Shown: in pieces, positions 1-64,000 of the stretch | Layout of the letters: each line of letters begins with the position of its first letter | Position numbering within the stretch: the first letter of the stretch is position 1 | Assembly: GCA_018262235.1 (NCBI GenBank) | Contig: JAGTRY010000009.1 | Coordinates: forward strand, 1 to 64,000 | DNA from: Pseudomonadota bacterium | Lineage (GTDB): Bacteria > Pseudomonadota > Gammaproteobacteria > Burkholderiales > Rhodocyclaceae | Reading direction: 5' to 3' | Length of the DNA stretch: 64,000 bases | Notes under the pieces: model-generated | Told to the model about the DNA's origin: nothing | Seen by the model: the letters and a program-made list of their open reading frames with translations, nothing else | The model's database searches: none | Translations under genes and position numbers: made by a program

Positions 1-337
1 TGTATTGGGCATCCGTTTCTGCCAACACGCCGCCGCCGGTGACGCTGGCCGCGGCGGCATAGCCATCAACATTGAACAGGGAAGCGCTGACTGAACCGCC
101 ACTGCTGGAAGACGAGCTGGAACTTGATGACGAGCTGGAGCTCGAAGAGCTGGAACTGCTGGAAGAACTCGACGAGCTGGAAGATGAGGAACTGCTCGAA
201 GACGAGCTGGAACTGCTGCTTGCAACCGAAACGGTGCTGTCACTTCCTCCACCACCACCGCCTCCACAGGCGGCGAGCGCCATACAGACCAGACTCATCA
301 ACAAGGCTGATTTCAGCCCCGGGTTTGCTGCTTTCAT
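1..337 (-). CDS. Partial polyserine-linker lipoprotein (possible pectate lyase/PL1-like enzyme), C-terminus beyond window start
   Basis: Minus-strand translation from ATG at 337: MKAANPGLKSALLMSLVCMALAACGGGGGG..., lipobox LAAC, long Ser tract, then FNVDGYAAAASVTGGGVLAETDAQY, reminiscent of PL1 pectate lyase N-termini. Confidence 0.6.
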   Translation of the reverse strand, partial: MKAANPGLKSALLMSLVCMALAACGGGGGGGSDSTVSVASSSSSSSSSSSSSSSSSSSSSSSSSSSSSSSSSSSSSSSSGGSVSASLFNVDGYAAAASVTGGGVLAETDAQY

Positions 338-633
338 TCCAGGCTCCTCTTACTACGTCAGTTGATTGTCTTGCGAGCTTGCCGGATCTTTATGACGGCA
401 TACGGATGGTAACAAGCAGAAGGCCGGGGCAAATACAAAAAATCATCGTTCAGAGCGAACAGTGGTGTTGCATTTATGACCTGATAAATAAGTAACTTAT
501 TGAACACAAAGGGTTTGTTTTGCAGGTTTATGAAATTGCAGCAGACGCGACGGGAACTGGAACGGAAAACCTGTGTTTCAACGCCTCGGACAGGCAGGGT
601 CAAGGACTGGTGGTGACGGGGCGCCCAATGCAA

Positions 634-663
634 AAAAGGCCCCATCCAAAGATGAGGCCTTTT
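634..663 (-). terminator. Rho-independent terminator for the 714-1565 gene
   Basis: AAAAGGCC...GGCCTTTT inverted repeat; on the minus strand the stem is followed by a T tract. Confidence 0.6.
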
Positions 664-672
664 CTGCATGAA

Positions 673-701
673 CCAGAGAATTTTTAAAAGAAATTCTCTG
701 G
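673..701. repeat. Perfect 11-bp inverted repeat CCAGAGAATTT-N7-AAATTCTCTGG downstream of the 714-1565 gene
   Basis: Direct reading; second hairpin just after the stop codon. Confidence 0.7.
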
Positions 702-713
702 AACGCCCGCTTA

Positions 714-1565
714 TTACTGAACTCGGACAATCTGCGTGAGGTTGACACCACCAGATGCTGCGCCAGCTTTAGAAGTATCGTTTTCACGACTGTAGAAGAT
801 CTTTACGCCAGTTAGCGTATGGCCTGCCGCACCGGAGTAAGTGATGGTGCTACCAGCAGCAGCAGCAGCGTTGCCTGCGTCTGCAACGGCCAGCACATTG
901 CCATCGCTGCCAACCAGCGCGATCTTACCTACCGTCGCCGTAAGTGTGGAAGTCTGAGTGAAATTGACCGTTATGGAGAAGGCTGTTCCACTCGCGACTG
1001 GCACGTTGATATACGTTCGTACTGTGCCGCCAGTAGAAGTAAGCGCAGCACCAACGGCAGGCATTAGAATGGCATTCGAAGTGAAGAAAGACCCATTGGT
1101 ATTCCAGAAACTTGTGGCACTAGAGTTGTTTGCCGATCCTGCAGGACGATAACGCAGAACACCTGCTACAGAAGAATTGAAATACAGGTTGTCAACTAGA
1201 ACATCGGTAACCACGGCAATGCTGTTATCTGTAGATGCTGAATAGGCCGCACTGAACAGGCTTGTCCCTGCGGTCGAATAAGCCGTGTCAGCAAAACCCC
1301 AAGTCGTGGTGATGGCTGAACCTGAACCGCCGCTCGAAGAAGAGGAAGAACTCGACGAGGAGCTGGAGCTGGAAGAAGAGCTGGAGCTGCTTGAAGAAGA
1401 GGAAGAACTCGACGACGAGCTGCTGGAGCTCGACGAGGAGCTGGAACTGCTGGCGGCGACAGTCGTCGTCGTATTGTCATCATCACCCCCACCGCAAGCG
1501 GCGAGAACCAGGCTGACAACCAGCGCGGCGGCCACCCCTTTTACAAACCCGAAATTCTTGTACAT
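714..1565 (-). CDS. Polyserine-tract lipoprotein, uncharacterised C-terminal domain
   Basis: MYKNFGFVKGVAAALVVSLVLAACGGGDDDN signal/lipobox, very long Ser run, then a Ser/Thr/Ala-rich beta-like domain; starts after in-frame upstream extension. Confidence 0.75.
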   Translation of the reverse strand: MYKNFGFVKGVAAALVVSLVLAACGGGDDDNTTTTVAASSSSSSSSSSSSSSSSSSSSSSSSSSSSSSSSSSSSSSSSGGSGSAITTTWGFADTAYSTAGTSLFSAAYSASTDNSIAVVTDVLVDNLYFNSSVAGVLRYRPAGSANNSSATSFWNTNGSFFTSNAILMPAVGAALTSTGGTVRTYINVPVASGTAFSITVNFTQTSTLTATVGKIALVGSDGNVLAVADAGNAAAAAGSTITYSGAAGHTLTGVKIFYSRENDTSKAGAASGGVNLTQIVRVQ

Positions 1566-2001
1566 CAGTCCATCCTCCTGGTTGATTGGCCCGTTCCTTG
1601 TTGTGGCAGGCCTTGAAAATTTGCTGACTTGCTCATGACGGCGCAAACCTGAAAATGCGCAATGAGTCAGTCAGGGAAAATCCTACCCCATCCAAGTAAC
1701 CGAAGGGAATTGATTTTTCGCAGGAAAATGAGGGTTTGTGGAATTTTCCACACACGACAGGAATCCCCTCCACGGCTGGGGTGGGACCGTTAACATAATT
1801 CTCAGGCTAGAGGGAGGGTTTTGTGGCATAAAGATGGGCGTTTCATCCGTTTTCGAACGCAGTTTCCGGAAGGGTTCCGTGGTCGGTGCAAACCATTGCG
1901 CTATCGGTGATTTTTGCACTGCGTTAGAATCGCGGCCTTCCCTAATTGTGTTCCCGCCGCGCGCAAAGTCTGGTCGCGCCGTGCCTCAAGGATTCCCTGC
2001 T

Positions 2002-3621
2002 GTGCTTATCGCCAACAACATCACCATGCAGTTCGGGGCCAAGCCCTTGTTTGAAAATGTCTCGATCAAGTTCGGTGACGGCAATCGCTATGGCCTGATC
2101 GGCGCCAATGGCGCGGGCAAGTCGACCTTCATGAAGATCCTTGCCGGCGTGCTGGAGCCGTCAAGCGGCAATGTGGCACTGGATACCGGCGAGCGCATGG
2201 CTTTCCTGCGCCAGGACCAGTTTGCGTATGAAGACATCCGCGTGCTGGACGTGGTGATGATGGGGCATGCCGAGATGTGGGCCTGCATGCAGGAAAAGGA
2301 TGCGATCTACGCGAATCCCGAGGCCACCGAAGACGATTACATGCACGCCGCGGAGCTGGAGCATCACTTCGCCGAGTACGACGGCTACACTGCCGAGGCG
2401 CGTGCGGGTGAGCTGCTGCTGGGGGTGGGCATTCCGACTTCGCAGCACAACGGCCCGATGCGCGAAGTGGCGCCCGGCTGGAAACTGCGCGTGCTGCTGT
2501 GCCAGGCGCTGTTCTCGAACCCGGACATCCTGCTGCTGGATGAACCGACCAACAACCTGGATATCAACACCATCCGCTGGCTGGAACATGTGCTGAACAA
2601 CCGCAACAGCACCATGATCATCATCAGCCACGACCGCCACTTCCTGAATCAGGTATGCACCCACACGGCTGACCTCGATTACGGCCGCATCCAGATCTAT
2701 CCGGGCAATTGGGACGACTATCTGGAAGCGTCTGCCCAGGTGCGCGAGCGCCAGCAGGCGGCCAATGCCAAAGCCAAGGAAAAGGTCGCCGAGCTGCAGG
2801 ACTTCGTGCGCCGCTTCTCGGCCAACAAGTCCAAGGCGCGCCAGGCGACCAGCCGTGCCAAGCAGATCGAGAAGATCAAGATCGAGGATTTCAAGCCTTC
2901 CAGCCGTCAGTACCCGTGGATCCGTTTCGATTACGACGAGAAGGAAAAGCTGCACCGTCAGGCTGTCGAGATCGAGAACCTGACGTTTGGCTATGAGCCT
3001 GCCCGGAAAATCATCAACAAATTCACCGCGACCTTTGATGCGGGCGAACGGGTGGCCGTCATTGGTGAAAACGGTGTCGGTAAATCCACCTTCCTGAAGC
3101 TGCTGGCCGGGGTGCTCACGCCGCAGGCCGGCCATGTGAAGTGGGCCGAAAAAGCCCGTCCCGGCTATTACGCGCAGGATCATGCCGCCGAATTTGATTC
3201 GGACCTGAACCTGACGGACTGGATTTCCGGTTACGTGCGCGAAGGTGGTTACGATGGCGACGACGCGATCACCCTGATTCGCGGGACGCTGGGCCGGCTG
3301 TTGTTCCAGGGCGATGACGTGAAGAAATCGGTGCGCGTGATTTCAGGCGGCGAACAAGGCCGCATGATGTTCGGGCGCCTGATGCTCCAGCGCAAGAACG
3401 TGTTGCTGATGGATGAGCCGACCAATCACCTCGACATGGAATCCATCGAGTCGCTGAACTCGGGTCTGGACAAGTTCGATGGCACCATGGTCTTCGTGTC
3501 GCATGACCGGGAGTTCGTCGATTCGCTGGCGACCCGCATCATCGAGATCAAGGGCGATGGTCAGATCATCGACTACCGCGGCACCTATGAGGAATACCTC
3601 GCCAGCCAGGGCCTGGACTGA
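2002..3621 (+). CDS. ybiT: ABC-F family ATP-binding protein, YbiT-like (GTG start likely)
   Basis: Two ABC domains: [44 protein letters not shown]; strong resemblance to E. coli YbiT. Confidence 0.9.
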
Positions 3622-3625
3622 GCCA

Positions 3626-3710
3626 GTAGCCCGGCTGCCGCGTAGCGGAATCCAGGATTTGTCCTTACCGAATTTCCCGGATTCCGGCCTCGCAGGCCGC
3701 TATCCGGGCG
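3626..3710. repeat. Intergenic palindromic repeat (gtagcccgg...cggaatcc / ggattccgg...tatccgggc type)
   Basis: Inverted halves GTAGCCCGG..GCGGAATCC and GGATTCCGG..CTATCCGGGC immediately after the ybiT stop. Confidence 0.55.
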
Positions 3711-3722
3711 ACGCTCAGAGGC

Positions 3723-3944
3723 CTAAGCGCCCGCGCTGATCCGGATCTCTTCGTCCTGCACCCGCACCACATCGCCGGCGCGCAGCTTGCGCGTCTTGCG
3801 CAGTTCGAGTTCGCCATTCACTTCCACCTCGCCGGCGGCCACCATCATCTTGGCGATGCCGCCGGAGGGCGCGATGGTGAGCAGCTTGAGCAGGCTGTCC
3901 AGGGTGATGAATTCGCGGGTGAGTTCAAACTGATGCAGGGTCAT
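3723..3944 (-). CDS. RNA-binding S4 domain protein
   Basis: MTLHQFELTREFITLDSLLKLLTIAPSGGIAKMMVAAGEVEVNGELELRKTRKLRAGDVV: S4-like (YbcJ/YaaA type). Confidence 0.8.
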   Translation of the reverse strand: MTLHQFELTREFITLDSLLKLLTIAPSGGIAKMMVAAGEVEVNGELELRKTRKLRAGDVVRVQDEEIRISAGA

Positions 3945-4849
3945 GGTGTGATTCTCGAAAGGGTCTGGCGGACTTCCAGCGCCATGCTCTGCCCCTGTTC
4001 GAGCAAACGCAAGCCGGGCATGCCGGGGCGGGCATGGGCACCGGTGATGTGGGTCACCGGTTCGTAGCAGAACCACTGGTTGTGGGCGGGGCGGTACAGG
4101 ATTGCTGTATCCAGGTCGTGCGGTGCGGTGGTCTGCCAATCCAGGCGCAGGTCGATATCGGGGCGCTCCATGCGCATGTGGCCGTCGCAGCCACGGAAAT
4201 TGTGGTCGATCTCGCCCGAACCGATCTCGCGCAGCACGTTGAAATCCCATTCTGGCGGCAGCGGCGCCGGATCAGTCACCGGCAGGCCTTTTTCGCCCGG
4301 CCAATGCGCCTGGGCGCCGAACTGCAGACGCACGTCCGGCCCGGCCGGATTGCGCAGGATGTAGGGATGGAACCCCAGGCCATAAGGCAGGCGTTGTGCG
4401 CCCAGATGGGTGAGCTCCAGACGCATGCGCATCACCTGATCTTCCAGCCAGTAATGCTGACGTGCCGAGAAATGGAAGGGATAGCCGCAAGGGTTCTGCG
4501 CTTCGACCGCCATTTCGACGTGGTTTGCACTTTGCGCGACGATGGTCCAGGCATGCATCCAGCCCGTGCCATGCATCGGGAAGGGCGAATCAGGGCGATT
4601 GCTGGCCATCGGATAGAACTGCCCATCGACTTCGATGCCGCCGCCGAGCAAGCGGTTGGACCACGGCAGGAGCGGGAAGTTGGCCACCGTGCGACGCTCC
4701 GGGTTCGGCGCATACGGTCGCCAGATCGGGCACCAGCGTTCGGCACGCTTCACCTCCCAGAACGCGGCGCTGCCGCCCAGTTCGGGCAGCACCCCCAGGC
4801 GTTGATGGGCATTTTCAAGGACGATGAGCGGACCGGCAGACATGGGCAT
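3941..4849 (-). CDS. Aldose 1-epimerase family protein
   Basis: Galactose mutarotase-like: PMHGTGWMHAW, GFHPYI, LPPEWDF; 4-bp overlap with the S4 gene. Confidence 0.8.
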   Translation of the reverse strand: MPMSAGPLIVLENAHQRLGVLPELGGSAAFWEVKRAERWCPIWRPYAPNPERRTVANFPLLPWSNRLLGGGIEVDGQFYPMASNRPDSPFPMHGTGWMHAWTIVAQSANHVEMAVEAQNPCGYPFHFSARQHYWLEDQVMRMRLELTHLGAQRLPYGLGFHPYILRNPAGPDVRLQFGAQAHWPGEKGLPVTDPAPLPPEWDFNVLREIGSGEIDHNFRGCDGHMRMERPDIDLRLDWQTTAPHDLDTAILYRPAHNQWFCYEPVTHITGAHARPGMPGLRLLEQGQSMALEVRQTLSRITP

Positions 4850-4912
4850 TCCGTGACAGTGAAGTTGTCTGACAATTTTCCCATCAAATGGGCAAGTTGT
4901 CTTTCGCAACCG

Positions 4913-5716
4913 TCAAAAACCCTGCGCCTGCAACCAGTCGGCAATCCGCTGGGCGGCATCCTGCCAGGCAGGTTCCAGCATCAGTGCATGGCCGTGATCG
5001 GGCAGGATTTCATGCGGCAGGCCGAAGCTTTGTGCCGTCTGCTCGACCTGCCGGGGCGGGATCAGCGCGTCGTGTGCCGCGCCGAGAACCAGCATCGGCG
5101 GACGGTGCATGCGCGCCGGGCGAGGCAGGTCGAAACCGCTCATGTCCCAGATTGCCCGCATCGACTCGGGCTGCATGTGCATGACACATTCGTGCAGCAA
5201 GGCGCGGCTGACCGGCTGGTGGAACAGGGCTTCGCGCACCGAATCCAGTTGTGGCTGGCCGCCACCGATGATGCGGTTCAGGTCGATGAGGACATGCGGC
5301 CGCGAAAACAGCAGATTCAGCGTGGCGCCCAGCAGACCTTGCGGGGGCACGGAACAGAGCAGTACCGCGCCGGGCAGTTCGGCTTCTTCAAGGTATTTCT
5401 GCAGCACCAGGCCACCCATTGAATGCCCGATCACCACGGGGCGCACGGGCATGCCGGCGATGACTTCGCGCAGATCCGCGACGTAGTCCTGCACGCTCAG
5501 GTTGTTGAGCTGCGCGCTGCCCCGGCTGGCGCCGTGGCCGGACAGCGACACGGCGCTGGCATGCCAGCCGAGCCCGGCAAAGAAAGGCAGGTAGTGTTTG
5601 TCCCACAGCCAGGCACCGGCATAGGCGCCGTGCACAAAGAGCAGCGGTGTCGGGCGCGGCATGCCGGCCGGTTCGCGGCGGAGGATCTCAAGCGTGGTCT
5701 CGGTGGCAAACTTCAT
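4913..5716 (-). CDS. Alpha/beta hydrolase
   Basis: FVHGAYAGAWLW, GHSMGGLV nucleophile elbow, C-terminal DHGHALML. Confidence 0.88.
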   Translation of the reverse strand: MKFATETTLEILRREPAGMPRPTPLLFVHGAYAGAWLWDKHYLPFFAGLGWHASAVSLSGHGASRGSAQLNNLSVQDYVADLREVIAGMPVRPVVIGHSMGGLVLQKYLEEAELPGAVLLCSVPPQGLLGATLNLLFSRPHVLIDLNRIIGGGQPQLDSVREALFHQPVSRALLHECVMHMQPESMRAIWDMSGFDLPRPARMHRPPMLVLGAAHDALIPPRQVEQTAQSFGLPHEILPDHGHALMLEPAWQDAAQRIADWLQAQGF

Positions 5717-5725
5717 GGCACTGGC

Positions 5726-7696
5726 TCAAGGCTGGACTTCCGCAGCATGGACTTCGAATTCGATGCTGTCGAGCGGCTGGTCGGCCGGGTCGCTGATGAG
5801 GAGCTGATGGCGCCCCGGCTGGGGTTGCCAGGCGAGGCGACTGCCTTCGCCCAGGAACTTGCCGTCGAGCTGCCAGCGCAGGGCTACCTGGGTGTCGGCC
5901 GACAGTGACCAGCGGTCGCGTGTGGCCGGATCGCTGGCGACCAGATAGCTTTCATTGGCGATCGGGAAGCTGATGCGGGCGCGGCGCCCGTCAGCCAGGA
6001 TCGTCACGTGTTCCAGTTCGGTCCCGCGCAGGAACCATTCGCGACGCGGGGCTTCGAGGGCCGGTTCGTAATGCACCAGGGTGCTGACCACGCCTTCCGG
6101 CGGTGTCGGGGCTCGGGCGTCCTGGCCGAGGCTGCCCAGCAGGGTGCGCCAGACTTGCTGGGGCGCGTTTGCCTGGGTTGCCAGGGCGAGGGTGTAGCGC
6201 TCCGAGTTGCCGACGATGATCGCGCTGCCATCCTCGCTGGCAAAGCTCAGCCAGCTGGCGCTCCAGCCGCCTGGGCCGGTGCTGGCGAGCAGATCCTGCA
6301 GGATGAAAGCCGTTTCGGCACGCCAGATGCGGTGTGGGCTGGCGGGCGCATCGCCGGGCAGCAGGCGCGGCGGCAGGTACTGGCCGGCGGCGGCAAAGCT
6401 GCGCCAGGCGGCGGCAAGCTGGAGGAGGCTCGCATCCGTCGGGACATCGGCCTGCCCGGCCAGCCCGGCGGACTCGAAACCGAGGCCGTGGAGCCGCTCC
6501 AGCCAGGCATCCCGATGGTTGGCATGCTGCAGGTAGGCGATGGCGCCGGTCTGGTGACCGAGCAAGGCGGGGCGCAGGGAGAGCCAGGTGGCGGTGGCGG
6601 CGCGTGCGTCACGCGCATCGAAGATCGCCCAGCCCAGCGGCAGGGGGCTGGCCGCGGTGATCTGGCGCTGCTCGATGGCGTGCGCGGCCTGTGCCGGCCA
6701 GCTCCAGTCGAGCAGGGTACGGCGCTGGCTGACGCCATCCGGCGCGGTGGCCGACGGAGCGCCGATCCATGCGAGGACTTCGCCAGTGCTGTTGTCGAGC
6801 AGCAGGGCTGCGGCGTGCGGATCTTCGAGACGGCTCACGGCGCCGAGCAGACGCCCTTGCAGGTTGGCGTCCAGCAAGGTCGTCAGTCGCTGGCCCGGAT
6901 GCAGCAGGTGCGCGCGCGCCAGATGTGGTGCCAGGGCATAGCGTGGCAGATTGCGGGGCGCATCCAGACGGGCGTTGGCCAGACGGGTGATTTCGCCACA
7001 CTGGTTGGTCTGCCCCAGCGTCGCGGCCAGCTTGCAGGCGCGCCGGGCGACCAGCGCGGGGCGCGCATTCGGGCCACGCAGCAACACCGCGAGGAGGTTG
7101 GCCTCGCGTGGTGAGAGCTGGCTGGCGGGGACACCGAAAAGCAGCTCGCTGGCCGCGCCCACCCCTTGCAGATCGCCGCGGAAAGGGGCGAGGTTGAGAT
7201 AGGCCTCAAGGATCTGCAGTTTGCTCCACTTGTGTTCAAGTTCGAAAGCCGCACGGCCCTGATCCCATTTCTGTGTGTAACTGCGTCGTTCGCCCTTGCC
7301 GCCAGGCATGCGCAGCGCCGGGTCGAGCAGGCCGGCGAGCTGCATGGTCAGGGTCGACGCGCCGCGCTTGCCCGGTCCCCACAGGTTTTGCCAGGCGGCC
7401 CCGGCAAAAGCCAGCCAGTCGACGCCACTGTGGCGGAAGAAGCGCCGGTCTTCGGCACGCAGCAGCGCGTCGCGCATGGCGGGTGAAAGGGTGTTGATCG
7501 GCACCCAGTCCAGCCGCCGGATATTCGGATTCAGCCGCAGGTTGGCCAGGGGAATGCCGTTGCGGTCCAGCAGCAAGGCGTCCGAACTGATGTGGCTGGC
7601 ACGTACCTGTTCAAAGCTGGGCAGGCTGAAGTTCTCGGCCAGCACCGGTAACGGGCACAACAAGGCGGCAAGGAGGAGGGTGCGGGTCAGCTTCAT
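5726..7696 (-). CDS. pbpC: Penicillin-binding protein 1C-like (glycosyltransferase 51 domain; degenerate transpeptidase)
   Basis: GT51 motifs AEDRRFFRHSGVDW, RGASTLTMQLAGLLDP, QILEAYLNLAPFRGDLQGVGAAS; PBP1C-like length and C-terminus. Confidence 0.82.
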   Translation of the reverse strand: MKLTRTLLLAALLCPLPVLAENFSLPSFEQVRASHISSDALLLDRNGIPLANLRLNPNIRRLDWVPINTLSPAMRDALLRAEDRRFFRHSGVDWLAFAGAAWQNLWGPGKRGASTLTMQLAGLLDPALRMPGGKGERRSYTQKWDQGRAAFELEHKWSKLQILEAYLNLAPFRGDLQGVGAASELLFGVPASQLSPREANLLAVLLRGPNARPALVARRACKLAATLGQTNQCGEITRLANARLDAPRNLPRYALAPHLARAHLLHPGQRLTTLLDANLQGRLLGAVSRLEDPHAAALLLDNSTGEVLAWIGAPSATAPDGVSQRRTLLDWSWPAQAAHAIEQRQITAASPLPLGWAIFDARDARAATATWLSLRPALLGHQTGAIAYLQHANHRDAWLERLHGLGFESAGLAGQADVPTDASLLQLAAAWRSFAAAGQYLPPRLLPGDAPASPHRIWRAETAFILQDLLASTGPGGWSASWLSFASEDGSAIIVGNSERYTLALATQANAPQQVWRTLLGSLGQDARAPTPPEGVVSTLVHYEPALEAPRREWFLRGTELEHVTILADGRRARISFPIANESYLVASDPATRDRWSLSADTQVALRWQLDGKFLGEGSRLAWQPQPGRHQLLISDPADQPLDSIEFEVHAAEVQP

Positions 7697-7892
7697 GGAT
7701 GGGACTGAAAATCAGGCGCTATTGTGCGCCAGACACAGGCCGGGCGGCGCGCCGCTCGCCGTCTGGCGTGTGACGATGGGTGTCGGCGTGTGACAAAGCG
7801 GGCGGGAGGATCCGCCCGGTATCGAAAAGCCTTGCTGGCGCGGATTTCCACTTGGGATAATCCGGCTATCGTCTAGCCCGGGTACTGACCCC

Positions 7893-9749
7893 ATGAAGAA
7901 AATCCTGCTGTGCTTGCTGTGCGTGCCCCTGCTGGCCTGGGCGGATGAATCTCCGGCGCCTGAAACGGGCCACTCGAAAATGGTCCGGCTCGTCCAGCGG
8001 ATCCGGGTGGCGGATGATTTCAGCTATGACCGGGAGGTCGACAGCGAATACAAGGTCTTCACCGAACAGGGCGCGCGTCAGGAAGGGCGTATTCCGGTCT
8101 CATACAGCAAGGCTTTCAGCGAGATGGAGGTCGTTCTGGCGGAAACCATCAAGGCGGATGGCCGACACATACCGGTGCCGCCTTCCGGGATTGCACGCCA
8201 GAGCGGTAGCCTGGGCCTCTATACGCAGAAGGATCTGGAGATCATCAACCTGGCCCTGCCGGATTTCGCAGCGGGTGATTCGGCGCACATGATCCTGCGC
8301 TCGCGCAACAAGCCCTTGTTTCCGGGCAGTTTCTCGTTTGCCTATGCGCCCAAGCAGACGCTCGTACAGGACAGCACCGAGATCCAGCTGGATGTCCCCG
8401 CCAAGCTGGCACTGCAACTGGATGTGGTCGGGTTCAAAAAGGTCCAGGACGAGGTGGTGGACGGTCGCCACAAGCTGAGCTGGCGTTTTAACCAGGCCGT
8501 TGCCGAGACCACCGAGACCCAGCAGACCGATGCGCGCATCAGCCAGCCCCACGTGTGGATCAGCAGCTTTGCCTCCTGGGACGCGATGGCTGCGATGTAT
8601 CGCGAGCTGTACCTGCCCCAGGCCACGGTGACACCCGAGATCGAGGCTCTGGCCAAAGAACTCACGGCGGGCGCCGAGAGTGATCGCGACAAAGCCCGGC
8701 GGCTCTACGACTGGGTGCGCAAGAACATCCGCTACATCGCGATCTACGCCGGACTGGAAGGCTGGGTGCCGCATCCGGCGAGCCAGGTGCTGGCCGATCG
8801 CTTTGGCGACTGCAAGGATCACGCAGTGCTGCTCAACACCTTGCTCAAGGTCGTCGGCATCGAAGCTGTGCCGGTACTGATCCAGGCCGATCTGGTGAAT
8901 TACCGGTTGCCGGGTGTGGCGGCACCGCAGCAATTCTTCAACCACATGATCAGCTATCTGCCCGGGATGGATCTGTATCTGGATTCCACGTCGGTTTCTA
9001 CCGAATTTGGCCGGCTGCCCGATGGTGATCAGGGCAAAGAAGTGCTGCGAGCCGGACTGGCCAGGGCGGTCGGCACGACGCCAGCAAGCCAGGCCGAAAA
9101 CCGCCAGAGCAAGCGCACGAGCAAGATCCTGATCAATGCCGACGGTTCCGCCAGCGTGACCACCACCCTGTGGTTCTCCGGCGATTTCCTGGGCTGGTAC
9201 GAGCAGTTCCGCCAGAGCATCGGGAAGGGCAAGGAAAACACCTGGGCCGCGCAGCAACTCGGTGCGCAGAAGAAGCGCGGCCGGGCCAGCCTCAAGTGGT
9301 TGCCGGAAACCAATGGCTGGCGCGGGATGGTCATCACGCAAACCGTCGAGAACTATCTGCCCGATGGCGAGATCGGCCTGCTCGACTTTGGCCATGTCTA
9401 TGTCGGCACGGCTTCCATCTTCCCGGTACTGGATCTGTTCGAAAGCCGGAGCCGCAAAAGCAGCTTCAACTGCATGGCGATGGATGTCAGTGACACGGTG
9501 GAGATCACCCTGCCGGACAACCTCAAGCTGCTACGCCTGCCGCGCAGCCAGAAACTGAGCAGCGATGTGGCCCGCCTGCAGGTCGAGTATGCCGACAAGG
9601 GCGGGCGCTACACCATGCAGCGCTCATTCCACTGGGAGCCGGATCGTGCCGGGAGCTGTCAGGCAAGCGATTGGGATGCCTGGCAGCAATCCATGCGCCA
9701 GATGCGCAGCGCGGCGAAGAGCGCGGTGCTGGCCTACGAACGCAACTGA
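7893..9749 (+). CDS. DUF3857/transglutaminase-like domain protein
   Basis: Signal peptide; transglutaminase-like YDWVRKNIRYIAIYAGLEGWVPHPASQVLADRFGDCKDHAVLLNTLLKVVGIEAVPVLI. Confidence 0.85.
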   Translation: MKKILLCLLCVPLLAWADESPAPETGHSKMVRLVQRIRVADDFSYDREVDSEYKVFTEQGARQEGRIPVSYSKAFSEMEVVLAETIKADGRHIPVPPSGIARQSGSLGLYTQKDLEIINLALPDFAAGDSAHMILRSRNKPLFPGSFSFAYAPKQTLVQDSTEIQLDVPAKLALQLDVVGFKKVQDEVVDGRHKLSWRFNQAVAETTETQQTDARISQPHVWISSFASWDAMAAMYRELYLPQATVTPEIEALAKELTAGAESDRDKARRLYDWVRKNIRYIAIYAGLEGWVPHPASQVLADRFGDCKDHAVLLNTLLKVVGIEAVPVLIQADLVNYRLPGVAAPQQFFNHMISYLPGMDLYLDSTSVSTEFGRLPDGDQGKEVLRAGLARAVGTTPASQAENRQSKRTSKILINADGSASVTTTLWFSGDFLGWYEQFRQSIGKGKENTWAAQQLGAQKKRGRASLKWLPETNGWRGMVITQTVENYLPDGEIGLLDFGHVYVGTASIFPVLDLFESRSRKSSFNCMAMDVSDTVEITLPDNLKLLRLPRSQKLSSDVARLQVEYADKGGRYTMQRSFHWEPDRAGSCQASDWDAWQQSMRQMRSAAKSAVLAYERN

Positions 9750-9812
9750 GCTCGGCGGCAATCGCACCGGCATCCACCTGCGGAAGGCAGCGAGCAAGGT
9801 GCGCCAGAGCAG
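9746..9812. repeat. Degenerate duplicate of an internal cca segment (copy A)
   Basis: About 67 bp matching 11523-11590 with a few mismatches and one indel. Confidence 0.8.
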
Positions 9813-10023
9813 GTCTGAGCAGATTGCCGGAGCAGGCAAGCTCTGGCATTAGCAGCGCATTTTTCTTGCGCAATCTGCGAACGAATTTTTCGGGGAAAAT
9901 GCTCAGAATTTTTTGATGATTGACGCATTGCATCAATAAGCGCCTAGAATTTGTATGGACCTTCATGTGGTTTGAGTATGCGAATCAATCATGACGTCGG
10001 GGTCAATACAAAACGGGGGAAAT

Positions 10024-11040
10024 ATGAAGTTAAGAAACAGGATGCTGGCAATTTTTGCAGCAGCAAGCGTCGTGCTCTCCGGAGCTGCGCAAGCCGCGCT
10101 GACGTTCTATACGGATGGCGACATCATGTTTGTTCACGGTAAGGCGGAAAAAGGAGACGCAGATAAGCTAAAGGAAAGGCTGGTGCCTGCGATCAAAACC
10201 GTCGTCTTGCGTAGCCCAACCGGTATGGACTGGGATATTGCGACGGCACTTGGCAAGCAGATCGAAAAAGCGGAAGTCACCACTGTCGTTCATGGCGGAT
10301 GTTACGAGCTGGTTTGTCCCGCGATGTTTTTATCTGGGAAGCAAAGGCTCTTTAGTGGAACGAGTCGTCTAGAAACCCATTGGGTGTCTTTGTATATCGG
10401 AGAAAATACGTTTGTACTGAAAGACACGACGACAAAATTATCTGACATTCATGCATGGTGGCAAAACCACACAAAGCTGAGTGGTCGTGATGTTTCCGTC
10501 TACAGGGAGTCTTTCTTTTCCGTCCTTCCAAACTCGGCACCGATGGATAGAAAAGTCTTTTTCCCTATCCAAGCGAAGTATCAAAACGGCAATGTCATTC
10601 ATTGTTCAGGTGCAGCAAAGTCACAGCAATTTATTGATTGCATGCCGGTGCCGGATGCCTCTGCGCTGAGTAAAGGCATCATCACATCCGCGGACCTTTT
10701 CACAGATCCTCGCCTGAAAGAACCTCAAGATACGCCAGCCCCTGCACCGACAGGCTTTGCCAAACTTGACGCAATTGATGCGGTTCCAGTCGGGGATAAC
10801 TGTAAAGAAATCTACAAAGATTTCTTGAAGCAACCGTCGCCGCGTGCGTTTTACGTCAATGATTCAAAGGGCTGTGGCTGGCAAAATGCGCAGTCTTTTA
10901 CGCCGAACAAATCTGCGCTCAGCAGATGCAAGCAGGCTCGTCCAAATGGGGAGTGCAGACTGTATGCCGTTGATGATCAAGTCGTGTTCACGCCTTTCGA
11001 TAAGCCTTTACCGACAGCCGCCGATGTCGTGCTGCCATAA
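10024..11040 (+). CDS. Secreted ClpP/SppA-like fold hypothetical protein, possibly truncated by an in-frame stop
   Basis: Signal peptide MKLRNRMLAIFAAASVVLSGAAQAA; VVLRSPTGMDWDIATALGKQIEKAEVTTVVHGGCYELVCPAMFLSGKQRLFSG. Confidence 0.6.
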   Translation: MKLRNRMLAIFAAASVVLSGAAQAALTFYTDGDIMFVHGKAEKGDADKLKERLVPAIKTVVLRSPTGMDWDIATALGKQIEKAEVTTVVHGGCYELVCPAMFLSGKQRLFSGTSRLETHWVSLYIGENTFVLKDTTTKLSDIHAWWQNHTKLSGRDVSVYRESFFSVLPNSAPMDRKVFFPIQAKYQNGNVIHCSGAAKSQQFIDCMPVPDASALSKGIITSADLFTDPRLKEPQDTPAPAPTGFAKLDAIDAVPVGDNCKEIYKDFLKQPSPRAFYVNDSKGCGWQNAQSFTPNKSALSRCKQARPNGECRLYAVDDQVVFTPFDKPLPTAADVVLP

Positions 11041-11391
11041 AATGCCGGCTCGGCCTTGTCGGGCAAGCATCTGAGCGTGTTGATTGCACGGAATGCCAGC
11101 AAGGAAGACGGTCCAAGTGGCGTTTCTGACAAATTCACCGTTGAAGGCAAACTGGTGGCTTACCTGACGATCAAATGGGATGCCACTGACGCGTTGCCGA
11201 GCCAGCAAGAGCTTGAAGTGCGCTGGTTCAATGGCGACAAGCAAGTCAGCGCGCAGAAACAGATCGTTGATTTGAGCGCGTCTCCGCAACGCGTCTGGGT
11301 TTCCACGCTGGCGGCAGATATCGGTGTTGGGAAGGGAGCGGGTAAGGTATTGATTGGCAGCAAGCCCTTCAGCATTGCAGAAAAACTTTAA
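11041..11391 (+). pseudogene. Same-frame continuation downstream of TAA (no good start codon): C-terminal segment or remnant
   Basis: Frame identical to 10024-11040; NAGSALSGKHLSVLIARNASKEDGPSGVSDKFTVEGK...SIAEKL; only TTG available as start. Confidence 0.5.
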
Positions 11392-11411
11392 TCAGGCTCA
11401 GTAAGATCAGG

Positions 11412-11437
11412 AAAAGGCTGCGGTGACGCAGCCTTTT
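11412..11437. terminator. Bidirectional rho-independent terminator
   Basis: AAAAGGCTGC-GGTGAC-GCAGCCTTTT between convergent genes. Confidence 0.85.
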
Positions 11438-11440
11438 CAT

Positions 11441-12679
11441 TTACGAGAGTGAGCGCCCGAGCGCAGCAGCCACGGCCGCAACGCGGGCGGCGTGGATGCG
11501 TTCGGGGATCTGGCGTTTGTCGCTGAGCCCGGCGGCAATCGCGCCGGCATCCACTCCGCGGAAGGCGGCGAGCAAGGTGTGCCAGAGCGGGGTGTGGCGG
11601 TCTTCGCGGGTCTCGAAACCGGGACGGCCGTGGAAATCACAGGCGGCTGCGACGAGCAGCCCTTCGAAGCGCTCCGGCCGGCGCAGGGCATCGCAACGTT
11701 CGAGAATTTTCGTGATGGTGTCGGCACGCATCTCATCGAGCTTGTGGATGTTGCCGTGCTCGCGCGCGGTGAGGAGCGCCAGCTCGCGGCAATCCACCGG
11801 CACTTTCAGGCGTTCGCAGGCGGCCTCGACAAGTGGCACGCCAAGCGCTTCGTGGCCGTAGTGGTGCGGCCAGTTGTCGCGTGGCGTGGCGCCCTTGCCG
11901 AGGTCGTGCATTAGGGCTGACCAGCGTACCGGTAGCGGTGCGTTGCGCAGTGCGGCCTGATCGATGACCAGCAACTGGTGCAGGCCCGCGTCGATCTCGG
12001 GATGATGTTTTTCCGGCTGGGGCACGCCGAACAGGGCGTCGAGCTCGGGCAGGATGCGCGCCAGCGCGCCGCATTCGTGCAGCACTTCGATCATGCGCGA
12101 AGGCTTGGCCTGCATCAGGCCGCGCGAGATTTCCTGCCAGACGCGTTCCGGCACCAGATGATCCACCTCGCCGGCTGCGACCATGCCGCGCATCAATTCC
12201 AGTGTTTCCGGGGCGAGGCTGAAGTCGCTGAAGCGTGCCGCGAAACGCGCGACGCGCAGGATCCTCACCGGGTCTTCGGCAAACGCCGGGCTGACGTGGC
12301 GGAAAATCCGCGCCGCGAGGTCGCGCTGGCCGCCGTAGGGGTCGATCAGCTGGCCGTCTTCGGCCTGGGCGATGGCGTTGATGGTCAGGTCGCGGCGGAT
12401 CAGGTCTTCTTCCAGGGTGACATTTGCATCGGTGTGGAAGACGAAGCCCTTGTAGCCCGGCGCGGTCTTGCGCTCGGTGCGGGCGAGCGCGTATTCCTCA
12501 TGGCTGTGCGGATGGAGGAAGACCGGGAAGTCCTTGCCGACCGGCTTGAATCCGGCGGCGAGCATGTCCTCCGGCGTGGCGCCGGTGACGACCCAGTCGC
12601 GGTCCTGTACCGGCAGGCCGAGCAAGCGGTCGCGCACCGCGCCGCCGACGATGTAGGTGTGTCCGCGCATGCGGGTCAT
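11441..12679 (-). CDS. cca: Multifunctional CCA tRNA nucleotidyltransferase
   Basis: [43 protein letters not shown] domain ALMHDLGKG. Confidence 0.95.
11523..11590. repeat. Source segment (copy B) of the cca-derived direct repeat, within the cca 3' region
   Basis: Matches 9746-9812. Confidence 0.8.
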
Positions 12680-14871
12680 TTTCTGGTTGTGGCCGCTGCC
12701 GGCCTGGTTGTCGGGACGGCGGAGCCGGGTTCGTAGCGCACATCCGGGCGCAAGCGTGGCCCCTTCAGGCGCAAGGTCAGGGGCTTGCCGCGCAGGCTGA
12801 CCAGATCCTTGGCGGACATGCTGGTAATGCCGGGCAGCAGGCTGGCGCTCAGGTGGAAATCCAGTTCGTCCTGCAGCAGGCTGGCACTGCCGGAACCATT
12901 CAGGCTGAGCCAGCTGTTGCGGCTCTGGAAGTTTTCGGCCTGCAGTTTTCCGTCGGCAAACACGAAACGGCTGCTGGTCGTTCCCAGTTCGGTGGTTTCT
13001 GCCTCCGTGGGGGTACGCGCCGATTGCTTGCCGGCTTCGATGGCCGGGCGGAATTCGCGCAGGCTGCGCACCAGATCGACGCCACGGATGGCGCTGTTCG
13101 CCAGGGTCCAGCGGACGGCGCCGTTCAGCGCGGCGAGCGGAGATTGCCCTGCGGCGAGCTGGGTCGAGAATTTGTACGATCCGCTCAGGCGACCACTGAG
13201 CGGGATCGGCAGGCCGCCTTCAAGCGCCAGGCGTTCAAATGCCAGATCCTTGCCATCGCCCTGAAGACTGATCCGTCCGCTGCTGCTTTCGGCGGAGAAA
13301 TCCCCGCCAAGCTGGCCACCATAAAGCATGGCAACAAACCCGGTGGCGCTGAGCTTGCCCTTGTCTACCGTGAGCGGGGTCTGCAGGCTGGTGACGTGCA
13401 GGCCGGCGATGCGCAGGTCGCCCAGCTTGAGTTTCCCCGTGAGGGTATGTTTGCCCAGATCCGGTAGCCCCAGCGGGGGCTGCTTCGCGCCGGGGCGGGT
13501 CTCGGCCAGCAGGCGATCCACATCAAGGTGATTGGCGCCGAGTTCGAAGCGCCCGTTCAAGGGCCAGAGTTGCTGGAGCTGCGCTTGCAGATGCAGCTTG
13601 TCTTCTCCCAGATAGCCATCGAGCAAGGCATCGGTGCCGCCGTTCGCGCGCCATTGCAACTGCCCGCTCAGCGCCATGCGGGCGGTCGGGGTGTGCAGGC
13701 GCGGATGCTGCACGGCGATATCGCCCTGAATCTTGCCCAGCCGCAATGTGCTGTTCTGCACATCGGCCTCCAGCGTGCCGGTCAGTTTGCCTTGCGAACC
13801 ACGCTCGGTGCCGTTCTGGTGTTGCCAGGAGAAGTTGAGCAGCGGGCTGCTGAAACCGTTGGGGGTTTCGAGCAATTGGGGCAAGGCCAGCTTCAGATCG
13901 GTCTGGGCGCCGACCGCGCGCAGGGTCAGCTGGGCGTCCAGCTTCTCCCCCTGCAGGCGCGAGGATTGCCAGCCCAGGCGCGGGATGCTGGCCTGCAGAC
14001 TCACGGCTTGCGGTCCGGACGCGCCTTGCAGCTTGATGCTCAGGCTGTCAACCAGGCCCTTGGCGCCACTGTCCGCCCAGTTCAGGCGGGTGCCGACGAT
14101 CTGCGCGCTGGCGCCCTGCAGGCCGCTGCTGTTGCCTTCCAGCTGCAGGTTCAGATTATCCAGGCTGCCGGCTTCCAGGCGATCACCCAGGGTGTAATGG
14201 GTGCGCCCCTTGAAGTGGAAATCGCTGTCATGGGCGGGATCCACCCACTGGCCTTGCCAGTCGAGTTCGCCCGGCGTGTTCTGGTTCAAGTCTGCGGCTT
14301 TGACCGAAAAATCCCGCCACTCGAATTTGAGCTCATTCCGGGCGTCGTCGATGTGGAGGGTCGATTCGAGCAGCTGGATGGAGTCTGGATGAACCGGCCA
14401 GGGCAATTCCGGCGCATCCGCTGCGGGGGCCGCCAGCAGGTTGGCCAGATTCCATTCGCCGCTGCGCGTGCGGCTCAGGTGTGCATCCAGACCGGTGATG
14501 CGGATGCGTTTGACTTCCGGATGGCGCAACAGCAAGGGCAGCGGCGCCAGATCCAGGCGTACCAGTTCGGCGCTGGCAAAGGTCTCGGGACGCCCGGCTT
14601 CGGTCAGGCTGGCCTGGCGCAGCAGCAAGGCTGGCCTTGGCCAGATCCGCAATTGCGGATCCGCGCCCAGCACGAGGGTGCGCTGGTAACGATCCTTGAA
14701 ATGCTGGGTAAGCGTGGTCGCGGTCTGTTCAGCATCAAAGCTGACCCACACCAGCAACGCCAGCGCTGCCACCACGGCAACCAGTCCGCCGAGGAGGAAG
14801 CCCAGCACGCGCAAAACCACTGCCAATCGGATCTTCAAGCCATCCGCTCCGGAGGAGGAAGCGGCGATCAT
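12676..14871 (-). CDS. AsmA family protein
   Basis: N-terminal TM, AsmA N-terminal pattern, C-terminal [27 protein letters not shown]. Confidence 0.88.
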
Positions 14872-15073
14872 ACCCCAGCAGGCCTGACAGGTTCCTGACG
14901 CAGGTCGGTTCCAGAGCGGATGGAGGCGGTGCAGGCCCGGCGAGGCGTCGTACCGGGGAAGGGAAAATGTGGCAGAGTATGGCGCGGCTTGATCGGTACA
15001 GGCTTTTGGCTCGACACTTGCTGCATGCCGGAGGGGTTCCGGCCTTCACGCCATTCTGGAAACGGGGGATTAC

Positions 15074-15511
15074 ATGAGTTTCATCAGCGAATTCAAAGAG
15101 TTTGCACTCAAGGGCAATGTTGTCGATCTGGCCGTCGGTGTGATCATCGGTGGCGCCTTCGGCAAGATCGTTGATTCGATGGTCAATGATGTGATCATGC
15201 CTGTCGTTGGCGCCGTGGTCGGCAAGATCGATTTCTCGAATCTTTATGTGGTGCTCGGAACCATTCCGGCCGGGGTGGAAAACAATCTGGCTGCACTCAA
15301 GAAAGCCGGCATTCCGGTGCTCGCCTATGGCAGCTTCATCACCATCGCACTCAACTTCGCGATTTTGGCCCTGGTGATCTTCGTCATGATCAAGCAGATC
15401 AATCGCCTCAAACGTGAAGCGCCAGCCGCGCCAGCCGCGCCGGCAGCGGCACCGGTGACGCCGGAAGACGTGGTGCTGCTGCGTGAGATCCGGGATGCGC
15501 TGAAGAAATAA
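15074..15511 (+). CDS. mscL: Large-conductance mechanosensitive channel
   Basis: [46 protein letters not shown]. Confidence 0.97.
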
Positions 15512-15533
15512 GCCCGCGCGTTATTCCTGCCAG

Positions 15534-15559
15534 AAGGCCGCACAGCAATGCGGCCTTTT
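15534..15559 (+). terminator. mscL terminator
   Basis: AAGGCCGCA...TGCGGCCTTTT. Confidence 0.8.
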
Positions 15560-15590
15560 GCTTTTCATGCACGCTCTGGCCGGGCGTGCT

Positions 15591-16310
15591 TCACGCCGCG
15601 TGTGAGGTCGGGGATTCCAGTTCCGTCAGATCCACCCGTTCGAGGCGGTAGCCGAAATTGTAGGTGGGGACCAGGCGGAAGCCGTTTTCGGGCTTCAGGT
15701 TCAGCTTGCTGCGTACGCGCGAGATGTGGGTATCCACGGTGCGGGTGGCGAGATCCGGATTGCGGCCCCAGACCGCTTCGAGCAGGTGGCCGCGCGAGAG
15801 CAGCCGTCCGAGATTGCGGAACATGAAGGCCGCCAGATCGAATTCCTTCTCGGTCAGCTCCAGGGCTTCACCGTTGAACAGGATGCGCTTTTTGGCGTTG
15901 TCGATGAGGTAGGGTGGCAGTTCCAGGCTGGCTTCCGCCTCGCGGGGTTTGCTCCGCCGCAGCACGGCTTCGATGCGGGACATGAGGATGCGCTGGCTCA
16001 CCGGTTTGATGATGAAATCATCGGCGCCAGCGGCCAGGCCTGCCACGATGTCGTCCTCGGCCTCGCGTGCGGTGATGAAGATGGCGGGCGTGTTGTCGTG
16101 GCGCTCGTCGCGTAGCCAGCGCAGGAAAGCGTCGCCGGAGATGTCCGGCATCATCCAGTCGAGCAGGTACAGATCCACGCTTTCGCGGACGCAGAAGCGC
16201 TGCAGGTCACGGGTCAGTACGAAGCCGTGGACGTCATGCCCGGCCGCACGCAGCCAGGCGCAGACCAGGGTGGATTGGGTCAGGTTGTCTTCGAGCAGGA
16301 CGATGCGCAT
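15591..16310 (-). CDS. OmpR-family response regulator
   Basis: Receiver MRIVLLEDN...LYLLDWMMPD; winged helix TRTVDTHISRVRSKL. Confidence 0.93.
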   Translation of the reverse strand: MRIVLLEDNLTQSTLVCAWLRAAGHDVHGFVLTRDLQRFCVRESVDLYLLDWMMPDISGDAFLRWLRDERHDNTPAIFITAREAEDDIVAGLAAGADDFIIKPVSQRILMSRIEAVLRRSKPREAEASLELPPYLIDNAKKRILFNGEALELTEKEFDLAAFMFRNLGRLLSRGHLLEAVWGRNPDLATRTVDTHISRVRSKLNLKPENGFRLVPTYNFGYRLERVDLTELESPTSHAA

Positions 16311-16430
16311 GCTGCACTCCCGGAGCGGTCGGTGGGATGACCAAGGGGCTGCGGCGGATGGCCGGCAGAACCTCAATTGCAATATTTTGATTCTTCACCT
16401 TTGCAATCACGGCAGTTTGCCTGCCGGACT

Positions 16431-18683
16431 TTAGCCATGCAAGATGGATTCCTCATTGGCCATCGGCAACAGCAGACTGAAACGGCAACCGCCGCTGGCC
16501 GGGAAATCGACGCTGGCTTCGCCGCCATGGCGCTCGGCCACGGTGCGTACCATCAGCAGACCCAGGCCGGTGCCGGGCAGGCCGCGCCGGACGGCGCTGG
16601 GTAGCCGCCCGAAACGCTCGAAGAGCCGGTCGCGTTCCTGTTCGGGGATGCCGGGGCCATGATCACGGACGGCCACCCGCCAGCGGGAGGTTTCTGCGCT
16701 CAGGGTCAGTTCAACTTGCCGGTCCTGGCCGCCGTACTTGATGGCATTGGACAGCAGGTTGGCCACTGCGCGTCCGAGCAGATCGGTACTGCCGACGACC
16801 AGCGCTTCGTCCCGCTCGCCCGCATCGACCTCGATGCTCACGCGGGCGGCCTGGGCCTGTGACCAGCACGACTCGGTAGCGTTTTGCAGCACTTCGACAA
16901 GGTCGACGATTTCGAATTGCGCCGTATCCACTGCTTCAGCGCGGCTGAGGCGGAACAGCGAGTCGATCAGCGCCAGCGCATCCTGGGCGATCCGGCGGAT
17001 CGTGGGGAGCAGGTCGACATTTTCGGGCGCAACCTCGATCAGGCCGATCATCGACGCCAGGGGGGCGCGCATGTCGTGGGTGACAAAGCGCAGGGTGTCT
17101 TCGCGTGCCTGATGGGCGGCTTCGATCTCACTCAGGTCGGCGAGCCCGATCACCACGCTGGAGGCACCGTCCGCCTCCGGCAGCAAGGGCGCGAGGGTGA
17201 TCAGCAGAGGCGTGCCGGCGGCGGTATGTGCTTCCACCTGCAGCGCGGTTTCAGGCGCAAGGGGCAGGCCCTGGTGGCGGTGCACGTTGCCGGGCCAGCG
17301 CATATCCCGCAAGGCGCCGGCGAGTGTCTCGGCATCGCTGGCGGCCAGCAGGTGGCGGGCCGCTGCGTTGTGAACGCGGACCTGTCCATCGCCTTGCAAG
17401 GCGATGACGCCCACCGGCAAGTGTTCGACCAGCTCTTCGACCAGCCGGTGTGTCTGGCGCCCGAGCGCGGCGGCGGCTTTCAGCACGGCCAGGCGTTGTT
17501 GCAGCGGATCGAGACCACTGGGGGCGGCCAGTGCCACATCCTGTTGCAAGGCGCGCAATTCGGCGTCCACATACCGTTGCGTGGTTTCCAGGCGGCGCCA
17601 GCTCCACAGCGGATAGGCCAGCACGCAGCTGAGAATGGCCGGGGCGGGCGCCAGCCACAGGCCGGCGCGGGTCAGGCCGAGCCAGGAACCGGCCAGCACG
17701 CAGATGATCGCTCCCAGCGTCCATAGCAGGCCGCTGCGGGCGCCACTGCGGCTCAGCAACACCATCAGGATGAAACTGATGCCTGCTGCCAGGAGTGCGT
17801 TCAGCCAGGGCGAGGCCAGCGTGATGCCATTGCCGTGACGCAATGCGGACAGGACATTGGCGTGCACCTCCACACCTGCCATCGGGCGGCTGAACGCAGA
17901 GGTCGGGACCGGTACCGAATCCGCCATGCCCAGCGCCGTGGCGCCGACCAGGATCAGCTTGCCGTGCAGCGCCTCGGCAGGGATCTGGCCACTGAGCACA
18001 TCGATATAGGACACCTGATGGAAGCTGCCCGGCGGTCCGGCAAAGGGAATGCGCAGCCAGTTGCGCCGTTGCCAGGTCGCACGGTGGTCTGTTGAGGCGT
18101 CGGGTTGCCTGAGGGCATGGCCGGTGCTGACGGACTGCAGGGCCAGGGCGAGTTGCGGGTGGCCAGGAGTGTTCCAGCCTTCCCACAGGTAGACACTGCG
18201 TGCCACGCTATCCGGATCGAATTCCATCTGGATGTGACCGAGGGCTGCCGCGGCCTTGCGCAGGTCTCCGGCGGGCCAGGCTTCACCGATGATCACACCA
18301 TCCTGTTCGCGCTGTTGCACGGGCAGCACGACCTTGCCGTAGCGGCGCATGGCCGCTGCCAGCTGTGCGTCGCCCGTCGCGGGTTCGGAAAAGATGATGT
18401 CCAGCGCCACGCCGGCCGCACCGGCTTCACGCAAGCGGTCGAGCAAGGCGGCATGGACGCTGCGTGGCCACGGCCAGCGCCCCAGGCGGGTGAGGCTGGC
18501 GTCATCGATGGCGACGATCAGGATGTCCGGATCGGTCGAGCGGTCCTGCCGCGTCAGGGAAATGTCATGCAGCTGCAGATCGAAGCGCCACAACCAGCCA
18601 TCCAGCGCCGCCGCCACGCCCAGACCGAGCACGCAGCTGGTGACCAGAAGCCATTCCAGCAGGATGCGGCGTGCCGGACTCAC
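16431..18683 (-). CDS. CHASE2-domain sensor histidine kinase
   Basis: CHASE2 (DPDILIVAIDDASLTRLGRWPWPRSVHA..LLDRL), TMs, PAS-like region, H-box RFVTHDMRAPLASM, HATPase motifs. Confidence 0.92.
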   Translation of the reverse strand: MSPARRILLEWLLVTSCVLGLGVAAALDGWLWRFDLQLHDISLTRQDRSTDPDILIVAIDDASLTRLGRWPWPRSVHAALLDRLREAGAAGVALDIIFSEPATGDAQLAAAMRRYGKVVLPVQQREQDGVIIGEAWPAGDLRKAAAALGHIQMEFDPDSVARSVYLWEGWNTPGHPQLALALQSVSTGHALRQPDASTDHRATWQRRNWLRIPFAGPPGSFHQVSYIDVLSGQIPAEALHGKLILVGATALGMADSVPVPTSAFSRPMAGVEVHANVLSALRHGNGITLASPWLNALLAAGISFILMVLLSRSGARSGLLWTLGAIICVLAGSWLGLTRAGLWLAPAPAILSCVLAYPLWSWRRLETTQRYVDAELRALQQDVALAAPSGLDPLQQRLAVLKAAAALGRQTHRLVEELVEHLPVGVIALQGDGQVRVHNAAARHLLAASDAETLAGALRDMRWPGNVHRHQGLPLAPETALQVEAHTAAGTPLLITLAPLLPEADGASSVVIGLADLSEIEAAHQAREDTLRFVTHDMRAPLASMIGLIEVAPENVDLLPTIRRIAQDALALIDSLFRLSRAEAVDTAQFEIVDLVEVLQNATESCWSQAQAARVSIEVDAGERDEALVVGSTDLLGRAVANLLSNAIKYGGQDRQVELTLSAETSRWRVAVRDHGPGIPEQERDRLFERFGRLPSAVRRGLPGTGLGLLMVRTVAERHGGEASVDFPASGGCRFSLLLPMANEESILHG

Positions 18684-18693
18684 GGGGGGCCGA

Positions 18694-20304
18694 TCAGTGG
18701 ATCAGCAGCAACAGCGGCAAGACCCCGATGAGCCACCATGGCCGTGAAGCTTCGACCACGAAGCGCTGCGGGCTGCTCCATTGGCCGACGAAGCCATCCG
18801 GGTCGGTCGCCCGGACCCGCACGAAGTATTCGCCGGCAGCCGGTTTGGGCAACACCAGCTTGGGCTCGCCGGGTTCCAGTGTCTGCACGATCTGGGCGAA
18901 GGCCAGATCGCGGGCCATGACGAACTCGAAGCGCTGGCCGGGCTCGGCCGGCCATGCGAAGGCGACGCTGTCATCCCCCACGGCCGGTGGCTCCGGCGGC
19001 CCCTGCAGGGGCTTGAGGGTGAAGGGCACGGCATCACTCCAGGGGCCACGGTCGCCGTCAGCCCGGGTAGACGCCACACGCCATTGGTATGCGCCGGGCG
19101 GCAGGCTGGTGCTGAAGCGGGTGCCGGTCAGATCCTCGGCCTGTGCCAGCGGCCGGGCAAAGCCGTCCGCCCCTGCGATCTGGATGCGATAGCGCGCGGC
19201 TTCGGGTTGTTCGGTCCATTGGAAGTCGACCCGCTCGCCCTGCACTTTGCCACCGGGCAGGGGCTGGCTGGCAAAAGGCGGTTCAGGGCGCGCCTTGAGG
19301 CGGAATGCCGCGTCGGCATCCTGGCCTTCCAGCCCCTCGGCACTCACCGCACGCAGGCGCACGCGGTAGTCACCATCAGGCAGACCGGCAATCCGCGCTT
19401 CGCGCCCGGTGGCGAGAACTTCCGCAAGCGGCAAGTTGAATCCGGCCGATCCGGCCACAATCACGCGATGTGCTGCCGCACCAGCGGTTTCGGGCAGCGG
19501 CAGGCGGATCAGCGGGCGTTCGAACAGCGCCGGAATGCCTGTCGTGACGGGGGCGGCAAGCAGGGACGCGGTACGCGTGCCGGCAGCATCGACAACGGCA
19601 CCCTGGCCGGCGTTGAGGCGGGTATCCCGGTTGCTGGCCACCACGCCTTCGGTTACCTCTACGCGCGCGGTGCTGCCGTCATAACCCGCACGGAAGTGGG
19701 TTCCGCGTACGCCGATCAGCGCGGTCGGGGTGCGGATCTCGTAGCGTGCGGCGGGTCCACGCTGGGGTTGTACGCTGTTTTCGAGGCGGCCCTGGCGGAT
19801 CTCCACCCGGCTTTGCTGGCCATTCGTGCCGCGCAGGCGTTGCAGTTGTTCGACACGGATCTGGCTGTCGGGCTGCACGACATAGCGCGAATCATCCGGC
19901 AGCACGACCACGGCATAACTGTTGGCGCCGGTCGTCAGGCTGTCATCGGCCGCCAGCAGGGCCCCCGCAGCCAGCACGCCCGTGCTGCCCTGCACGCTGC
20001 CGCTGACCGATTCCAGGCGCGCTTGCAAAGGCTCGGCCTTGAGCAGCGCAGCGGGGATCAGCAAGGTACTTCCCGGCTGCAGGCGCAGCGGGTCGGCAAT
20101 CCGGTTGAGTTTCTGCAGACGTGGCCAGTTGGCCGGTCTGGCCAGCAACTTCTTGCCCAGGTCGATCAGGGTGTCATGCTGCGCCACGACGATCCTGGCC
20201 ATGTCTTCATCGGCCTTCGGAGCCGCGGCGTGGAGCAGGCCGGGCAGCAACAGGAGGGGCAGCAGGCGCAGGGCTTGCAGACGGGACGGGAAGGGTTTCG
20301 GCAT
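18694..20304 (-). CDS. LysM/FecR-domain protein with Fn3-like repeats
   Basis: Signal peptide, LysM-like region, FecR RYEIRTPTALIGVRGTHFRAGYDGSTARVEVTEGVV, Fn3-like C-terminus. Confidence 0.85.
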   Translation of the reverse strand: MPKPFPSRLQALRLLPLLLLPGLLHAAAPKADEDMARIVVAQHDTLIDLGKKLLARPANWPRLQKLNRIADPLRLQPGSTLLIPAALLKAEPLQARLESVSGSVQGSTGVLAAGALLAADDSLTTGANSYAVVVLPDDSRYVVQPDSQIRVEQLQRLRGTNGQQSRVEIRQGRLENSVQPQRGPAARYEIRTPTALIGVRGTHFRAGYDGSTARVEVTEGVVASNRDTRLNAGQGAVVDAAGTRTASLLAAPVTTGIPALFERPLIRLPLPETAGAAAHRVIVAGSAGFNLPLAEVLATGREARIAGLPDGDYRVRLRAVSAEGLEGQDADAAFRLKARPEPPFASQPLPGGKVQGERVDFQWTEQPEAARYRIQIAGADGFARPLAQAEDLTGTRFSTSLPPGAYQWRVASTRADGDRGPWSDAVPFTLKPLQGPPEPPAVGDDSVAFAWPAEPGQRFEFVMARDLAFAQIVQTLEPGEPKLVLPKPAAGEYFVRVRATDPDGFVGQWSSPQRFVVEASRPWWLIGVLPLLLLIH

Positions 20305-20436
20305 GATCGGAGCGAAGTCTCGGGCAATGGATCTCGGCATTTTAGGGGACATTCCCCTGCGGGGAATGCCGGACTGCGGGTATACCTGCGGCGCAACGGG
20401 CGCAGAAGCGGCTCGCCCGCTGGCCGCTGCGCCGTC

Positions 20437-21150
20437 TCAGACCTGGGGGGACGCTGCCGCCTCGGCGGGGTCCATGCGTTCGAGCCGGTAGCCGAAGTTG
20501 TAGGTCGGGATCACCCGGAAACCGTTCTCCGGCTGCAGTTTCAGTTTGCGGCGCACGCGCGAGACGTGGGTGTCCACGGTCCGCGTCGGAATGTCCGCGC
20601 TGCGCCCCCAGACGGCTTCGAGCAGATGCCCGCGCGAGAGCAAACGACCGAGGTTGCGGAACATGAAGATCGCCAGATCCAGCTCCTTTTCGGTCAGCTC
20701 GATGGGTTCGCCATGCAGGCTGATCAGGCTTTGGGAAGGGTCGATCAGGTAGGGCGGCAGAGCCAGCGGCGCATTCAGCTCGCGCGGTTTGGCCCGGCGC
20801 ATCACGGCGTCGATGCGGGAGACCAGGATGCGCGGGTTGACCGGTTTGATCATGAAGTCGTCGGCACCGGCAGCCAGGCCGATGATGACGTCCTTCTCCG
20901 AATCGAGCGAGGTCGTGAAGATTGCCGGGGTGTCGTCCATCCGGCTCTTGCGCAGCCAGTGCAGGAATTCTTCGCCGGACTGATCGGGGATGAGCCAGTC
21001 CAGCAGGTACAGATCGATGCTTTCGCGCGTGCTGAAGCGTTTGAGGTCGCCGGTGAGGCGGAATTCATGGACTTCGTGACCGGCATTGCGCAAATGGGTG
21101 ACGATCAGCAAGGACTCGGTTGGATTGTCTTCCAGTACCGCTATGCGCAT
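20437..21150 (-). CDS. OmpR-family response regulator (paralogue of 15591-16310)
   Basis: MRIAVLEDNPTES...LYLLDWLIPD..TRTVDTHVSRVRRKLKLQPENGFRVIPTYNFGYRLERMD. Confidence 0.93.
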   Translation of the reverse strand: MRIAVLEDNPTESLLIVTHLRNAGHEVHEFRLTGDLKRFSTRESIDLYLLDWLIPDQSGEEFLHWLRKSRMDDTPAIFTTSLDSEKDVIIGLAAGADDFMIKPVNPRILVSRIDAVMRRAKPRELNAPLALPPYLIDPSQSLISLHGEPIELTEKELDLAIFMFRNLGRLLSRGHLLEAVWGRSADIPTRTVDTHVSRVRRKLKLQPENGFRVIPTYNFGYRLERMDPAEAAASPQV

Positions 21151-21202
21151 TCCCATCTCCAACTAAAGGCTATTTGATTGAATTTTACGGGTTTATCAAT
21201 TT

Positions 21203-21850
21203 TCAGGCAGCAAAATCGGCCACGAAGGGATTGTTGTCGCGTTCTTCACCGAAGCTGGACATCGGCCCGTGACCCGGGATGAAACGGACTTCGCGCCCCA
21301 GCGGCCACAGCTTGAGGCGGATCGAATCGAGCAGTTGCTGGTGATTGCCACGCGGGAAATCGGTGCGCCCGACCGAGCCGGCAAACAGCACGTCGCCGAC
21401 GATGGCGAGCTGCGCGCTGCGGCTGAAGAACACGATGTGGCCCGGGGTGTGGCCCGGGGTGTGGAGCACGTCCAGATGCTCCTTGCCCAGGCTCACGCTG
21501 TCGCCCTCTTCCAGCCACTGGTCAGGCTCGAATCCGGCTACCTGCGGAAAACCGAACATCCGGCACTGCTCGGCCAGACCCTCGATCCAGAAAGCATCTT
21601 CGTGCTGCGGGCCGATGATCGGGACGCCGGCCGCCTGTGCCAGCTCGGCCGATCCGCCGACGTGATCGAGATGGCCGTGGGTGAGCAGGATCTTGCTCAG
21701 CTTCACGCCCGTGGTGGCGATCAGCGCCTGGATGCGGGCGACATCGCCACCGGGGTCGACCACGGCGGCCTCCAGGGTTTCATCGCACCACAAGAGGCTG
21801 CAGTTCTGCTGGAAAGGGGTGACGGGAATGATCTTGTACTGGAGAGCCAT
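21203..21850 (-). CDS. MBL-fold metallo-hydrolase
   Basis: LTHGHLDHVGG, HTPGHTPGHIVFF, GDVLFAGSVGRTDFPRG, PGHGPMS. Confidence 0.92.
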   Translation of the reverse strand: MALQYKIIPVTPFQQNCSLLWCDETLEAAVVDPGGDVARIQALIATTGVKLSKILLTHGHLDHVGGSAELAQAAGVPIIGPQHEDAFWIEGLAEQCRMFGFPQVAGFEPDQWLEEGDSVSLGKEHLDVLHTPGHTPGHIVFFSRSAQLAIVGDVLFAGSVGRTDFPRGNHQQLLDSIRLKLWPLGREVRFIPGHGPMSSFGEERDNNPFVADFAA

Positions 21851-21953
21851 GCGAATTCCTCGGGCGTATTCAAATGGGCAAGGTGCTTGGCGCACAGGTA
21901 CTGGGCGCAGGGCGAGGCGTCAGACGCCGCGCCGCGCGCATTGCCTGTGCGCC

Positions 21954-22718
21954 CTAGAGTCGGGCGCTGCGTCCGCCATCCACGGCCAGGATCTGGCCGG
22001 TGACATAGCTGGCGTCGAGCAGCAGGAAGCGTACTGCGGCGGCGACTTCGTCGGCACGACCGGTACGCTGCAAAAGGGTGTGGCGCACGATGGTCTCGCG
22101 CTGCGCCGGTGGAATCTGGCCATCTTCCGGCCATTCGATGGGGCCGGGCGCGACGCCATTGACCCGCACGTGAGGGGCGAGTTCGATGGCCAGTGAGCGT
22201 GTCAGCCCCTGCAAACCGGCCTTGGCCGCGGAATACACCGGGTAGCCTTCGAGCGGGCGTTCGGCGTGGATATCCACAATGTTCACCACGGCGCCACTGC
22301 TGGCCGCCAGGTGAGGTGCGGCGGCCTGGGTCAGAAACAGCGGGGCCTTGAGGTTGGAGCCGATCAGATCCAGCCAGACCGCTTCATTGATGCTGCCCAG
22401 CGCAGTCGGAAAGAAGCTTGAGGCGTTGTTGACCAGGCCATCGAGCCGGCCGAAACGGGCGATGACTTGTTCCACGAGTGCGGGCAGTGCGCTCGTATCG
22501 AGCAGGTCGGCCTGGAGGACGCAGGTGGAGTCCGGGCGTTGCGTGTCGAGTTCGCCCGCCAGGGCTTGTGCGGCAGCCAGCGAGGCATGGCAGTGGATGG
22601 CGATGCGGCAGCCGGCGGCATGCAGGCCGCGCACGATGGCTGCGCCGACGCGTCGGGCCCCGCCGGTGACGAGGATTACCGGGGCCGGTGTGGGGGTGGA
22701 GGCGGCGCGGGTCGGCAT
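21954..22718 (-). CDS. SDR family, pteridine reductase-like
   Basis: VTGGARRVGAAI, NNASSFFPT, YSAAKAGLQGLTRSLA, APGPI. Confidence 0.85.
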   Translation of the reverse strand: MPTRAASTPTPAPVILVTGGARRVGAAIVRGLHAAGCRIAIHCHASLAAAQALAGELDTQRPDSTCVLQADLLDTSALPALVEQVIARFGRLDGLVNNASSFFPTALGSINEAVWLDLIGSNLKAPLFLTQAAAPHLAASSGAVVNIVDIHAERPLEGYPVYSAAKAGLQGLTRSLAIELAPHVRVNGVAPGPIEWPEDGQIPPAQRETIVRHTLLQRTGRADEVAAAVRFLLLDASYVTGQILAVDGGRSARL

Positions 22719-22726
22719 GGTAGGGG

Positions 22727-23059
22727 TCAGGATTCCCAGGTTACGTCGACGCCATGGCGTGCCGAATGCAGCAGCATGTCCAGCAAGGGCACGGCGCGCT
22801 GGCTGAAATGGATCACCGGTTCCGGATACGCCTGACCGGGTTCCTGTTCCGGTGCTTCGAAGCTTTCGGCCGGGTCGTGTTCGGCCTTGTCCTGCGCGAT
22901 GGCCTCACGCAGTCTGGCGATTGCGTCGTCCAGCTGGGCCACGGTGATGATCCCGCGCGTATCGTCTGGATCCTTGCCAAGGGTCTTGAGCATCAAGCGG
23001 CCAATCTGGCCGAACATGATGACGTCACCATCCGCGTCGGATTTGAAAGTAATCAGCAT
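22727..23059 (-). CDS. DUF1840 domain protein
   Basis: MLITFKSDADGDVIMFGQIGRLMLKTLGKDPDDTRGIIT. Confidence 0.85.
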   Translation of the reverse strand: MLITFKSDADGDVIMFGQIGRLMLKTLGKDPDDTRGIITVAQLDDAIARLREAIAQDKAEHDPAESFEAPEQEPGQAYPEPVIHFSQRAVPLLDMLLHSARHGVDVTWES

Positions 23060-23123
23060 GGCAGTCTTTCGTGTAGCCGGAAGCCGCAAAGATAGCCGGT
23101 TTTCGTCAGACGTGCTGGTGGCT

Positions 23124-23708
23124 TCAGTCACACGCGCCGTTGACGCTGTCGATCAGCACCGGCCAGACGTACTTGAAAGTCTCCGCCGAAGCGCAGCGAC
23201 GCGCGCACTGGCTGTAGGAAATCGTCAGCTGGCGGCCTTGTTCCCAGATCCGCACGGTACAGCCATCAGCGGGGTGGCGCAGCTCGATCGAGGGGCTGCG
23301 TTTGGTTTGCTGGAAACCGTTCCAGTCGAAGTTGCAGCTGCCGTGATCCGGGATGTTGATCTGGGTGTTGAGCACCCTGACTTCGCTGTTGGCAATCTCG
23401 ACCTGGGTCGAGCCGTTATAGCCGGTTTCGTCGCGGAAGGCGCAACGGTGGCGGATGTTGATCGGGCGTGGCGTTTCGCGGATCTGCGCGGTCAGGCGTG
23501 TGCGGTCCACGCGGGACAGCAGGCTGCCCGGTTTGCCCGGCGGGAGCTGCTTGTTCGTCGCGGTACTGCCGGCGTTCATGCCCGGCGCGGATTGCGATGG
23601 CGGCGGGAGCGTTTGCGGCACGGGCTCGGCGGGTGGCGGGGCGGGCGGCGTGGCACAGCTGCCGAGAAGGATCAGACCCATGCTCAAGTGCCATGCCCGG
23701 ATCTGCAT
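23124..23708 (-). CDS. Hypothetical lipoprotein
   Basis: Lipobox LLGSC, Pro-rich linker, Cys-containing C-terminal domain. Confidence 0.7.
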   Translation of the reverse strand: MQIRAWHLSMGLILLGSCATPPAPPPAEPVPQTLPPPSQSAPGMNAGSTATNKQLPPGKPGSLLSRVDRTRLTAQIRETPRPINIRHRCAFRDETGYNGSTQVEIANSEVRVLNTQINIPDHGSCNFDWNGFQQTKRSPSIELRHPADGCTVRIWEQGRQLTISYSQCARRCASAETFKYVWPVLIDSVNGACD

Positions 23709-23709
23709 G

Positions 23710-24330
23710 TCAGCCCCTTCTGAAACCCGCCAGCAGCAATCCGGCGCCGATGAACAGGCTGCCGAAGCCACGATTGAGCCAGCGGATATGCGCCGGGTCG
23801 TGCAGCGCACGCAGGACGCGCGAGGCCAGCAGCGTGTAACCGCTCATCACCACCGAGTCGGTCAACAGCAAGGTGGCGGCGCACACCGCGTACTGCGGCC
23901 ATTGCGCGGCATGCGGATCGATGAATTGGGGCAGGACCGCCAGCATGAAGATGATGCCTTTGGGATTGCTGACATTGATCAGGAAGGCACGCAGCAGCAT
24001 GCCCCAGCGGTCGTATGACGCCGCCGTGTCGAGCTGCATCGGCGTGGCCAGCGCCCGCCATTGCTGGATGCCCAGCCAGATCAGATAGCCCACGCCGAAC
24101 CACTTGATCGCGGCAAACAGGGTTTGTGACGCAGCCAGGATGGCGCCCAGCCCGGCCGCACAGATGGCCACCAGCAGCAGTACGCCGAGCTGCAGGCCGA
24201 AGATGTTCCAGACTGCCCGCCGATAGCCGTGGCGCTGGCCGGCGGCCATGCAGGAAACCGCCCCGGGCCCTGGCGAGAGGCTGATGAGCCAGGCGGCAAC
24301 GAAGAAAGCAAGCCAGGTGTGGAGCGTCAT
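23710..24330 (-). CDS. LysE family translocator
   Basis: SLSPGPGAVSCMAAGQRHGYRRAVWNIFGLQLG. Confidence 0.9.
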   Translation of the reverse strand: MTLHTWLAFFVAAWLISLSPGPGAVSCMAAGQRHGYRRAVWNIFGLQLGVLLLVAICAAGLGAILAASQTLFAAIKWFGVGYLIWLGIQQWRALATPMQLDTAASYDRWGMLLRAFLINVSNPKGIIFMLAVLPQFIDPHAAQWPQYAVCAATLLLTDSVVMSGYTLLASRVLRALHDPAHIRWLNRGFGSLFIGAGLLLAGFRRG

Positions 24331-25205
24331 TTGTGTACGGCAGGAATGGCAAGACGCTTCATTCTGAAACAACGCCACAGCTCGTCAAAGTCATCCTGCT
24401 GCGCGGCAGGCAGCGCCTGCCACAGGGCTTTCAGACCGGTCCGGGCCAGATCGGACAGCGGATGCTGCATCGGGGAACGGATGATCACCATGAAAGCCGC
24501 CAGCGGCGAGGGTGTCAGAAGGAAGCCCGGGCCCAGCGCCGGCAGGGCCGCGCGCAACTCGGCCACGCTGAAGGCCGCGCGCATCGAGTTATGGTAATCG
24601 GTGGTGAACAAGGGCCCTTGTTCCCTTGCATTGCGGTGGGCCATGAAATGCATGGTCTGCGGACGCTTGAGCCGGCCGAAATCAGACAGGTAGACCCGCC
24701 CGCCCGGCTTCAGGATGCGGCGGATCTCCCCAAAGCAGCGGGTCAGCGCGGCCAGATCCGGCAGATGGTGCAGGGAGAAGGTGGACATCACCAGATCGGC
24801 CGAGGCATCGGGCAGATCCGTCAGCTGCGTGATATCCCCCAGCGCAAAGCGCACGTTGCCAAGGCCCTGCGACGCAACATGCGCGCGCGCATCCGCCAGC
24901 ATCCTGGGCGCGAGATCAATGCCCAGGAAATCGGCGTGTGGATTGAGGCGCGCAACCTGGACCAGCTGGGTGGCCGGCCCGCAAGCCAGGTCGATGACAT
25001 GATCGCCGGGGCGGATCAGTTCGCACAGCTGGATGCTGTTGAGCAGGTAGATCTGGCCAATGACACCGTCCTCACGCCCCGCCCGGGCGAACGCCGCCAC
25101 CTGCGCCGGATCATCCATGAGCATCGCCGGCTCGGGTTCACGCGGCGTGACGGAACGCGAAAAGGCTTCGCACACGAGATACTTGAAGAAGGTCAGGCTG
25201 GGCAT
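24327..25205 (-). CDS. Class I SAM-dependent methyltransferase
   Basis: VIDLACGPATQLVQVARLNP, ADLVMSTFSLHHLPD, LKPGGRVYLSDFG. Confidence 0.88.
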   Translation of the reverse strand: MPSLTFFKYLVCEAFSRSVTPREPEPAMLMDDPAQVAAFARAGREDGVIGQIYLLNSIQLCELIRPGDHVIDLACGPATQLVQVARLNPHADFLGIDLAPRMLADARAHVASQGLGNVRFALGDITQLTDLPDASADLVMSTFSLHHLPDLAALTRCFGEIRRILKPGGRVYLSDFGRLKRPQTMHFMAHRNAREQGPLFTTDYHNSMRAAFSVAELRAALPALGPGFLLTPSPLAAFMVIIRSPMQHPLSDLARTGLKALWQALPAAQQDDFDELWRCFRMKRLAIPAVHK

Positions 25206-25324
25206 GGCAGCGTGTGGGGAGTAGGACGCGAGGGAGATTATGCCCGTTTTGCGCCCCTTGCCGAAGATTGGCTCCTGGCGGCGGTTTCAGACCCGCCCGC
25301 CTGAAGAAATCCGGTCAGCGTGGC

Positions 25325-25455
25325 GCTTCGGGCGACGGGTTGCGTCGGGTGGGTTAGCCGCGCCTTGTGCGGCGTAACCCATCGCTTGCCGTCCGCATGG
25401 ACGGCTTGGTCAGCAATGTCGCTGCGCGCCGAATCCACCCTACAACTCGGCGTTT
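25325..25455. repeat. Intergenic repeat of the 'gggtgggtta ... taaccca / gtagggtggatt' type
   Basis: GGGTGGGTTAGCCGCGCC..GGCGTAACCCATCGC and GAATCCACCCTAC segments in noncoding DNA. Confidence 0.45.
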
Positions 25456-25470
25456 CTGGGCGAATACCCC

Positions 25471-26559
25471 TCACGGCATCCGCAAGCCCTTGGCGATGAA
25501 GTTGTGGCCTTTGGATCGGGACAGGTATTCGATGGCCAGGCGTGCCAGATCGGCATCGGAGAGTCCCCAGAAGAAGGGATCGGTGGCGACTTCCAGGCTG
25601 TGCAGGAAGTCTTCGAGGCGCTCAACCGGTTCGGTTTCTGTCGGTCCGAAAATCTGCGCCAGGACCCTGTCGCGTGCCGGATCGACGCCTGCGGCCTGAC
25701 GCCAGACCCAGGGCAGAACCCAGGAACAGGCCAGACCATGCGGGGTGCCTTTGGTCAGGGTGACCGGGTAGGAAATCGCGTGGGCCAGCGCGGTACGGGT
25801 CTGTGACAGGCACAGGCCAGCCTGCCAGGCGGCCTTGGCCAGCTCGACGCGGGCTTTGAGGTTGCCCTGGAAGCGCCAGGCGGTCGGCAATTTGGTGATC
25901 ACCGTACGGGCGGCCTCTACGGCCAGCATGTCGGTCATCGGCGTGGCATTCACGTTCCAGATGGCTTCCAGGGCGTGGGCGAGCGCGTCGAGCGCAGCGT
26001 TGCGCAGCACCAGCCTGGGCAGGCTCAGCGAGAGTTCGGGGTCGATCAGGGCGAGTTCGGGCCACAGGCGCGAGTTGTTCAGGGTGTATTTGGCCTGGTT
26101 GCGATCACGCGTATCCCACACCACCGAAAAGGGGGTGACCTCGCTGCCGGTGCCGGCGGTGGTGGGCACCGCAATGATGCGCATGCGCCGGATCACGGGC
26201 GTGGCATGGGTCAGCAGGTCGAGGAAGTGACCCGATTCCGGCTGGCAGCACAGGGCCTTGGCAAAATCGATGACGCTGCCACCGCCAACGGCGACGATGA
26301 TCTCGGCCTTGCGCTCCTGCCAGACGCGCTGGTGTGTCGCGACGATGTCGGATAATTCGGGGCGGCTCGATACGTTGTCGATGATGTCGACGATGCGGTC
26401 GCCGAGCAAGCTTTTGAGCCGTGCCAGCAGGCCGGAGGTGTGGGCGCTCTGGAAGGTGACCAGCAGCACCCGGCGGCGCCCGACCTGCTCGGGCAGCTTG
26501 TCCAGGGCCCCGGTCCCGAATACCGTGCGAACCGGGTTATGCCACTGAAACGCTGTCAT
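25471..26559 (-). CDS. Iron-containing alcohol dehydrogenase (phosphonoacetaldehyde reductase-like)
   Basis: VAVGGGSVIDFAKAL, VPTTAGTGSEVTPFSVVWD, DALAHALEAIWN, HAISYPVTLTKGTPHGLACS. Confidence 0.85.
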   Translation of the reverse strand: MTAFQWHNPVRTVFGTGALDKLPEQVGRRRVLLVTFQSAHTSGLLARLKSLLGDRIVDIIDNVSSRPELSDIVATHQRVWQERKAEIIVAVGGGSVIDFAKALCCQPESGHFLDLLTHATPVIRRMRIIAVPTTAGTGSEVTPFSVVWDTRDRNQAKYTLNNSRLWPELALIDPELSLSLPRLVLRNAALDALAHALEAIWNVNATPMTDMLAVEAARTVITKLPTAWRFQGNLKARVELAKAAWQAGLCLSQTRTALAHAISYPVTLTKGTPHGLACSWVLPWVWRQAAGVDPARDRVLAQIFGPTETEPVERLEDFLHSLEVATDPFFWGLSDADLARLAIEYLSRSKGHNFIAKGLRMP

Positions 26560-26596
26560 GCTTGCCCCTTTACGCCGCGTCAGGCGCCCCTTGTGC

Positions 26597-28045
26597 TCAA
26601 GCGGGCTGACGCAGATGCCAATCCGTCGTCTGTTGCAACTGGTGTGCGATGTTCAGCAGGCGGGCCTCGCCGAAATAGTTGCCGATCAGCTGCAAGCCCA
26701 CGGGCATTTTGTCTCCCGAAAAACCTGCAGGGGTCGACAGGCCCGGCAAGCCGGCGAGGTTTACCGCGATGGTGTAGATGTCGGCCAGATACATCTGCAC
26801 CGGATCGTCGGCCATCTGGCCGATGCCCCAGGCTGCAGTCGGGGCGACCGGGCCGGCGATCACGTCGCATTGCGTGAGCGCCTGCTGGAAATCTTGCGCG
26901 ATGAGCCGGCGCAGCTGCTGGGCCTTGATGTAGTAGGCGTCGTAGTAGCCATGCGAGAGCACATAGGTGCCGACCAGGATGCGGCGTTTCACTTCGGCGC
27001 CGAAGCCTTCGGAACGGCTCTTCGCGTACATCTCTGCCAGATCCTTGTATTCGCTGGCGCGGTGGCCATAGCGCACGCCGTCGAAACGGCTCAGGTTGGA
27101 GCTGGCCTCGGCTGGCGCGATCACGTAATACGCCGGGATCGCCAGGTGGGTATTGGGCAGGCTGACCTCGACGGTGACCGCACCGAGCTTGCGCAGCTCG
27201 GCCAGGGCTTGCTCGATGGCGGCGCGTACATCATTGGCCAGACCTTCGCCGAAATATTCCTTGGGCAAGCCGATCTTCAGGCCGGCCAGCGGCTGGTTCA
27301 GATCGCGCGTGTAGTCTTCCGTGGCGCGTTCCAGGCTGGTCGAGTCACGCTTGTCGAAACCGGCCATGTGGTTGAGCAACAGCGCGCAGTCTTCGGCGGT
27401 GTGGGCAATCGGCCCGCCCTGATCGAGCGAGCTGGCGTAGGCAATCATGCCGTAGCGCGAGACTACGCCATAGGTCGGCTTGATCCCGGTGACGCCGCAC
27501 AAACCTGCAGGCTGACGGATCGAACCGCCAGTGTCGGTGCCGGTCGCGGCGGGCACCATGCCGGCCGCCACCGCAGCGGCCGAGCCGCCCGAAGAACCGC
27601 CGGGCACCCGGTCCAGGTTCCACGGGTTTTTCACCGGGCCCCAGGCCGAGCTTTCGTTGGTCGAGCCCATCGCGAACTCGTCCATGTTGGTCTTGCCCAG
27701 GCTCACGCAGCCGGCAGCTTTGAGCTGGCTGACCACGTTGGCGTCATACGGGCTGACGAAATTGGCGAGGATCTTCGAGCCGCAGGTGGTGAGTACGCCC
27801 TCGGTGCAGAACAGATCCTTGTGCGCAATCGGCAGGCCGGCGAGCGGGCCGGCGCTGCCGGCGGCAATCGCCGCATCGGCGGCATCGGCGGCTGCCAGCG
27901 CACCGTCGCGGTCGACGGTGATGAAGGCGTTGATGCGCGGGTTCTGCGCGTCGATTTTCGCCAGGTAGTCGGTCACCAGCTCGCGGCTGGAAGTCTTCTT
28001 TTGCGCCAGCGCTTCGGCCAGCGATTTCAGGGTCTGGATGCTCAT
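26597..28045 (-). CDS. gatA: Asp-tRNA(Asn)/Glu-tRNA(Gln) amidotransferase subunit A
   Basis: [54 protein letters not shown]. Confidence 0.97.
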
Positions 28046-28638
28046 TTTGCTTGCACCGAATTTTCCACATATCCGAGCCCGATCTCGACATGGTCGATCA
28101 GGGCGTGGATGAATTTGATATGGATTTCCTGGATGCGGTCGGCATAGCCGAAGTGCGGCACGATGATCTCGGCATCGGCGAGCCCACGCATCTTGCCGCC
28201 ATCCTTGCCCATCAGCAGGATGACCTGCATGTCGCGCGCCTTCGCGGCTTTGGCGGCGGCGAGGATGTTGGCGGAGTTGCCCGAAGTCGAGATGCCGAAG
28301 AACACGTCGCCGGCACGGCCGAGCGCTTCGACCTGACGCGAGAAGATGAATTCGAAGCCGTAGTCGTTGCCCACGCAGGTGATGTGCGAGGGGTCGGAGA
28401 TCGCCAGTGCGCCGAGCGCCGGGCGGTTGTCGCGGTAGCGGCCGGAGAGCTCTTCGGCGAAATGCATGGCGTCGCAGTGCGAGCCGCCGTTGCCGGCCGA
28501 GAGGATCTTGCCGCCAGTTTTCAGGCAATGGACGAGGATGTCGCCAGCCTTGTCGACTTCGGCGAGCAGGGCTTCGTCGGCCAGCACTTTCGTCAGCAGG
28601 GCATGGCCTTCCTGCAGGTGTTGAAGGAGTCGGCTCAT
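28042..28638 (-). CDS. gmhA: SIS-domain phosphoheptose isomerase
   Basis: [66 protein letters not shown]. Confidence 0.93.
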
Positions 28639-28642
28639 GGTT

Positions 28643-28930
28643 TTACTCGATGACTTTGGGGACCAGATAGAGGCCTTTCTCGGCTTCCGGTGCCACGGCC
28701 TGATAGGCCTCGCGACGATTGGTTTCGGTGACCGTATCCGCGCGCAGGCGCTGGATCAGGTCTTGCGGGTGCGACATCGGGGTGACGCCCGTGGTGTCTA
28801 CAGCCTGCATGGCTTCAATGAGGCCGAAAATCCCGTTGAGTTTGGCCTGGGTGGCTTCAGCTTCAGTGGGGCTAAGTTCGATATGGGCGAGCCGGGCGAT
28901 GCGGTCGACCTGTTTCAGCGAAAGGGACAT
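28643..28930 (-). CDS. gatC: Asp-tRNA(Asn)/Glu-tRNA(Gln) amidotransferase subunit C
   Basis: [55 protein letters not shown]. Confidence 0.95.
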
Positions 28931-29047
28931 GAGTGTGCAGCCTCGAAAAACAAAGCCCTTTATCGGGCGGGTAGTTCATTGGAGACAATGGGATAGGGTA
29001 ACATAGAGGGCTATTCCTGTTCCCGGTTTGCGCGGGTCTGATACTAG

Positions 29048-30124
<1,077 letters not shown>

Positions 30125-30251
30125 TTCCGATGGTGGCAGGGCGAGAGGGGCTGGAAGAAGGTCGCACGGCACTGCGGCGTTTCATGTTCATGCTCGCCAA
30201 GCCCGTGTTTTCCGGCTCTTTTTCCCTTTTCCTTCTTTGACCTGACCAGGC

Positions 30252-31271
30252 ATGTCCGCCCACGATCACCAGACGCCTCCGTTCTTCAAGCGCGGCTTGC
30301 CGCCAGGTGCACGTCTGACGATCTATCTGGCCCTGTCTTTTGGCTTGCTGGTGGGCGATCTGCGCCTGCATTACCTCGAAACGCTCAGGCAGGCCTTGTC
30401 GGTACTGACCTATCCCTTGCAGATCGCTGCGGCGACGCCGGCGGATTTCGTGCACAACGCGTCGGATTACTTCAGTGGCCTGGTCAGTTTGCAGCGCGAG
30501 AACGCGCAGCTCAAATCCCAGCAGCTGAACATGGCCAGCAAGGTTTTGTTCAACGAGCAACTGCGTCGTGAGAATGCCGAGCTGCGCGGACTGCTCGACA
30601 TGGCCGATGCGCTCAAGGTGCGTGCCACGGCGGCGGAGATCATCTTTACCGCGCGGGATCCGTTTTCGCGCAAGGTCATCCTCAACAAAGGCAGCCGGCA
30701 GGATATCGAGCCGGGCTCGCCGGTGGTCGATCCGCTCGGGGTGATCGGGCAGGTCACCCGGGTGTTTCCGCTGCACGCGGAAGTCACCCTGCTTTCGGAC
30801 AAGGAACAGGCGATTCCGGTGATCGTCGAACGCAGTGGCTTGCGCGCGGTGATGTTCGGGACCGGCAACGGCTTGATGGAACTGAAATTCCTGGCGGCGA
30901 ATGCCGAAGTGAAGCCCAATGACCGGATCCTCACCTCGGGCCTGGACGGAGTTTTTGCGCCGGGTTTGCCGGTGGCTTCTGTGATCAAGGTGACGCGGGA
31001 CAGTGCCGAATCCTTTGCCCGCATCCTGTGCAAACCGATCGGCAGTGTCGAGCGTAACGGCGCGGTGCTGATCCTCTCCCGACTGGAGCCGCACCTGGAG
31101 CGCCCGGTCGATGACGAAAGCAATGATCCGCGGCGGGCTTCGGGCGGGCGGATCCGTCCGAACAAACCGGCGACCGAGGCTTCGGCGCCGCTGGCTGCCG
31201 GCTCCGCGCCGGTGCCGGCCCAGAGTGCCGTGCCGCAAGCGGTGGCCAGCCCGGCGCACAAGGGGAACTGA
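30252..31271 (+). CDS. mreC: Rod shape-determining protein MreC
   Basis: Position after mreB; N-terminal TM, coiled coil, VILNKGSRQDIEPGSPVVDPLGVIGQV. Confidence 0.95.
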   Translation: MSAHDHQTPPFFKRGLPPGARLTIYLALSFGLLVGDLRLHYLETLRQALSVLTYPLQIAAATPADFVHNASDYFSGLVSLQRENAQLKSQQLNMASKVLFNEQLRRENAELRGLLDMADALKVRATAAEIIFTARDPFSRKVILNKGSRQDIEPGSPVVDPLGVIGQVTRVFPLHAEVTLLSDKEQAIPVIVERSGLRAVMFGTGNGLMELKFLAANAEVKPNDRILTSGLDGVFAPGLPVASVIKVTRDSAESFARILCKPIGSVERNGAVLILSRLEPHLERPVDDESNDPRRASGGRIRPNKPATEASAPLAAGSAPVPAQSAVPQAVASPAHKGN

Positions 31272-31792
31272 TGCAAGCAACCAATAACTCTTCGCGTCTG
31301 CTGCTTCCCGTCCGGATGGGGTTTGTGGTGCTGAGCCTGATTGTGGCGCTCGGTCTGAACTTCGTGCCGGTCGGACGCTTCTATGCCGTGCCGGATTTCA
31401 CGGCCCTGGTGCTGGCCTTCTGGTGCGTGCGTGAACCGCACCGGATCGGCATGGGCACGGCCTTCATCCTCGGGACGCTGGTTGATGTGGTACATGGCGC
31501 GGTGATGGGTCAGCATGCGGCGGCCTACGTGCTGCTGGCCTGGGCTTCGATCATCAATTCACGGCGCTTGCTGTGGTTCTCGCCCGGCGCACAGGCCTTG
31601 CACATGGTGCCCCTGTTCCTGATGGTGCAGATGGTCATGCTGATTTTGCGGCTGCTGGCAGGACACCACTTCCCGGGCTGGGAATATTTCTTCACCTGCT
31701 TTACCACTGCCGCCTTGTGGCTGCCCACCCACTATCTGTTGCTGTTGCCTCAGATGCTGCCGATAGACCGGGATGAGAACCGACCACTTTAG
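31271..31792 (+). CDS. mreD: Rod shape-determining protein MreD
   Basis: Small multi-TM protein following mreC; FILGTLVDVVHGAVMGQHAAAYVLLAW. Confidence 0.93.
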   Translation: MQATNNSSRLLLPVRMGFVVLSLIVALGLNFVPVGRFYAVPDFTALVLAFWCVREPHRIGMGTAFILGTLVDVVHGAVMGQHAAAYVLLAWASIINSRRLLWFSPGAQALHMVPLFLMVQMVMLILRLLAGHHFPGWEYFFTCFTTAALWLPTHYLLLLPQMLPIDRDENRPL

Positions 31793-31882
31793 GACGTGGC
31801 GCATGGCGAGCAGGGTGTCGGCCGCATCCTGTCCGATCCCCGCCCTCCGACGCCCGATTCCCTGCTCCCCACTCTCCAGCAC

Positions 31883-33769
31883 ATGGAACTGAAAGCCCCC
31901 GAACAGGAACTCTCGCGTTTCCGCGCCCGTGTGGCGGCGGCGGCGGTGCTCGTCCTCGTCGGCTTCGGTTTGATCGTGGCGCGCTTCGTATACCTGCAGA
32001 TCGTGCGCTACGACTACTACGCCACGCGGGCCGAGGACAACCGCATCTCGCTGCTGCCGATCGTGCCCAACCGCGGCCTCATCACGGATCGCAACGGGGT
32101 TGTGCTGGCTCGCAACTATTCGGCCTACACGCTGGAAATCACGCCGTCCAAGGTGAACAACCTCGACGACACCATCGATGATCTTTCCGAAGTCATCGAT
32201 ATCCAGCCCAAGGATCGCAAACGTTTCAAGAAGCTGCTCGACGAGAGCAAGAATTTCGAATCCTTGCCGATCCGCACCCGCCTGACCGATGAGGAAGTGG
32301 CGCGCTTCATTGCCCGGCGCTACCGCTTCCCCGGTGTCGAAATCAAGGCACGCCTGTTCCGCCAGTATCCGATGGGAGAGCTGGCCTCTCACGCGGTGGG
32401 CTACATCGGCCGGATCAATCAGAAGGAAATGGCCGCGATCGAGGATGATGAGGATCTGGCCGCCAACTACCGGGGCACCGAGCATATCGGCAAGACCGGT
32501 CTGGAGCAGAGTTACGAGAAGGAACTGCACGGTATCACCGGCTTCGAGCAGGTCGAGGTCGATGCTTCCGGCCGCGCCGTCCGTTCGCTGGCGCGTACGC
32601 CGCCCGTGCCGGGCAACAACCTGCAGCTGACCATGGACGCCGAGTTGCAGCACATTGCCGAGCAGGCTTTCGGCAACCGGCGTGGCGCATTGGTGGCCAT
32701 CGAACCGGGGACCGGCGGGATCCTGGCACTGGTGTCGACGCCGCGCTTCGACCCGAACCTCTTCGTTGACGGGATCACGCCGGACAACTGGGACGTGCTC
32801 AACACCTCGCTCGACCGCCCGATGATCAACCGGGCCCTCAACGGCGCCTATCCGCCCGGTTCGACCTTCAAGCCCTTCATGGCGCTGGGGGCACTGGAGA
32901 CCGGCAAGCGCGCGGCGAACACGGCCATACATGACCCCGGCTATTTCGTGTTCGGTGACCACACCTTCAATGACGACAAGAAGGGTGGGCACGGCATGGT
33001 GGACATGATCAAATCCATCATCGTCAGCTGCGACACGTACTACTACTCGCTGGCCAACGACATGGGGATCGATGTCATCAGCGAATTCATGGGCAAGCTC
33101 GGTTTCGGTGCCCGCACCGGCATCGACATCGAAGGCGAATCGGTCGGCGTGCTGCCCTCTCCCGCCTGGAAGAAGAAACGCTTCAAGAAACCCGAGCAGC
33201 AGAAATGGTATGCCGGCGAGACCATCTCGATCGGCATCGGCCAGGGCTACAACGCTTACACACCGCTGCAACTGGCACATGCCACGGCGACGCTGGCGGC
33301 TGGCGGGATCATGTACAAGCCGCATATCGTCAAATATGTGGTGGATGCGCAGACGGGCGCGCGGCGGGTCATCGAACCCATCCCGGAAGCCGACTTGGGC
33401 TTCAAGCCGGAAAACCTGGACGTGATCCGCAAAGGCATGGTCGGCGTGATGACCAGCGGGACCGGTGCTCGTGCTTTTGCCGGCGCGAAATACGAGGCCG
33501 CCGGCAAGACCGGGACTGCCCAGGTCTACTCGCTCAAGGGCGCCAAATACAAGGAAGGCGAAGTCACCGAGCGCTTACGTGACCACGCCTTGTTCATCGC
33601 GTACGCACCGGCCCACGATCCGAAGATTGCATTGGCCGTGCTGGTCGAGAATGGCGGTTTTGGTGCAGCGGCGGCAGCGCCGATTGCTCGCCAGGTGCTT
33701 GACTATTACCTGCTGGGCATCAAGCCGACCGGTGCGGTGGCCGACGACCCCAATGCGGAGCCCGAATGA
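31883..33769 (+). CDS. mrdA: Penicillin-binding protein 2
   Basis: NRGLITDRNGVVLARN, GSTFKPFMALGALE (SxxK), AGKTGTAQ. Confidence 0.97.
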   Translation: MELKAPEQELSRFRARVAAAAVLVLVGFGLIVARFVYLQIVRYDYYATRAEDNRISLLPIVPNRGLITDRNGVVLARNYSAYTLEITPSKVNNLDDTIDDLSEVIDIQPKDRKRFKKLLDESKNFESLPIRTRLTDEEVARFIARRYRFPGVEIKARLFRQYPMGELASHAVGYIGRINQKEMAAIEDDEDLAANYRGTEHIGKTGLEQSYEKELHGITGFEQVEVDASGRAVRSLARTPPVPGNNLQLTMDAELQHIAEQAFGNRRGALVAIEPGTGGILALVSTPRFDPNLFVDGITPDNWDVLNTSLDRPMINRALNGAYPPGSTFKPFMALGALETGKRAANTAIHDPGYFVFGDHTFNDDKKGGHGMVDMIKSIIVSCDTYYYSLANDMGIDVISEFMGKLGFGARTGIDIEGESVGVLPSPAWKKKRFKKPEQQKWYAGETISIGIGQGYNAYTPLQLAHATATLAAGGIMYKPHIVKYVVDAQTGARRVIEPIPEADLGFKPENLDVIRKGMVGVMTSGTGARAFAGAKYEAAGKTGTAQVYSLKGAKYKEGEVTERLRDHALFIAYAPAHDPKIALAVLVENGGFGAAAAAPIARQVLDYYLLGIKPTGAVADDPNAEPE

Positions 33770-34896
33770 TCAGCCTGCCCGACATCCGCGCCTTCTTCCT
33801 GCGCCTGGTCCGTCCGATCGATCCCTTCCTGCTCGGGATCGCCCTGGCCATCATGGCCTGTGCCTATCTGGTGATGCTCAGCGCTTCACCGGAGCGGATG
33901 AGTGCGCATACCCTCAACGTCTTGTCCGCGCTGGTGGTGATGTGGGTTGTGGCCAGCCAGCCGCCGCAGCGGCTCAACACCTTTGCCCTGCCGCTGTATG
34001 TGGTGGGCGTTTTGCTGCTGGTGGCGGTTGCCCTGTTTGGCGATGTTTCCAAGGGCGCGCGGCGCTGGTTGAATGTCGGCGTGCGCATCCAGCCTTCGGA
34101 ACTCATGAAGATCGCCATGCCGCTGATGCTGGCCTGGTATTTCCAGAAGCGCGAAGGCAGCCTCAAGATCCGCGACTTCCTGGTCGCGCTGCTGCTGCTG
34201 ATCGTGCCGGTGGGATTGATCGCCAAGCAGCCGGATCTGGGGACGGCGATTCTGGTGCTGGGCGCGGGATTCTTCGTGATTTTCTTTGCCGGCCTGTCCT
34301 GGAAGCTGATCGTGCCGGTCGGCGTGCTGGGCATTGCGGCAGTGGTCGCCGTGGTGGTCTACCAGAACCAGATCTGTGCGCCAGAAGTGCAGTGGCCGGG
34401 CCTGCATGATTATCAGAAACACCGGGTGTGCACCCTGCTCGATCCGTCCACCGATCCGCTGGGCAAAGGTTTCCACACCATCCAGTCGACGATTGCGGTG
34501 GGCTCGGGGGGCTTTCTCGGCAAGGGCTGGCGCAATGGCACGCAGACGCACCTTGATTTCCTGCCGGAGCGGCATACCGACTTCATCCTTGCCGTGATCT
34601 CCGAGGAGTTCGGGCTGGTCGGCGTGCTCATCATCACCATCCTGTATTGCCTGCTGATCGCACGTGGCCTGATGATCGCCAGCAATGCCGCCAATCTCTT
34701 CGCGCGCCTGCTTGCCGGCTCGGTGACGATGATTTTCTTCACCTATGCTTTCGTGAATATGGGCATGATCAGCGGCATCCTGCCGGTCGTGGGGGTGCCA
34801 TTGCCGATGGTGAGTTACGGTGGGACGGCTCTGGTGACGCTGTGCCTGGGGATCGGGATCCTGATGAGCATCCAGCAATACCGGCGGCGACGTTAA
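33766..34896 (+). CDS. rodA: Rod shape-determining protein RodA (SEDS glycosyltransferase)
   Basis: IQPSELMKIAMPLMLAW, KQPDLGTAILV, LPERHTDFILAVISEEFG, PLPMVSYGGTALV. Confidence 0.97.
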   Translation: MISLPDIRAFFLRLVRPIDPFLLGIALAIMACAYLVMLSASPERMSAHTLNVLSALVVMWVVASQPPQRLNTFALPLYVVGVLLLVAVALFGDVSKGARRWLNVGVRIQPSELMKIAMPLMLAWYFQKREGSLKIRDFLVALLLLIVPVGLIAKQPDLGTAILVLGAGFFVIFFAGLSWKLIVPVGVLGIAAVVAVVVYQNQICAPEVQWPGLHDYQKHRVCTLLDPSTDPLGKGFHTIQSTIAVGSGGFLGKGWRNGTQTHLDFLPERHTDFILAVISEEFGLVGVLIITILYCLLIARGLMIASNAANLFARLLAGSVTMIFFTYAFVNMGMISGILPVVGVPLPMVSYGGTALVTLCLGIGILMSIQQYRRRR

Positions 34897-34907
34897 GAGG
34901 GGGTGAC

Positions 34908-35921
34908 ATGAGCCATGTGCGTGCGGGATTCTGGTGGAGTGTTTGCCTGCTGGGCAGCAGCCTGCTGGCCGCGTGTAGCACCTTGCCCAGTGAGCCGCCG
35001 GTCGAGGCGCGCCCGTCCGTGCCGGTGACAAAAGCTCCGGCGCCTGCCGTGGTCACGGCGACGCCATCGGTCCCGGGCAAGGCGGCGCCGGCCAAAAAAG
35101 GTGGCGGCTACTATCTGGATGATGGTCCCGGCGAAAACATCCCGCCGGATCTGGCCAGCATTCCGGACGCCACGCCCCGGCTGGAACCCTTGCGGGCAGC
35201 GGCGAATCGTCCCTATGCAGCGCTGGGAGCGACCTTCACGCCGATGCAGAATCTCCAGCCTTTCAGCCAGACCGGCATCGGCAGTTGGTATGGCAAGAAA
35301 TTCCATGGTGCCAAGACTTCCAGCGGCGAGCGTTACGACATGTACGGCATGACTGCGGCCCATCCGACCCTGCCGATCCCGAGCTACGCCCGCGTCACCA
35401 ACCTCGCCAACGGGCGCAGCGTGGTCGTGCGCGTCAATGATCGCGGGCCTTTCCTGCACGGACGGGTCATCGATCTGTCCTACGCCGCAGCCTGGAAACT
35501 GGGCTATGTCGACCAGGGCAGCACCCGGCTGCAGGTGGATGCCATCGTGCCTGATGAACTGGACAGTTTCATTGCCACCAACCCGGTCTTGCAGCCCCCG
35601 ACAGAGCCTGTGTTCGCCGCTGCCCCTGCGCTGGAAGTGCCGGTGCCGACGCCTCCCGGCCCTGCCGAAACACCGGCCGTGGCCGGCGGTAGCGGCATCT
35701 ACCTGCAACTCGGGGCATTTGCGTCGAGCAGCAACGCCGACAGTTTTCGCGAGTACGTCCAGAGTGAGCTGAAGTGGTTGCAGCAGGGCGTGCGGACCCA
35801 GCTCATCGGTGACAAGTACCGCCTGCATGTTGGCCCCTTCCGGGACGCCAACGAAGCCCGTGGGGTGGGTGAGCGGATTGCCGCCGCCATCCGGGTGCAA
35901 CCCTTTGTCGTACAACGTTGA
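34908..35921 (+). CDS. rlpA: Septal ring lytic transglycosylase RlpA (DPBB + SPOR)
   Basis: GIGSWYGKKFHGAKTSSGERYDMYGMTAAHPTLPIPSYARVTNLANGRSVVVRVNDRGPF, C-terminal SPOR. Confidence 0.95.
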   Translation: MSHVRAGFWWSVCLLGSSLLAACSTLPSEPPVEARPSVPVTKAPAPAVVTATPSVPGKAAPAKKGGGYYLDDGPGENIPPDLASIPDATPRLEPLRAAANRPYAALGATFTPMQNLQPFSQTGIGSWYGKKFHGAKTSSGERYDMYGMTAAHPTLPIPSYARVTNLANGRSVVVRVNDRGPFLHGRVIDLSYAAAWKLGYVDQGSTRLQVDAIVPDELDSFIATNPVLQPPTEPVFAAAPALEVPVPTPPGPAETPAVAGGSGIYLQLGAFASSSNADSFREYVQSELKWLQQGVRTQLIGDKYRLHVGPFRDANEARGVGERIAAAIRVQPFVVQR

Positions 35922-36122
35922 ACCGCGCCATGAACGCCTTGCCCGTCCTCCGGTTTTCAGGCCCTGCGTTTTGGCCACTCTTGAAGTCCGGCGTGCGCAC
36001 CGCAATATGATCCGGATGGGCTTGGCGGAAATCTTTTCCCTGGCCGTATTGAAACCGCTGGCAACCGGCTGGCCGCAGCGATTGTGGGGCATCTCCAATC
36101 TCTGGCTGAAACAGGAACACTG

Positions 36123-36392
36123 ATGTCTGAAGAACGTACAAGCCTGCTCGAATTCCCCTGCGATTTCCCGCTCAAGATCATGGGCGCACGCACCGATGAT
36201 TTTGCCCAGACCATCGTGACCGTTGTGCTGAGCCACGCTCCGGATTTCGACCCCGCCACCCTGGAGATGCGTCCCTCCAAGGCCGGCAACTATCTCGCCC
36301 TCACGTGCACGATCCGCGCGGTCTCGCAAGTCCAGCTCGATAACCTGTACCGCGAACTCTCCTCGCATCCGATGGTGAAGGTGGTGCTGTAA
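36123..36392 (+). CDS. ybeD: YbeD family protein (DUF493)
   Basis: LLEFPCDFPLKIMGARTDDFAQTI, upstream of lipB. Confidence 0.92.
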   Translation: MSEERTSLLEFPCDFPLKIMGARTDDFAQTIVTVVLSHAPDFDPATLEMRPSKAGNYLALTCTIRAVSQVQLDNLYRELSSHPMVKVVL

Positions 36393-37117
36393 TGAAAAGT
36401 GCGGCGTGCTGTGTGCCGGGCTCCGAGGCAAACCACCACGAGCCCGCGGAGGCGCTGTCCACTCAGACCTCAGACCTCAGACCTCAGAACTGCGTCGTCC
36501 GGGAACTCGGCTTCGTCGAGTACGTGGCGACGTTCGACGCCCAGAAACGCTTCACTGCCGAACGCGGGCCGGATACGCCAGATGAACTCTGGCTGCTGCA
36601 GCATGAACCGGTCTATACGCTGGGCCTGGCGGGCAAGCCCGAGCATCTGCTGGTCGAAAGTGACGTGCCGGTGGTGAAGATCGACCGCGGTGGCCAGATC
36701 ACCTACCACGGGCCTGGCCAGGCCGTGGTCTACCTGCTGATCGATCTGGCGCGTCGCAACCTCAAGGTGCGCGAGCAGGTGCGCCTGATGGAGCAGGCCA
36801 TGCTTGACGTGCTGGCGGGTTACGGCATCCAGGCCGAGCGGCACGAAGGTGCGCCCGGCGTGTACGTGCAGGATGCCAAGATCGGCGCGCTGGGCCTGAA
36901 AATTTCGCGGGGCTGCAGCTACCATGGCCTGTCGCTGAACGTGGATCTGGATCTCGCCCCTTTCCTGCGCATCAACCCGTGTGGTTACGCAGGCTTGCGC
37001 AGTACCAGTCTGCGCGGCGAAGGTGTCCAGACCGATGTCGATACCGTACTGAAACGCCTGGCGAGGCGCCTGGATGAATTGCTTGAGCGCGACCATCCGA
37101 TAGCTGCAGCATCCTGA
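36392..37117 (+). CDS. lipB: Octanoyltransferase with N-terminal extension containing a 7-bp tandem repeat
   Basis: [46 protein letters not shown]. Confidence 0.95.
36461..36488. repeat. 7-bp tandem repeat (about 3.5 copies of CAGACCT/ACCTCAG)
   Basis: actcagacctcagacctcagacctcaga. Confidence 0.9.
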
Positions 37118-37166
37118 CCAACAGCAGATAATCACGAATTCCCCAGACAAAAATAACCGAGAGCCG

Positions 37167-38120
37167 ATGATGACGACCGACAATCCCAACAAACTCCGTG
37201 GCGCCGACAAGACCGCACGCATCCCGATCAAGATCGTGCCGGCCGAAAAGCTGCGCAAGCCCGAGTGGATCCGCATCAAGCTGGGCACTGCCGAAGAGAC
37301 GGCACGTTTCAACGAGATCAAGGACACCCTGCGCGACCACAAACTGCACACCGTATGTGAGGAAGCCTCCTGTCCGAACATCCACGAATGCTTCGGCAAG
37401 GGCACGGCCACGTTCATGATCATGGGCGACATCTGCACGCGCCGCTGCCCCTTCTGCGACGTCGGCCACGGCCGCCCCGAGCCGCTCAATGCGGATGAGC
37501 CCAGGGAACTGGCGCAGACCATCGCCGCCATGCGTCTCAAGTACGTCGTCATTACCTCGGTGGATCGCGATGACCTGCGCGACGGTGGTGCCCAGCACTT
37601 CGTCGACTGCATCCGCGAAACCCGCAGCGCCAGCCCGCACACCAGCATCGAAGTGCTGGTCCCGGATTTCCGCGGGCGCATGGATGTTGCGCTGGCAATC
37701 TTCAACCAGGCCACGCCGGATGTGATGAACCACAACCTCGAAACCGTGCCGCGCCTCTACAAGGCCGCCCGCCCCGGTGCCGACTACGCGTATTCGCTCA
37801 AGCTCCTCAAGGAGTTCAAGGCCATGCACCCCGACGTGCCGACCAAGAGCGGCCTGATGGTGGGCCTGGGCGAGACGGATGAAGAAATCCTCGAAGTCAT
37901 GCGTGACCTGCGTGCCCATGACGTTGAAATGCTCACCATCGGCCAGTACCTGCAGCCCTCCGGTGGCCACTTGCCGGTGTTGCGCTATGTGACGCCCGAG
38001 ACCTTCAAGATGTTCGAGACCGAAGCGCTGAAGATGGGTTTCAAGAACGCTGCCTGCGGTCCGATGGTACGGTCGAGCTACTGGGCAGATCAGCAGGCGC
38101 ATGGCGCCGGCGTGGTCTGA
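37167..38120 (+). CDS. lipA: Lipoyl synthase
   Basis: [39 protein letters not shown] (radical SAM CxxxCxxC). Confidence 0.98.
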
Positions 38121-38153
38121 CAACACGCTGTTGCTGCCATCCAGGATCAGGGG

Positions 38154-38480
38154 ATGAATCCGATGTATGCGAAGAAATTGCTGTGCCGCACGCTTGAGGC
38201 CAGCCTGCAGCAGACCGGTGGTGTCCTGCCTGCCGGCGTGGATGCCGATCCGGCCAGGTCCCAGCCCGATAGTGCGCGCATCCAGGCTGCCATCGATGCC
38301 TGTCCGGCGGGCCAGGCGGTCAAGCTGGTGAGTGCAGGCAGCAACAACGCTTTTCTGGCTGGCCTGGTGTCGCCTGCGGGAACCCGTGTGACGCAGACGA
38401 CCGCTCCGGGTTCGGCCACGCCTCTGAGCTGTCCGGACAGCCTCTTTGCGAAGTTTCCGTCGGGCATCTCGCCGATCTGA
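38154..38480 (+). pseudogene. N-terminal fragment of a GH28 polygalacturonase-like gene
   Basis: CRTLEASLQQTGGVLPAGVDADPARSQPDSARIQAAIDACPAGQAVKLVSAGSNNAFLAG resembles GH28 N-termini, then the match is lost and the ORF stops. Confidence 0.5.
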
Positions 38481-38524
38481 GCCTAATTTGTACAGGAGCG
38501 GAACACAGCGTTCTTCCCGGTGAG

Positions 38525-39415
38525 ATGTCCAGATATCTGTTTGCCGTTCTTTTGGCGCTTTGCGCCTTGTCTACGCCTGCTGAGGCAGCGCGGTTCTGGT
38601 GCAACGAGCGCTTTCTCAATCCGGCGGGGAACCCGTTCGATGCGCAGCACCTGAAGGTCGCCCGGCGTGGCTACCTGTATGCGGTCGCTGCCGCGCTGGC
38701 CTTGCAGCAGGATAACGCGGAAGGCCGGGCTTACCATTTCGCCACGCCGGCGCGCTTGCGCGAGGTTGATCGGCCGCGCCGCGAGCGTTCCGGCTTCGAG
38801 GTCACGACCTTTGAATTGCTTGATGCGCCGGAGGGCAAGGTGCAGGAAGTCGTGATTGCGTTTGCCGGGTCCAATGATGATGTGGACTGGGACATGACCA
38901 ACTTCGGTGAAGACTTGCGCCAATACACGCAAGCCCGTCGCTACGTACGCAAGATTGCGGCCCTGCCTGCGTATCAGGGCGTTCGACTGGTGGTGACGGG
39001 GTTTTCGCTGGGCGGCGCACTGGCGGTGCATGTCACCAAGCACGCCGAAACCCGTCAGCTGGTCAGCGAAACCTGGGCGTTCAATCCCAGCCCCAAGACC
39101 TGGGTCGGGGGTCAGCTTGACCGCCGCATCTGGCTGGCGGCTGCGGCCAATGAAGGGTTGCGCATTGCGCGCAAGATCAGCATCGCACTGGTGCCCGGGG
39201 TGGCGCGGATTGGTGCACCCGTCAACCAGCGGGCAGAGGGCTTCTATCTGCTGGACGCCAATCCGGTCGTCAGTCACTATCGCTGGGTGCTGACCCGCAA
39301 TATCCTGCATGTGGCGGATCTGGCCATGCGTATTGAACAGGGCTCCGATGCCGTGACCGAACCGCTGCAGATCCTTCAGGCTTCGCGCTTCCGGCCGTGT
39401 CGTTCGGGGATTTGA
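38525..39415 (+). CDS. Secreted lipase-like (Mbeg1/class 3 lipase type) protein
   Basis: Signal peptide; VTGFSLGGALAVHVTK nucleophile elbow. Confidence 0.75.
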   Translation: MSRYLFAVLLALCALSTPAEAARFWCNERFLNPAGNPFDAQHLKVARRGYLYAVAAALALQQDNAEGRAYHFATPARLREVDRPRRERSGFEVTTFELLDAPEGKVQEVVIAFAGSNDDVDWDMTNFGEDLRQYTQARRYVRKIAALPAYQGVRLVVTGFSLGGALAVHVTKHAETRQLVSETWAFNPSPKTWVGGQLDRRIWLAAAANEGLRIARKISIALVPGVARIGAPVNQRAEGFYLLDANPVVSHYRWVLTRNILHVADLAMRIEQGSDAVTEPLQILQASRFRPCRSGI

Positions 39416-39608
39416 GCCGTATCCGTGCGAGAGGAAGTTGCCGTGGCTGCCTATTCCGGCGAGGATGGCGGCATACTGGGAAGCGGCGATGGGCAAGCTT
39501 TCGTTTCTGGCCTATCGTGCTAAGGTCTGTTGCCATTCGCGCGCTCTGGCACAGCCCCTCAATCAGGGCCGATGAAGAGCCCGACCTTCAACCAGGAGAG
39601 AGATCATC

Positions 39609-40058
39609 ATGACCAACGTACGCCAGATTCTGGATGCCAAGAAGAGCCAGAAGATCCATTCCGTCAGCCCGGATACCTCGATTTTTGAGGCGCTGGAGCT
39701 GATGGCCAAAAACGATATCAGCGCCGTACTGGTGCTTGAGAACGAGCGCTTGGTCGGCATCTTCACGGAGCGGGATTACGCCCGCAAGGTCATCCTGAAA
39801 GGACGCAACTCGCGTGAAACGCGGATCAGCGAATTGATGACCCAGAATCTGCTGACCATTTCGCCGAGCCAGACGGTCGAAGACGTGATGACGATCATGA
39901 CCGAGAACCGGTTCCGCCATCTGCCCGTGGTCGAACGCGGTCAGCTGATCGGGATCGTGACCATCGGGGATGCAGTGAAGACCGTGATGGATCAGCAACA
40001 GCAGACCATCAACCAGCTGTCCGGATATATCGCCGGAGACCTGGCTCCGGGGCTCTGA
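39609..40058 (+). CDS. CBS domain protein
   Basis: Two CBS repeats: DTSIFEALELMAKNDISAVLVLENERLVGIFTERDYARK, QTVEDVMTIMTENRFRHLPVVE. Confidence 0.93.
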   Translation: MTNVRQILDAKKSQKIHSVSPDTSIFEALELMAKNDISAVLVLENERLVGIFTERDYARKVILKGRNSRETRISELMTQNLLTISPSQTVEDVMTIMTENRFRHLPVVERGQLIGIVTIGDAVKTVMDQQQQTINQLSGYIAGDLAPGL

Positions 40059-40080
40059 ACGCGCGGATCGCGCAAGCAGA

Positions 40081-40108
40081 CAGGCCGGCATCGCCCGGCC
40101 TGTTTTTC
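40081..40108 (+). terminator. Rho-independent terminator
   Basis: CAGGCCGG-N6-CCGGCCTG-TTTTT. Confidence 0.85.
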
Positions 40109-40229
40109 TTTGCGGGATGCGTCTGATTCTCAGTTAGTGTTTGATTTTATTGATAAATTCATTTGCGACAGGAAAAAACCGGGTCTGATGCGGCGATAAT
40201 CCGGGCATTCTGGATTGTGTTCCCTGCTC

Positions 40230-41123
40230 ATGAGTCGCAAGAAAAACGTCGCCCTGCTGTCGGTTGCCTCCAACACCCTGCTGATCGTCCTGAAACTGTT
40301 TGCTGGTGTCATGTCCGGCTCGGTCAGCATCATTTCCGAAGCGATCCATTCGATGATGGATCTCGTTGCCGCCGTGATTGCCTTTTTTGCGGTGCGCCTG
40401 GCCGATGCGCCGCCGGATGAAGACCATCCTTACGGTCACGAGAAATTCGAAAACGTCTCGGGCGTGATTGAAGGCGCACTGATCGTTGTGGCGGCGGTAT
40501 GGATCATCATCGAGGCCGCGCAAAAGATCCTGCATCGCGAGCCGCTGGAGGCGGCAGCCTGGGGCGTGGCCGTGATGTTCATCTCGGCTCTGGCCAATAC
40601 CCTGGTGGCCAACAGGCTCTACAAGGTGGCGCGGGAGGAGCACTCCATGGCGCTGGAGGCCGACGCCTTGCACCTCAAGGCCGACGTGTACACCTCGCTG
40701 GGTGTGGGCGCCGGTCTGCTGGCGATCTGGCTGACGGGGTGGACGATCCTTGACCCGCTGGTGGCCATAGCGGTCGCGCTATTCATCCTCAAGGAAGCTT
40801 TCGAGCTGATCCGCAAGGCTTTCGCGCCGCTGATCGACACCAGCTTGCCGAAAACCGAGATGGATGCCATCCGCCAGGCCATCGATAAACATGCCGATGC
40901 ATTCATCGATTATCACGATCTGCGCGCACGCCAATCCGGCAAGATCCGGCATGTCGATCTGCATCTGACCCTGCACCGCCAGTCCACGCTGGAAGAAACC
41001 CACGCCCTGTGCGACCGCATCGAGGAAGAGATCGCCCGCGCCCTCCTGCATGCCAAGGTGCTGATCCATCCGGAGTGTTGTGCGCAGGGCTGCACATGCC
41101 CGGATTCGCGTTCAGCGGCCTGA
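40230..41123 (+). CDS. Cation diffusion facilitator family transporter
   Basis: SEAIHSMMDLVAAVIAFFAVRLADAPPDEDHPYGHEKFEN, ADALHLKADVYTSLGV. Confidence 0.93.
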   Translation: MSRKKNVALLSVASNTLLIVLKLFAGVMSGSVSIISEAIHSMMDLVAAVIAFFAVRLADAPPDEDHPYGHEKFENVSGVIEGALIVVAAVWIIIEAAQKILHREPLEAAAWGVAVMFISALANTLVANRLYKVAREEHSMALEADALHLKADVYTSLGVGAGLLAIWLTGWTILDPLVAIAVALFILKEAFELIRKAFAPLIDTSLPKTEMDAIRQAIDKHADAFIDYHDLRARQSGKIRHVDLHLTLHRQSTLEETHALCDRIEEEIARALLHAKVLIHPECCAQGCTCPDSRSAA

Positions 41124-42017
41124 GGGCTTCTGCCGGCTGATCAGCAACACGCCGCCGATGACCAGGATGGCGCCGAAGATCTGGATGGCGCCCAGCGACT
41201 CTCCCAGGAATACCCAACCGAACAGGATGGTCAGCACCGGGCCGAGGGTGCCGATCATCGAGGTGGGGCCGGCACCGATGCGACGCATCGCCACGCTGAC
41301 CAGCCAGATCGGCATGACCGTCGAGAGCACTGCCATGGCCAGCCCGAGACCGTGCACTTGCCAGGGCTGGATCAGGCTGGCGGCAGGGCGCATCGCGACA
41401 AACTGGGCGAGGCTGCAGACGCAGGCCACGATCGTGGCAAACGAGGCGACCCGGGTCGCGCCGAGCCGGTGGACTTCCTCGCCGCTCAGCAACAGATACA
41501 GCGCATACAGCAAGGTGCTGCCGAACACGAGCATGCTGCCCAGTGCCACATTGCTGCCGGCATGCGCGAGATTCAAGTCATGCGACACCGCGAGGGCAAT
41601 TCCGACGTAGCACAACAGCATCGGCGGATACATCGCCGGGCGGACGGGCTTGCCGAGGAAGGCGGCAGACAGGAGCACCACCAGGGTCGGGTAGATGAAC
41701 AGGATCAGGCGCTCCAGCGCAGCCGTGATGTAGCGCAGGCCGAGAAAATCCAGATAGCTCGACAGGTAATACCCGATGATCCCCAGCACCAGCAACATGC
41801 TGATATCGCGGGCCGAGAGGCGGCGCGGATCGCTGCGCGAAACACTGATGGCCATCACGATGAAGAACGGCAAGGCATAACCCATGCGCAAGGCGAGCAG
41901 GGTTTCCGCATCCACGCCGTAGCGATAGGCGAGCTTGACGAAAATCGCCTTGAACGAAAAGCACACCGCGCCCAGCACGGCATAGGCAAATCCGGACGCC
42001 TGATTCAGGGAACGCAT
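41112..42017 (-). CDS. DMT family (EamA) transporter
   Basis: Ten-TM-like hydrophobic EamA repeats. Confidence 0.85.
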   Translation of the reverse strand: MRSLNQASGFAYAVLGAVCFSFKAIFVKLAYRYGVDAETLLALRMGYALPFFIVMAISVSRSDPRRLSARDISMLLVLGIIGYYLSSYLDFLGLRYITAALERLILFIYPTLVVLLSAAFLGKPVRPAMYPPMLLCYVGIALAVSHDLNLAHAGSNVALGSMLVFGSTLLYALYLLLSGEEVHRLGATRVASFATIVACVCSLAQFVAMRPAASLIQPWQVHGLGLAMAVLSTVMPIWLVSVAMRRIGAGPTSMIGTLGPVLTILFGWVFLGESLGAIQIFGAILVIGGVLLISRQKPSGR

Positions 42018-42018
42018 G

Positions 42019-42918
42019 TCAGGTTTCCTGGGGGCGCTGGCGATTGGCGTACACCCCGTGCAGCTCGTTCAGCAACAAGGCGGCGATCACCACCGAGCCG
42101 CCTTGCAGGGTGGCCACGGTGGGCACTTCCCCCGCGCCCAGCCAGGCCCACAGCGGGCCGAGCACGGCTTCGAGTTCGGCCAGCAGGGAAACCTGGGGAG
42201 CAGACAGGCTGCGCGCAGCCACCACCATCAGCATGCAGGGCAGGCCGAGCTGGAAGCAGCCCAATGCGCCAAGAATCTGCATGTCATGCGCGGTGGCTTG
42301 CAGCGGCCAGGCAAACGGCAGCATCGCGAGCGCCGAAAAGAGGGCGCCCAGGCAGACTGCCGGTACCAGATCCACGGCATGGCCGGAACGCTTGAAGACG
42401 ATCACGTTGATGGCGGAAGCCAGAGGCACCACGAAGGCGATGCCCATGCCCAGCACGTCCCGCGTGCTACCGGCTTCGACCCCGCCCGAGAAGATCCAGG
42501 CCAGACCGCAGACGGCCAGCACGATGGCCAGCCAGGTCGCGCCGGAAATCGGTTCGCGCAGCACCATCCAGGTCAGCAATGCGGTGAGCAGTGGCGAGGC
42601 GCAACTCACCATCAGGGTGTTGCTGGTGGAGGTCAGGGTCAGCGCGATCATGAAGCAGGTGAACATGGCGCCCCACAGCAGGCCCGAGAGCAGCAGGGCA
42701 CGGCTGGGCCGGCGCAGCGAAGCCAGGGCATCCTGCCCTTGGGTGACGAGCAGGGCGAGGATCACGAAGAGTGCGCAAAAAGCACTGCGCCAGAACGTGA
42801 CCTCGAAACTGCGTGCGGCATCCAGATGCCGTGTGAGTACGCCTGCGGTGCTCCACAGCAGGGTACAGAAAACCATCAAGGCGATTGCCGCCGGGCGGCT
42901 GTATTGGCGCGTAAACAT
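42019..42918 (-). CDS. DMT family (EamA) transporter
   Basis: EamA repeats; LLWSTAGVLTRHLDAARSFEVTFWRS. Confidence 0.87.
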   Translation of the reverse strand: MFTRQYSRPAAIALMVFCTLLWSTAGVLTRHLDAARSFEVTFWRSAFCALFVILALLVTQGQDALASLRRPSRALLLSGLLWGAMFTCFMIALTLTSTSNTLMVSCASPLLTALLTWMVLREPISGATWLAIVLAVCGLAWIFSGGVEAGSTRDVLGMGIAFVVPLASAINVIVFKRSGHAVDLVPAVCLGALFSALAMLPFAWPLQATAHDMQILGALGCFQLGLPCMLMVVAARSLSAPQVSLLAELEAVLGPLWAWLGAGEVPTVATLQGGSVVIAALLLNELHGVYANRQRPQET

Positions 42919-42972
42919 CAGGAAATCCGGGCTGATGATCCTGGCGGCAGACCGGGATCGGTTAATCTCGCT

Positions 42973-43413
42973 TCAGGCCAGCAAGGCCATCACTTCGGCC
43001 TCATCCTCGACCACGGAGAATGCGGCGCGGACCTCGGGGAGAATCGGGCGGGGCAGACCGGCCCGGATGTCGATGAAGACCCAGGCTGTTTCGGCCCGCG
43101 CGATGATCTGGCGGTCTGATTCGCGCCAGAACAGGTACTGGCGCTTGCTGCTGCGCTCGCCCATGTCCGACACCCAGGTCAGCAGATTGATCGGGTCATC
43201 CAGCAAGGCCGGACGCAGGTATTCGATGAAGTGCGAACGGATCACCCAGGAGCAACGCTGCTCGAAATAGCGCGCCATCGGCCAGCCCAGCGCGGTCGTG
43301 TGGGCAATCGCGACATCCTGCATCCAGCGCAGATACTCGATGTTATTGACATGGCGATGGACGTCGATGGCTTCGGCGGGAACGGTGAAACGCTGGGAAT
43401 AGATGCGGGTCAT
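42973..43413 (-). CDS. Acyl-CoA thioesterase (4HBT, hotdog fold)
   Basis: VPAEAIDVHRHVNNIEYLRWMQDVAIAHT. Confidence 0.88.
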   Translation of the reverse strand: MTRIYSQRFTVPAEAIDVHRHVNNIEYLRWMQDVAIAHTTALGWPMARYFEQRCSWVIRSHFIEYLRPALLDDPINLLTWVSDMGERSSKRQYLFWRESDRQIIARAETAWVFIDIRAGLPRPILPEVRAAFSVVEDEAEVMALLA

Positions 43414-43500
43414 GGCAGGCACAGCTCGGTTTGGGCGGCAGGGAGCGAACGGACTGGTACCTATTCTGCCATGTTGCGGCGCAACGAGCCTTAATGCCGA

Positions 43501-44643
43501 TCAGGCGGGCAGCAGGGTGCGGAATATTTCCGGCAGCATGCAGGTCTGCAGGCTGCGCTGGGTGAACAGGAAGCGTCCGTCGCACTGGAAGCCCAGCTCC
43601 TGCCAATCCACCGCCGTATTCAGCAGCGTGATGGCGCGCTCGATGTTCATGCCCGGATGTTTCGGAAAGAGCGCCAGGATCGATCCGTCATAATTCTTGC
43701 AGTCGTGCGTGAAGAAGGGCTGGTCGCGCCGGGTCTTGCCGTTCACATAGAGGCGCGGCGCATCCGAGATGTGGTGGCGGCGTCCCCATTTCCACCAGTT
43801 GGATTCGTTGAAATCCGTCACACGGCGAGCCAGCAGGGCGTCCTTGTGCGCAGCCAGATGGGCGTTCTGCACATCGAAGAACATCCGGCGCGTGACACCG
43901 GTGTCACGCGTCTTCGAACACACGAATTCCATGTTGCCGCGCGGGTGGGTGAACAGGCTGTCCGCACCGGAAACGGCGCCCACTTTCACATCGAACAGAT
44001 CGGCAAGCGGGACCGCATAATCGTTGCGCAGGAACATCAGCTGGCCATCGACCAGCGCGAAGCTGCGTCCATCATGCAGGCGCCGGTCGAAACGATCCTT
44101 CTCGAAGCGGAAGATCGCGCAGTTCGGCACGAATTTGCCGAAGATGTTGCTGTCGCCGGTTTCGATGAAATCGGTGATCGTGCCTTGCTCGAACAGCCAG
44201 GTATTGAGCTTGCGTGCCGCAGTCAGCTTGATGAAATCGCGCGGCACGATGAAGATCAGCTCGCCGCCCGGGTTGAGGTGGCGCACGCATTTCTCGATGA
44301 AAAACAGGAACAGGTTGCTGCGCCCGTCAAAGTGATGCATCTCCAGCCGGGCGCGGGTTTCCGGCAGGATGTCCTGGAAGCGCACGTAGGGCGGATTGCC
44401 GATGATGGTGTCGAATCTTTCGGATTCGGGGTAGGCAAAGAAGTCCATCCGCAGGGCATTGGCGGGCGCGATGCGGGTGTCCAGCTCGATGGCGACACAA
44501 CCGGGTAGCGCTTGCGCGAAGGCGCCGTCACCACAGGACGGCTCCAGCACACGGCCGGAATTCCGGCGGAGTGCCAGCATTTGCGTGACGATCTGGGGCG
44601 GGGTGAAAACCTGGCCGAAATGTTCGACGGGATGAAAGCGCAT
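43501..44643 (-). CDS. N6-adenine-type DNA methyltransferase, orphan
   Basis: FGQVFTPPQIVTQML, VLEPSCGDGAFAQAL, IIGNPPYVRFQDI (motif IV NPPY). Confidence 0.85.
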   Translation of the reverse strand: MRFHPVEHFGQVFTPPQIVTQMLALRRNSGRVLEPSCGDGAFAQALPGCVAIELDTRIAPANALRMDFFAYPESERFDTIIGNPPYVRFQDILPETRARLEMHHFDGRSNLFLFFIEKCVRHLNPGGELIFIVPRDFIKLTAARKLNTWLFEQGTITDFIETGDSNIFGKFVPNCAIFRFEKDRFDRRLHDGRSFALVDGQLMFLRNDYAVPLADLFDVKVGAVSGADSLFTHPRGNMEFVCSKTRDTGVTRRMFFDVQNAHLAAHKDALLARRVTDFNESNWWKWGRRHHISDAPRLYVNGKTRRDQPFFTHDCKNYDGSILALFPKHPGMNIERAITLLNTAVDWQELGFQCDGRFLFTQRSLQTCMLPEIFRTLLPA

Positions 44644-44705
44644 CGCCGTATTTTAGCGGGCTTTGCGAGACGGCCGCGGGCAAAGCTCGTTAAAATGCCG
44701 TCACC

Positions 44706-46136
44706 ATGTTCATGATGCCCTACGTCTCCCGCATCACCCGAGGTAGTTTCCCCCTCGGCGTCATCCTCATTGTCCTGAGCTGTGCCATCGTGTTTTTCGG
44801 TTTTCAGGCGGGCGACGAGAAACGCTACGAGCGGATGGACGAGTACTACGCCAGCAGCGTGCTGCCGGGTGTCGAGTTGCCGGCGTATGAAGCCTATCTG
44901 CGCAAGCAGGGCGAGACTGCTGCGCTGACCCAGCTGGAGCGCATGCGGCGTTCCCGGGCGATGTTTGCCGCATTGCACCGGATGCAGGCCGACGACACAT
45001 TCATGGGGCAGTTGCGGGCGGGCCGCATCATCACCGAAACGCATCCGCAGTTCGAGGACTGGCAGCGCGCACGGCACCAGTTCGACGCGATGGAGCAGCG
45101 CCTGTTCACCGAGCGCTTCCATTTCGACACCGCGCATCCCAGCCTGCTTACCGCCATCACCCACCAGTTCATGCACGGCGACACCGGCCACATCGTGGGC
45201 AACATGGTGGTGCTGATGCTTGTCGGTCCGGCGGTTGAAGCCCTGATCGGCACCTTGCCTTTCCTGGTGGTCTTCGTGCTTGGCGGGATCGGGGCGGCGG
45301 CTTCGCACTGGCTTGTCACGCAGGGTGCGCCGGGCGGTCTGGTCGGCGCCTCGGGGGCGATTGCTGCGGTGATGGGCGCATTTGCGGTGCTGCTCGGTAC
45401 GCGGCGGATTCCGTTTTTCTATTTTGTGTTCGTGTATTTCGACGTGATCCGCGCACCGGCCTTGCTGGCCTTGCCGATCTGGCTGATCAACGAGGCAGTG
45501 CAATTCTTCTGGCTGGGCAATTCTCATGTGGCTTACGGGGCGCACTTCGGTGGCTTGATCGTCGGCGCCCTGCTGGTCCTGCCATTGCGCAAGCGGGCCT
45601 TGCTTCGCCTGCCGCCCGAGGGAGAAGAAGCGGAGGCTGCGCCGGTCCGTCCGGGGGCCACCTTGGCCCTGCAGGAAGCCCGTCGGCTGATGACCGCCCA
45701 GCGTTTCGATGAAGCCCGTCGTGCCTATGCGCGTGCGGCCAGTCAGGCGCAGGGCGAGGTGAGTGTGCTGCGGGAATGCACCAACGTCGTCAAGCTCGCA
45801 CCGGCCAGTGCTGAATATCACGCCACGATGACCCAGGTGTTGCGCCTGCGTGGCCAGGATACCGCCACCCAGGCGCTGGTGCTGGAAAGCTTCCGGGATT
45901 ACCTGAAGCAGGCCAAGCCCTTGCCGCGGATCCTGCCGGATACGGCGCTGATCCTGATCGAGCGTTTCGGCCAGACGCGCTGCCTGCCGGAGCTGGATCG
46001 CTGCGCACGCCTCCTGCATGCCAGCGCGCCGACTTATCCGGGGCTGGCCCAGACGCTGGCCCAGGTTGTTCACATCCTGCGTGTGGCGGGCGATCCCCTG
46101 CGCGCTGTCGAGCTGGCCAAGCTCAAGGTCGGCTAG
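44706..46136 (+). CDS. Rhomboid family intramembrane serine protease with TPR-like C-terminus
   Basis: HGDTGHIVGNMVVL, GGLVGASGAIAAVMG (GxSG), YGAHFGGLIVGALL. Confidence 0.92.
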   Translation: MFMMPYVSRITRGSFPLGVILIVLSCAIVFFGFQAGDEKRYERMDEYYASSVLPGVELPAYEAYLRKQGETAALTQLERMRRSRAMFAALHRMQADDTFMGQLRAGRIITETHPQFEDWQRARHQFDAMEQRLFTERFHFDTAHPSLLTAITHQFMHGDTGHIVGNMVVLMLVGPAVEALIGTLPFLVVFVLGGIGAAASHWLVTQGAPGGLVGASGAIAAVMGAFAVLLGTRRIPFFYFVFVYFDVIRAPALLALPIWLINEAVQFFWLGNSHVAYGAHFGGLIVGALLVLPLRKRALLRLPPEGEEAEAAPVRPGATLALQEARRLMTAQRFDEARRAYARAASQAQGEVSVLRECTNVVKLAPASAEYHATMTQVLRLRGQDTATQALVLESFRDYLKQAKPLPRILPDTALILIERFGQTRCLPELDRCARLLHASAPTYPGLAQTLAQVVHILRVAGDPLRAVELAKLKVG

Positions 46137-47584
46137 CTCGCTGGTGGCGAAGCGGGCGTGGCGGCCTGGCGCATGCGCGCGATGATCTGGCGCAGGCGTT
46201 TGGCTTCTTCCACGCGCGGATGATCCGGGAAGCGGTTGATCAACGTGATGAAAAAGCGTTCGGCCAGCGCATCCTGACTGAGGTCTTCGCACAGGATCCG
46301 TCCGCCCAGGAAATAGACTTCGGCGAGCAGCGGATGATTGCGGAAGGCCTTGTCGAAGCCGTTGAGGATTTCCATGGCCAGCTTCGGCTCACGTCCGGCA
46401 CGCGCAGCCTCGGCCAGCTGCAACACCGTGCCGGCGTCTTCCGGGCGGAAATCGGGTTGTCTTTCGCGGCAGCGTTTCCAGGCTTCCAGTGCATTGCGTT
46501 TCTGCTCGCGGCGCAGCAGCAGCGGGATCAGGCGCTGCGAGTGGTTGATCAGACGATCATCCTTGCCGGCCAGATGCAGGAGCTTGTTGTAACGTTCCTG
46601 GACCGCCGTGTTTTCCGGGTCCAGCCGTTGCGCTTCATAGGCGACTTCCAGCGCCTGATCGACCTGGCCTTCGGCGAGAAACCCGGCAATTCGCGCCGAG
46701 TCAGGATCTTCCTTGGCCTTTGCGGCGGCAGACGCGCTGCGCCCGCCCGGCAGGACTTCCACTTCCAGACCGAGGGATTCGTGGAACTGGTACAGCACGT
46801 AGCCCAGCATGTTGAAAGCGATCAGGGTGAAGTGCATACCCACCGCGGTGATCAACCAGATCGAGCCCGCCAGGCTGGGACGCATGCGCTGGAAGAAGGA
46901 GTGGATGCCTTCCTGCGCGGCGTTGAGGGCGACCTCGTCCTGCGTCCGGAATGCATGCTGCATGGCCCCCTGCAGCGCGCCCCACTGTTCCACCAAAGGC
47001 ATGATGCTGTACTGGAAGACCTTGGCCATCAGGAACATCTGGGCCGAGGACAGGAAGAACAGGAACACACACAGCAGCGCATACGGCTTGCCCACGCCGC
47101 TGATGATGCTCCAGCTGGCGGCTGGGTTCAGCCCGGTAAACAGACTGCGGCTGATGACCATCGCCATCAGGGCTGCCGGCGTGATCACCGTGACGGCAAA
47201 GTTCGCGATGACGCCCATGCTGTTGCCGAACAAGGCCGCGATCAGGCCGACGAAAAAGCCCGGGATCAGGAACAGGGCGATGATCTTGAACGGCATGTGT
47301 GCAAGGGTCTCATCCTGGATGGGGGAATAATCCGCGGGCGAGAGCCGCCCCAGCGAAGTTTCCGAGAGGACCCGGCTGCCAAAGCGCAACAGGAAGATCC
47401 AGGCCAGCAAGGACAGGCCGGTGATCAGCACGGCGATGGCACCCGGACTGCTGCCGAAGGCTCCGGCGGCCGGAATCGCCGCGAAGATCAGCACCCGCCA
47501 CAGGGCTGAAGGGATCAGCGGGAACACGAAGAAGCGCGGCACGCGTGTCCAGAAAGGCGAAATCAGGGAAGTGGTGCTGGCCAT
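46133..47584 (-). CDS. Membrane protein with TPR-like C-terminal domain
   Basis: Multiple TM segments followed by helical TPR-like repeats. Confidence 0.7.
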   Translation of the reverse strand: MASTTSLISPFWTRVPRFFVFPLIPSALWRVLIFAAIPAAGAFGSSPGAIAVLITGLSLLAWIFLLRFGSRVLSETSLGRLSPADYSPIQDETLAHMPFKIIALFLIPGFFVGLIAALFGNSMGVIANFAVTVITPAALMAMVISRSLFTGLNPAASWSIISGVGKPYALLCVFLFFLSSAQMFLMAKVFQYSIMPLVEQWGALQGAMQHAFRTQDEVALNAAQEGIHSFFQRMRPSLAGSIWLITAVGMHFTLIAFNMLGYVLYQFHESLGLEVEVLPGGRSASAAAKAKEDPDSARIAGFLAEGQVDQALEVAYEAQRLDPENTAVQERYNKLLHLAGKDDRLINHSQRLIPLLLRREQKRNALEAWKRCRERQPDFRPEDAGTVLQLAEAARAGREPKLAMEILNGFDKAFRNHPLLAEVYFLGGRILCEDLSQDALAERFFITLINRFPDHPRVEEAKRLRQIIARMRQAATPASPPAS

Positions 47585-47712
47585 GCTCGGGATCCGCGTT
47601 GGGAATGACAGACGGGATTATGCCTGTTGGGCGGGAGGAGGGCTATCTGGCCGAAGGGGGCGTGATCCGCCATGCGGCAGGTGAGGACGCATACGAAGCG
47701 CTTGAATCAATC

Positions 47713-47730
47713 ACTATATGGTTATATAGT
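47713..47730. promoter_or_regulatory. AT-rich palindrome ACTATAT-GGTT-ATATAGT upstream of DUF4395 gene
   Basis: Perfect 7-bp arms in an AT-rich promoter-like stretch in otherwise GC-rich DNA. Confidence 0.55.
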
Positions 47731-47762
47731 ATGTTTATACAAAATTCTCCCAGGAGTTTGCC

Positions 47763-48182
47763 ATGCTGCGATTCGATGTTCCGCCCGTCTGGTCCAATGC
47801 CGTGCGTGTAGACGCGCTGCTCACCTTTGCCATCAGCGCGGCGGCCTTGCTCGGTTTTCCGTATCTGGTGCCGGTGCTGAGCGTGATGAGCCTGGTCCGT
47901 GGTTTCCTGGGCCATCATCGCTGCCCTTCGCATCGGCTCTATGCGGGCTTGCTGCAGAAGCTTGGCATGGCCGGCAAGCAGGAAAATGCCGGTGCCAAGA
48001 TGTTTGCCAACAAGCTGCTGCTGATCGCCAGCACCATCGCTACGGTGCTCTATCTTGCGGGAAGTGGCATGTGGGTGCTGCCGGTGTCGGCCCTGCTGGT
48101 GTTCTCTTTCCTCGAAAGCCTGTTCAGCTTCTGCGTGGCTTGCTGGGCTTACACCTTGTGGTATCGGCTGCGCGGGGCGTGA
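47763..48182 (+). CDS. DUF4395 family membrane protein
   Basis: FSFCVACWAYTLWYRLR terminus; GFLGHHRCPSHRLYAG. Confidence 0.75.
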   Translation: MLRFDVPPVWSNAVRVDALLTFAISAAALLGFPYLVPVLSVMSLVRGFLGHHRCPSHRLYAGLLQKLGMAGKQENAGAKMFANKLLLIASTIATVLYLAGSGMWVLPVSALLVFSFLESLFSFCVACWAYTLWYRLRGA

Positions 48183-48377
48183 GCCCCATGGTCACCGCTT
48201 ACCACCCGCCTGTAACCGCATACCCGCGGCAAGTCGCCACTGGCAGGAATGTTGATCCATTCCCGGCGTGTGTTTCTAAGATAGGCAGGCCCGCATGTCC
48301 GTGCGGGCCACCCATTTCGCGAGACGCCGCTGGTGCAGCAAAGCCCCGGCGCCTCAGGTCAACCCGGAACGCTTGCC

Positions 48378-48662
48378 ATGCTCACCCTTTCAGACGACGC
48401 CCTTGCCCTCATCGCCGAACGTCAGCAATCTATCTACATCGACGCGCCGCAAACCATCGAAGCTTGTTGTCTGGAAATCACGGCCTGCCCCACTGTCCGC
48501 TTCGGCAAGCCGCGTGCGCTGGACAAGTACACGCTGCGGCAGATCCAGGGCGCTGAAGTCTATGTGCCGCACCGCTTTCCCAGCGCACACACACTGTCGA
48601 TCCGTGCCAAGCGCTTTCTCGGGCGCAGGTTCCTGTTCATCCACGGCTGGAAACTGGCCTGA
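48378..48662 (+). CDS. CC/Se-motif family protein (Cys form)
   Basis: IDAPQTIEACCLEITACPTVRFGKP...AKRFLGRRFLFIHGWKLA; CC motif where some homologues carry Sec. Confidence 0.6.
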   Translation: MLTLSDDALALIAERQQSIYIDAPQTIEACCLEITACPTVRFGKPRALDKYTLRQIQGAEVYVPHRFPSAHTLSIRAKRFLGRRFLFIHGWKLA

Positions 48663-49183
48663 ACCTCGGCGGCACAAGCGTGTCTGCTTGAGCGTTTCAT
48701 GAAAACCGCATCATATGTTTCCGCTTAGGGCGCTTATTGCCGCTGCGGCCCCGGTCCTGGCATGGCGACTGCTTGTAAACGACCAGTGCTGTTTTGTTGC
48801 ATGTGTTTGCCCCACGAGGCGATTGTCTGTGTTCCCTTCCGGAGGAGGGTCGGACCGTCAGCTCGCGGGACTGGCCGGATCCCTTGCGGGATGCGGCCGG
48901 CACAGAACGACAGGCCACCGGCGCCCTCCCCAGCCGTTGTACCAATCAGGTGTGTTCTGCGCCTGAAGGGATGAGCGCCGCCCATCCCATTTCTCCATCT
49001 GCAGTTTTACGGGTGTTGCTCATCGAGGCTTTGTGCCGGTGACCATGCCCGTTTTGTGGTCATTCCCTTGCTGAAACGCACCAGTCCTGTGCGGCTCGGG
49101 CCGTACGGGCCCGGACTGTCTGTATGGGGGCGCCGCCGGCGTCGATGTAGGCTTTCCGTGGATTACGCAATGGGAGTCGAAGC

Positions 49184-49783
49184 ATGAAATCAAATCGTCA
49201 TCATCCGGTGATCCGGGTTCTGCACTGGGCAGTTGCCTTCATGGTTGTGGCCGCACTGGCTATGAGTACCTTCGTCATGGCGAAGATTCCGGACCAGGAT
49301 CCAGAAAAGCTCGCCGCATCGCTGCGTCACATGAGCGTGGGCCTGCTGATCTGTCTCGCCACGCTGGCGCGCCTCGTCTATCGCCGCAAGACCAAACGCC
49401 TGCCGGCCCTCTCCTCCGGCATGGCCTGGGCCGACGTGCTGGCCGCCATCGTCCACCGCTCGCTCGACGTGCTGGTGCTGACCATGGTGGTGAGCGGTAT
49501 CGCCATGGCGCTCATGAGTGGTTTGCCGCTGATTGCGCTACACGGTGGCGCCTTCCCGGTGGCGATCAATCACATGAGCGCGCACACCATCCACGTCGTG
49601 GTGGCGAACGTGCTGGCCGGCATCCTGGTGCTGCACATCGGGGGCGCGCTGTTCCACCAGTTCATCCTGCGTGATGGCCTGCTCTCGCGGATGATGTTCG
49701 ATCCGCGCACCCTTCTCCAGCGCATTCCCGGCCTCGACGGGGTGCTCAAACTGTCTTCCCAATCCGCCAGCCGGAAGGCCTGA
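49184..49783 (+). CDS. Cytochrome b561/b-domain membrane protein
   Basis: HHPVIRVLHWAVAFMVV, LRHMSVGLL, HTIHVVVANVLAGILVLHIGGALFHQFILRDGLLSRM with paired His. Confidence 0.88.
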   Translation: MKSNRHHPVIRVLHWAVAFMVVAALAMSTFVMAKIPDQDPEKLAASLRHMSVGLLICLATLARLVYRRKTKRLPALSSGMAWADVLAAIVHRSLDVLVLTMVVSGIAMALMSGLPLIALHGGAFPVAINHMSAHTIHVVVANVLAGILVLHIGGALFHQFILRDGLLSRMMFDPRTLLQRIPGLDGVLKLSSQSASRKA

Positions 49784-49861
49784 GCACGCACGGTCTGCTT
49801 GAGTGTTTCAACCCCTTCCCTTGCCAGGGGAGGGGCATCTGGTGGGCATATCGCGCTGGTT

Positions 49862-50353
49862 TCAGCGCAGCAGCGCCATCGCCAGTGTGTCGAAGTATTC
49901 GCCATCGATGCAGTTGCCGCGCCGGCGTACCCCCTCCGCAACGAAGCCAAAACGGTCGTAGAGTGCGCGCGCATTGGGGTTGTCACAGCGTACGGTCAGC
50001 TCGATGCGGGTCAGCCCTTTGGCCCATGCCTTATCTAGCGTCGCGGCCATGAGGCGTGCGCCCAGGCCTTGATGGCGGGCCGACGGGATCAAGCCGATAC
50101 CCAGATGTCCCACGTGGGCCTGCACCGGCATCATGTTTGGCAGTACATCACACCAGCCCACCACTTCTTCATCTTGCAAAGCGACGAACTGGCACAGGTC
50201 ATTGGTAACAATGTTGCGGTAGAACAGCAGGGATTGCTCGAAAGGCGGAGCCTGCAGGAAAGCCAGATATTTCCGCTCGCGCGCCACGATATCCAGCGCA
50301 CGGTGCAGGCCGTGAAAGTGTGCTTCGGTGGTGGGGGCGAGGGTGTAGGGCAT
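49862..50353 (-). CDS. GNAT family N-acetyltransferase
   Basis: IGLIPSARHQGLGARLMAATLDKAWAKGLTRIELTVRCDNPNARALYDRFGFVAEG. Confidence 0.92.
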   Translation of the reverse strand: MPYTLAPTTEAHFHGLHRALDIVARERKYLAFLQAPPFEQSLLFYRNIVTNDLCQFVALQDEEVVGWCDVLPNMMPVQAHVGHLGIGLIPSARHQGLGARLMAATLDKAWAKGLTRIELTVRCDNPNARALYDRFGFVAEGVRRRGNCIDGEYFDTLAMALLR

Positions 50354-50372
50354 GGGGTTCGGGACAATTTTC

Positions 50373-50580
50373 GTAGGTTGGAAAAGCGAAGCGCCTTTTG
50401 GCATATAGGCGCTCAATCATGCGCAAGATTGTTGCTACCACGCTCCGCGTGGTAACGCCTGTGCGGACGTTCCTGCATCCCTTTTGCGAAGCCGGAGCAA
50501 GTCGACGCAGAGCGTCTCAAAACGGGTTCCCACGCAGGAGCGTGGGAACCATCAATTCATTCCATCCAGCCCAACCTACG
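50373..50580. repeat. About 208-bp intergenic mosaic repeat with 10-bp terminal inverted repeats and internal hairpins
   Basis: Ends CGTAGGTTGG / CCAACCTACG; internal GCTACCACGCTCCGCGTGGTAACG and GGTTCCCACGCAGGAGCGTGGGAACC palindromes. Confidence 0.75.
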
Positions 50581-51610
50581 CGCTTAAGCGCTGCAAAATA
50601 AAGTTTGCAACCTCACTGGGATTGAATTTTCGAGCGTCGATATAACCATCGATTGATAAAACACCATCGACTGGAGCATCGTCAAACCGGATGAACATAA
50701 CCCGATCATCCTCTTTGGTTTTGATGATGTCGCGGATGGCTCTCCATTCCAAGCCACACCAGTGTTTTTGAGCGTATTCGGAAGAAAGAAATACGACGAG
50801 TAGTTCGCTTTGTTTACGATAGATATTCTGAAGAAACGTATCTAGGTTAGGCCGAGCAAGCTGAGCTTGATAGTCATAGTCGTAGAAAATGGAGTCTGGT
50901 CCAAGGGTTTGTCGAAGCGCGCTAACTACATCTACTACGAACCCCCTTCGTTCGCCAGGAAACGACATTGCGACCTTGAAATTGATATCGGCAAGACAAC
51001 GAATGGAACGGTCAACCTTTCCAATCGAGAGATCTTCCGCAAGACGTTCCAGTGCTAACAGCGATAGAGAAAACGGATCTGGTTCAATTTTGTGGACGAA
51101 CTCTCTCCCTGGACTTGTCATGGAAAGGTGGTAGAGCAGAAAGTTGATCCAAATAGCTAGCGGATTGTCGTTTGTAACTACGGTTGGCTTTGCTGAAGGA
51201 TGCGCTGAACGTTTGCTTTGAATGATTTCGTCTGTCACTCGGCACTTGATGGTTCTGGCTTCTTGCTCGTCGAATAAGCTGCCCGCACGTTGAGCCATCC
51301 TGACGAATAAGTCGTATGCATGGCCTTCAATTATGGCAAAGGCTGAAGTCTCAGCCCCCCGCAGCCCCCATTGAAGCTCGCTTTCTTGAATGTTTGTTCC
51401 TAGATGATCTGTGTCTCGTGCGGAGTCAAGTTGTCCGTAGTATTGCCACAACATGATTGCGTGGTTGGGCGAAGAAAATGTGCGATCTACGCTTGCGCCT
51501 TGTTGACCCACAAAAAAGGTGCTCAGCTGAATGTCTGTGAATTTTGAAGCTTCACCCTCAAAAGCTTTGAGCAAGCGCTGAATTTCGGCAGATTTAGTCG
51601 ATAGGGGCAT
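50576..51610 (-). CDS. TIR-domain protein with uncharacterised N-terminal domain (candidate NADase/defence effector)
   Basis: C-terminal INFKVAMSFPGERRGFVVDVVSALRQTLGPDSIFYDYDYQAQLARPNLDTFLQNIYRKQSELLVVFLSSEYAQKHWCGLEWRAIRDIIKTKEDDRVMFIRFDDAPVDGVLSIDGYIDARKFNPSEVANFILQRL; lower GC than neighbours. Confidence 0.8.
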   Translation of the reverse strand: MPLSTKSAEIQRLLKAFEGEASKFTDIQLSTFFVGQQGASVDRTFSSPNHAIMLWQYYGQLDSARDTDHLGTNIQESELQWGLRGAETSAFAIIEGHAYDLFVRMAQRAGSLFDEQEARTIKCRVTDEIIQSKRSAHPSAKPTVVTNDNPLAIWINFLLYHLSMTSPGREFVHKIEPDPFSLSLLALERLAEDLSIGKVDRSIRCLADINFKVAMSFPGERRGFVVDVVSALRQTLGPDSIFYDYDYQAQLARPNLDTFLQNIYRKQSELLVVFLSSEYAQKHWCGLEWRAIRDIIKTKEDDRVMFIRFDDAPVDGVLSIDGYIDARKFNPSEVANFILQRLSA

Positions 51611-51626
51611 GTTAATTTCAGAGCGG

Positions 51627-53168
51627 TTACCGCCTCCCCCCCAGAATCGACCCCAACACCCCGCGCACGATTTCGCGTCCGACCGCGCTGCCGATGGTGC
51701 GGGTCATGGATTTGGCTGCGGCCTGGGCGAGGCCGTCGTGATGGCCGCCGCGCGGGCCAGTGGTGCCGAAGAGCACGTCGCCGAGCATGCCACCCAGGCC
51801 GCCGAGCAACCCACCCCCTTCGCTTTGCGGCGCGGGCTGGGTGTTGCCGGGCAGGCTGCCTGACGATGCAGGTGCAGCGCCCGTCTTCGCGGCAGGGGCG
51901 GCCTGCAGTTTCTCGTAGGCGGATTCGCGGTCCAGCGCTTCTTCGTAGGCGCCATACACCAGCGAGTTGTTGATCGCCGCGTTGCGCTCGTCCGCGTTCA
52001 AGGGGCCAATGCGTGAGCTGGGGGGCAGCACGAAGGCGCGTTCGACAATGCAGGGCGTGCCCTTGGCGTCCAGGAAGGAGATCAGTGCCTCGCCCACACC
52101 CAGTTCGGTGATCGCGGCTTCGGTGCTGAACTTGGCATTCGCGCGCATGGTTTCGGCGGCGACCTTGACGGCCTTCTGGTCGCGCGGGGTGAAGGCGCGC
52201 AAGGCGTGCTGCACGCGGTTGCCGAGCTGGCCCAGCACCGTGTCCGGCACATCCAGCGGGTTCTGGGTGACGAAGTAAATGCCGACGCCTTTGGAGCGGA
52301 TCAGGCGTACAACCTGTTCGATCTTTTCCAGCAGCGCGGGCGGAGCGTCATTGAAGAGCAGGTGGGCTTCGTCGAAGAAGAACACGAGTTTGGGTTTGTC
52401 CAGATCGCCGGCCTCAGGCAATTGCTCGAAGAGCTCGGCGAGCATCCACAGCAGGAAGCTGGCGTAGAGCTTGGGCGCGTTGGTGAGCTTGTCGGCGGCG
52501 AGGATGTTGATCACGCCGCGACCATTCGCATCGGTCTGGATCAGGTCCATGATGTTGAGCATCGGCTCGCCGAAGAACTTGTCGGCGCCTTGTTCTTCGA
52601 GTGTCAGCAGGCCGCGCTGGATCGCGCCAATGCTGGCGGCGGAGACGTTGCCGTATTTCGTGGTCAGCTCGCGGGCGTTCTCGCCGATCCATTGCACCAT
52701 GGCGCGCAGGTCTTTCAGGTCGAGCAGCAGCAGGCCATTGTCATCCGCAACCTTGAACACGATCTGGAGCACACCGGCCTGGGTTTCGTTGAGCGAGAGC
52801 AGGCGCCCGATCAGCAGCGGGCCCATGTCGGAAATCGTGGCGCGCACCGGGTGGCCTTCGGCACCGAAGACGTCCCACAGCGTGAGCATGAATTTCGCCG
52901 GCTCCCAATCCTTCACGCCGAGCGCGTCGAGGCGTTCCTGCAGCTTGGGCTTGAGTTCGCCCGCAGCACCGAGGCCGGAGAGGTCGCCCTTCACATCGGC
53001 CATGAACACGGGCACGCCGATGTTGGCGAAGGATTCGGCCAGTTTCTGCAGGGTGACGGTCTTGCCGGTGCCGGTAGCGCCGGTGATCAGGCCGTGGCGG
53101 TTGGCGAATTGGGGCAGCAGGGCAATTTCGGTGTCGCCAGTGCGGGCGATGACGAGGGGGGCACTCAT
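51627..53168 (-). CDS. HerA-like ATPase (DUF853, YjgR-like)
   Basis: Walker A GATGTGKT, Walker [45 protein letters not shown]. Confidence 0.92.
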
Positions 53169-53235
53169 GTTCTCAGGTCTCCATGCAAGAGGCTTATTTA
53201 TACCTTCTCCAGCCATCTGGCTGTGTGCCAGGATG

Positions 53236-53266
53236 CAAAAAAACGGGCGCGAAATTTTGCGCCCGA
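53236..53266 (-). terminator. Rho-independent terminator
   Basis: Minus strand CGGGCGC-N8-GCGCCCG followed by a T8-like tract. Confidence 0.85.
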
Positions 53267-53304
53267 GTGGGGAGGGTGCTGCAGAAGTGCGCTGACCGGC
53301 CGGT

Positions 53305-53961
53305 TTATTTGTTGGCGCAGCCGGCCGTGCATTGATCGAAGCTGGTGGTGCAGTTGCTGCTGCGTCCGCAGGCGTAGAGACGATTGCCGCAAGCTTGCAT
53401 GCAGGCGTTCCAGGCTGGGCTGGCCGGGTTCTCGTTGAGCTTGAGTACCGTGCCGGAGTGGCTTTCAGCGCGCGGGGCGGGTTTCGTCGCGACGCAACTG
53501 CTCAGTGCCAGCGCGCGTGGCGGGGCTGGCAATCTGGCTGATTCGGCTTCGGCCAGCGCCAGATCGGCTTCAATGGCGTCCAGACCGGTGTCGCCCTTGA
53601 CCAGCTTGGAGCGAAGCAGGGTATTGGCGGCCCAGCAATCGGCGCGGTGGGCGTTGGCCTCACTGCGGACAAGATCAATGGGCATGCCCAGGCGGGTCCA
53701 GGCGCATTCATGGGCGTAGAGGAAGGCGCGCGTTTCCGGCAGGAGTTGCGGCAGCAGGCTGGGGTTGTAGAAGATCACCCGGTTGCCTTCCACCAGGCGG
53801 GTTTCCACCAGCACCGGTAGGGCCGGATCCGCCTGGCTGGCGACCGGGCGCTCGCGCGAATCGACACAGCCGGCAAAGCTGAAACTCACCGTTTCGGCCG
53901 CAGCACAGACCTGGGCGAACAGGAGGCCGACGCAGATCAGGGGGGCGAACAGTCGATTCAT
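53305..53961 (-). CDS. Secreted Cys-rich hypothetical protein
   Basis: Signal peptide; C-terminal [32 protein letters not shown]. Confidence 0.7.
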
Positions 53962-54082
53962 GGTCAATCTCCACAACTAATTGCCGCAATCTAGCAGGCG
54001 CAGCCAATCGGCCTGCTGGCCGGCTGATCGGCGGTTGTATAATCCAGACCTTTGTATTTTCTGCGCATTTTCAGGGGAAATC

Positions 54083-54808
54083 ATGGCAGGTCATTCCAAA
54101 TGGGCCAATATCCAGCACCGCAAAGGGCGTCAGGACGCCAAGCGGGGCAAAGTCTTCACCAAACTGATCAAGGAAATCACCGTCGCCGCGAAACTCGGCG
54201 GTGGCGATCTGGGCAGCAACCCGCGCTTGCGCCTGGCAGTGGAAAAGGGCAAGGCCGAGTCCTTGCCGAAGGACAACATCGAGAATGCCATCAAGCGCGG
54301 GACCGGTCAGCTTGAAGGCGTGGTGTATGAAGAAGTGCGTTACGAAGGTTACGGCATCGGTGGTGCGGCGGTGATGGTCGATTGCCTGACCGACAACAAG
54401 GTGCGTACCGTCGCGGATGTGCGGCATGCCTTCAGCAAGTACGGCGGCAACATGGGCACCGATGGCAGTGTGGCCTTCCAGTTCAAGCACTGTGGCACGC
54501 TGCTGTTCGCGCCTGGTACGAATGAAGATGCGTTGATGGAAGCCGGGCTCGAAGCCGGTGCCGAAGACGTGGTGAGCAACGACGACGGTTCGATCGAAGT
54601 CATCACCGGGCCGTGGGAATTCTCCGCTGTGAAGGAAGCCCTTGAAAAAGCCGGTTTCAAGGCCGAGTTCGGTGAAGTGACCATGAAGGCCCTGAACGAA
54701 ACCGAGCTTGCCGGTGACGATGCCGTACGCATGCAGAAGCTGATCGACATGCTGGAAATCCTTGACGATGTGCAGGATGTCTACACCTCTGCCGTAATGG
54801 ACGAGTAA
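54083..54808 (+). CDS. yebC: YebC/PmpR family transcriptional/translational regulator
   Basis: [32 protein letters not shown]. Confidence 0.97.
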
Positions 54809-54909
54809 TTCCATTTCCAGATCAAGCCTGCTTTGTCGACTTCGGCTTGCCGTGCTACAGCACTGTCTGCGCCTTGTCTTCGCGGCAAGCTTGATGGATA
54901 AATGGAATT
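54808..54909. repeat. 102-bp element with 20-bp imperfect terminal inverted repeats (17/20)
   Basis: ATTCCATTTCCAGATCAAGC ... GCTTGATGGATAAATGGAAT, inner pair GCTTGCCG/CGGCAAGC. Confidence 0.65.
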
Positions 54910-54929
54910 CTGAACTCGCGTAGCACTGA

Positions 54930-54954
54930 GGCGACGTCCGCGTCGCCTTTTTCA
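54930..54954 (+). terminator. Rho-independent terminator
   Basis: AGGCGACG-TCCG-CGTCGCCT-TTTT. Confidence 0.8.
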
Positions 54955-54974
54955 TGCCCCCGGAAAGCCACTCC

Positions 54975-55838
54975 ATGCTCGAACGCCTTCTCGCTCCGCT
55001 CTTCGTCCTGCTGTGGAGCACCGGTTTCATCGGGGCCAAGTATGGTCTGCCGTATGCGGATGCCTTGCACTTCGTGTGCGCGCGTTATGCCTTGGTAATC
55101 GTGCTGATGGGCCTGGCGGCATTGCTCTTGCGTGCGCCCTGGCCGCGTGATGCGCGCAAGGTTGTGCATATCGCCGTGGCGGGCGTGCTGATGCAGGCGG
55201 TCTATCTGGGCGGGGTATTCATGGCTATCCAGCAGGGCTTGCCGGCCGCTTTGACAAGTTTGATCGTGGGCCTGCAGCCGATCCTGACGGCGTTGGTGGC
55301 GGGCTGGATGCTCGGGGAGCGGGTGTCGGGCCGGCAGTGGCAGGGCTTGCTGCTGGGCTTTATCGGGGTGCTGCTGGTGGTGACCCACAGCCGTACGCCG
55401 GGACTGGCGAATCCGTGGACGTTGAGCGCGTTGCTGCCGGCTGTGTTGGCTTTGGCTGGCATCACGCTGGGGACGCTGTACCAGAAGCGGTTTTGCCCGA
55501 GCTTTGATTTGCGCAGCGGTGCAGTGATCCAGTTTGCCGCCAGCCTTGTCGTCACCTTGCCGCTGGCGCTGACGATGGAACCGCGTTCGATTGTCTGGAG
55601 CGGGACGTTTGTGTTCGCCCTGCTGTGGCTGGTACTGATGCTCTCGCTGGGGGCGATCAGTCTGCTCAATGTGTTGATCCGCAAGGGCTCGGCGGTGAAG
55701 GTGACCAGCCTGTTCTACCTGACTCCGGCGGTGACGGCGTTGTGCGCATGGCTCTTGTTCGACGAGAGCTTGTCTGCGTTGGCGCTGCTTGGCATGGCCA
55801 TCGCGGGGGGCGGTGTTTGGCTGGCGCGAGCGCGCTAG
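54975..55838 (+). CDS. DMT family (EamA) transporter
   Basis: LFVLLWSTGFIGAKYGLPYADALHFVCARYALV. Confidence 0.88.
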   Translation: MLERLLAPLFVLLWSTGFIGAKYGLPYADALHFVCARYALVIVLMGLAALLLRAPWPRDARKVVHIAVAGVLMQAVYLGGVFMAIQQGLPAALTSLIVGLQPILTALVAGWMLGERVSGRQWQGLLLGFIGVLLVVTHSRTPGLANPWTLSALLPAVLALAGITLGTLYQKRFCPSFDLRSGAVIQFAASLVVTLPLALTMEPRSIVWSGTFVFALLWLVLMLSLGAISLLNVLIRKGSAVKVTSLFYLTPAVTALCAWLLFDESLSALALLGMAIAGGGVWLARAR

Positions 55839-55840
55839 AG

Positions 55841-57229
55841 TCAGCCAGCCACGGGCAGGTTTTGCGGGGCGTGCGCGGGCGCGGCTAGCCAGCGGTTGAG
55901 CAGGCGGTAGATGTCGGCATCGAAGCAGCGCGAGGGAGGATCTTCCAGCAATTGGGCGAGGGCTGCTTCGTCCTGGGCGCTGCCGAGCAGACACCATTGA
56001 TCGAAGACGTGGGTTTCGTTGCGTCCGCTGGCTTCGTGGCTTTCGCGGATCAGGATCTTGCCCGCGAAGGGCCAGGGTTTCATGCGCAAGGCGGCCAGGG
56101 CCATGGCCAGCCGGGCATCGTGGGCTTCCGGTGCTTCGCGACCGACACAGACCCCCGCGCACCGCCCCAGATAGACCGCCTGGCACGGGCCACCACCATG
56201 CTCCAGACCGAGCCGGCTGGCGCACAGCTTGTGTTGCTTGGCGAGTTCCTGCAGGGCGACGCTGGCTTCGCGCTCACCGCGCAGGCAACCGAATACATCC
56301 TGCCAAGTGGCCGGGTCGCTGCCGGCCAGGTCTTCGAGATGGAGCACCGGCGGGGTCAGGCTATGACGCAGCCAGCGCCAGCCGAATGCGCGCGTGCCGG
56401 CTTGCTCGCGCAGGTTGCGCAGTAGTTGCAGTTCCTTGAGCTGGGCGCCAAGTTCGCCTGCGCAGGGCCAGGTGTCGACGTCATGCACAGCGGCGGCGAG
56501 TTTCTTGTTCTTGGCGCTGGGGCGCGTGGCGGTGAAAAAACCAAGGACCTGCGAGCGCAGGTCACGGGCCCAGCCGATATCCAGCAACTGGCCGGTGGCG
56601 CTGCGGAAGACCCAGGCGCCCGGCGAGTCCGGCAGGGCTTCGAGATCGCCACGCGGCAGGCGCGGCACATTGTTGCTGGCGGAGGAGAACGCCTTGCCCC
56701 AGGCTTTTTGCAGGCGTGCGTCGTCGGCGCGCTTGAGTGCATCGCCGAGGAAACGCCAGACGATCTGTGCGTCATCCAGCGCGCGGTGACGCGATTCGAT
56801 GCTGTAGCCGTGCCGTTCGATCAGGGCATCGAGACCGTGGCGGGGGAATTCCGGGTCGAGGGCGCGCGAGAACTTCACCGTGCACAGGACGGGAGATGTC
56901 CAGTGCATGCCTGCGCGTTCGAAGGCGGCGCGCAGGAAGTTGTAGTCGAAACGTGCGTTGTGGGCGACGAATACCACGTCGGAAAGCCTCGCCAGGACTT
57001 GTTCTGCGAGATCCTGGAAGCGCGGCGCGGAGGCCACCATGGCATCGGTGATGCCGATCAGTTCCTGGATCCGCGCAGGAATCGGCATCTCCGGATTGAC
57101 CAGCGAACTCCAGCGTTCGATGAGCTGCTCGCCTTCGGTGATGAGGATGGCGATTTCGGTGATGTGATCGCGGCTGGGGTCGGCGCCGGTGGTTTCGAGG
57201 TCGACGATGGCAAGGCGGGGAAGCTGCAT
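55841..57229 (-). CDS. DEDDh exonuclease (DnaQ-like) fused to degenerate GIY-YIG/UvrC-like region
   Basis: AIVDLETTGADPSRDHITEIAI, HNARFDYNFL, HRALDDAQIVW; then PDSPGAWVFRSATGQLLDIGWARDLRSQVLGFF. Confidence 0.88.
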   Translation of the reverse strand: MQLPRLAIVDLETTGADPSRDHITEIAILITEGEQLIERWSSLVNPEMPIPARIQELIGITDAMVASAPRFQDLAEQVLARLSDVVFVAHNARFDYNFLRAAFERAGMHWTSPVLCTVKFSRALDPEFPRHGLDALIERHGYSIESRHRALDDAQIVWRFLGDALKRADDARLQKAWGKAFSSASNNVPRLPRGDLEALPDSPGAWVFRSATGQLLDIGWARDLRSQVLGFFTATRPSAKNKKLAAAVHDVDTWPCAGELGAQLKELQLLRNLREQAGTRAFGWRWLRHSLTPPVLHLEDLAGSDPATWQDVFGCLRGEREASVALQELAKQHKLCASRLGLEHGGGPCQAVYLGRCAGVCVGREAPEAHDARLAMALAALRMKPWPFAGKILIRESHEASGRNETHVFDQWCLLGSAQDEAALAQLLEDPPSRCFDADIYRLLNRWLAAPAHAPQNLPVAG

Positions 57230-57311
57230 GGGCAAGATGATCGTAGGGCAATGAAAGCGGGGCGGGCCTGATTCTCCGCGCACCACGCCATGTTACAGAT
57301 CGCGACGGGGC

Positions 57312-58439
57312 TCAGGGTTGATGTGCCCAGATCCGTTCGAAATTAAGACCGATCAGCGACTTCTCGCGGGCCATGACGGAGGCAATCTTGAAGGCAGGAT
57401 CTGTCGCCGTGTTGCGGATCAGCGGCTTGAGCATGGGTACGCCGTGGGCATTGCTCAATATTGCGACAATCGGCGTGTTGGCGGCGGCCCCGCGTTTCTG
57501 GACGACGCCGGTTTCGCCATTGGCCAGCCTGATGATGGTCCCCGGCGGGTAGATGCCCAGCTCCTTGACGAGAATGGCGGGGTAGGGATTGCGCCCGTTT
57601 TCCGACAACTCAATGTAGGCAAGCTTGGTCGCCTCGCTGGCAATCATGGGTTTGCGATGGGCACGCGGGCTGACCTTTGCCGCGAAGATGTCGGCCGTCT
57701 GCAGGATCATCGCCCCTTCGCAAGGGTTGGTGATCTTGCGCGGATATCCGCTGCCGTCGTGCTTTTCGTGATGTTCAAGGACCGCGCTGAGCCAATCCGG
57801 GTCTTCAATGCCGTGCTCGGACAGGATCCGCACGCTTTCTGCGGGGTGCTGGTTGATGGCCGTGCGCTGTTCCGGCGACAAGGCTTCGCGCTGGTTGCAA
57901 AGATGCAGTTGCAGCGCAAGCATGCCGACATTCATCGTCAAGGCTGCGCAGATCAGGCTCAGACGATCATCGGTTTTCCAGCCTGCGCGGCGCGCCACCA
58001 TGTTGGCGATGGCCGCACAGTGGACGCTGTGCGCAAGCGGGTACTTGCGGTGATCCATCAGCATGATGGCGGCCAGCACCAGATCGGTGTAGCGCTCGGT
58101 GAGCAGGAGGAGGAGGCGGGCGATCTCCCGGACTTCCAGGCGCATCGAGGCATCGACGGCCGAGCTTTGCAGTGCGATCCCCAGATGGGCCTGAAGATCT
58201 TCCCAGTCCCGGATCGGGTCATGGCGCACGGCAGATGTGATGCCGGGCAGTGCCGGACTGGCATGGAACATCGCCGCGTCGACATACATGCCGCGCTCCA
58301 TCAGGGATTCGATCTGGGCCTCCCGCTCGATGACAAAGCCCTTGCGCAGCAAAAGCCGGCCGGTACTGTCAAAGACATCCCATGGCAAAGGATGGTCGCG
58401 ATGCAACTGGTCGGTTCGGAGCTTCAGCGTTTCTGCCAT
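57312..58439 (-). CDS. HD-GYP-like domain protein
   Basis: AINQHPAESVRILSEHGIEDPDWLSAVLEHHEKHDGSGYPRKI..ILQTADIFAAKVSPRAHRKPM. Confidence 0.85.
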   Translation of the reverse strand: MAETLKLRTDQLHRDHPLPWDVFDSTGRLLLRKGFVIEREAQIESLMERGMYVDAAMFHASPALPGITSAVRHDPIRDWEDLQAHLGIALQSSAVDASMRLEVREIARLLLLLTERYTDLVLAAIMLMDHRKYPLAHSVHCAAIANMVARRAGWKTDDRLSLICAALTMNVGMLALQLHLCNQREALSPEQRTAINQHPAESVRILSEHGIEDPDWLSAVLEHHEKHDGSGYPRKITNPCEGAMILQTADIFAAKVSPRAHRKPMIASEATKLAYIELSENGRNPYPAILVKELGIYPPGTIIRLANGETGVVQKRGAAANTPIVAILSNAHGVPMLKPLIRNTATDPAFKIASVMAREKSLIGLNFERIWAHQP

Positions 58440-58479
58440 ACAACACCTTCCCCGGCTTGAGCGGTATCCGGTGTTGTAT
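58438..58479 (-). promoter_or_regulatory. Hairpin in the 5' leader enclosing the start codon of the HD-GYP-like gene
   Basis: Perfect 10-bp arms ATACAACACC / GGTGTTGTAT, 22-nt loop; the AUG overlaps the 3' arm. Confidence 0.6.
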
Positions 58480-58547
58480 CACTTTATGCGTATTTCGCGA
58501 AGTCCGTCCGTCTCTCCGGAAGCCGCATGGATCCAGCAGCTAAGCGC

Positions 58548-58730
58548 TTACTCCGGCTGATACGGATAAGGTTTCTGGGGAACTTTCGAGGCCAGACGCG
58601 CTTGCTGCTCGGCCGGGTCCTGCGGCTTGTCCCACCACAGGGCGCGGCCCTTCTTTTGCTCTTCGCGCTCGATCGGGTGTTGGTCCAGCCAGCGATTGAT
58701 GAATTGGGTGAAATCCGATACGTAGGCCAT
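58548..58730 (-). CDS. DUF3460 family protein
   Basis: MAYVSDFTQFINRWLDQHPIEREEQKKGRALWWDKPQDP. Confidence 0.85.
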   Translation of the reverse strand: MAYVSDFTQFINRWLDQHPIEREEQKKGRALWWDKPQDPAEQQARLASKVPQKPYPYQPE

Positions 58731-58755
58731 GTTGCTTTCTCTCTGTTGATTGTTG

Positions 58756-61008
58756 TCAGCGGGGCTTGTCGGAACCCCGTTCACGCACGATGCGGACCAC
58801 ATCCGGGATGTGGCGTACCGCGCGCATGATGTGTGCCAGATGGGGGCGGTTCTTGACCTGGATGGTGAAGTGGATGATGGCTTCGGAGCTGTGCTCGCCT
58901 TCCATGTTTACATCCTGGATGTTGGCTTCCTGATCGGCAATCGCCGCGGCCACGCGGGCCAGCACACCGCGACGGTGATTGATCAGCACGCGGATGCCGA
59001 CGTCGAAGAGGCGATCACTGCCGCCTTCCCATTCCACGTCGACCCAGCGATCACGCTCGGCAGAATGGTTGCGGGTCAGGACCGGGCAATCGTTGAGGTG
59101 GACTTCCAGCCCCTGGCCCTTGCGCAGGAGGCCGACGATGGGATCGCCCGGGATCGGCCGGCAGCAGCGTGCCATCTGTACGGCCATACCTTCACCGCCC
59201 TGGATCAGGATGGGCATCGGGATGCGCGGCTTGGTGGGCTTGGGGTCGCCATTGGCGATGGCCTGTTCGTCCTGCAGGTCGACCAGACGGCGTGCCACCA
59301 CGGCCGCCAGGCGTTTGCCCAGACCGATGTCGGTGAAGATGTCGGTACGGGCTTTGGCGCTGAATTCCTTGAGGAAGCGGTCCCAGGCCACCGAGCCGAT
59401 GTCGGTCAGCCCCATGCCGATATGCCGGACGGACTGCGAGAGCAGGCGCTCGCCCAGATGGGTTGCTTCTTCCTGCTGCACGGTCTTCAGGAAGTGACGG
59501 ATCTCGGCGCGGGCCTTGCCGGTGCGTACGTAGGAGAGCCAGGCCGGATTCGGATGGGCGTGCTGGGCGGTGGTGATTTCGACCTGATCGCCGTTTTTCA
59601 GCTCGGTACGCAGCGGGCGCATTTCGCCATTGATGCGGCAGGCCACGCAGCGGTTACCCACGTCGGTGTGCACGGCATAGGCGAAATCGACCGGGGTGGC
59701 GCCGCGTGGCAGGTTGCGGATCTGGCCGGCCGGGGTGAACACGAACACATCGCCGGGGAACAGGTCGATCTTGACGTGCTCCAGAAATTCGGCCGAATCG
59801 CCGGAGGAGGATTGCAGCTCGAGCAGGGATTGCAGCCAGTTGTGGGTCTTGCGCTGCAGATCGGTGAAGGACTCGGCCGAATCCTCCTTGTACATCCAGT
59901 GCGAGGCTACGCCGGATTCGGCGACGGCATGCATCTCGCTGGTGCGGATCTGCACCTCCACCGGCAGGCCTTGCGGCCCGATGACCGTGGTATGCAGCGA
60001 CTGGTAACCGTTGGCCTTGGGCAGCGCCACGTAATCCTTGAATTTGCCGGGAACCGGCTTGTACAGATCGTGCAGCGCTCCCAGCGCCAGATAGCAACTG
60101 GCGATGTCCTTGACCAGGATGCGGAAGCCGTAGATATCCAGTACCTGATCGAAGCTCAGATGCTTTTCGAGCATCTTGCGATAGATGCCGAACAGGTGCT
60201 TCTCGCGCCCGTAAACTTCGGCTTCCACGCCCCACACCGGCAGGCGTTCGCGCATGTTGGCCATCAGCCGGGCGACCAGTTCGCGGCGGTCGCCACGCAC
60301 CGTATGCAGCGCCTTGGCCAGCACCCGGTAGCGCAGCGGATAGGTGTTCTTGAAAGAGAGTTCCTGCAGCTCGCGGTAGAGCGTATTCAGGCCGAGGCGA
60401 TTGGCGATCGGCGCGAAGATTTCCAGCGTCTCGCGGGCAATGCGGCGGCGTTTGTCCGGACGCACGGCATCCAGGGTACGCATGTTGTGCAGGCGGTCGG
60501 CGAGCTTGATCAGGATGACGCGTACATCGCGCGCCATGGCCAAGAACATCTTGCGATAGTTCTCGGCTTGCGCTTCCTGATAGGTCTTGAACTCGATGCG
60601 GTCCAGCTTGGACACGCCATCGACCAGCTCGGCCGCAGTCTTGCCGAATTGTGCGGTGATGTCGGCTTTGGAGACATCACTGTCTTCCATCACGTCGTGG
60701 AGCAGGCCGGCAATCAGGGCCTGGGCATCGAGATGCCATTGCGCGAGGATTTCGGTGACTGCCAGTGGATGCGAGACATACGGCTCGCCACTGATGCGGA
60801 ATTGCCCGGTGTGGGCTTGAGAAGCCAGCGCGTAGGCGGCTTCCAGGCGTTCCAGATCTTCCGGCTTGAGATAGCGCGCAGCCTGGGCGCGCAACCGGGC
60901 GAATTCGACGGCTTCGACAAATTCACCCGGTGCCGTACCGCTGGCAAGCTGTGCCAGTGCAGCAGGGGCGGGCCGAGCAGAGGGATGGGCTACGGGGTTA
61001 GGCTCCAT
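58756..61008 (-). CDS. spoT: Bifunctional (p)ppGpp synthetase/hydrolase
   Basis: AGLLHDVMEDSDV, RIEFKTYQEAQAENYRKMFLAMARDVRVILIKLADRLHNMRTL, YGFRILV, GYQSLHTTVIGPQG, TGS and ACT domains. Confidence 0.97.
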   Translation of the reverse strand: MEPNPVAHPSARPAPAALAQLASGTAPGEFVEAVEFARLRAQAARYLKPEDLERLEAAYALASQAHTGQFRISGEPYVSHPLAVTEILAQWHLDAQALIAGLLHDVMEDSDVSKADITAQFGKTAAELVDGVSKLDRIEFKTYQEAQAENYRKMFLAMARDVRVILIKLADRLHNMRTLDAVRPDKRRRIARETLEIFAPIANRLGLNTLYRELQELSFKNTYPLRYRVLAKALHTVRGDRRELVARLMANMRERLPVWGVEAEVYGREKHLFGIYRKMLEKHLSFDQVLDIYGFRILVKDIASCYLALGALHDLYKPVPGKFKDYVALPKANGYQSLHTTVIGPQGLPVEVQIRTSEMHAVAESGVASHWMYKEDSAESFTDLQRKTHNWLQSLLELQSSSGDSAEFLEHVKIDLFPGDVFVFTPAGQIRNLPRGATPVDFAYAVHTDVGNRCVACRINGEMRPLRTELKNGDQVEITTAQHAHPNPAWLSYVRTGKARAEIRHFLKTVQQEEATHLGERLLSQSVRHIGMGLTDIGSVAWDRFLKEFSAKARTDIFTDIGLGKRLAAVVARRLVDLQDEQAIANGDPKPTKPRIPMPILIQGGEGMAVQMARCCRPIPGDPIVGLLRKGQGLEVHLNDCPVLTRNHSAERDRWVDVEWEGGSDRLFDVGIRVLINHRRGVLARVAAAIADQEANIQDVNMEGEHSSEAIIHFTIQVKNRPHLAHIMRAVRHIPDVVRIVRERGSDKPR

Positions 61009-61047
61009 CGGGCTCTCCGGTCACAGCATGCAGCCCCTGATGATCGC

Positions 61048-61254
61048 TCAGGATTGGCTGCGATTGAGCATTTCCAGACCGACTTTGCCGGCGGCGACTT
61101 CGCGCAGGGCGATGACACAGGGTTTGTCACGATCCGCCTCAACCATCGGGGTGTTGCCGGTGGTGAGCTGGCGGGCGCGATAGGTTGCGGCCAGGGTCAA
61201 CTGGAAACGGTTGGGGATGCGATGCAGACAGTCTTCGACCGTGATACGGGCCAT
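61048..61254 (-). CDS. rpoZ: RNA polymerase omega subunit
   Basis: [30 protein letters not shown]. Confidence 0.97.
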
Positions 61255-61271
61255 AGCGGGTTTCCTTTTGT

Positions 61272-61880
61272 TCAAGCAGCAGAGGGGAAAATCTCGGGGT
61301 TGCGTTGCCGTACCAGCGGTGTGCGCAGGCGGGCTGCACGGACGATGCTGCACAACTCGTCCAACGCAACTTGCAAGTCATTGTTAATTATAGCGTAGTC
61401 GAACTGGTCTACTTGGCGTATTTCGTCATGAGCGGCGGCGAGGCGTCGCGCGATGACTTCTGCGCTATCTGTGCCACGGCCGTGCAGGCGGCTCTCCAGT
61501 GCTTCCAGGCTGGGCGGCAGGACGAAAATGCTGACGGTTTGCGGGAAGATTTTGCGCACCTGGGCTGCGCCCTGCCAGTCGATTTCGAGCAATACATCGC
61601 GGCCAGCGCGCATCTGTTCCTGGAGCCACAGGCGTGAGGTCGCATAGAAGTTGCCGTGTACTTCCGCGGATTCGAGGAATTCGCCGCGTCCGCGACGGGC
61701 ATGAAAGTCCTCAAGCGTGGTGAAGTGATAGGCCACGCCATTCACTTCGCCTTCCCGCGGCGCACGGGTCGTGAAGGAGACGGAGAGCTGGACGGCACTG
61801 TCCCGCGCAAGCAGGCCACGGACCAAGGTGGTTTTACCTGCTCCCGAGGGGGCAGCAACGATGAAAAGGGATCCTGGCAT
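61272..61880 (-). CDS. gmk: Guanylate kinase
   Basis: [40 protein letters not shown]. Confidence 0.97.
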
Positions 61881-61885
61881 GTGCA

Positions 61886-62752
61886 TCACTCCAGGTTTTG
61901 CACCTGTTCACGCATTTGTTCGATGTAGACCTTGAGGTCCACCGAGATTTCGGTGAGCTGCGGCGAAACAGCCTTGGAACCCAGTGTGTTCGCTTCACGA
62001 TTGAGTTCCTGCATCAGGAAATCCAGACGTTTGCCGACCGCACCACCCTTGGTCAGGACGCGTTCGACTTCGTCCAGATGGGTGGACAACCGGGTGATTT
62101 CCTCGGCGACGTCCGCACGCTGGGCAAACAGGGTAACTTCCTGGCGGATGCGGTCTTCATCCAGGCTGGCCACGGCTTCGCGCAGCCGTGCCGTCAGACG
62201 CTCGCGGTATTCAGCGACGGCGGCTGGAACGATAGGGGTAGCAGCGGCGACACGTTCGCGCATCAGGGCCACGCGTTCGCGCAGCGAAGCTGCGAGCTTT
62301 TCGCCTTCACGGGCGCGGGAGGCACGCAGTTCTTCCAGCGCGGCCTTGGCGATGGATTGGACCGCGGCAGCCAGCTTGTCATTTTCAAGCCCGTTCTCGG
62401 CCAGTACGCCGGGATAACGCAGGATCTCGCCGATGCTGAGCGGGTTGGAACCGGGGAATACTTCCTGAATGCTGTTCTGGGCGGCTTTGAGCTGCTCCAG
62501 CATGGCGGTATTGATCGTGAGCCCTGTGGTACTGGCCGCTACCGCCTGTAAGGACATTCGGCATTCGAGCTTGCCGCGTGATACGCTGGCATTGATCTGC
62601 TCGCGCACCAAGGGCTCGGCAAAGCGTAACTCTTCGACGATGCGGAAGGCCAGGTCGAGGTAGCGCGAATTCACGCTGCGCAGTTCGATCTGGAGAGAGG
62701 CGTTGCCTACGTCGCGCGACAAGGTCGCGTAGCCGGTCATGCTGAATACCAT
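61886..62752 (-). CDS. yicC: YicC family endoribonuclease
   Basis: MVFSMTGYATLSRDVG..ELRSVNSRYLDLAFR, RLDFLMQELNREANTLGSKA. Confidence 0.95.
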   Translation of the reverse strand: MVFSMTGYATLSRDVGNASLQIELRSVNSRYLDLAFRIVEELRFAEPLVREQINASVSRGKLECRMSLQAVAASTTGLTINTAMLEQLKAAQNSIQEVFPGSNPLSIGEILRYPGVLAENGLENDKLAAAVQSIAKAALEELRASRAREGEKLAASLRERVALMRERVAAATPIVPAAVAEYRERLTARLREAVASLDEDRIRQEVTLFAQRADVAEEITRLSTHLDEVERVLTKGGAVGKRLDFLMQELNREANTLGSKAVSPQLTEISVDLKVYIEQMREQVQNLE

Positions 62753-62845
62753 CGGGGTTCTTTCCTGGTACGGGCTGATCCGCCTTTACACTGCGCAGAC
62801 AAAGCCCGAAAATCGATTAGAACTCGGATCATAACGCCCGGATAC

Positions 62846-63799
62846 ATGCCGTCTCAAGTCAATAGTCCTCTGCCTCCCGGCTTTCAGCTGGAGCAATACC
62901 GCATCGAACAGCAGCTCAGTCTGGGCGGGTTTTCGATCGTGTATCTGGCGACGGACCAGGAAGGCAAGCCGGTTGCGATCAAGGAATACCTGCCGAATTC
63001 GCTGGCCTTGCGCAAGGCTGGCGAGATCGAACCGCAGATCGACGAAGAGCATCAGGCGGCTTTTCGCTACGGCATGAAGTGTTTCTTCGAGGAAGGCCGC
63101 TCGCTTGCCAAGCTGATGCATCCGAATGTGGTGCGCGTGCTGAACTTCTTCCGGGCCAACGGCACCGTGTACATGGTCATGCAGTTCGAGCGTGGCCGCA
63201 CCCTGCAGGATTTCATCCAGCGCAACAAGGGGCACATCAAGGAGCGTTTCATCCGCGGGGTCTTCACCCGCATGCTCAATGGCCTGCGCGAGGTGCATGC
63301 GCACAAGCTGCTGCATCTGGACATCAAGCCTTCGAACATCTATCTGCGCAACGATGGCACGCCGGTACTGCTGGATTTCGGTGCCGCACGCCAGACCCTG
63401 GCGCAGGACCAACCGATGCTGAAGCCGATGTACACCCCCGGTTTCGCACCGCCCGAGCAGTTCACGGATCGCGACAACATGGGGCCGTGGAGCGATATCT
63501 ACAGCACGGGCGCGGCGATGTACGCCTGTCTGGCCGGGGTGGCGCCGCAGCGTTCGGACGAGCGCATCAAGAAAGACCTGCTCGAACCGGCCGTCAAGCG
63601 CTGGGCCGGGCAGTATTCGCCGCATCTGCTGGAAACCATCGATTGGTGCCTGTTGATCAATCCGCTGGAGCGTCCGCAGAGCGTGTATGCGCTGCAAAAA
63701 GAACTGCTTACGCGCACGCGTTTCGTTGCACAGAAAGCCCCGACCACCCTGCTGGGAAAAGTGACCCAGCGCTTGCGAACCTTGATGGGTAAACCATGA
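62846..63799 (+). CDS. Serine/threonine protein kinase
   Basis: VAIKEYLPN, LHLDIKPSNIYLRNDGTPVLLDFGAARQ. Confidence 0.95.
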   Translation: MPSQVNSPLPPGFQLEQYRIEQQLSLGGFSIVYLATDQEGKPVAIKEYLPNSLALRKAGEIEPQIDEEHQAAFRYGMKCFFEEGRSLAKLMHPNVVRVLNFFRANGTVYMVMQFERGRTLQDFIQRNKGHIKERFIRGVFTRMLNGLREVHAHKLLHLDIKPSNIYLRNDGTPVLLDFGAARQTLAQDQPMLKPMYTPGFAPPEQFTDRDNMGPWSDIYSTGAAMYACLAGVAPQRSDERIKKDLLEPAVKRWAGQYSPHLLETIDWCLLINPLERPQSVYALQKELLTRTRFVAQKAPTTLLGKVTQRLRTLMGKP

Positions 63800-64000
63800 A
63801 GTTCACGATCTACCAGGAAAGCCGTCCCGGCGCCCGTCCCAACAATCAGGACCGGGTGGCTTACAGCTATACGCGTGAATCCCTGCTGCTGGTTGTGGCC
63901 GACGGCATGGGCGGGCATCTGCATGGCGAGATCGCCGCGCAGATTGCCGTCCAGTACATCATCGAATCCTTCCAGCGTGCCGCCAAGCCGGTGATCCAGG
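63796..64000 (+). CDS. PP2C-family protein phosphatase (partial, runs off window)
   Basis: RPNNQDRVAYSYTRESLLLVVADGMGGHLHGEIAAQ; ATGA overlap with the kinase. Confidence 0.92.
   Translation, partial: MKFTIYQESRPGARPNNQDRVAYSYTRESLLLVVADGMGGHLHGEIAAQIAVQYIIESFQRAAKPVIQ

Follow-up and report, generated by a model that had tools for sequence, protein, structure and literature searches.

In the window, the 64,000-nucleotide stretch of DNA analysed here, a gene for a TIR-domain protein directly follows a gene for a HerA-like ATPase, which raises the question of whether the two form a defence pair or whether the TIR gene came to lie beside a housekeeping gene with which it has no functional tie. 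We consider it likely that the TIR gene, gained by horizontal transfer, encodes an anti-phage effector that works alone, namely a mobile TIR NADase that consists of a single protein, with an N-terminal phage sensor in the manner of SpbK. We therefore describe it as a candidate for single-gene TIR defence that was acquired beside a housekeeping ATPase gene and whose product has an uncatalogued and sensor-like N terminus.

Domain composition of the TIR protein

The TIR gene (50576..51610, minus strand) encodes a protein of 344 amino acids, with an N-terminal domain (residues ∼1-205; 50996..51610, minus strand) followed by a C-terminal TIR_2 domain (residues ∼211-344; 50579..50980, minus strand). 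The chosen start codon is supported because all seven aligned full-length sequences, the window protein included, begin at the same methionine. In Pfam, TIR_2 (PF13676) matches residues 213-329 with an E-value of 1e-8 and 36.1 bits, which exceeds the curated cut-off of 28 and places the protein in this family, and PF01582 (TIR) falls just below its own cut-off (20.7 versus 21.3). With a model of the whole protein as the query, the top Foldseek matches were MyD88 TIR structures, a comparison that tests the TIR part only. The glutamate of the WCGLEW motif, E288, is invariant across the seven sequences, as are S216 and W284, and the segment D244-x-D246 is conserved; the glutamate at the catalytic position is also kept in the TIR relatives L002, L049 and L050.

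Scanned alone against Pfam, residues 1-208 gave nothing at E ≤ 1, the match of the N-terminal domain to PHROGs was at chance level and an N-terminal profile found no match in the PDB at E ≤ 10. When the entire 344-residue protein was used, PADLOC returned no match, PHROGs gave chance-level matches only and the NCBIfam matches were all below cut-off and none near it, the best being to a TIR-like family. The term uncatalogued is thus relative to Pfam, PADLOC, NCBIfam and PHROGs. Across the seven sequences, 49 N-terminal positions are invariant. Two AlphaFold2 predictions (six sequences) were of low confidence in this region (mean pLDDT 46.5), and for this reason the fold search was read for its TIR part alone, leaving out the N-terminal model (pLDDT about 47).

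These results agree with what the preliminary description had said of the protein: the C-terminal TIR-like domain is borne out by the TIR_2 score and the MyD88 fold matches, its glutamate does lie at the expected position, and the ∼200-residue N terminus, said to belong to no recognised family, has none in the four libraries. The HMM search that it had proposed likewise assigned the TIR part to TIR_2 and nothing to residues 1-208, and the structure prediction yielded TIR fold matches for the TIR part and low confidence over the N terminus. Its reading of the gene as a putative TIR effector is supported by homology and by the defence-island context of the relatives set out below.

Given the low confidence of the N-terminal model, the assignment of this domain as a probable phage sensor rests on architecture and conservation. 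It is quite possible, if not quite probable, that the domain is the first of a new phage-sensing fold and that the protein stands for a family of single-gene TIR defence proteins that is rare, has been transferred widely and inserts beside CBASS, Gabija and Thoeris. If the reading as a stand-alone effector is correct, the protein adds an uncatalogued family of single-gene TIR defence, recognised as a whole by none of the libraries searched, and ordinary phage-escape genetics could then reveal the trigger of its conserved candidate sensor.

Proposed mode of action and the neighbourhoods of relatives

SpbK of Bacillus subtilis ICEBs1 is a proven NADase in which a phage portal protein binds the N-terminal domain and, by clustering the TIR domains, switches on NADase activity; the cryo-EM model of SpbK covers the TIR part only (PMC12847820). 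The window protein resembles it in that an N-terminal domain and a C-terminal TIR domain are joined in a single protein carried on mobile DNA. SpbK is however shorter, with 266 residues and an N-terminal domain of ∼94 residues as against ∼205, and no SpbK entry was among the matches of the profile searches of the PDB. A two-part architecture is present in the window protein, with a putative sensor role for its N terminus.

Because SpbK is the closest worked case by architecture, we propose that in the window protein a sensor drives the clustering of TIR domains and that these cleave NAD+, and from this model we infer NADase activity, the sensing of a trigger, protection from phage and abortive infection. 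The N-terminal domain would most likely recognise a product of the phage or some other sign of infection, and this recognition would cluster the C-terminal TIR domains into a head-to-tail assembly with a composite active site. The clustered domains would then cleave NAD+ through Glu288, and the loss of NAD+ would stop the growth of the infected cell or kill it. Swarozyc (DUF4062) is a further TIR-like NADase that is switched on by a phage portal (PMC13174449); the families differ, being DUF4062 in one case and TIR_2 (PF13676) in the other, and the Pfam scan gave no DUF4062 match to the window protein.

Six full-length relatives of the TIR protein, with 45-67% identity, come from several bacterial groups. 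A genome scan found five of them at 57-67% identity, in Variovorax guangxiensis and in metagenome-assembled genomes labelled Deltaproteobacteria, Rhodocyclales, Pseudomonadales and Nitrospirae, and a conjugative plasmid of Bradyrhizobium carries the sixth (∼46%). Their gene neighbourhoods, tested with PADLOC and Pfam, place these genes in a defence-island context. On the conjugative plasmid (L010), JAB, ThiF/E1, cyclase and Cap4-SAVED genes of a CBASS system precede the TIR frame, which starts 24 nt past the Cap4 stop on the same strand. In L015 the relative directly follows Gabija GajA and GajB, again on the same strand (E-values of 4e-205 and 4e-134), and in L012, a Tn7-like, TniQ-bearing locus, it is surrounded by genes for Thoeris ThsA (1.6e-186) and ThsB (7e-59), a SEC-C protein, a caspase-domain protein and TniQ. 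A PDC-S19/DUF3644 gene, a PADLOC candidate, lies two genes downstream of the relative in L013. Three of the six relatives are thus found by proven defence systems and a fourth by a candidate system, a figure to be read as a count and not as an enrichment test; in L011 and L014, for which one neighbour each was scanned, no defence neighbour was recognised.

Some bacterial TIR enzymes produce a signal for a partner protein instead of depleting NAD+. The window protein might accordingly make a messenger derived from ADP-ribose and so switch on a separate effector, in the way that ThsB serves ThsA; in favour of this role is L012, where a caspase-domain gene lies two genes downstream of the relative with the Thoeris locus nearby. 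Type IV Thoeris employs a caspase-like protease (PMC12847820). ThsB is likewise a TIR-fold immune protein, but the window protein has no match to the ThsB_TIR model of Pfam and none in PADLOC, the neighbouring genes that were scanned include no ThsA, and by these measures the protein does not belong to Thoeris. Given that no neighbouring effector gene recurs across the seven TIR loci and that nothing beside the window copy is a candidate receptor, we think a signalling role unlikely. At L012:9078-10608, downstream of the TIR relative, the caspase-domain gene is preceded by one for a 279-aa protein with no family match.

The relatives that sit on the same strand directly after Cap4 and GajB could also be taken to mean that the gene is an accessory module, joining whichever defence system adjoins it, such as CBASS Cap4 or Gabija, and not a system in its own right. 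The partner differs at every locus, however, and none recurs; none was recognised in L011 or L014, and the window copy has no defence island around it, which makes this reading decidedly improbable and leaves a stand-alone effector as the preferred one.

Imperfect hairpins resembling attC sites were also seen in two of these loci. One directly follows the TIR stop codon in L011 (4866-4925), and L013 has two (869-916 and 2395-2442), one of them just upstream of the TIR gene. Judged by their form, they suggest integron-type cassette carriage in L011 and L013, and an integrase motif sought in both loci was not found. An open frame of 497 aa (L002:1501-1941) joins a different N terminus to a related C-terminal TIR domain (WCKVEW), and the frame beside it is one that we take to encode a MoxR-type AAA ATPase. 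This TIR clade seems to be shuffled among conflict systems.

Arrival of the TIR gene

With a GC content of 47% (GC3 of 0.46) compared with 62% for the window, and with a GC3 of 0.71-0.82 in most of the neighbouring genes checked, the TIR gene is acquired by horizontal transfer. The protein is absent from congeners (0/7), including those that do have the HerA_C ATPase, and a class sample queried with the N terminus lacked it in 368 other genomes. One additional class sample, searched for further N-terminal relatives without a positive control, yielded none.

Alignment by blastn with two congeners (G007 and G002) showed that a block at 47630..51625 is absent from the equivalent position in these relatives. 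Matches extend up to ∼47.6 kb and, after a gap of ∼200 nt, continue from ∼51.63 kb, the end of the HerA_C gene, and because they resume after such a short interval, ∼4 kb of the window (47630-51625) must be extra. In the nearest relatives, the ATPase gene abuts a gene that sits 4 kb off in the window. The block contains genes for DUF4395, a 109-aa frame, cytochrome b561, GNAT and TIR proteins, and the TIR gene stands out from the others, which have 60-63% GC. Since segments matching the DUF4395 and cytochrome b561 genes occur elsewhere in congeners, the block is composite, and on this comparison the TIR gene was probably a separate arrival.

Palindromic REP/BIME-like repeats (50370..50581) lie between the GNAT and TIR genes, their outer motif overlapping the TIR stop codon. 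A DNA search found pieces of this element in four genomes of the genus, G007 having ∼10 short matches. An Rfam search and a tRNA scan of the window found nothing, and hence the window showed no attachment site borne by a tRNA gene. A phage origin of the gene was considered and rejected, as neither a single-sequence nor a profile query found a relative in viral contigs; the phage collection gave one weak TIR-domain match only.

An acquired gene of this kind might be decaying, or inert and of no present function. The lack of a promoter-like site in the region and of defence neighbours in the window would fit such a gene, but the 344-aa frame is intact and the invariant positions persist where identity to the nearest five relatives is 57-67%, and we regard this reading as very unlikely. 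The window's own genome has a second TIR_2 domain (G000:C159:173-538; L062), which scores 101 bits versus 38.7 for the window copy.

The adjoining ATPase gene

The ATPase gene (51627..53168, minus strand) matches HerA_C/DUF853 over its full length (PF05872, E = 1.4e-228). The ATPase is present in 82 of the 101 genomes sampled from the taxonomic family and in 6/8 genomes of the genus, and it is a core gene, a housekeeping neighbour that lies outside the system. To the anti-phage HerA family of NCBIfam (HerA_antiphage, NF042943) it scores 18.7 bits, where the cut-off is 800, and its matches to the HerA models of PADLOC are partial and weak; it belongs to neither set. When the frames of the HerA loci of 33 relatives (38 locus records, with five relatives in duplicate, and flanks mostly of 1.5 kb but of several kilobases in five congeners) were searched with a profile that contains TIR (A1), no TIR neighbour was found (0/33), the single match being at chance level (E = 0.6). 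A HerA neighbour is likewise missing from all six relatives of the TIR gene.

The preliminary description had offered two accounts of this adjacency, and it is the second, a TIR gene acquired beside a housekeeping yjgR-type gene, that is supported by the phyletic pattern, the synteny break, the GC content and the contexts of the relatives. The first, a two-gene defence complex comparable with SIR2-HerA and DUF4297-HerA, in which a HerA-like ATPase gene similarly adjoins that of an NAD+-targeting or nuclease effector, could appeal to the shared strand, the 16-nt spacing and the lack of a minus-strand terminator-like site between the genes, but we reject it as the least likely of the explanations considered on phyletic and synteny evidence, because the ATPase is of the core HerA_C/DUF853 type, congeners have it without the TIR gene and the adjacency that the survey of DUF853 loci was meant to reveal is conserved on neither side. 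A HerA-effector pair should therefore not be read from adjacency alone where, as here, the HerA gene is a core gene, and the position of the TIR gene beside it looks accidental.

The remaining details given for the ATPase gene were accurate. It is a full HerA/DUF853 gene lying upstream on the same strand, with the 16-nt spacer between its stop and the TIR start at 51611-51626, and at most it would lend the TIR gene a transcript. Its longest frame starts at 53216, and the ATG at 53168, implied by the coordinates of the preliminary description, is the probable start codon. The terminator placed upstream of it at 53236-53266 corresponds to a terminator-like hairpin at 53244-53265 on the minus strand.
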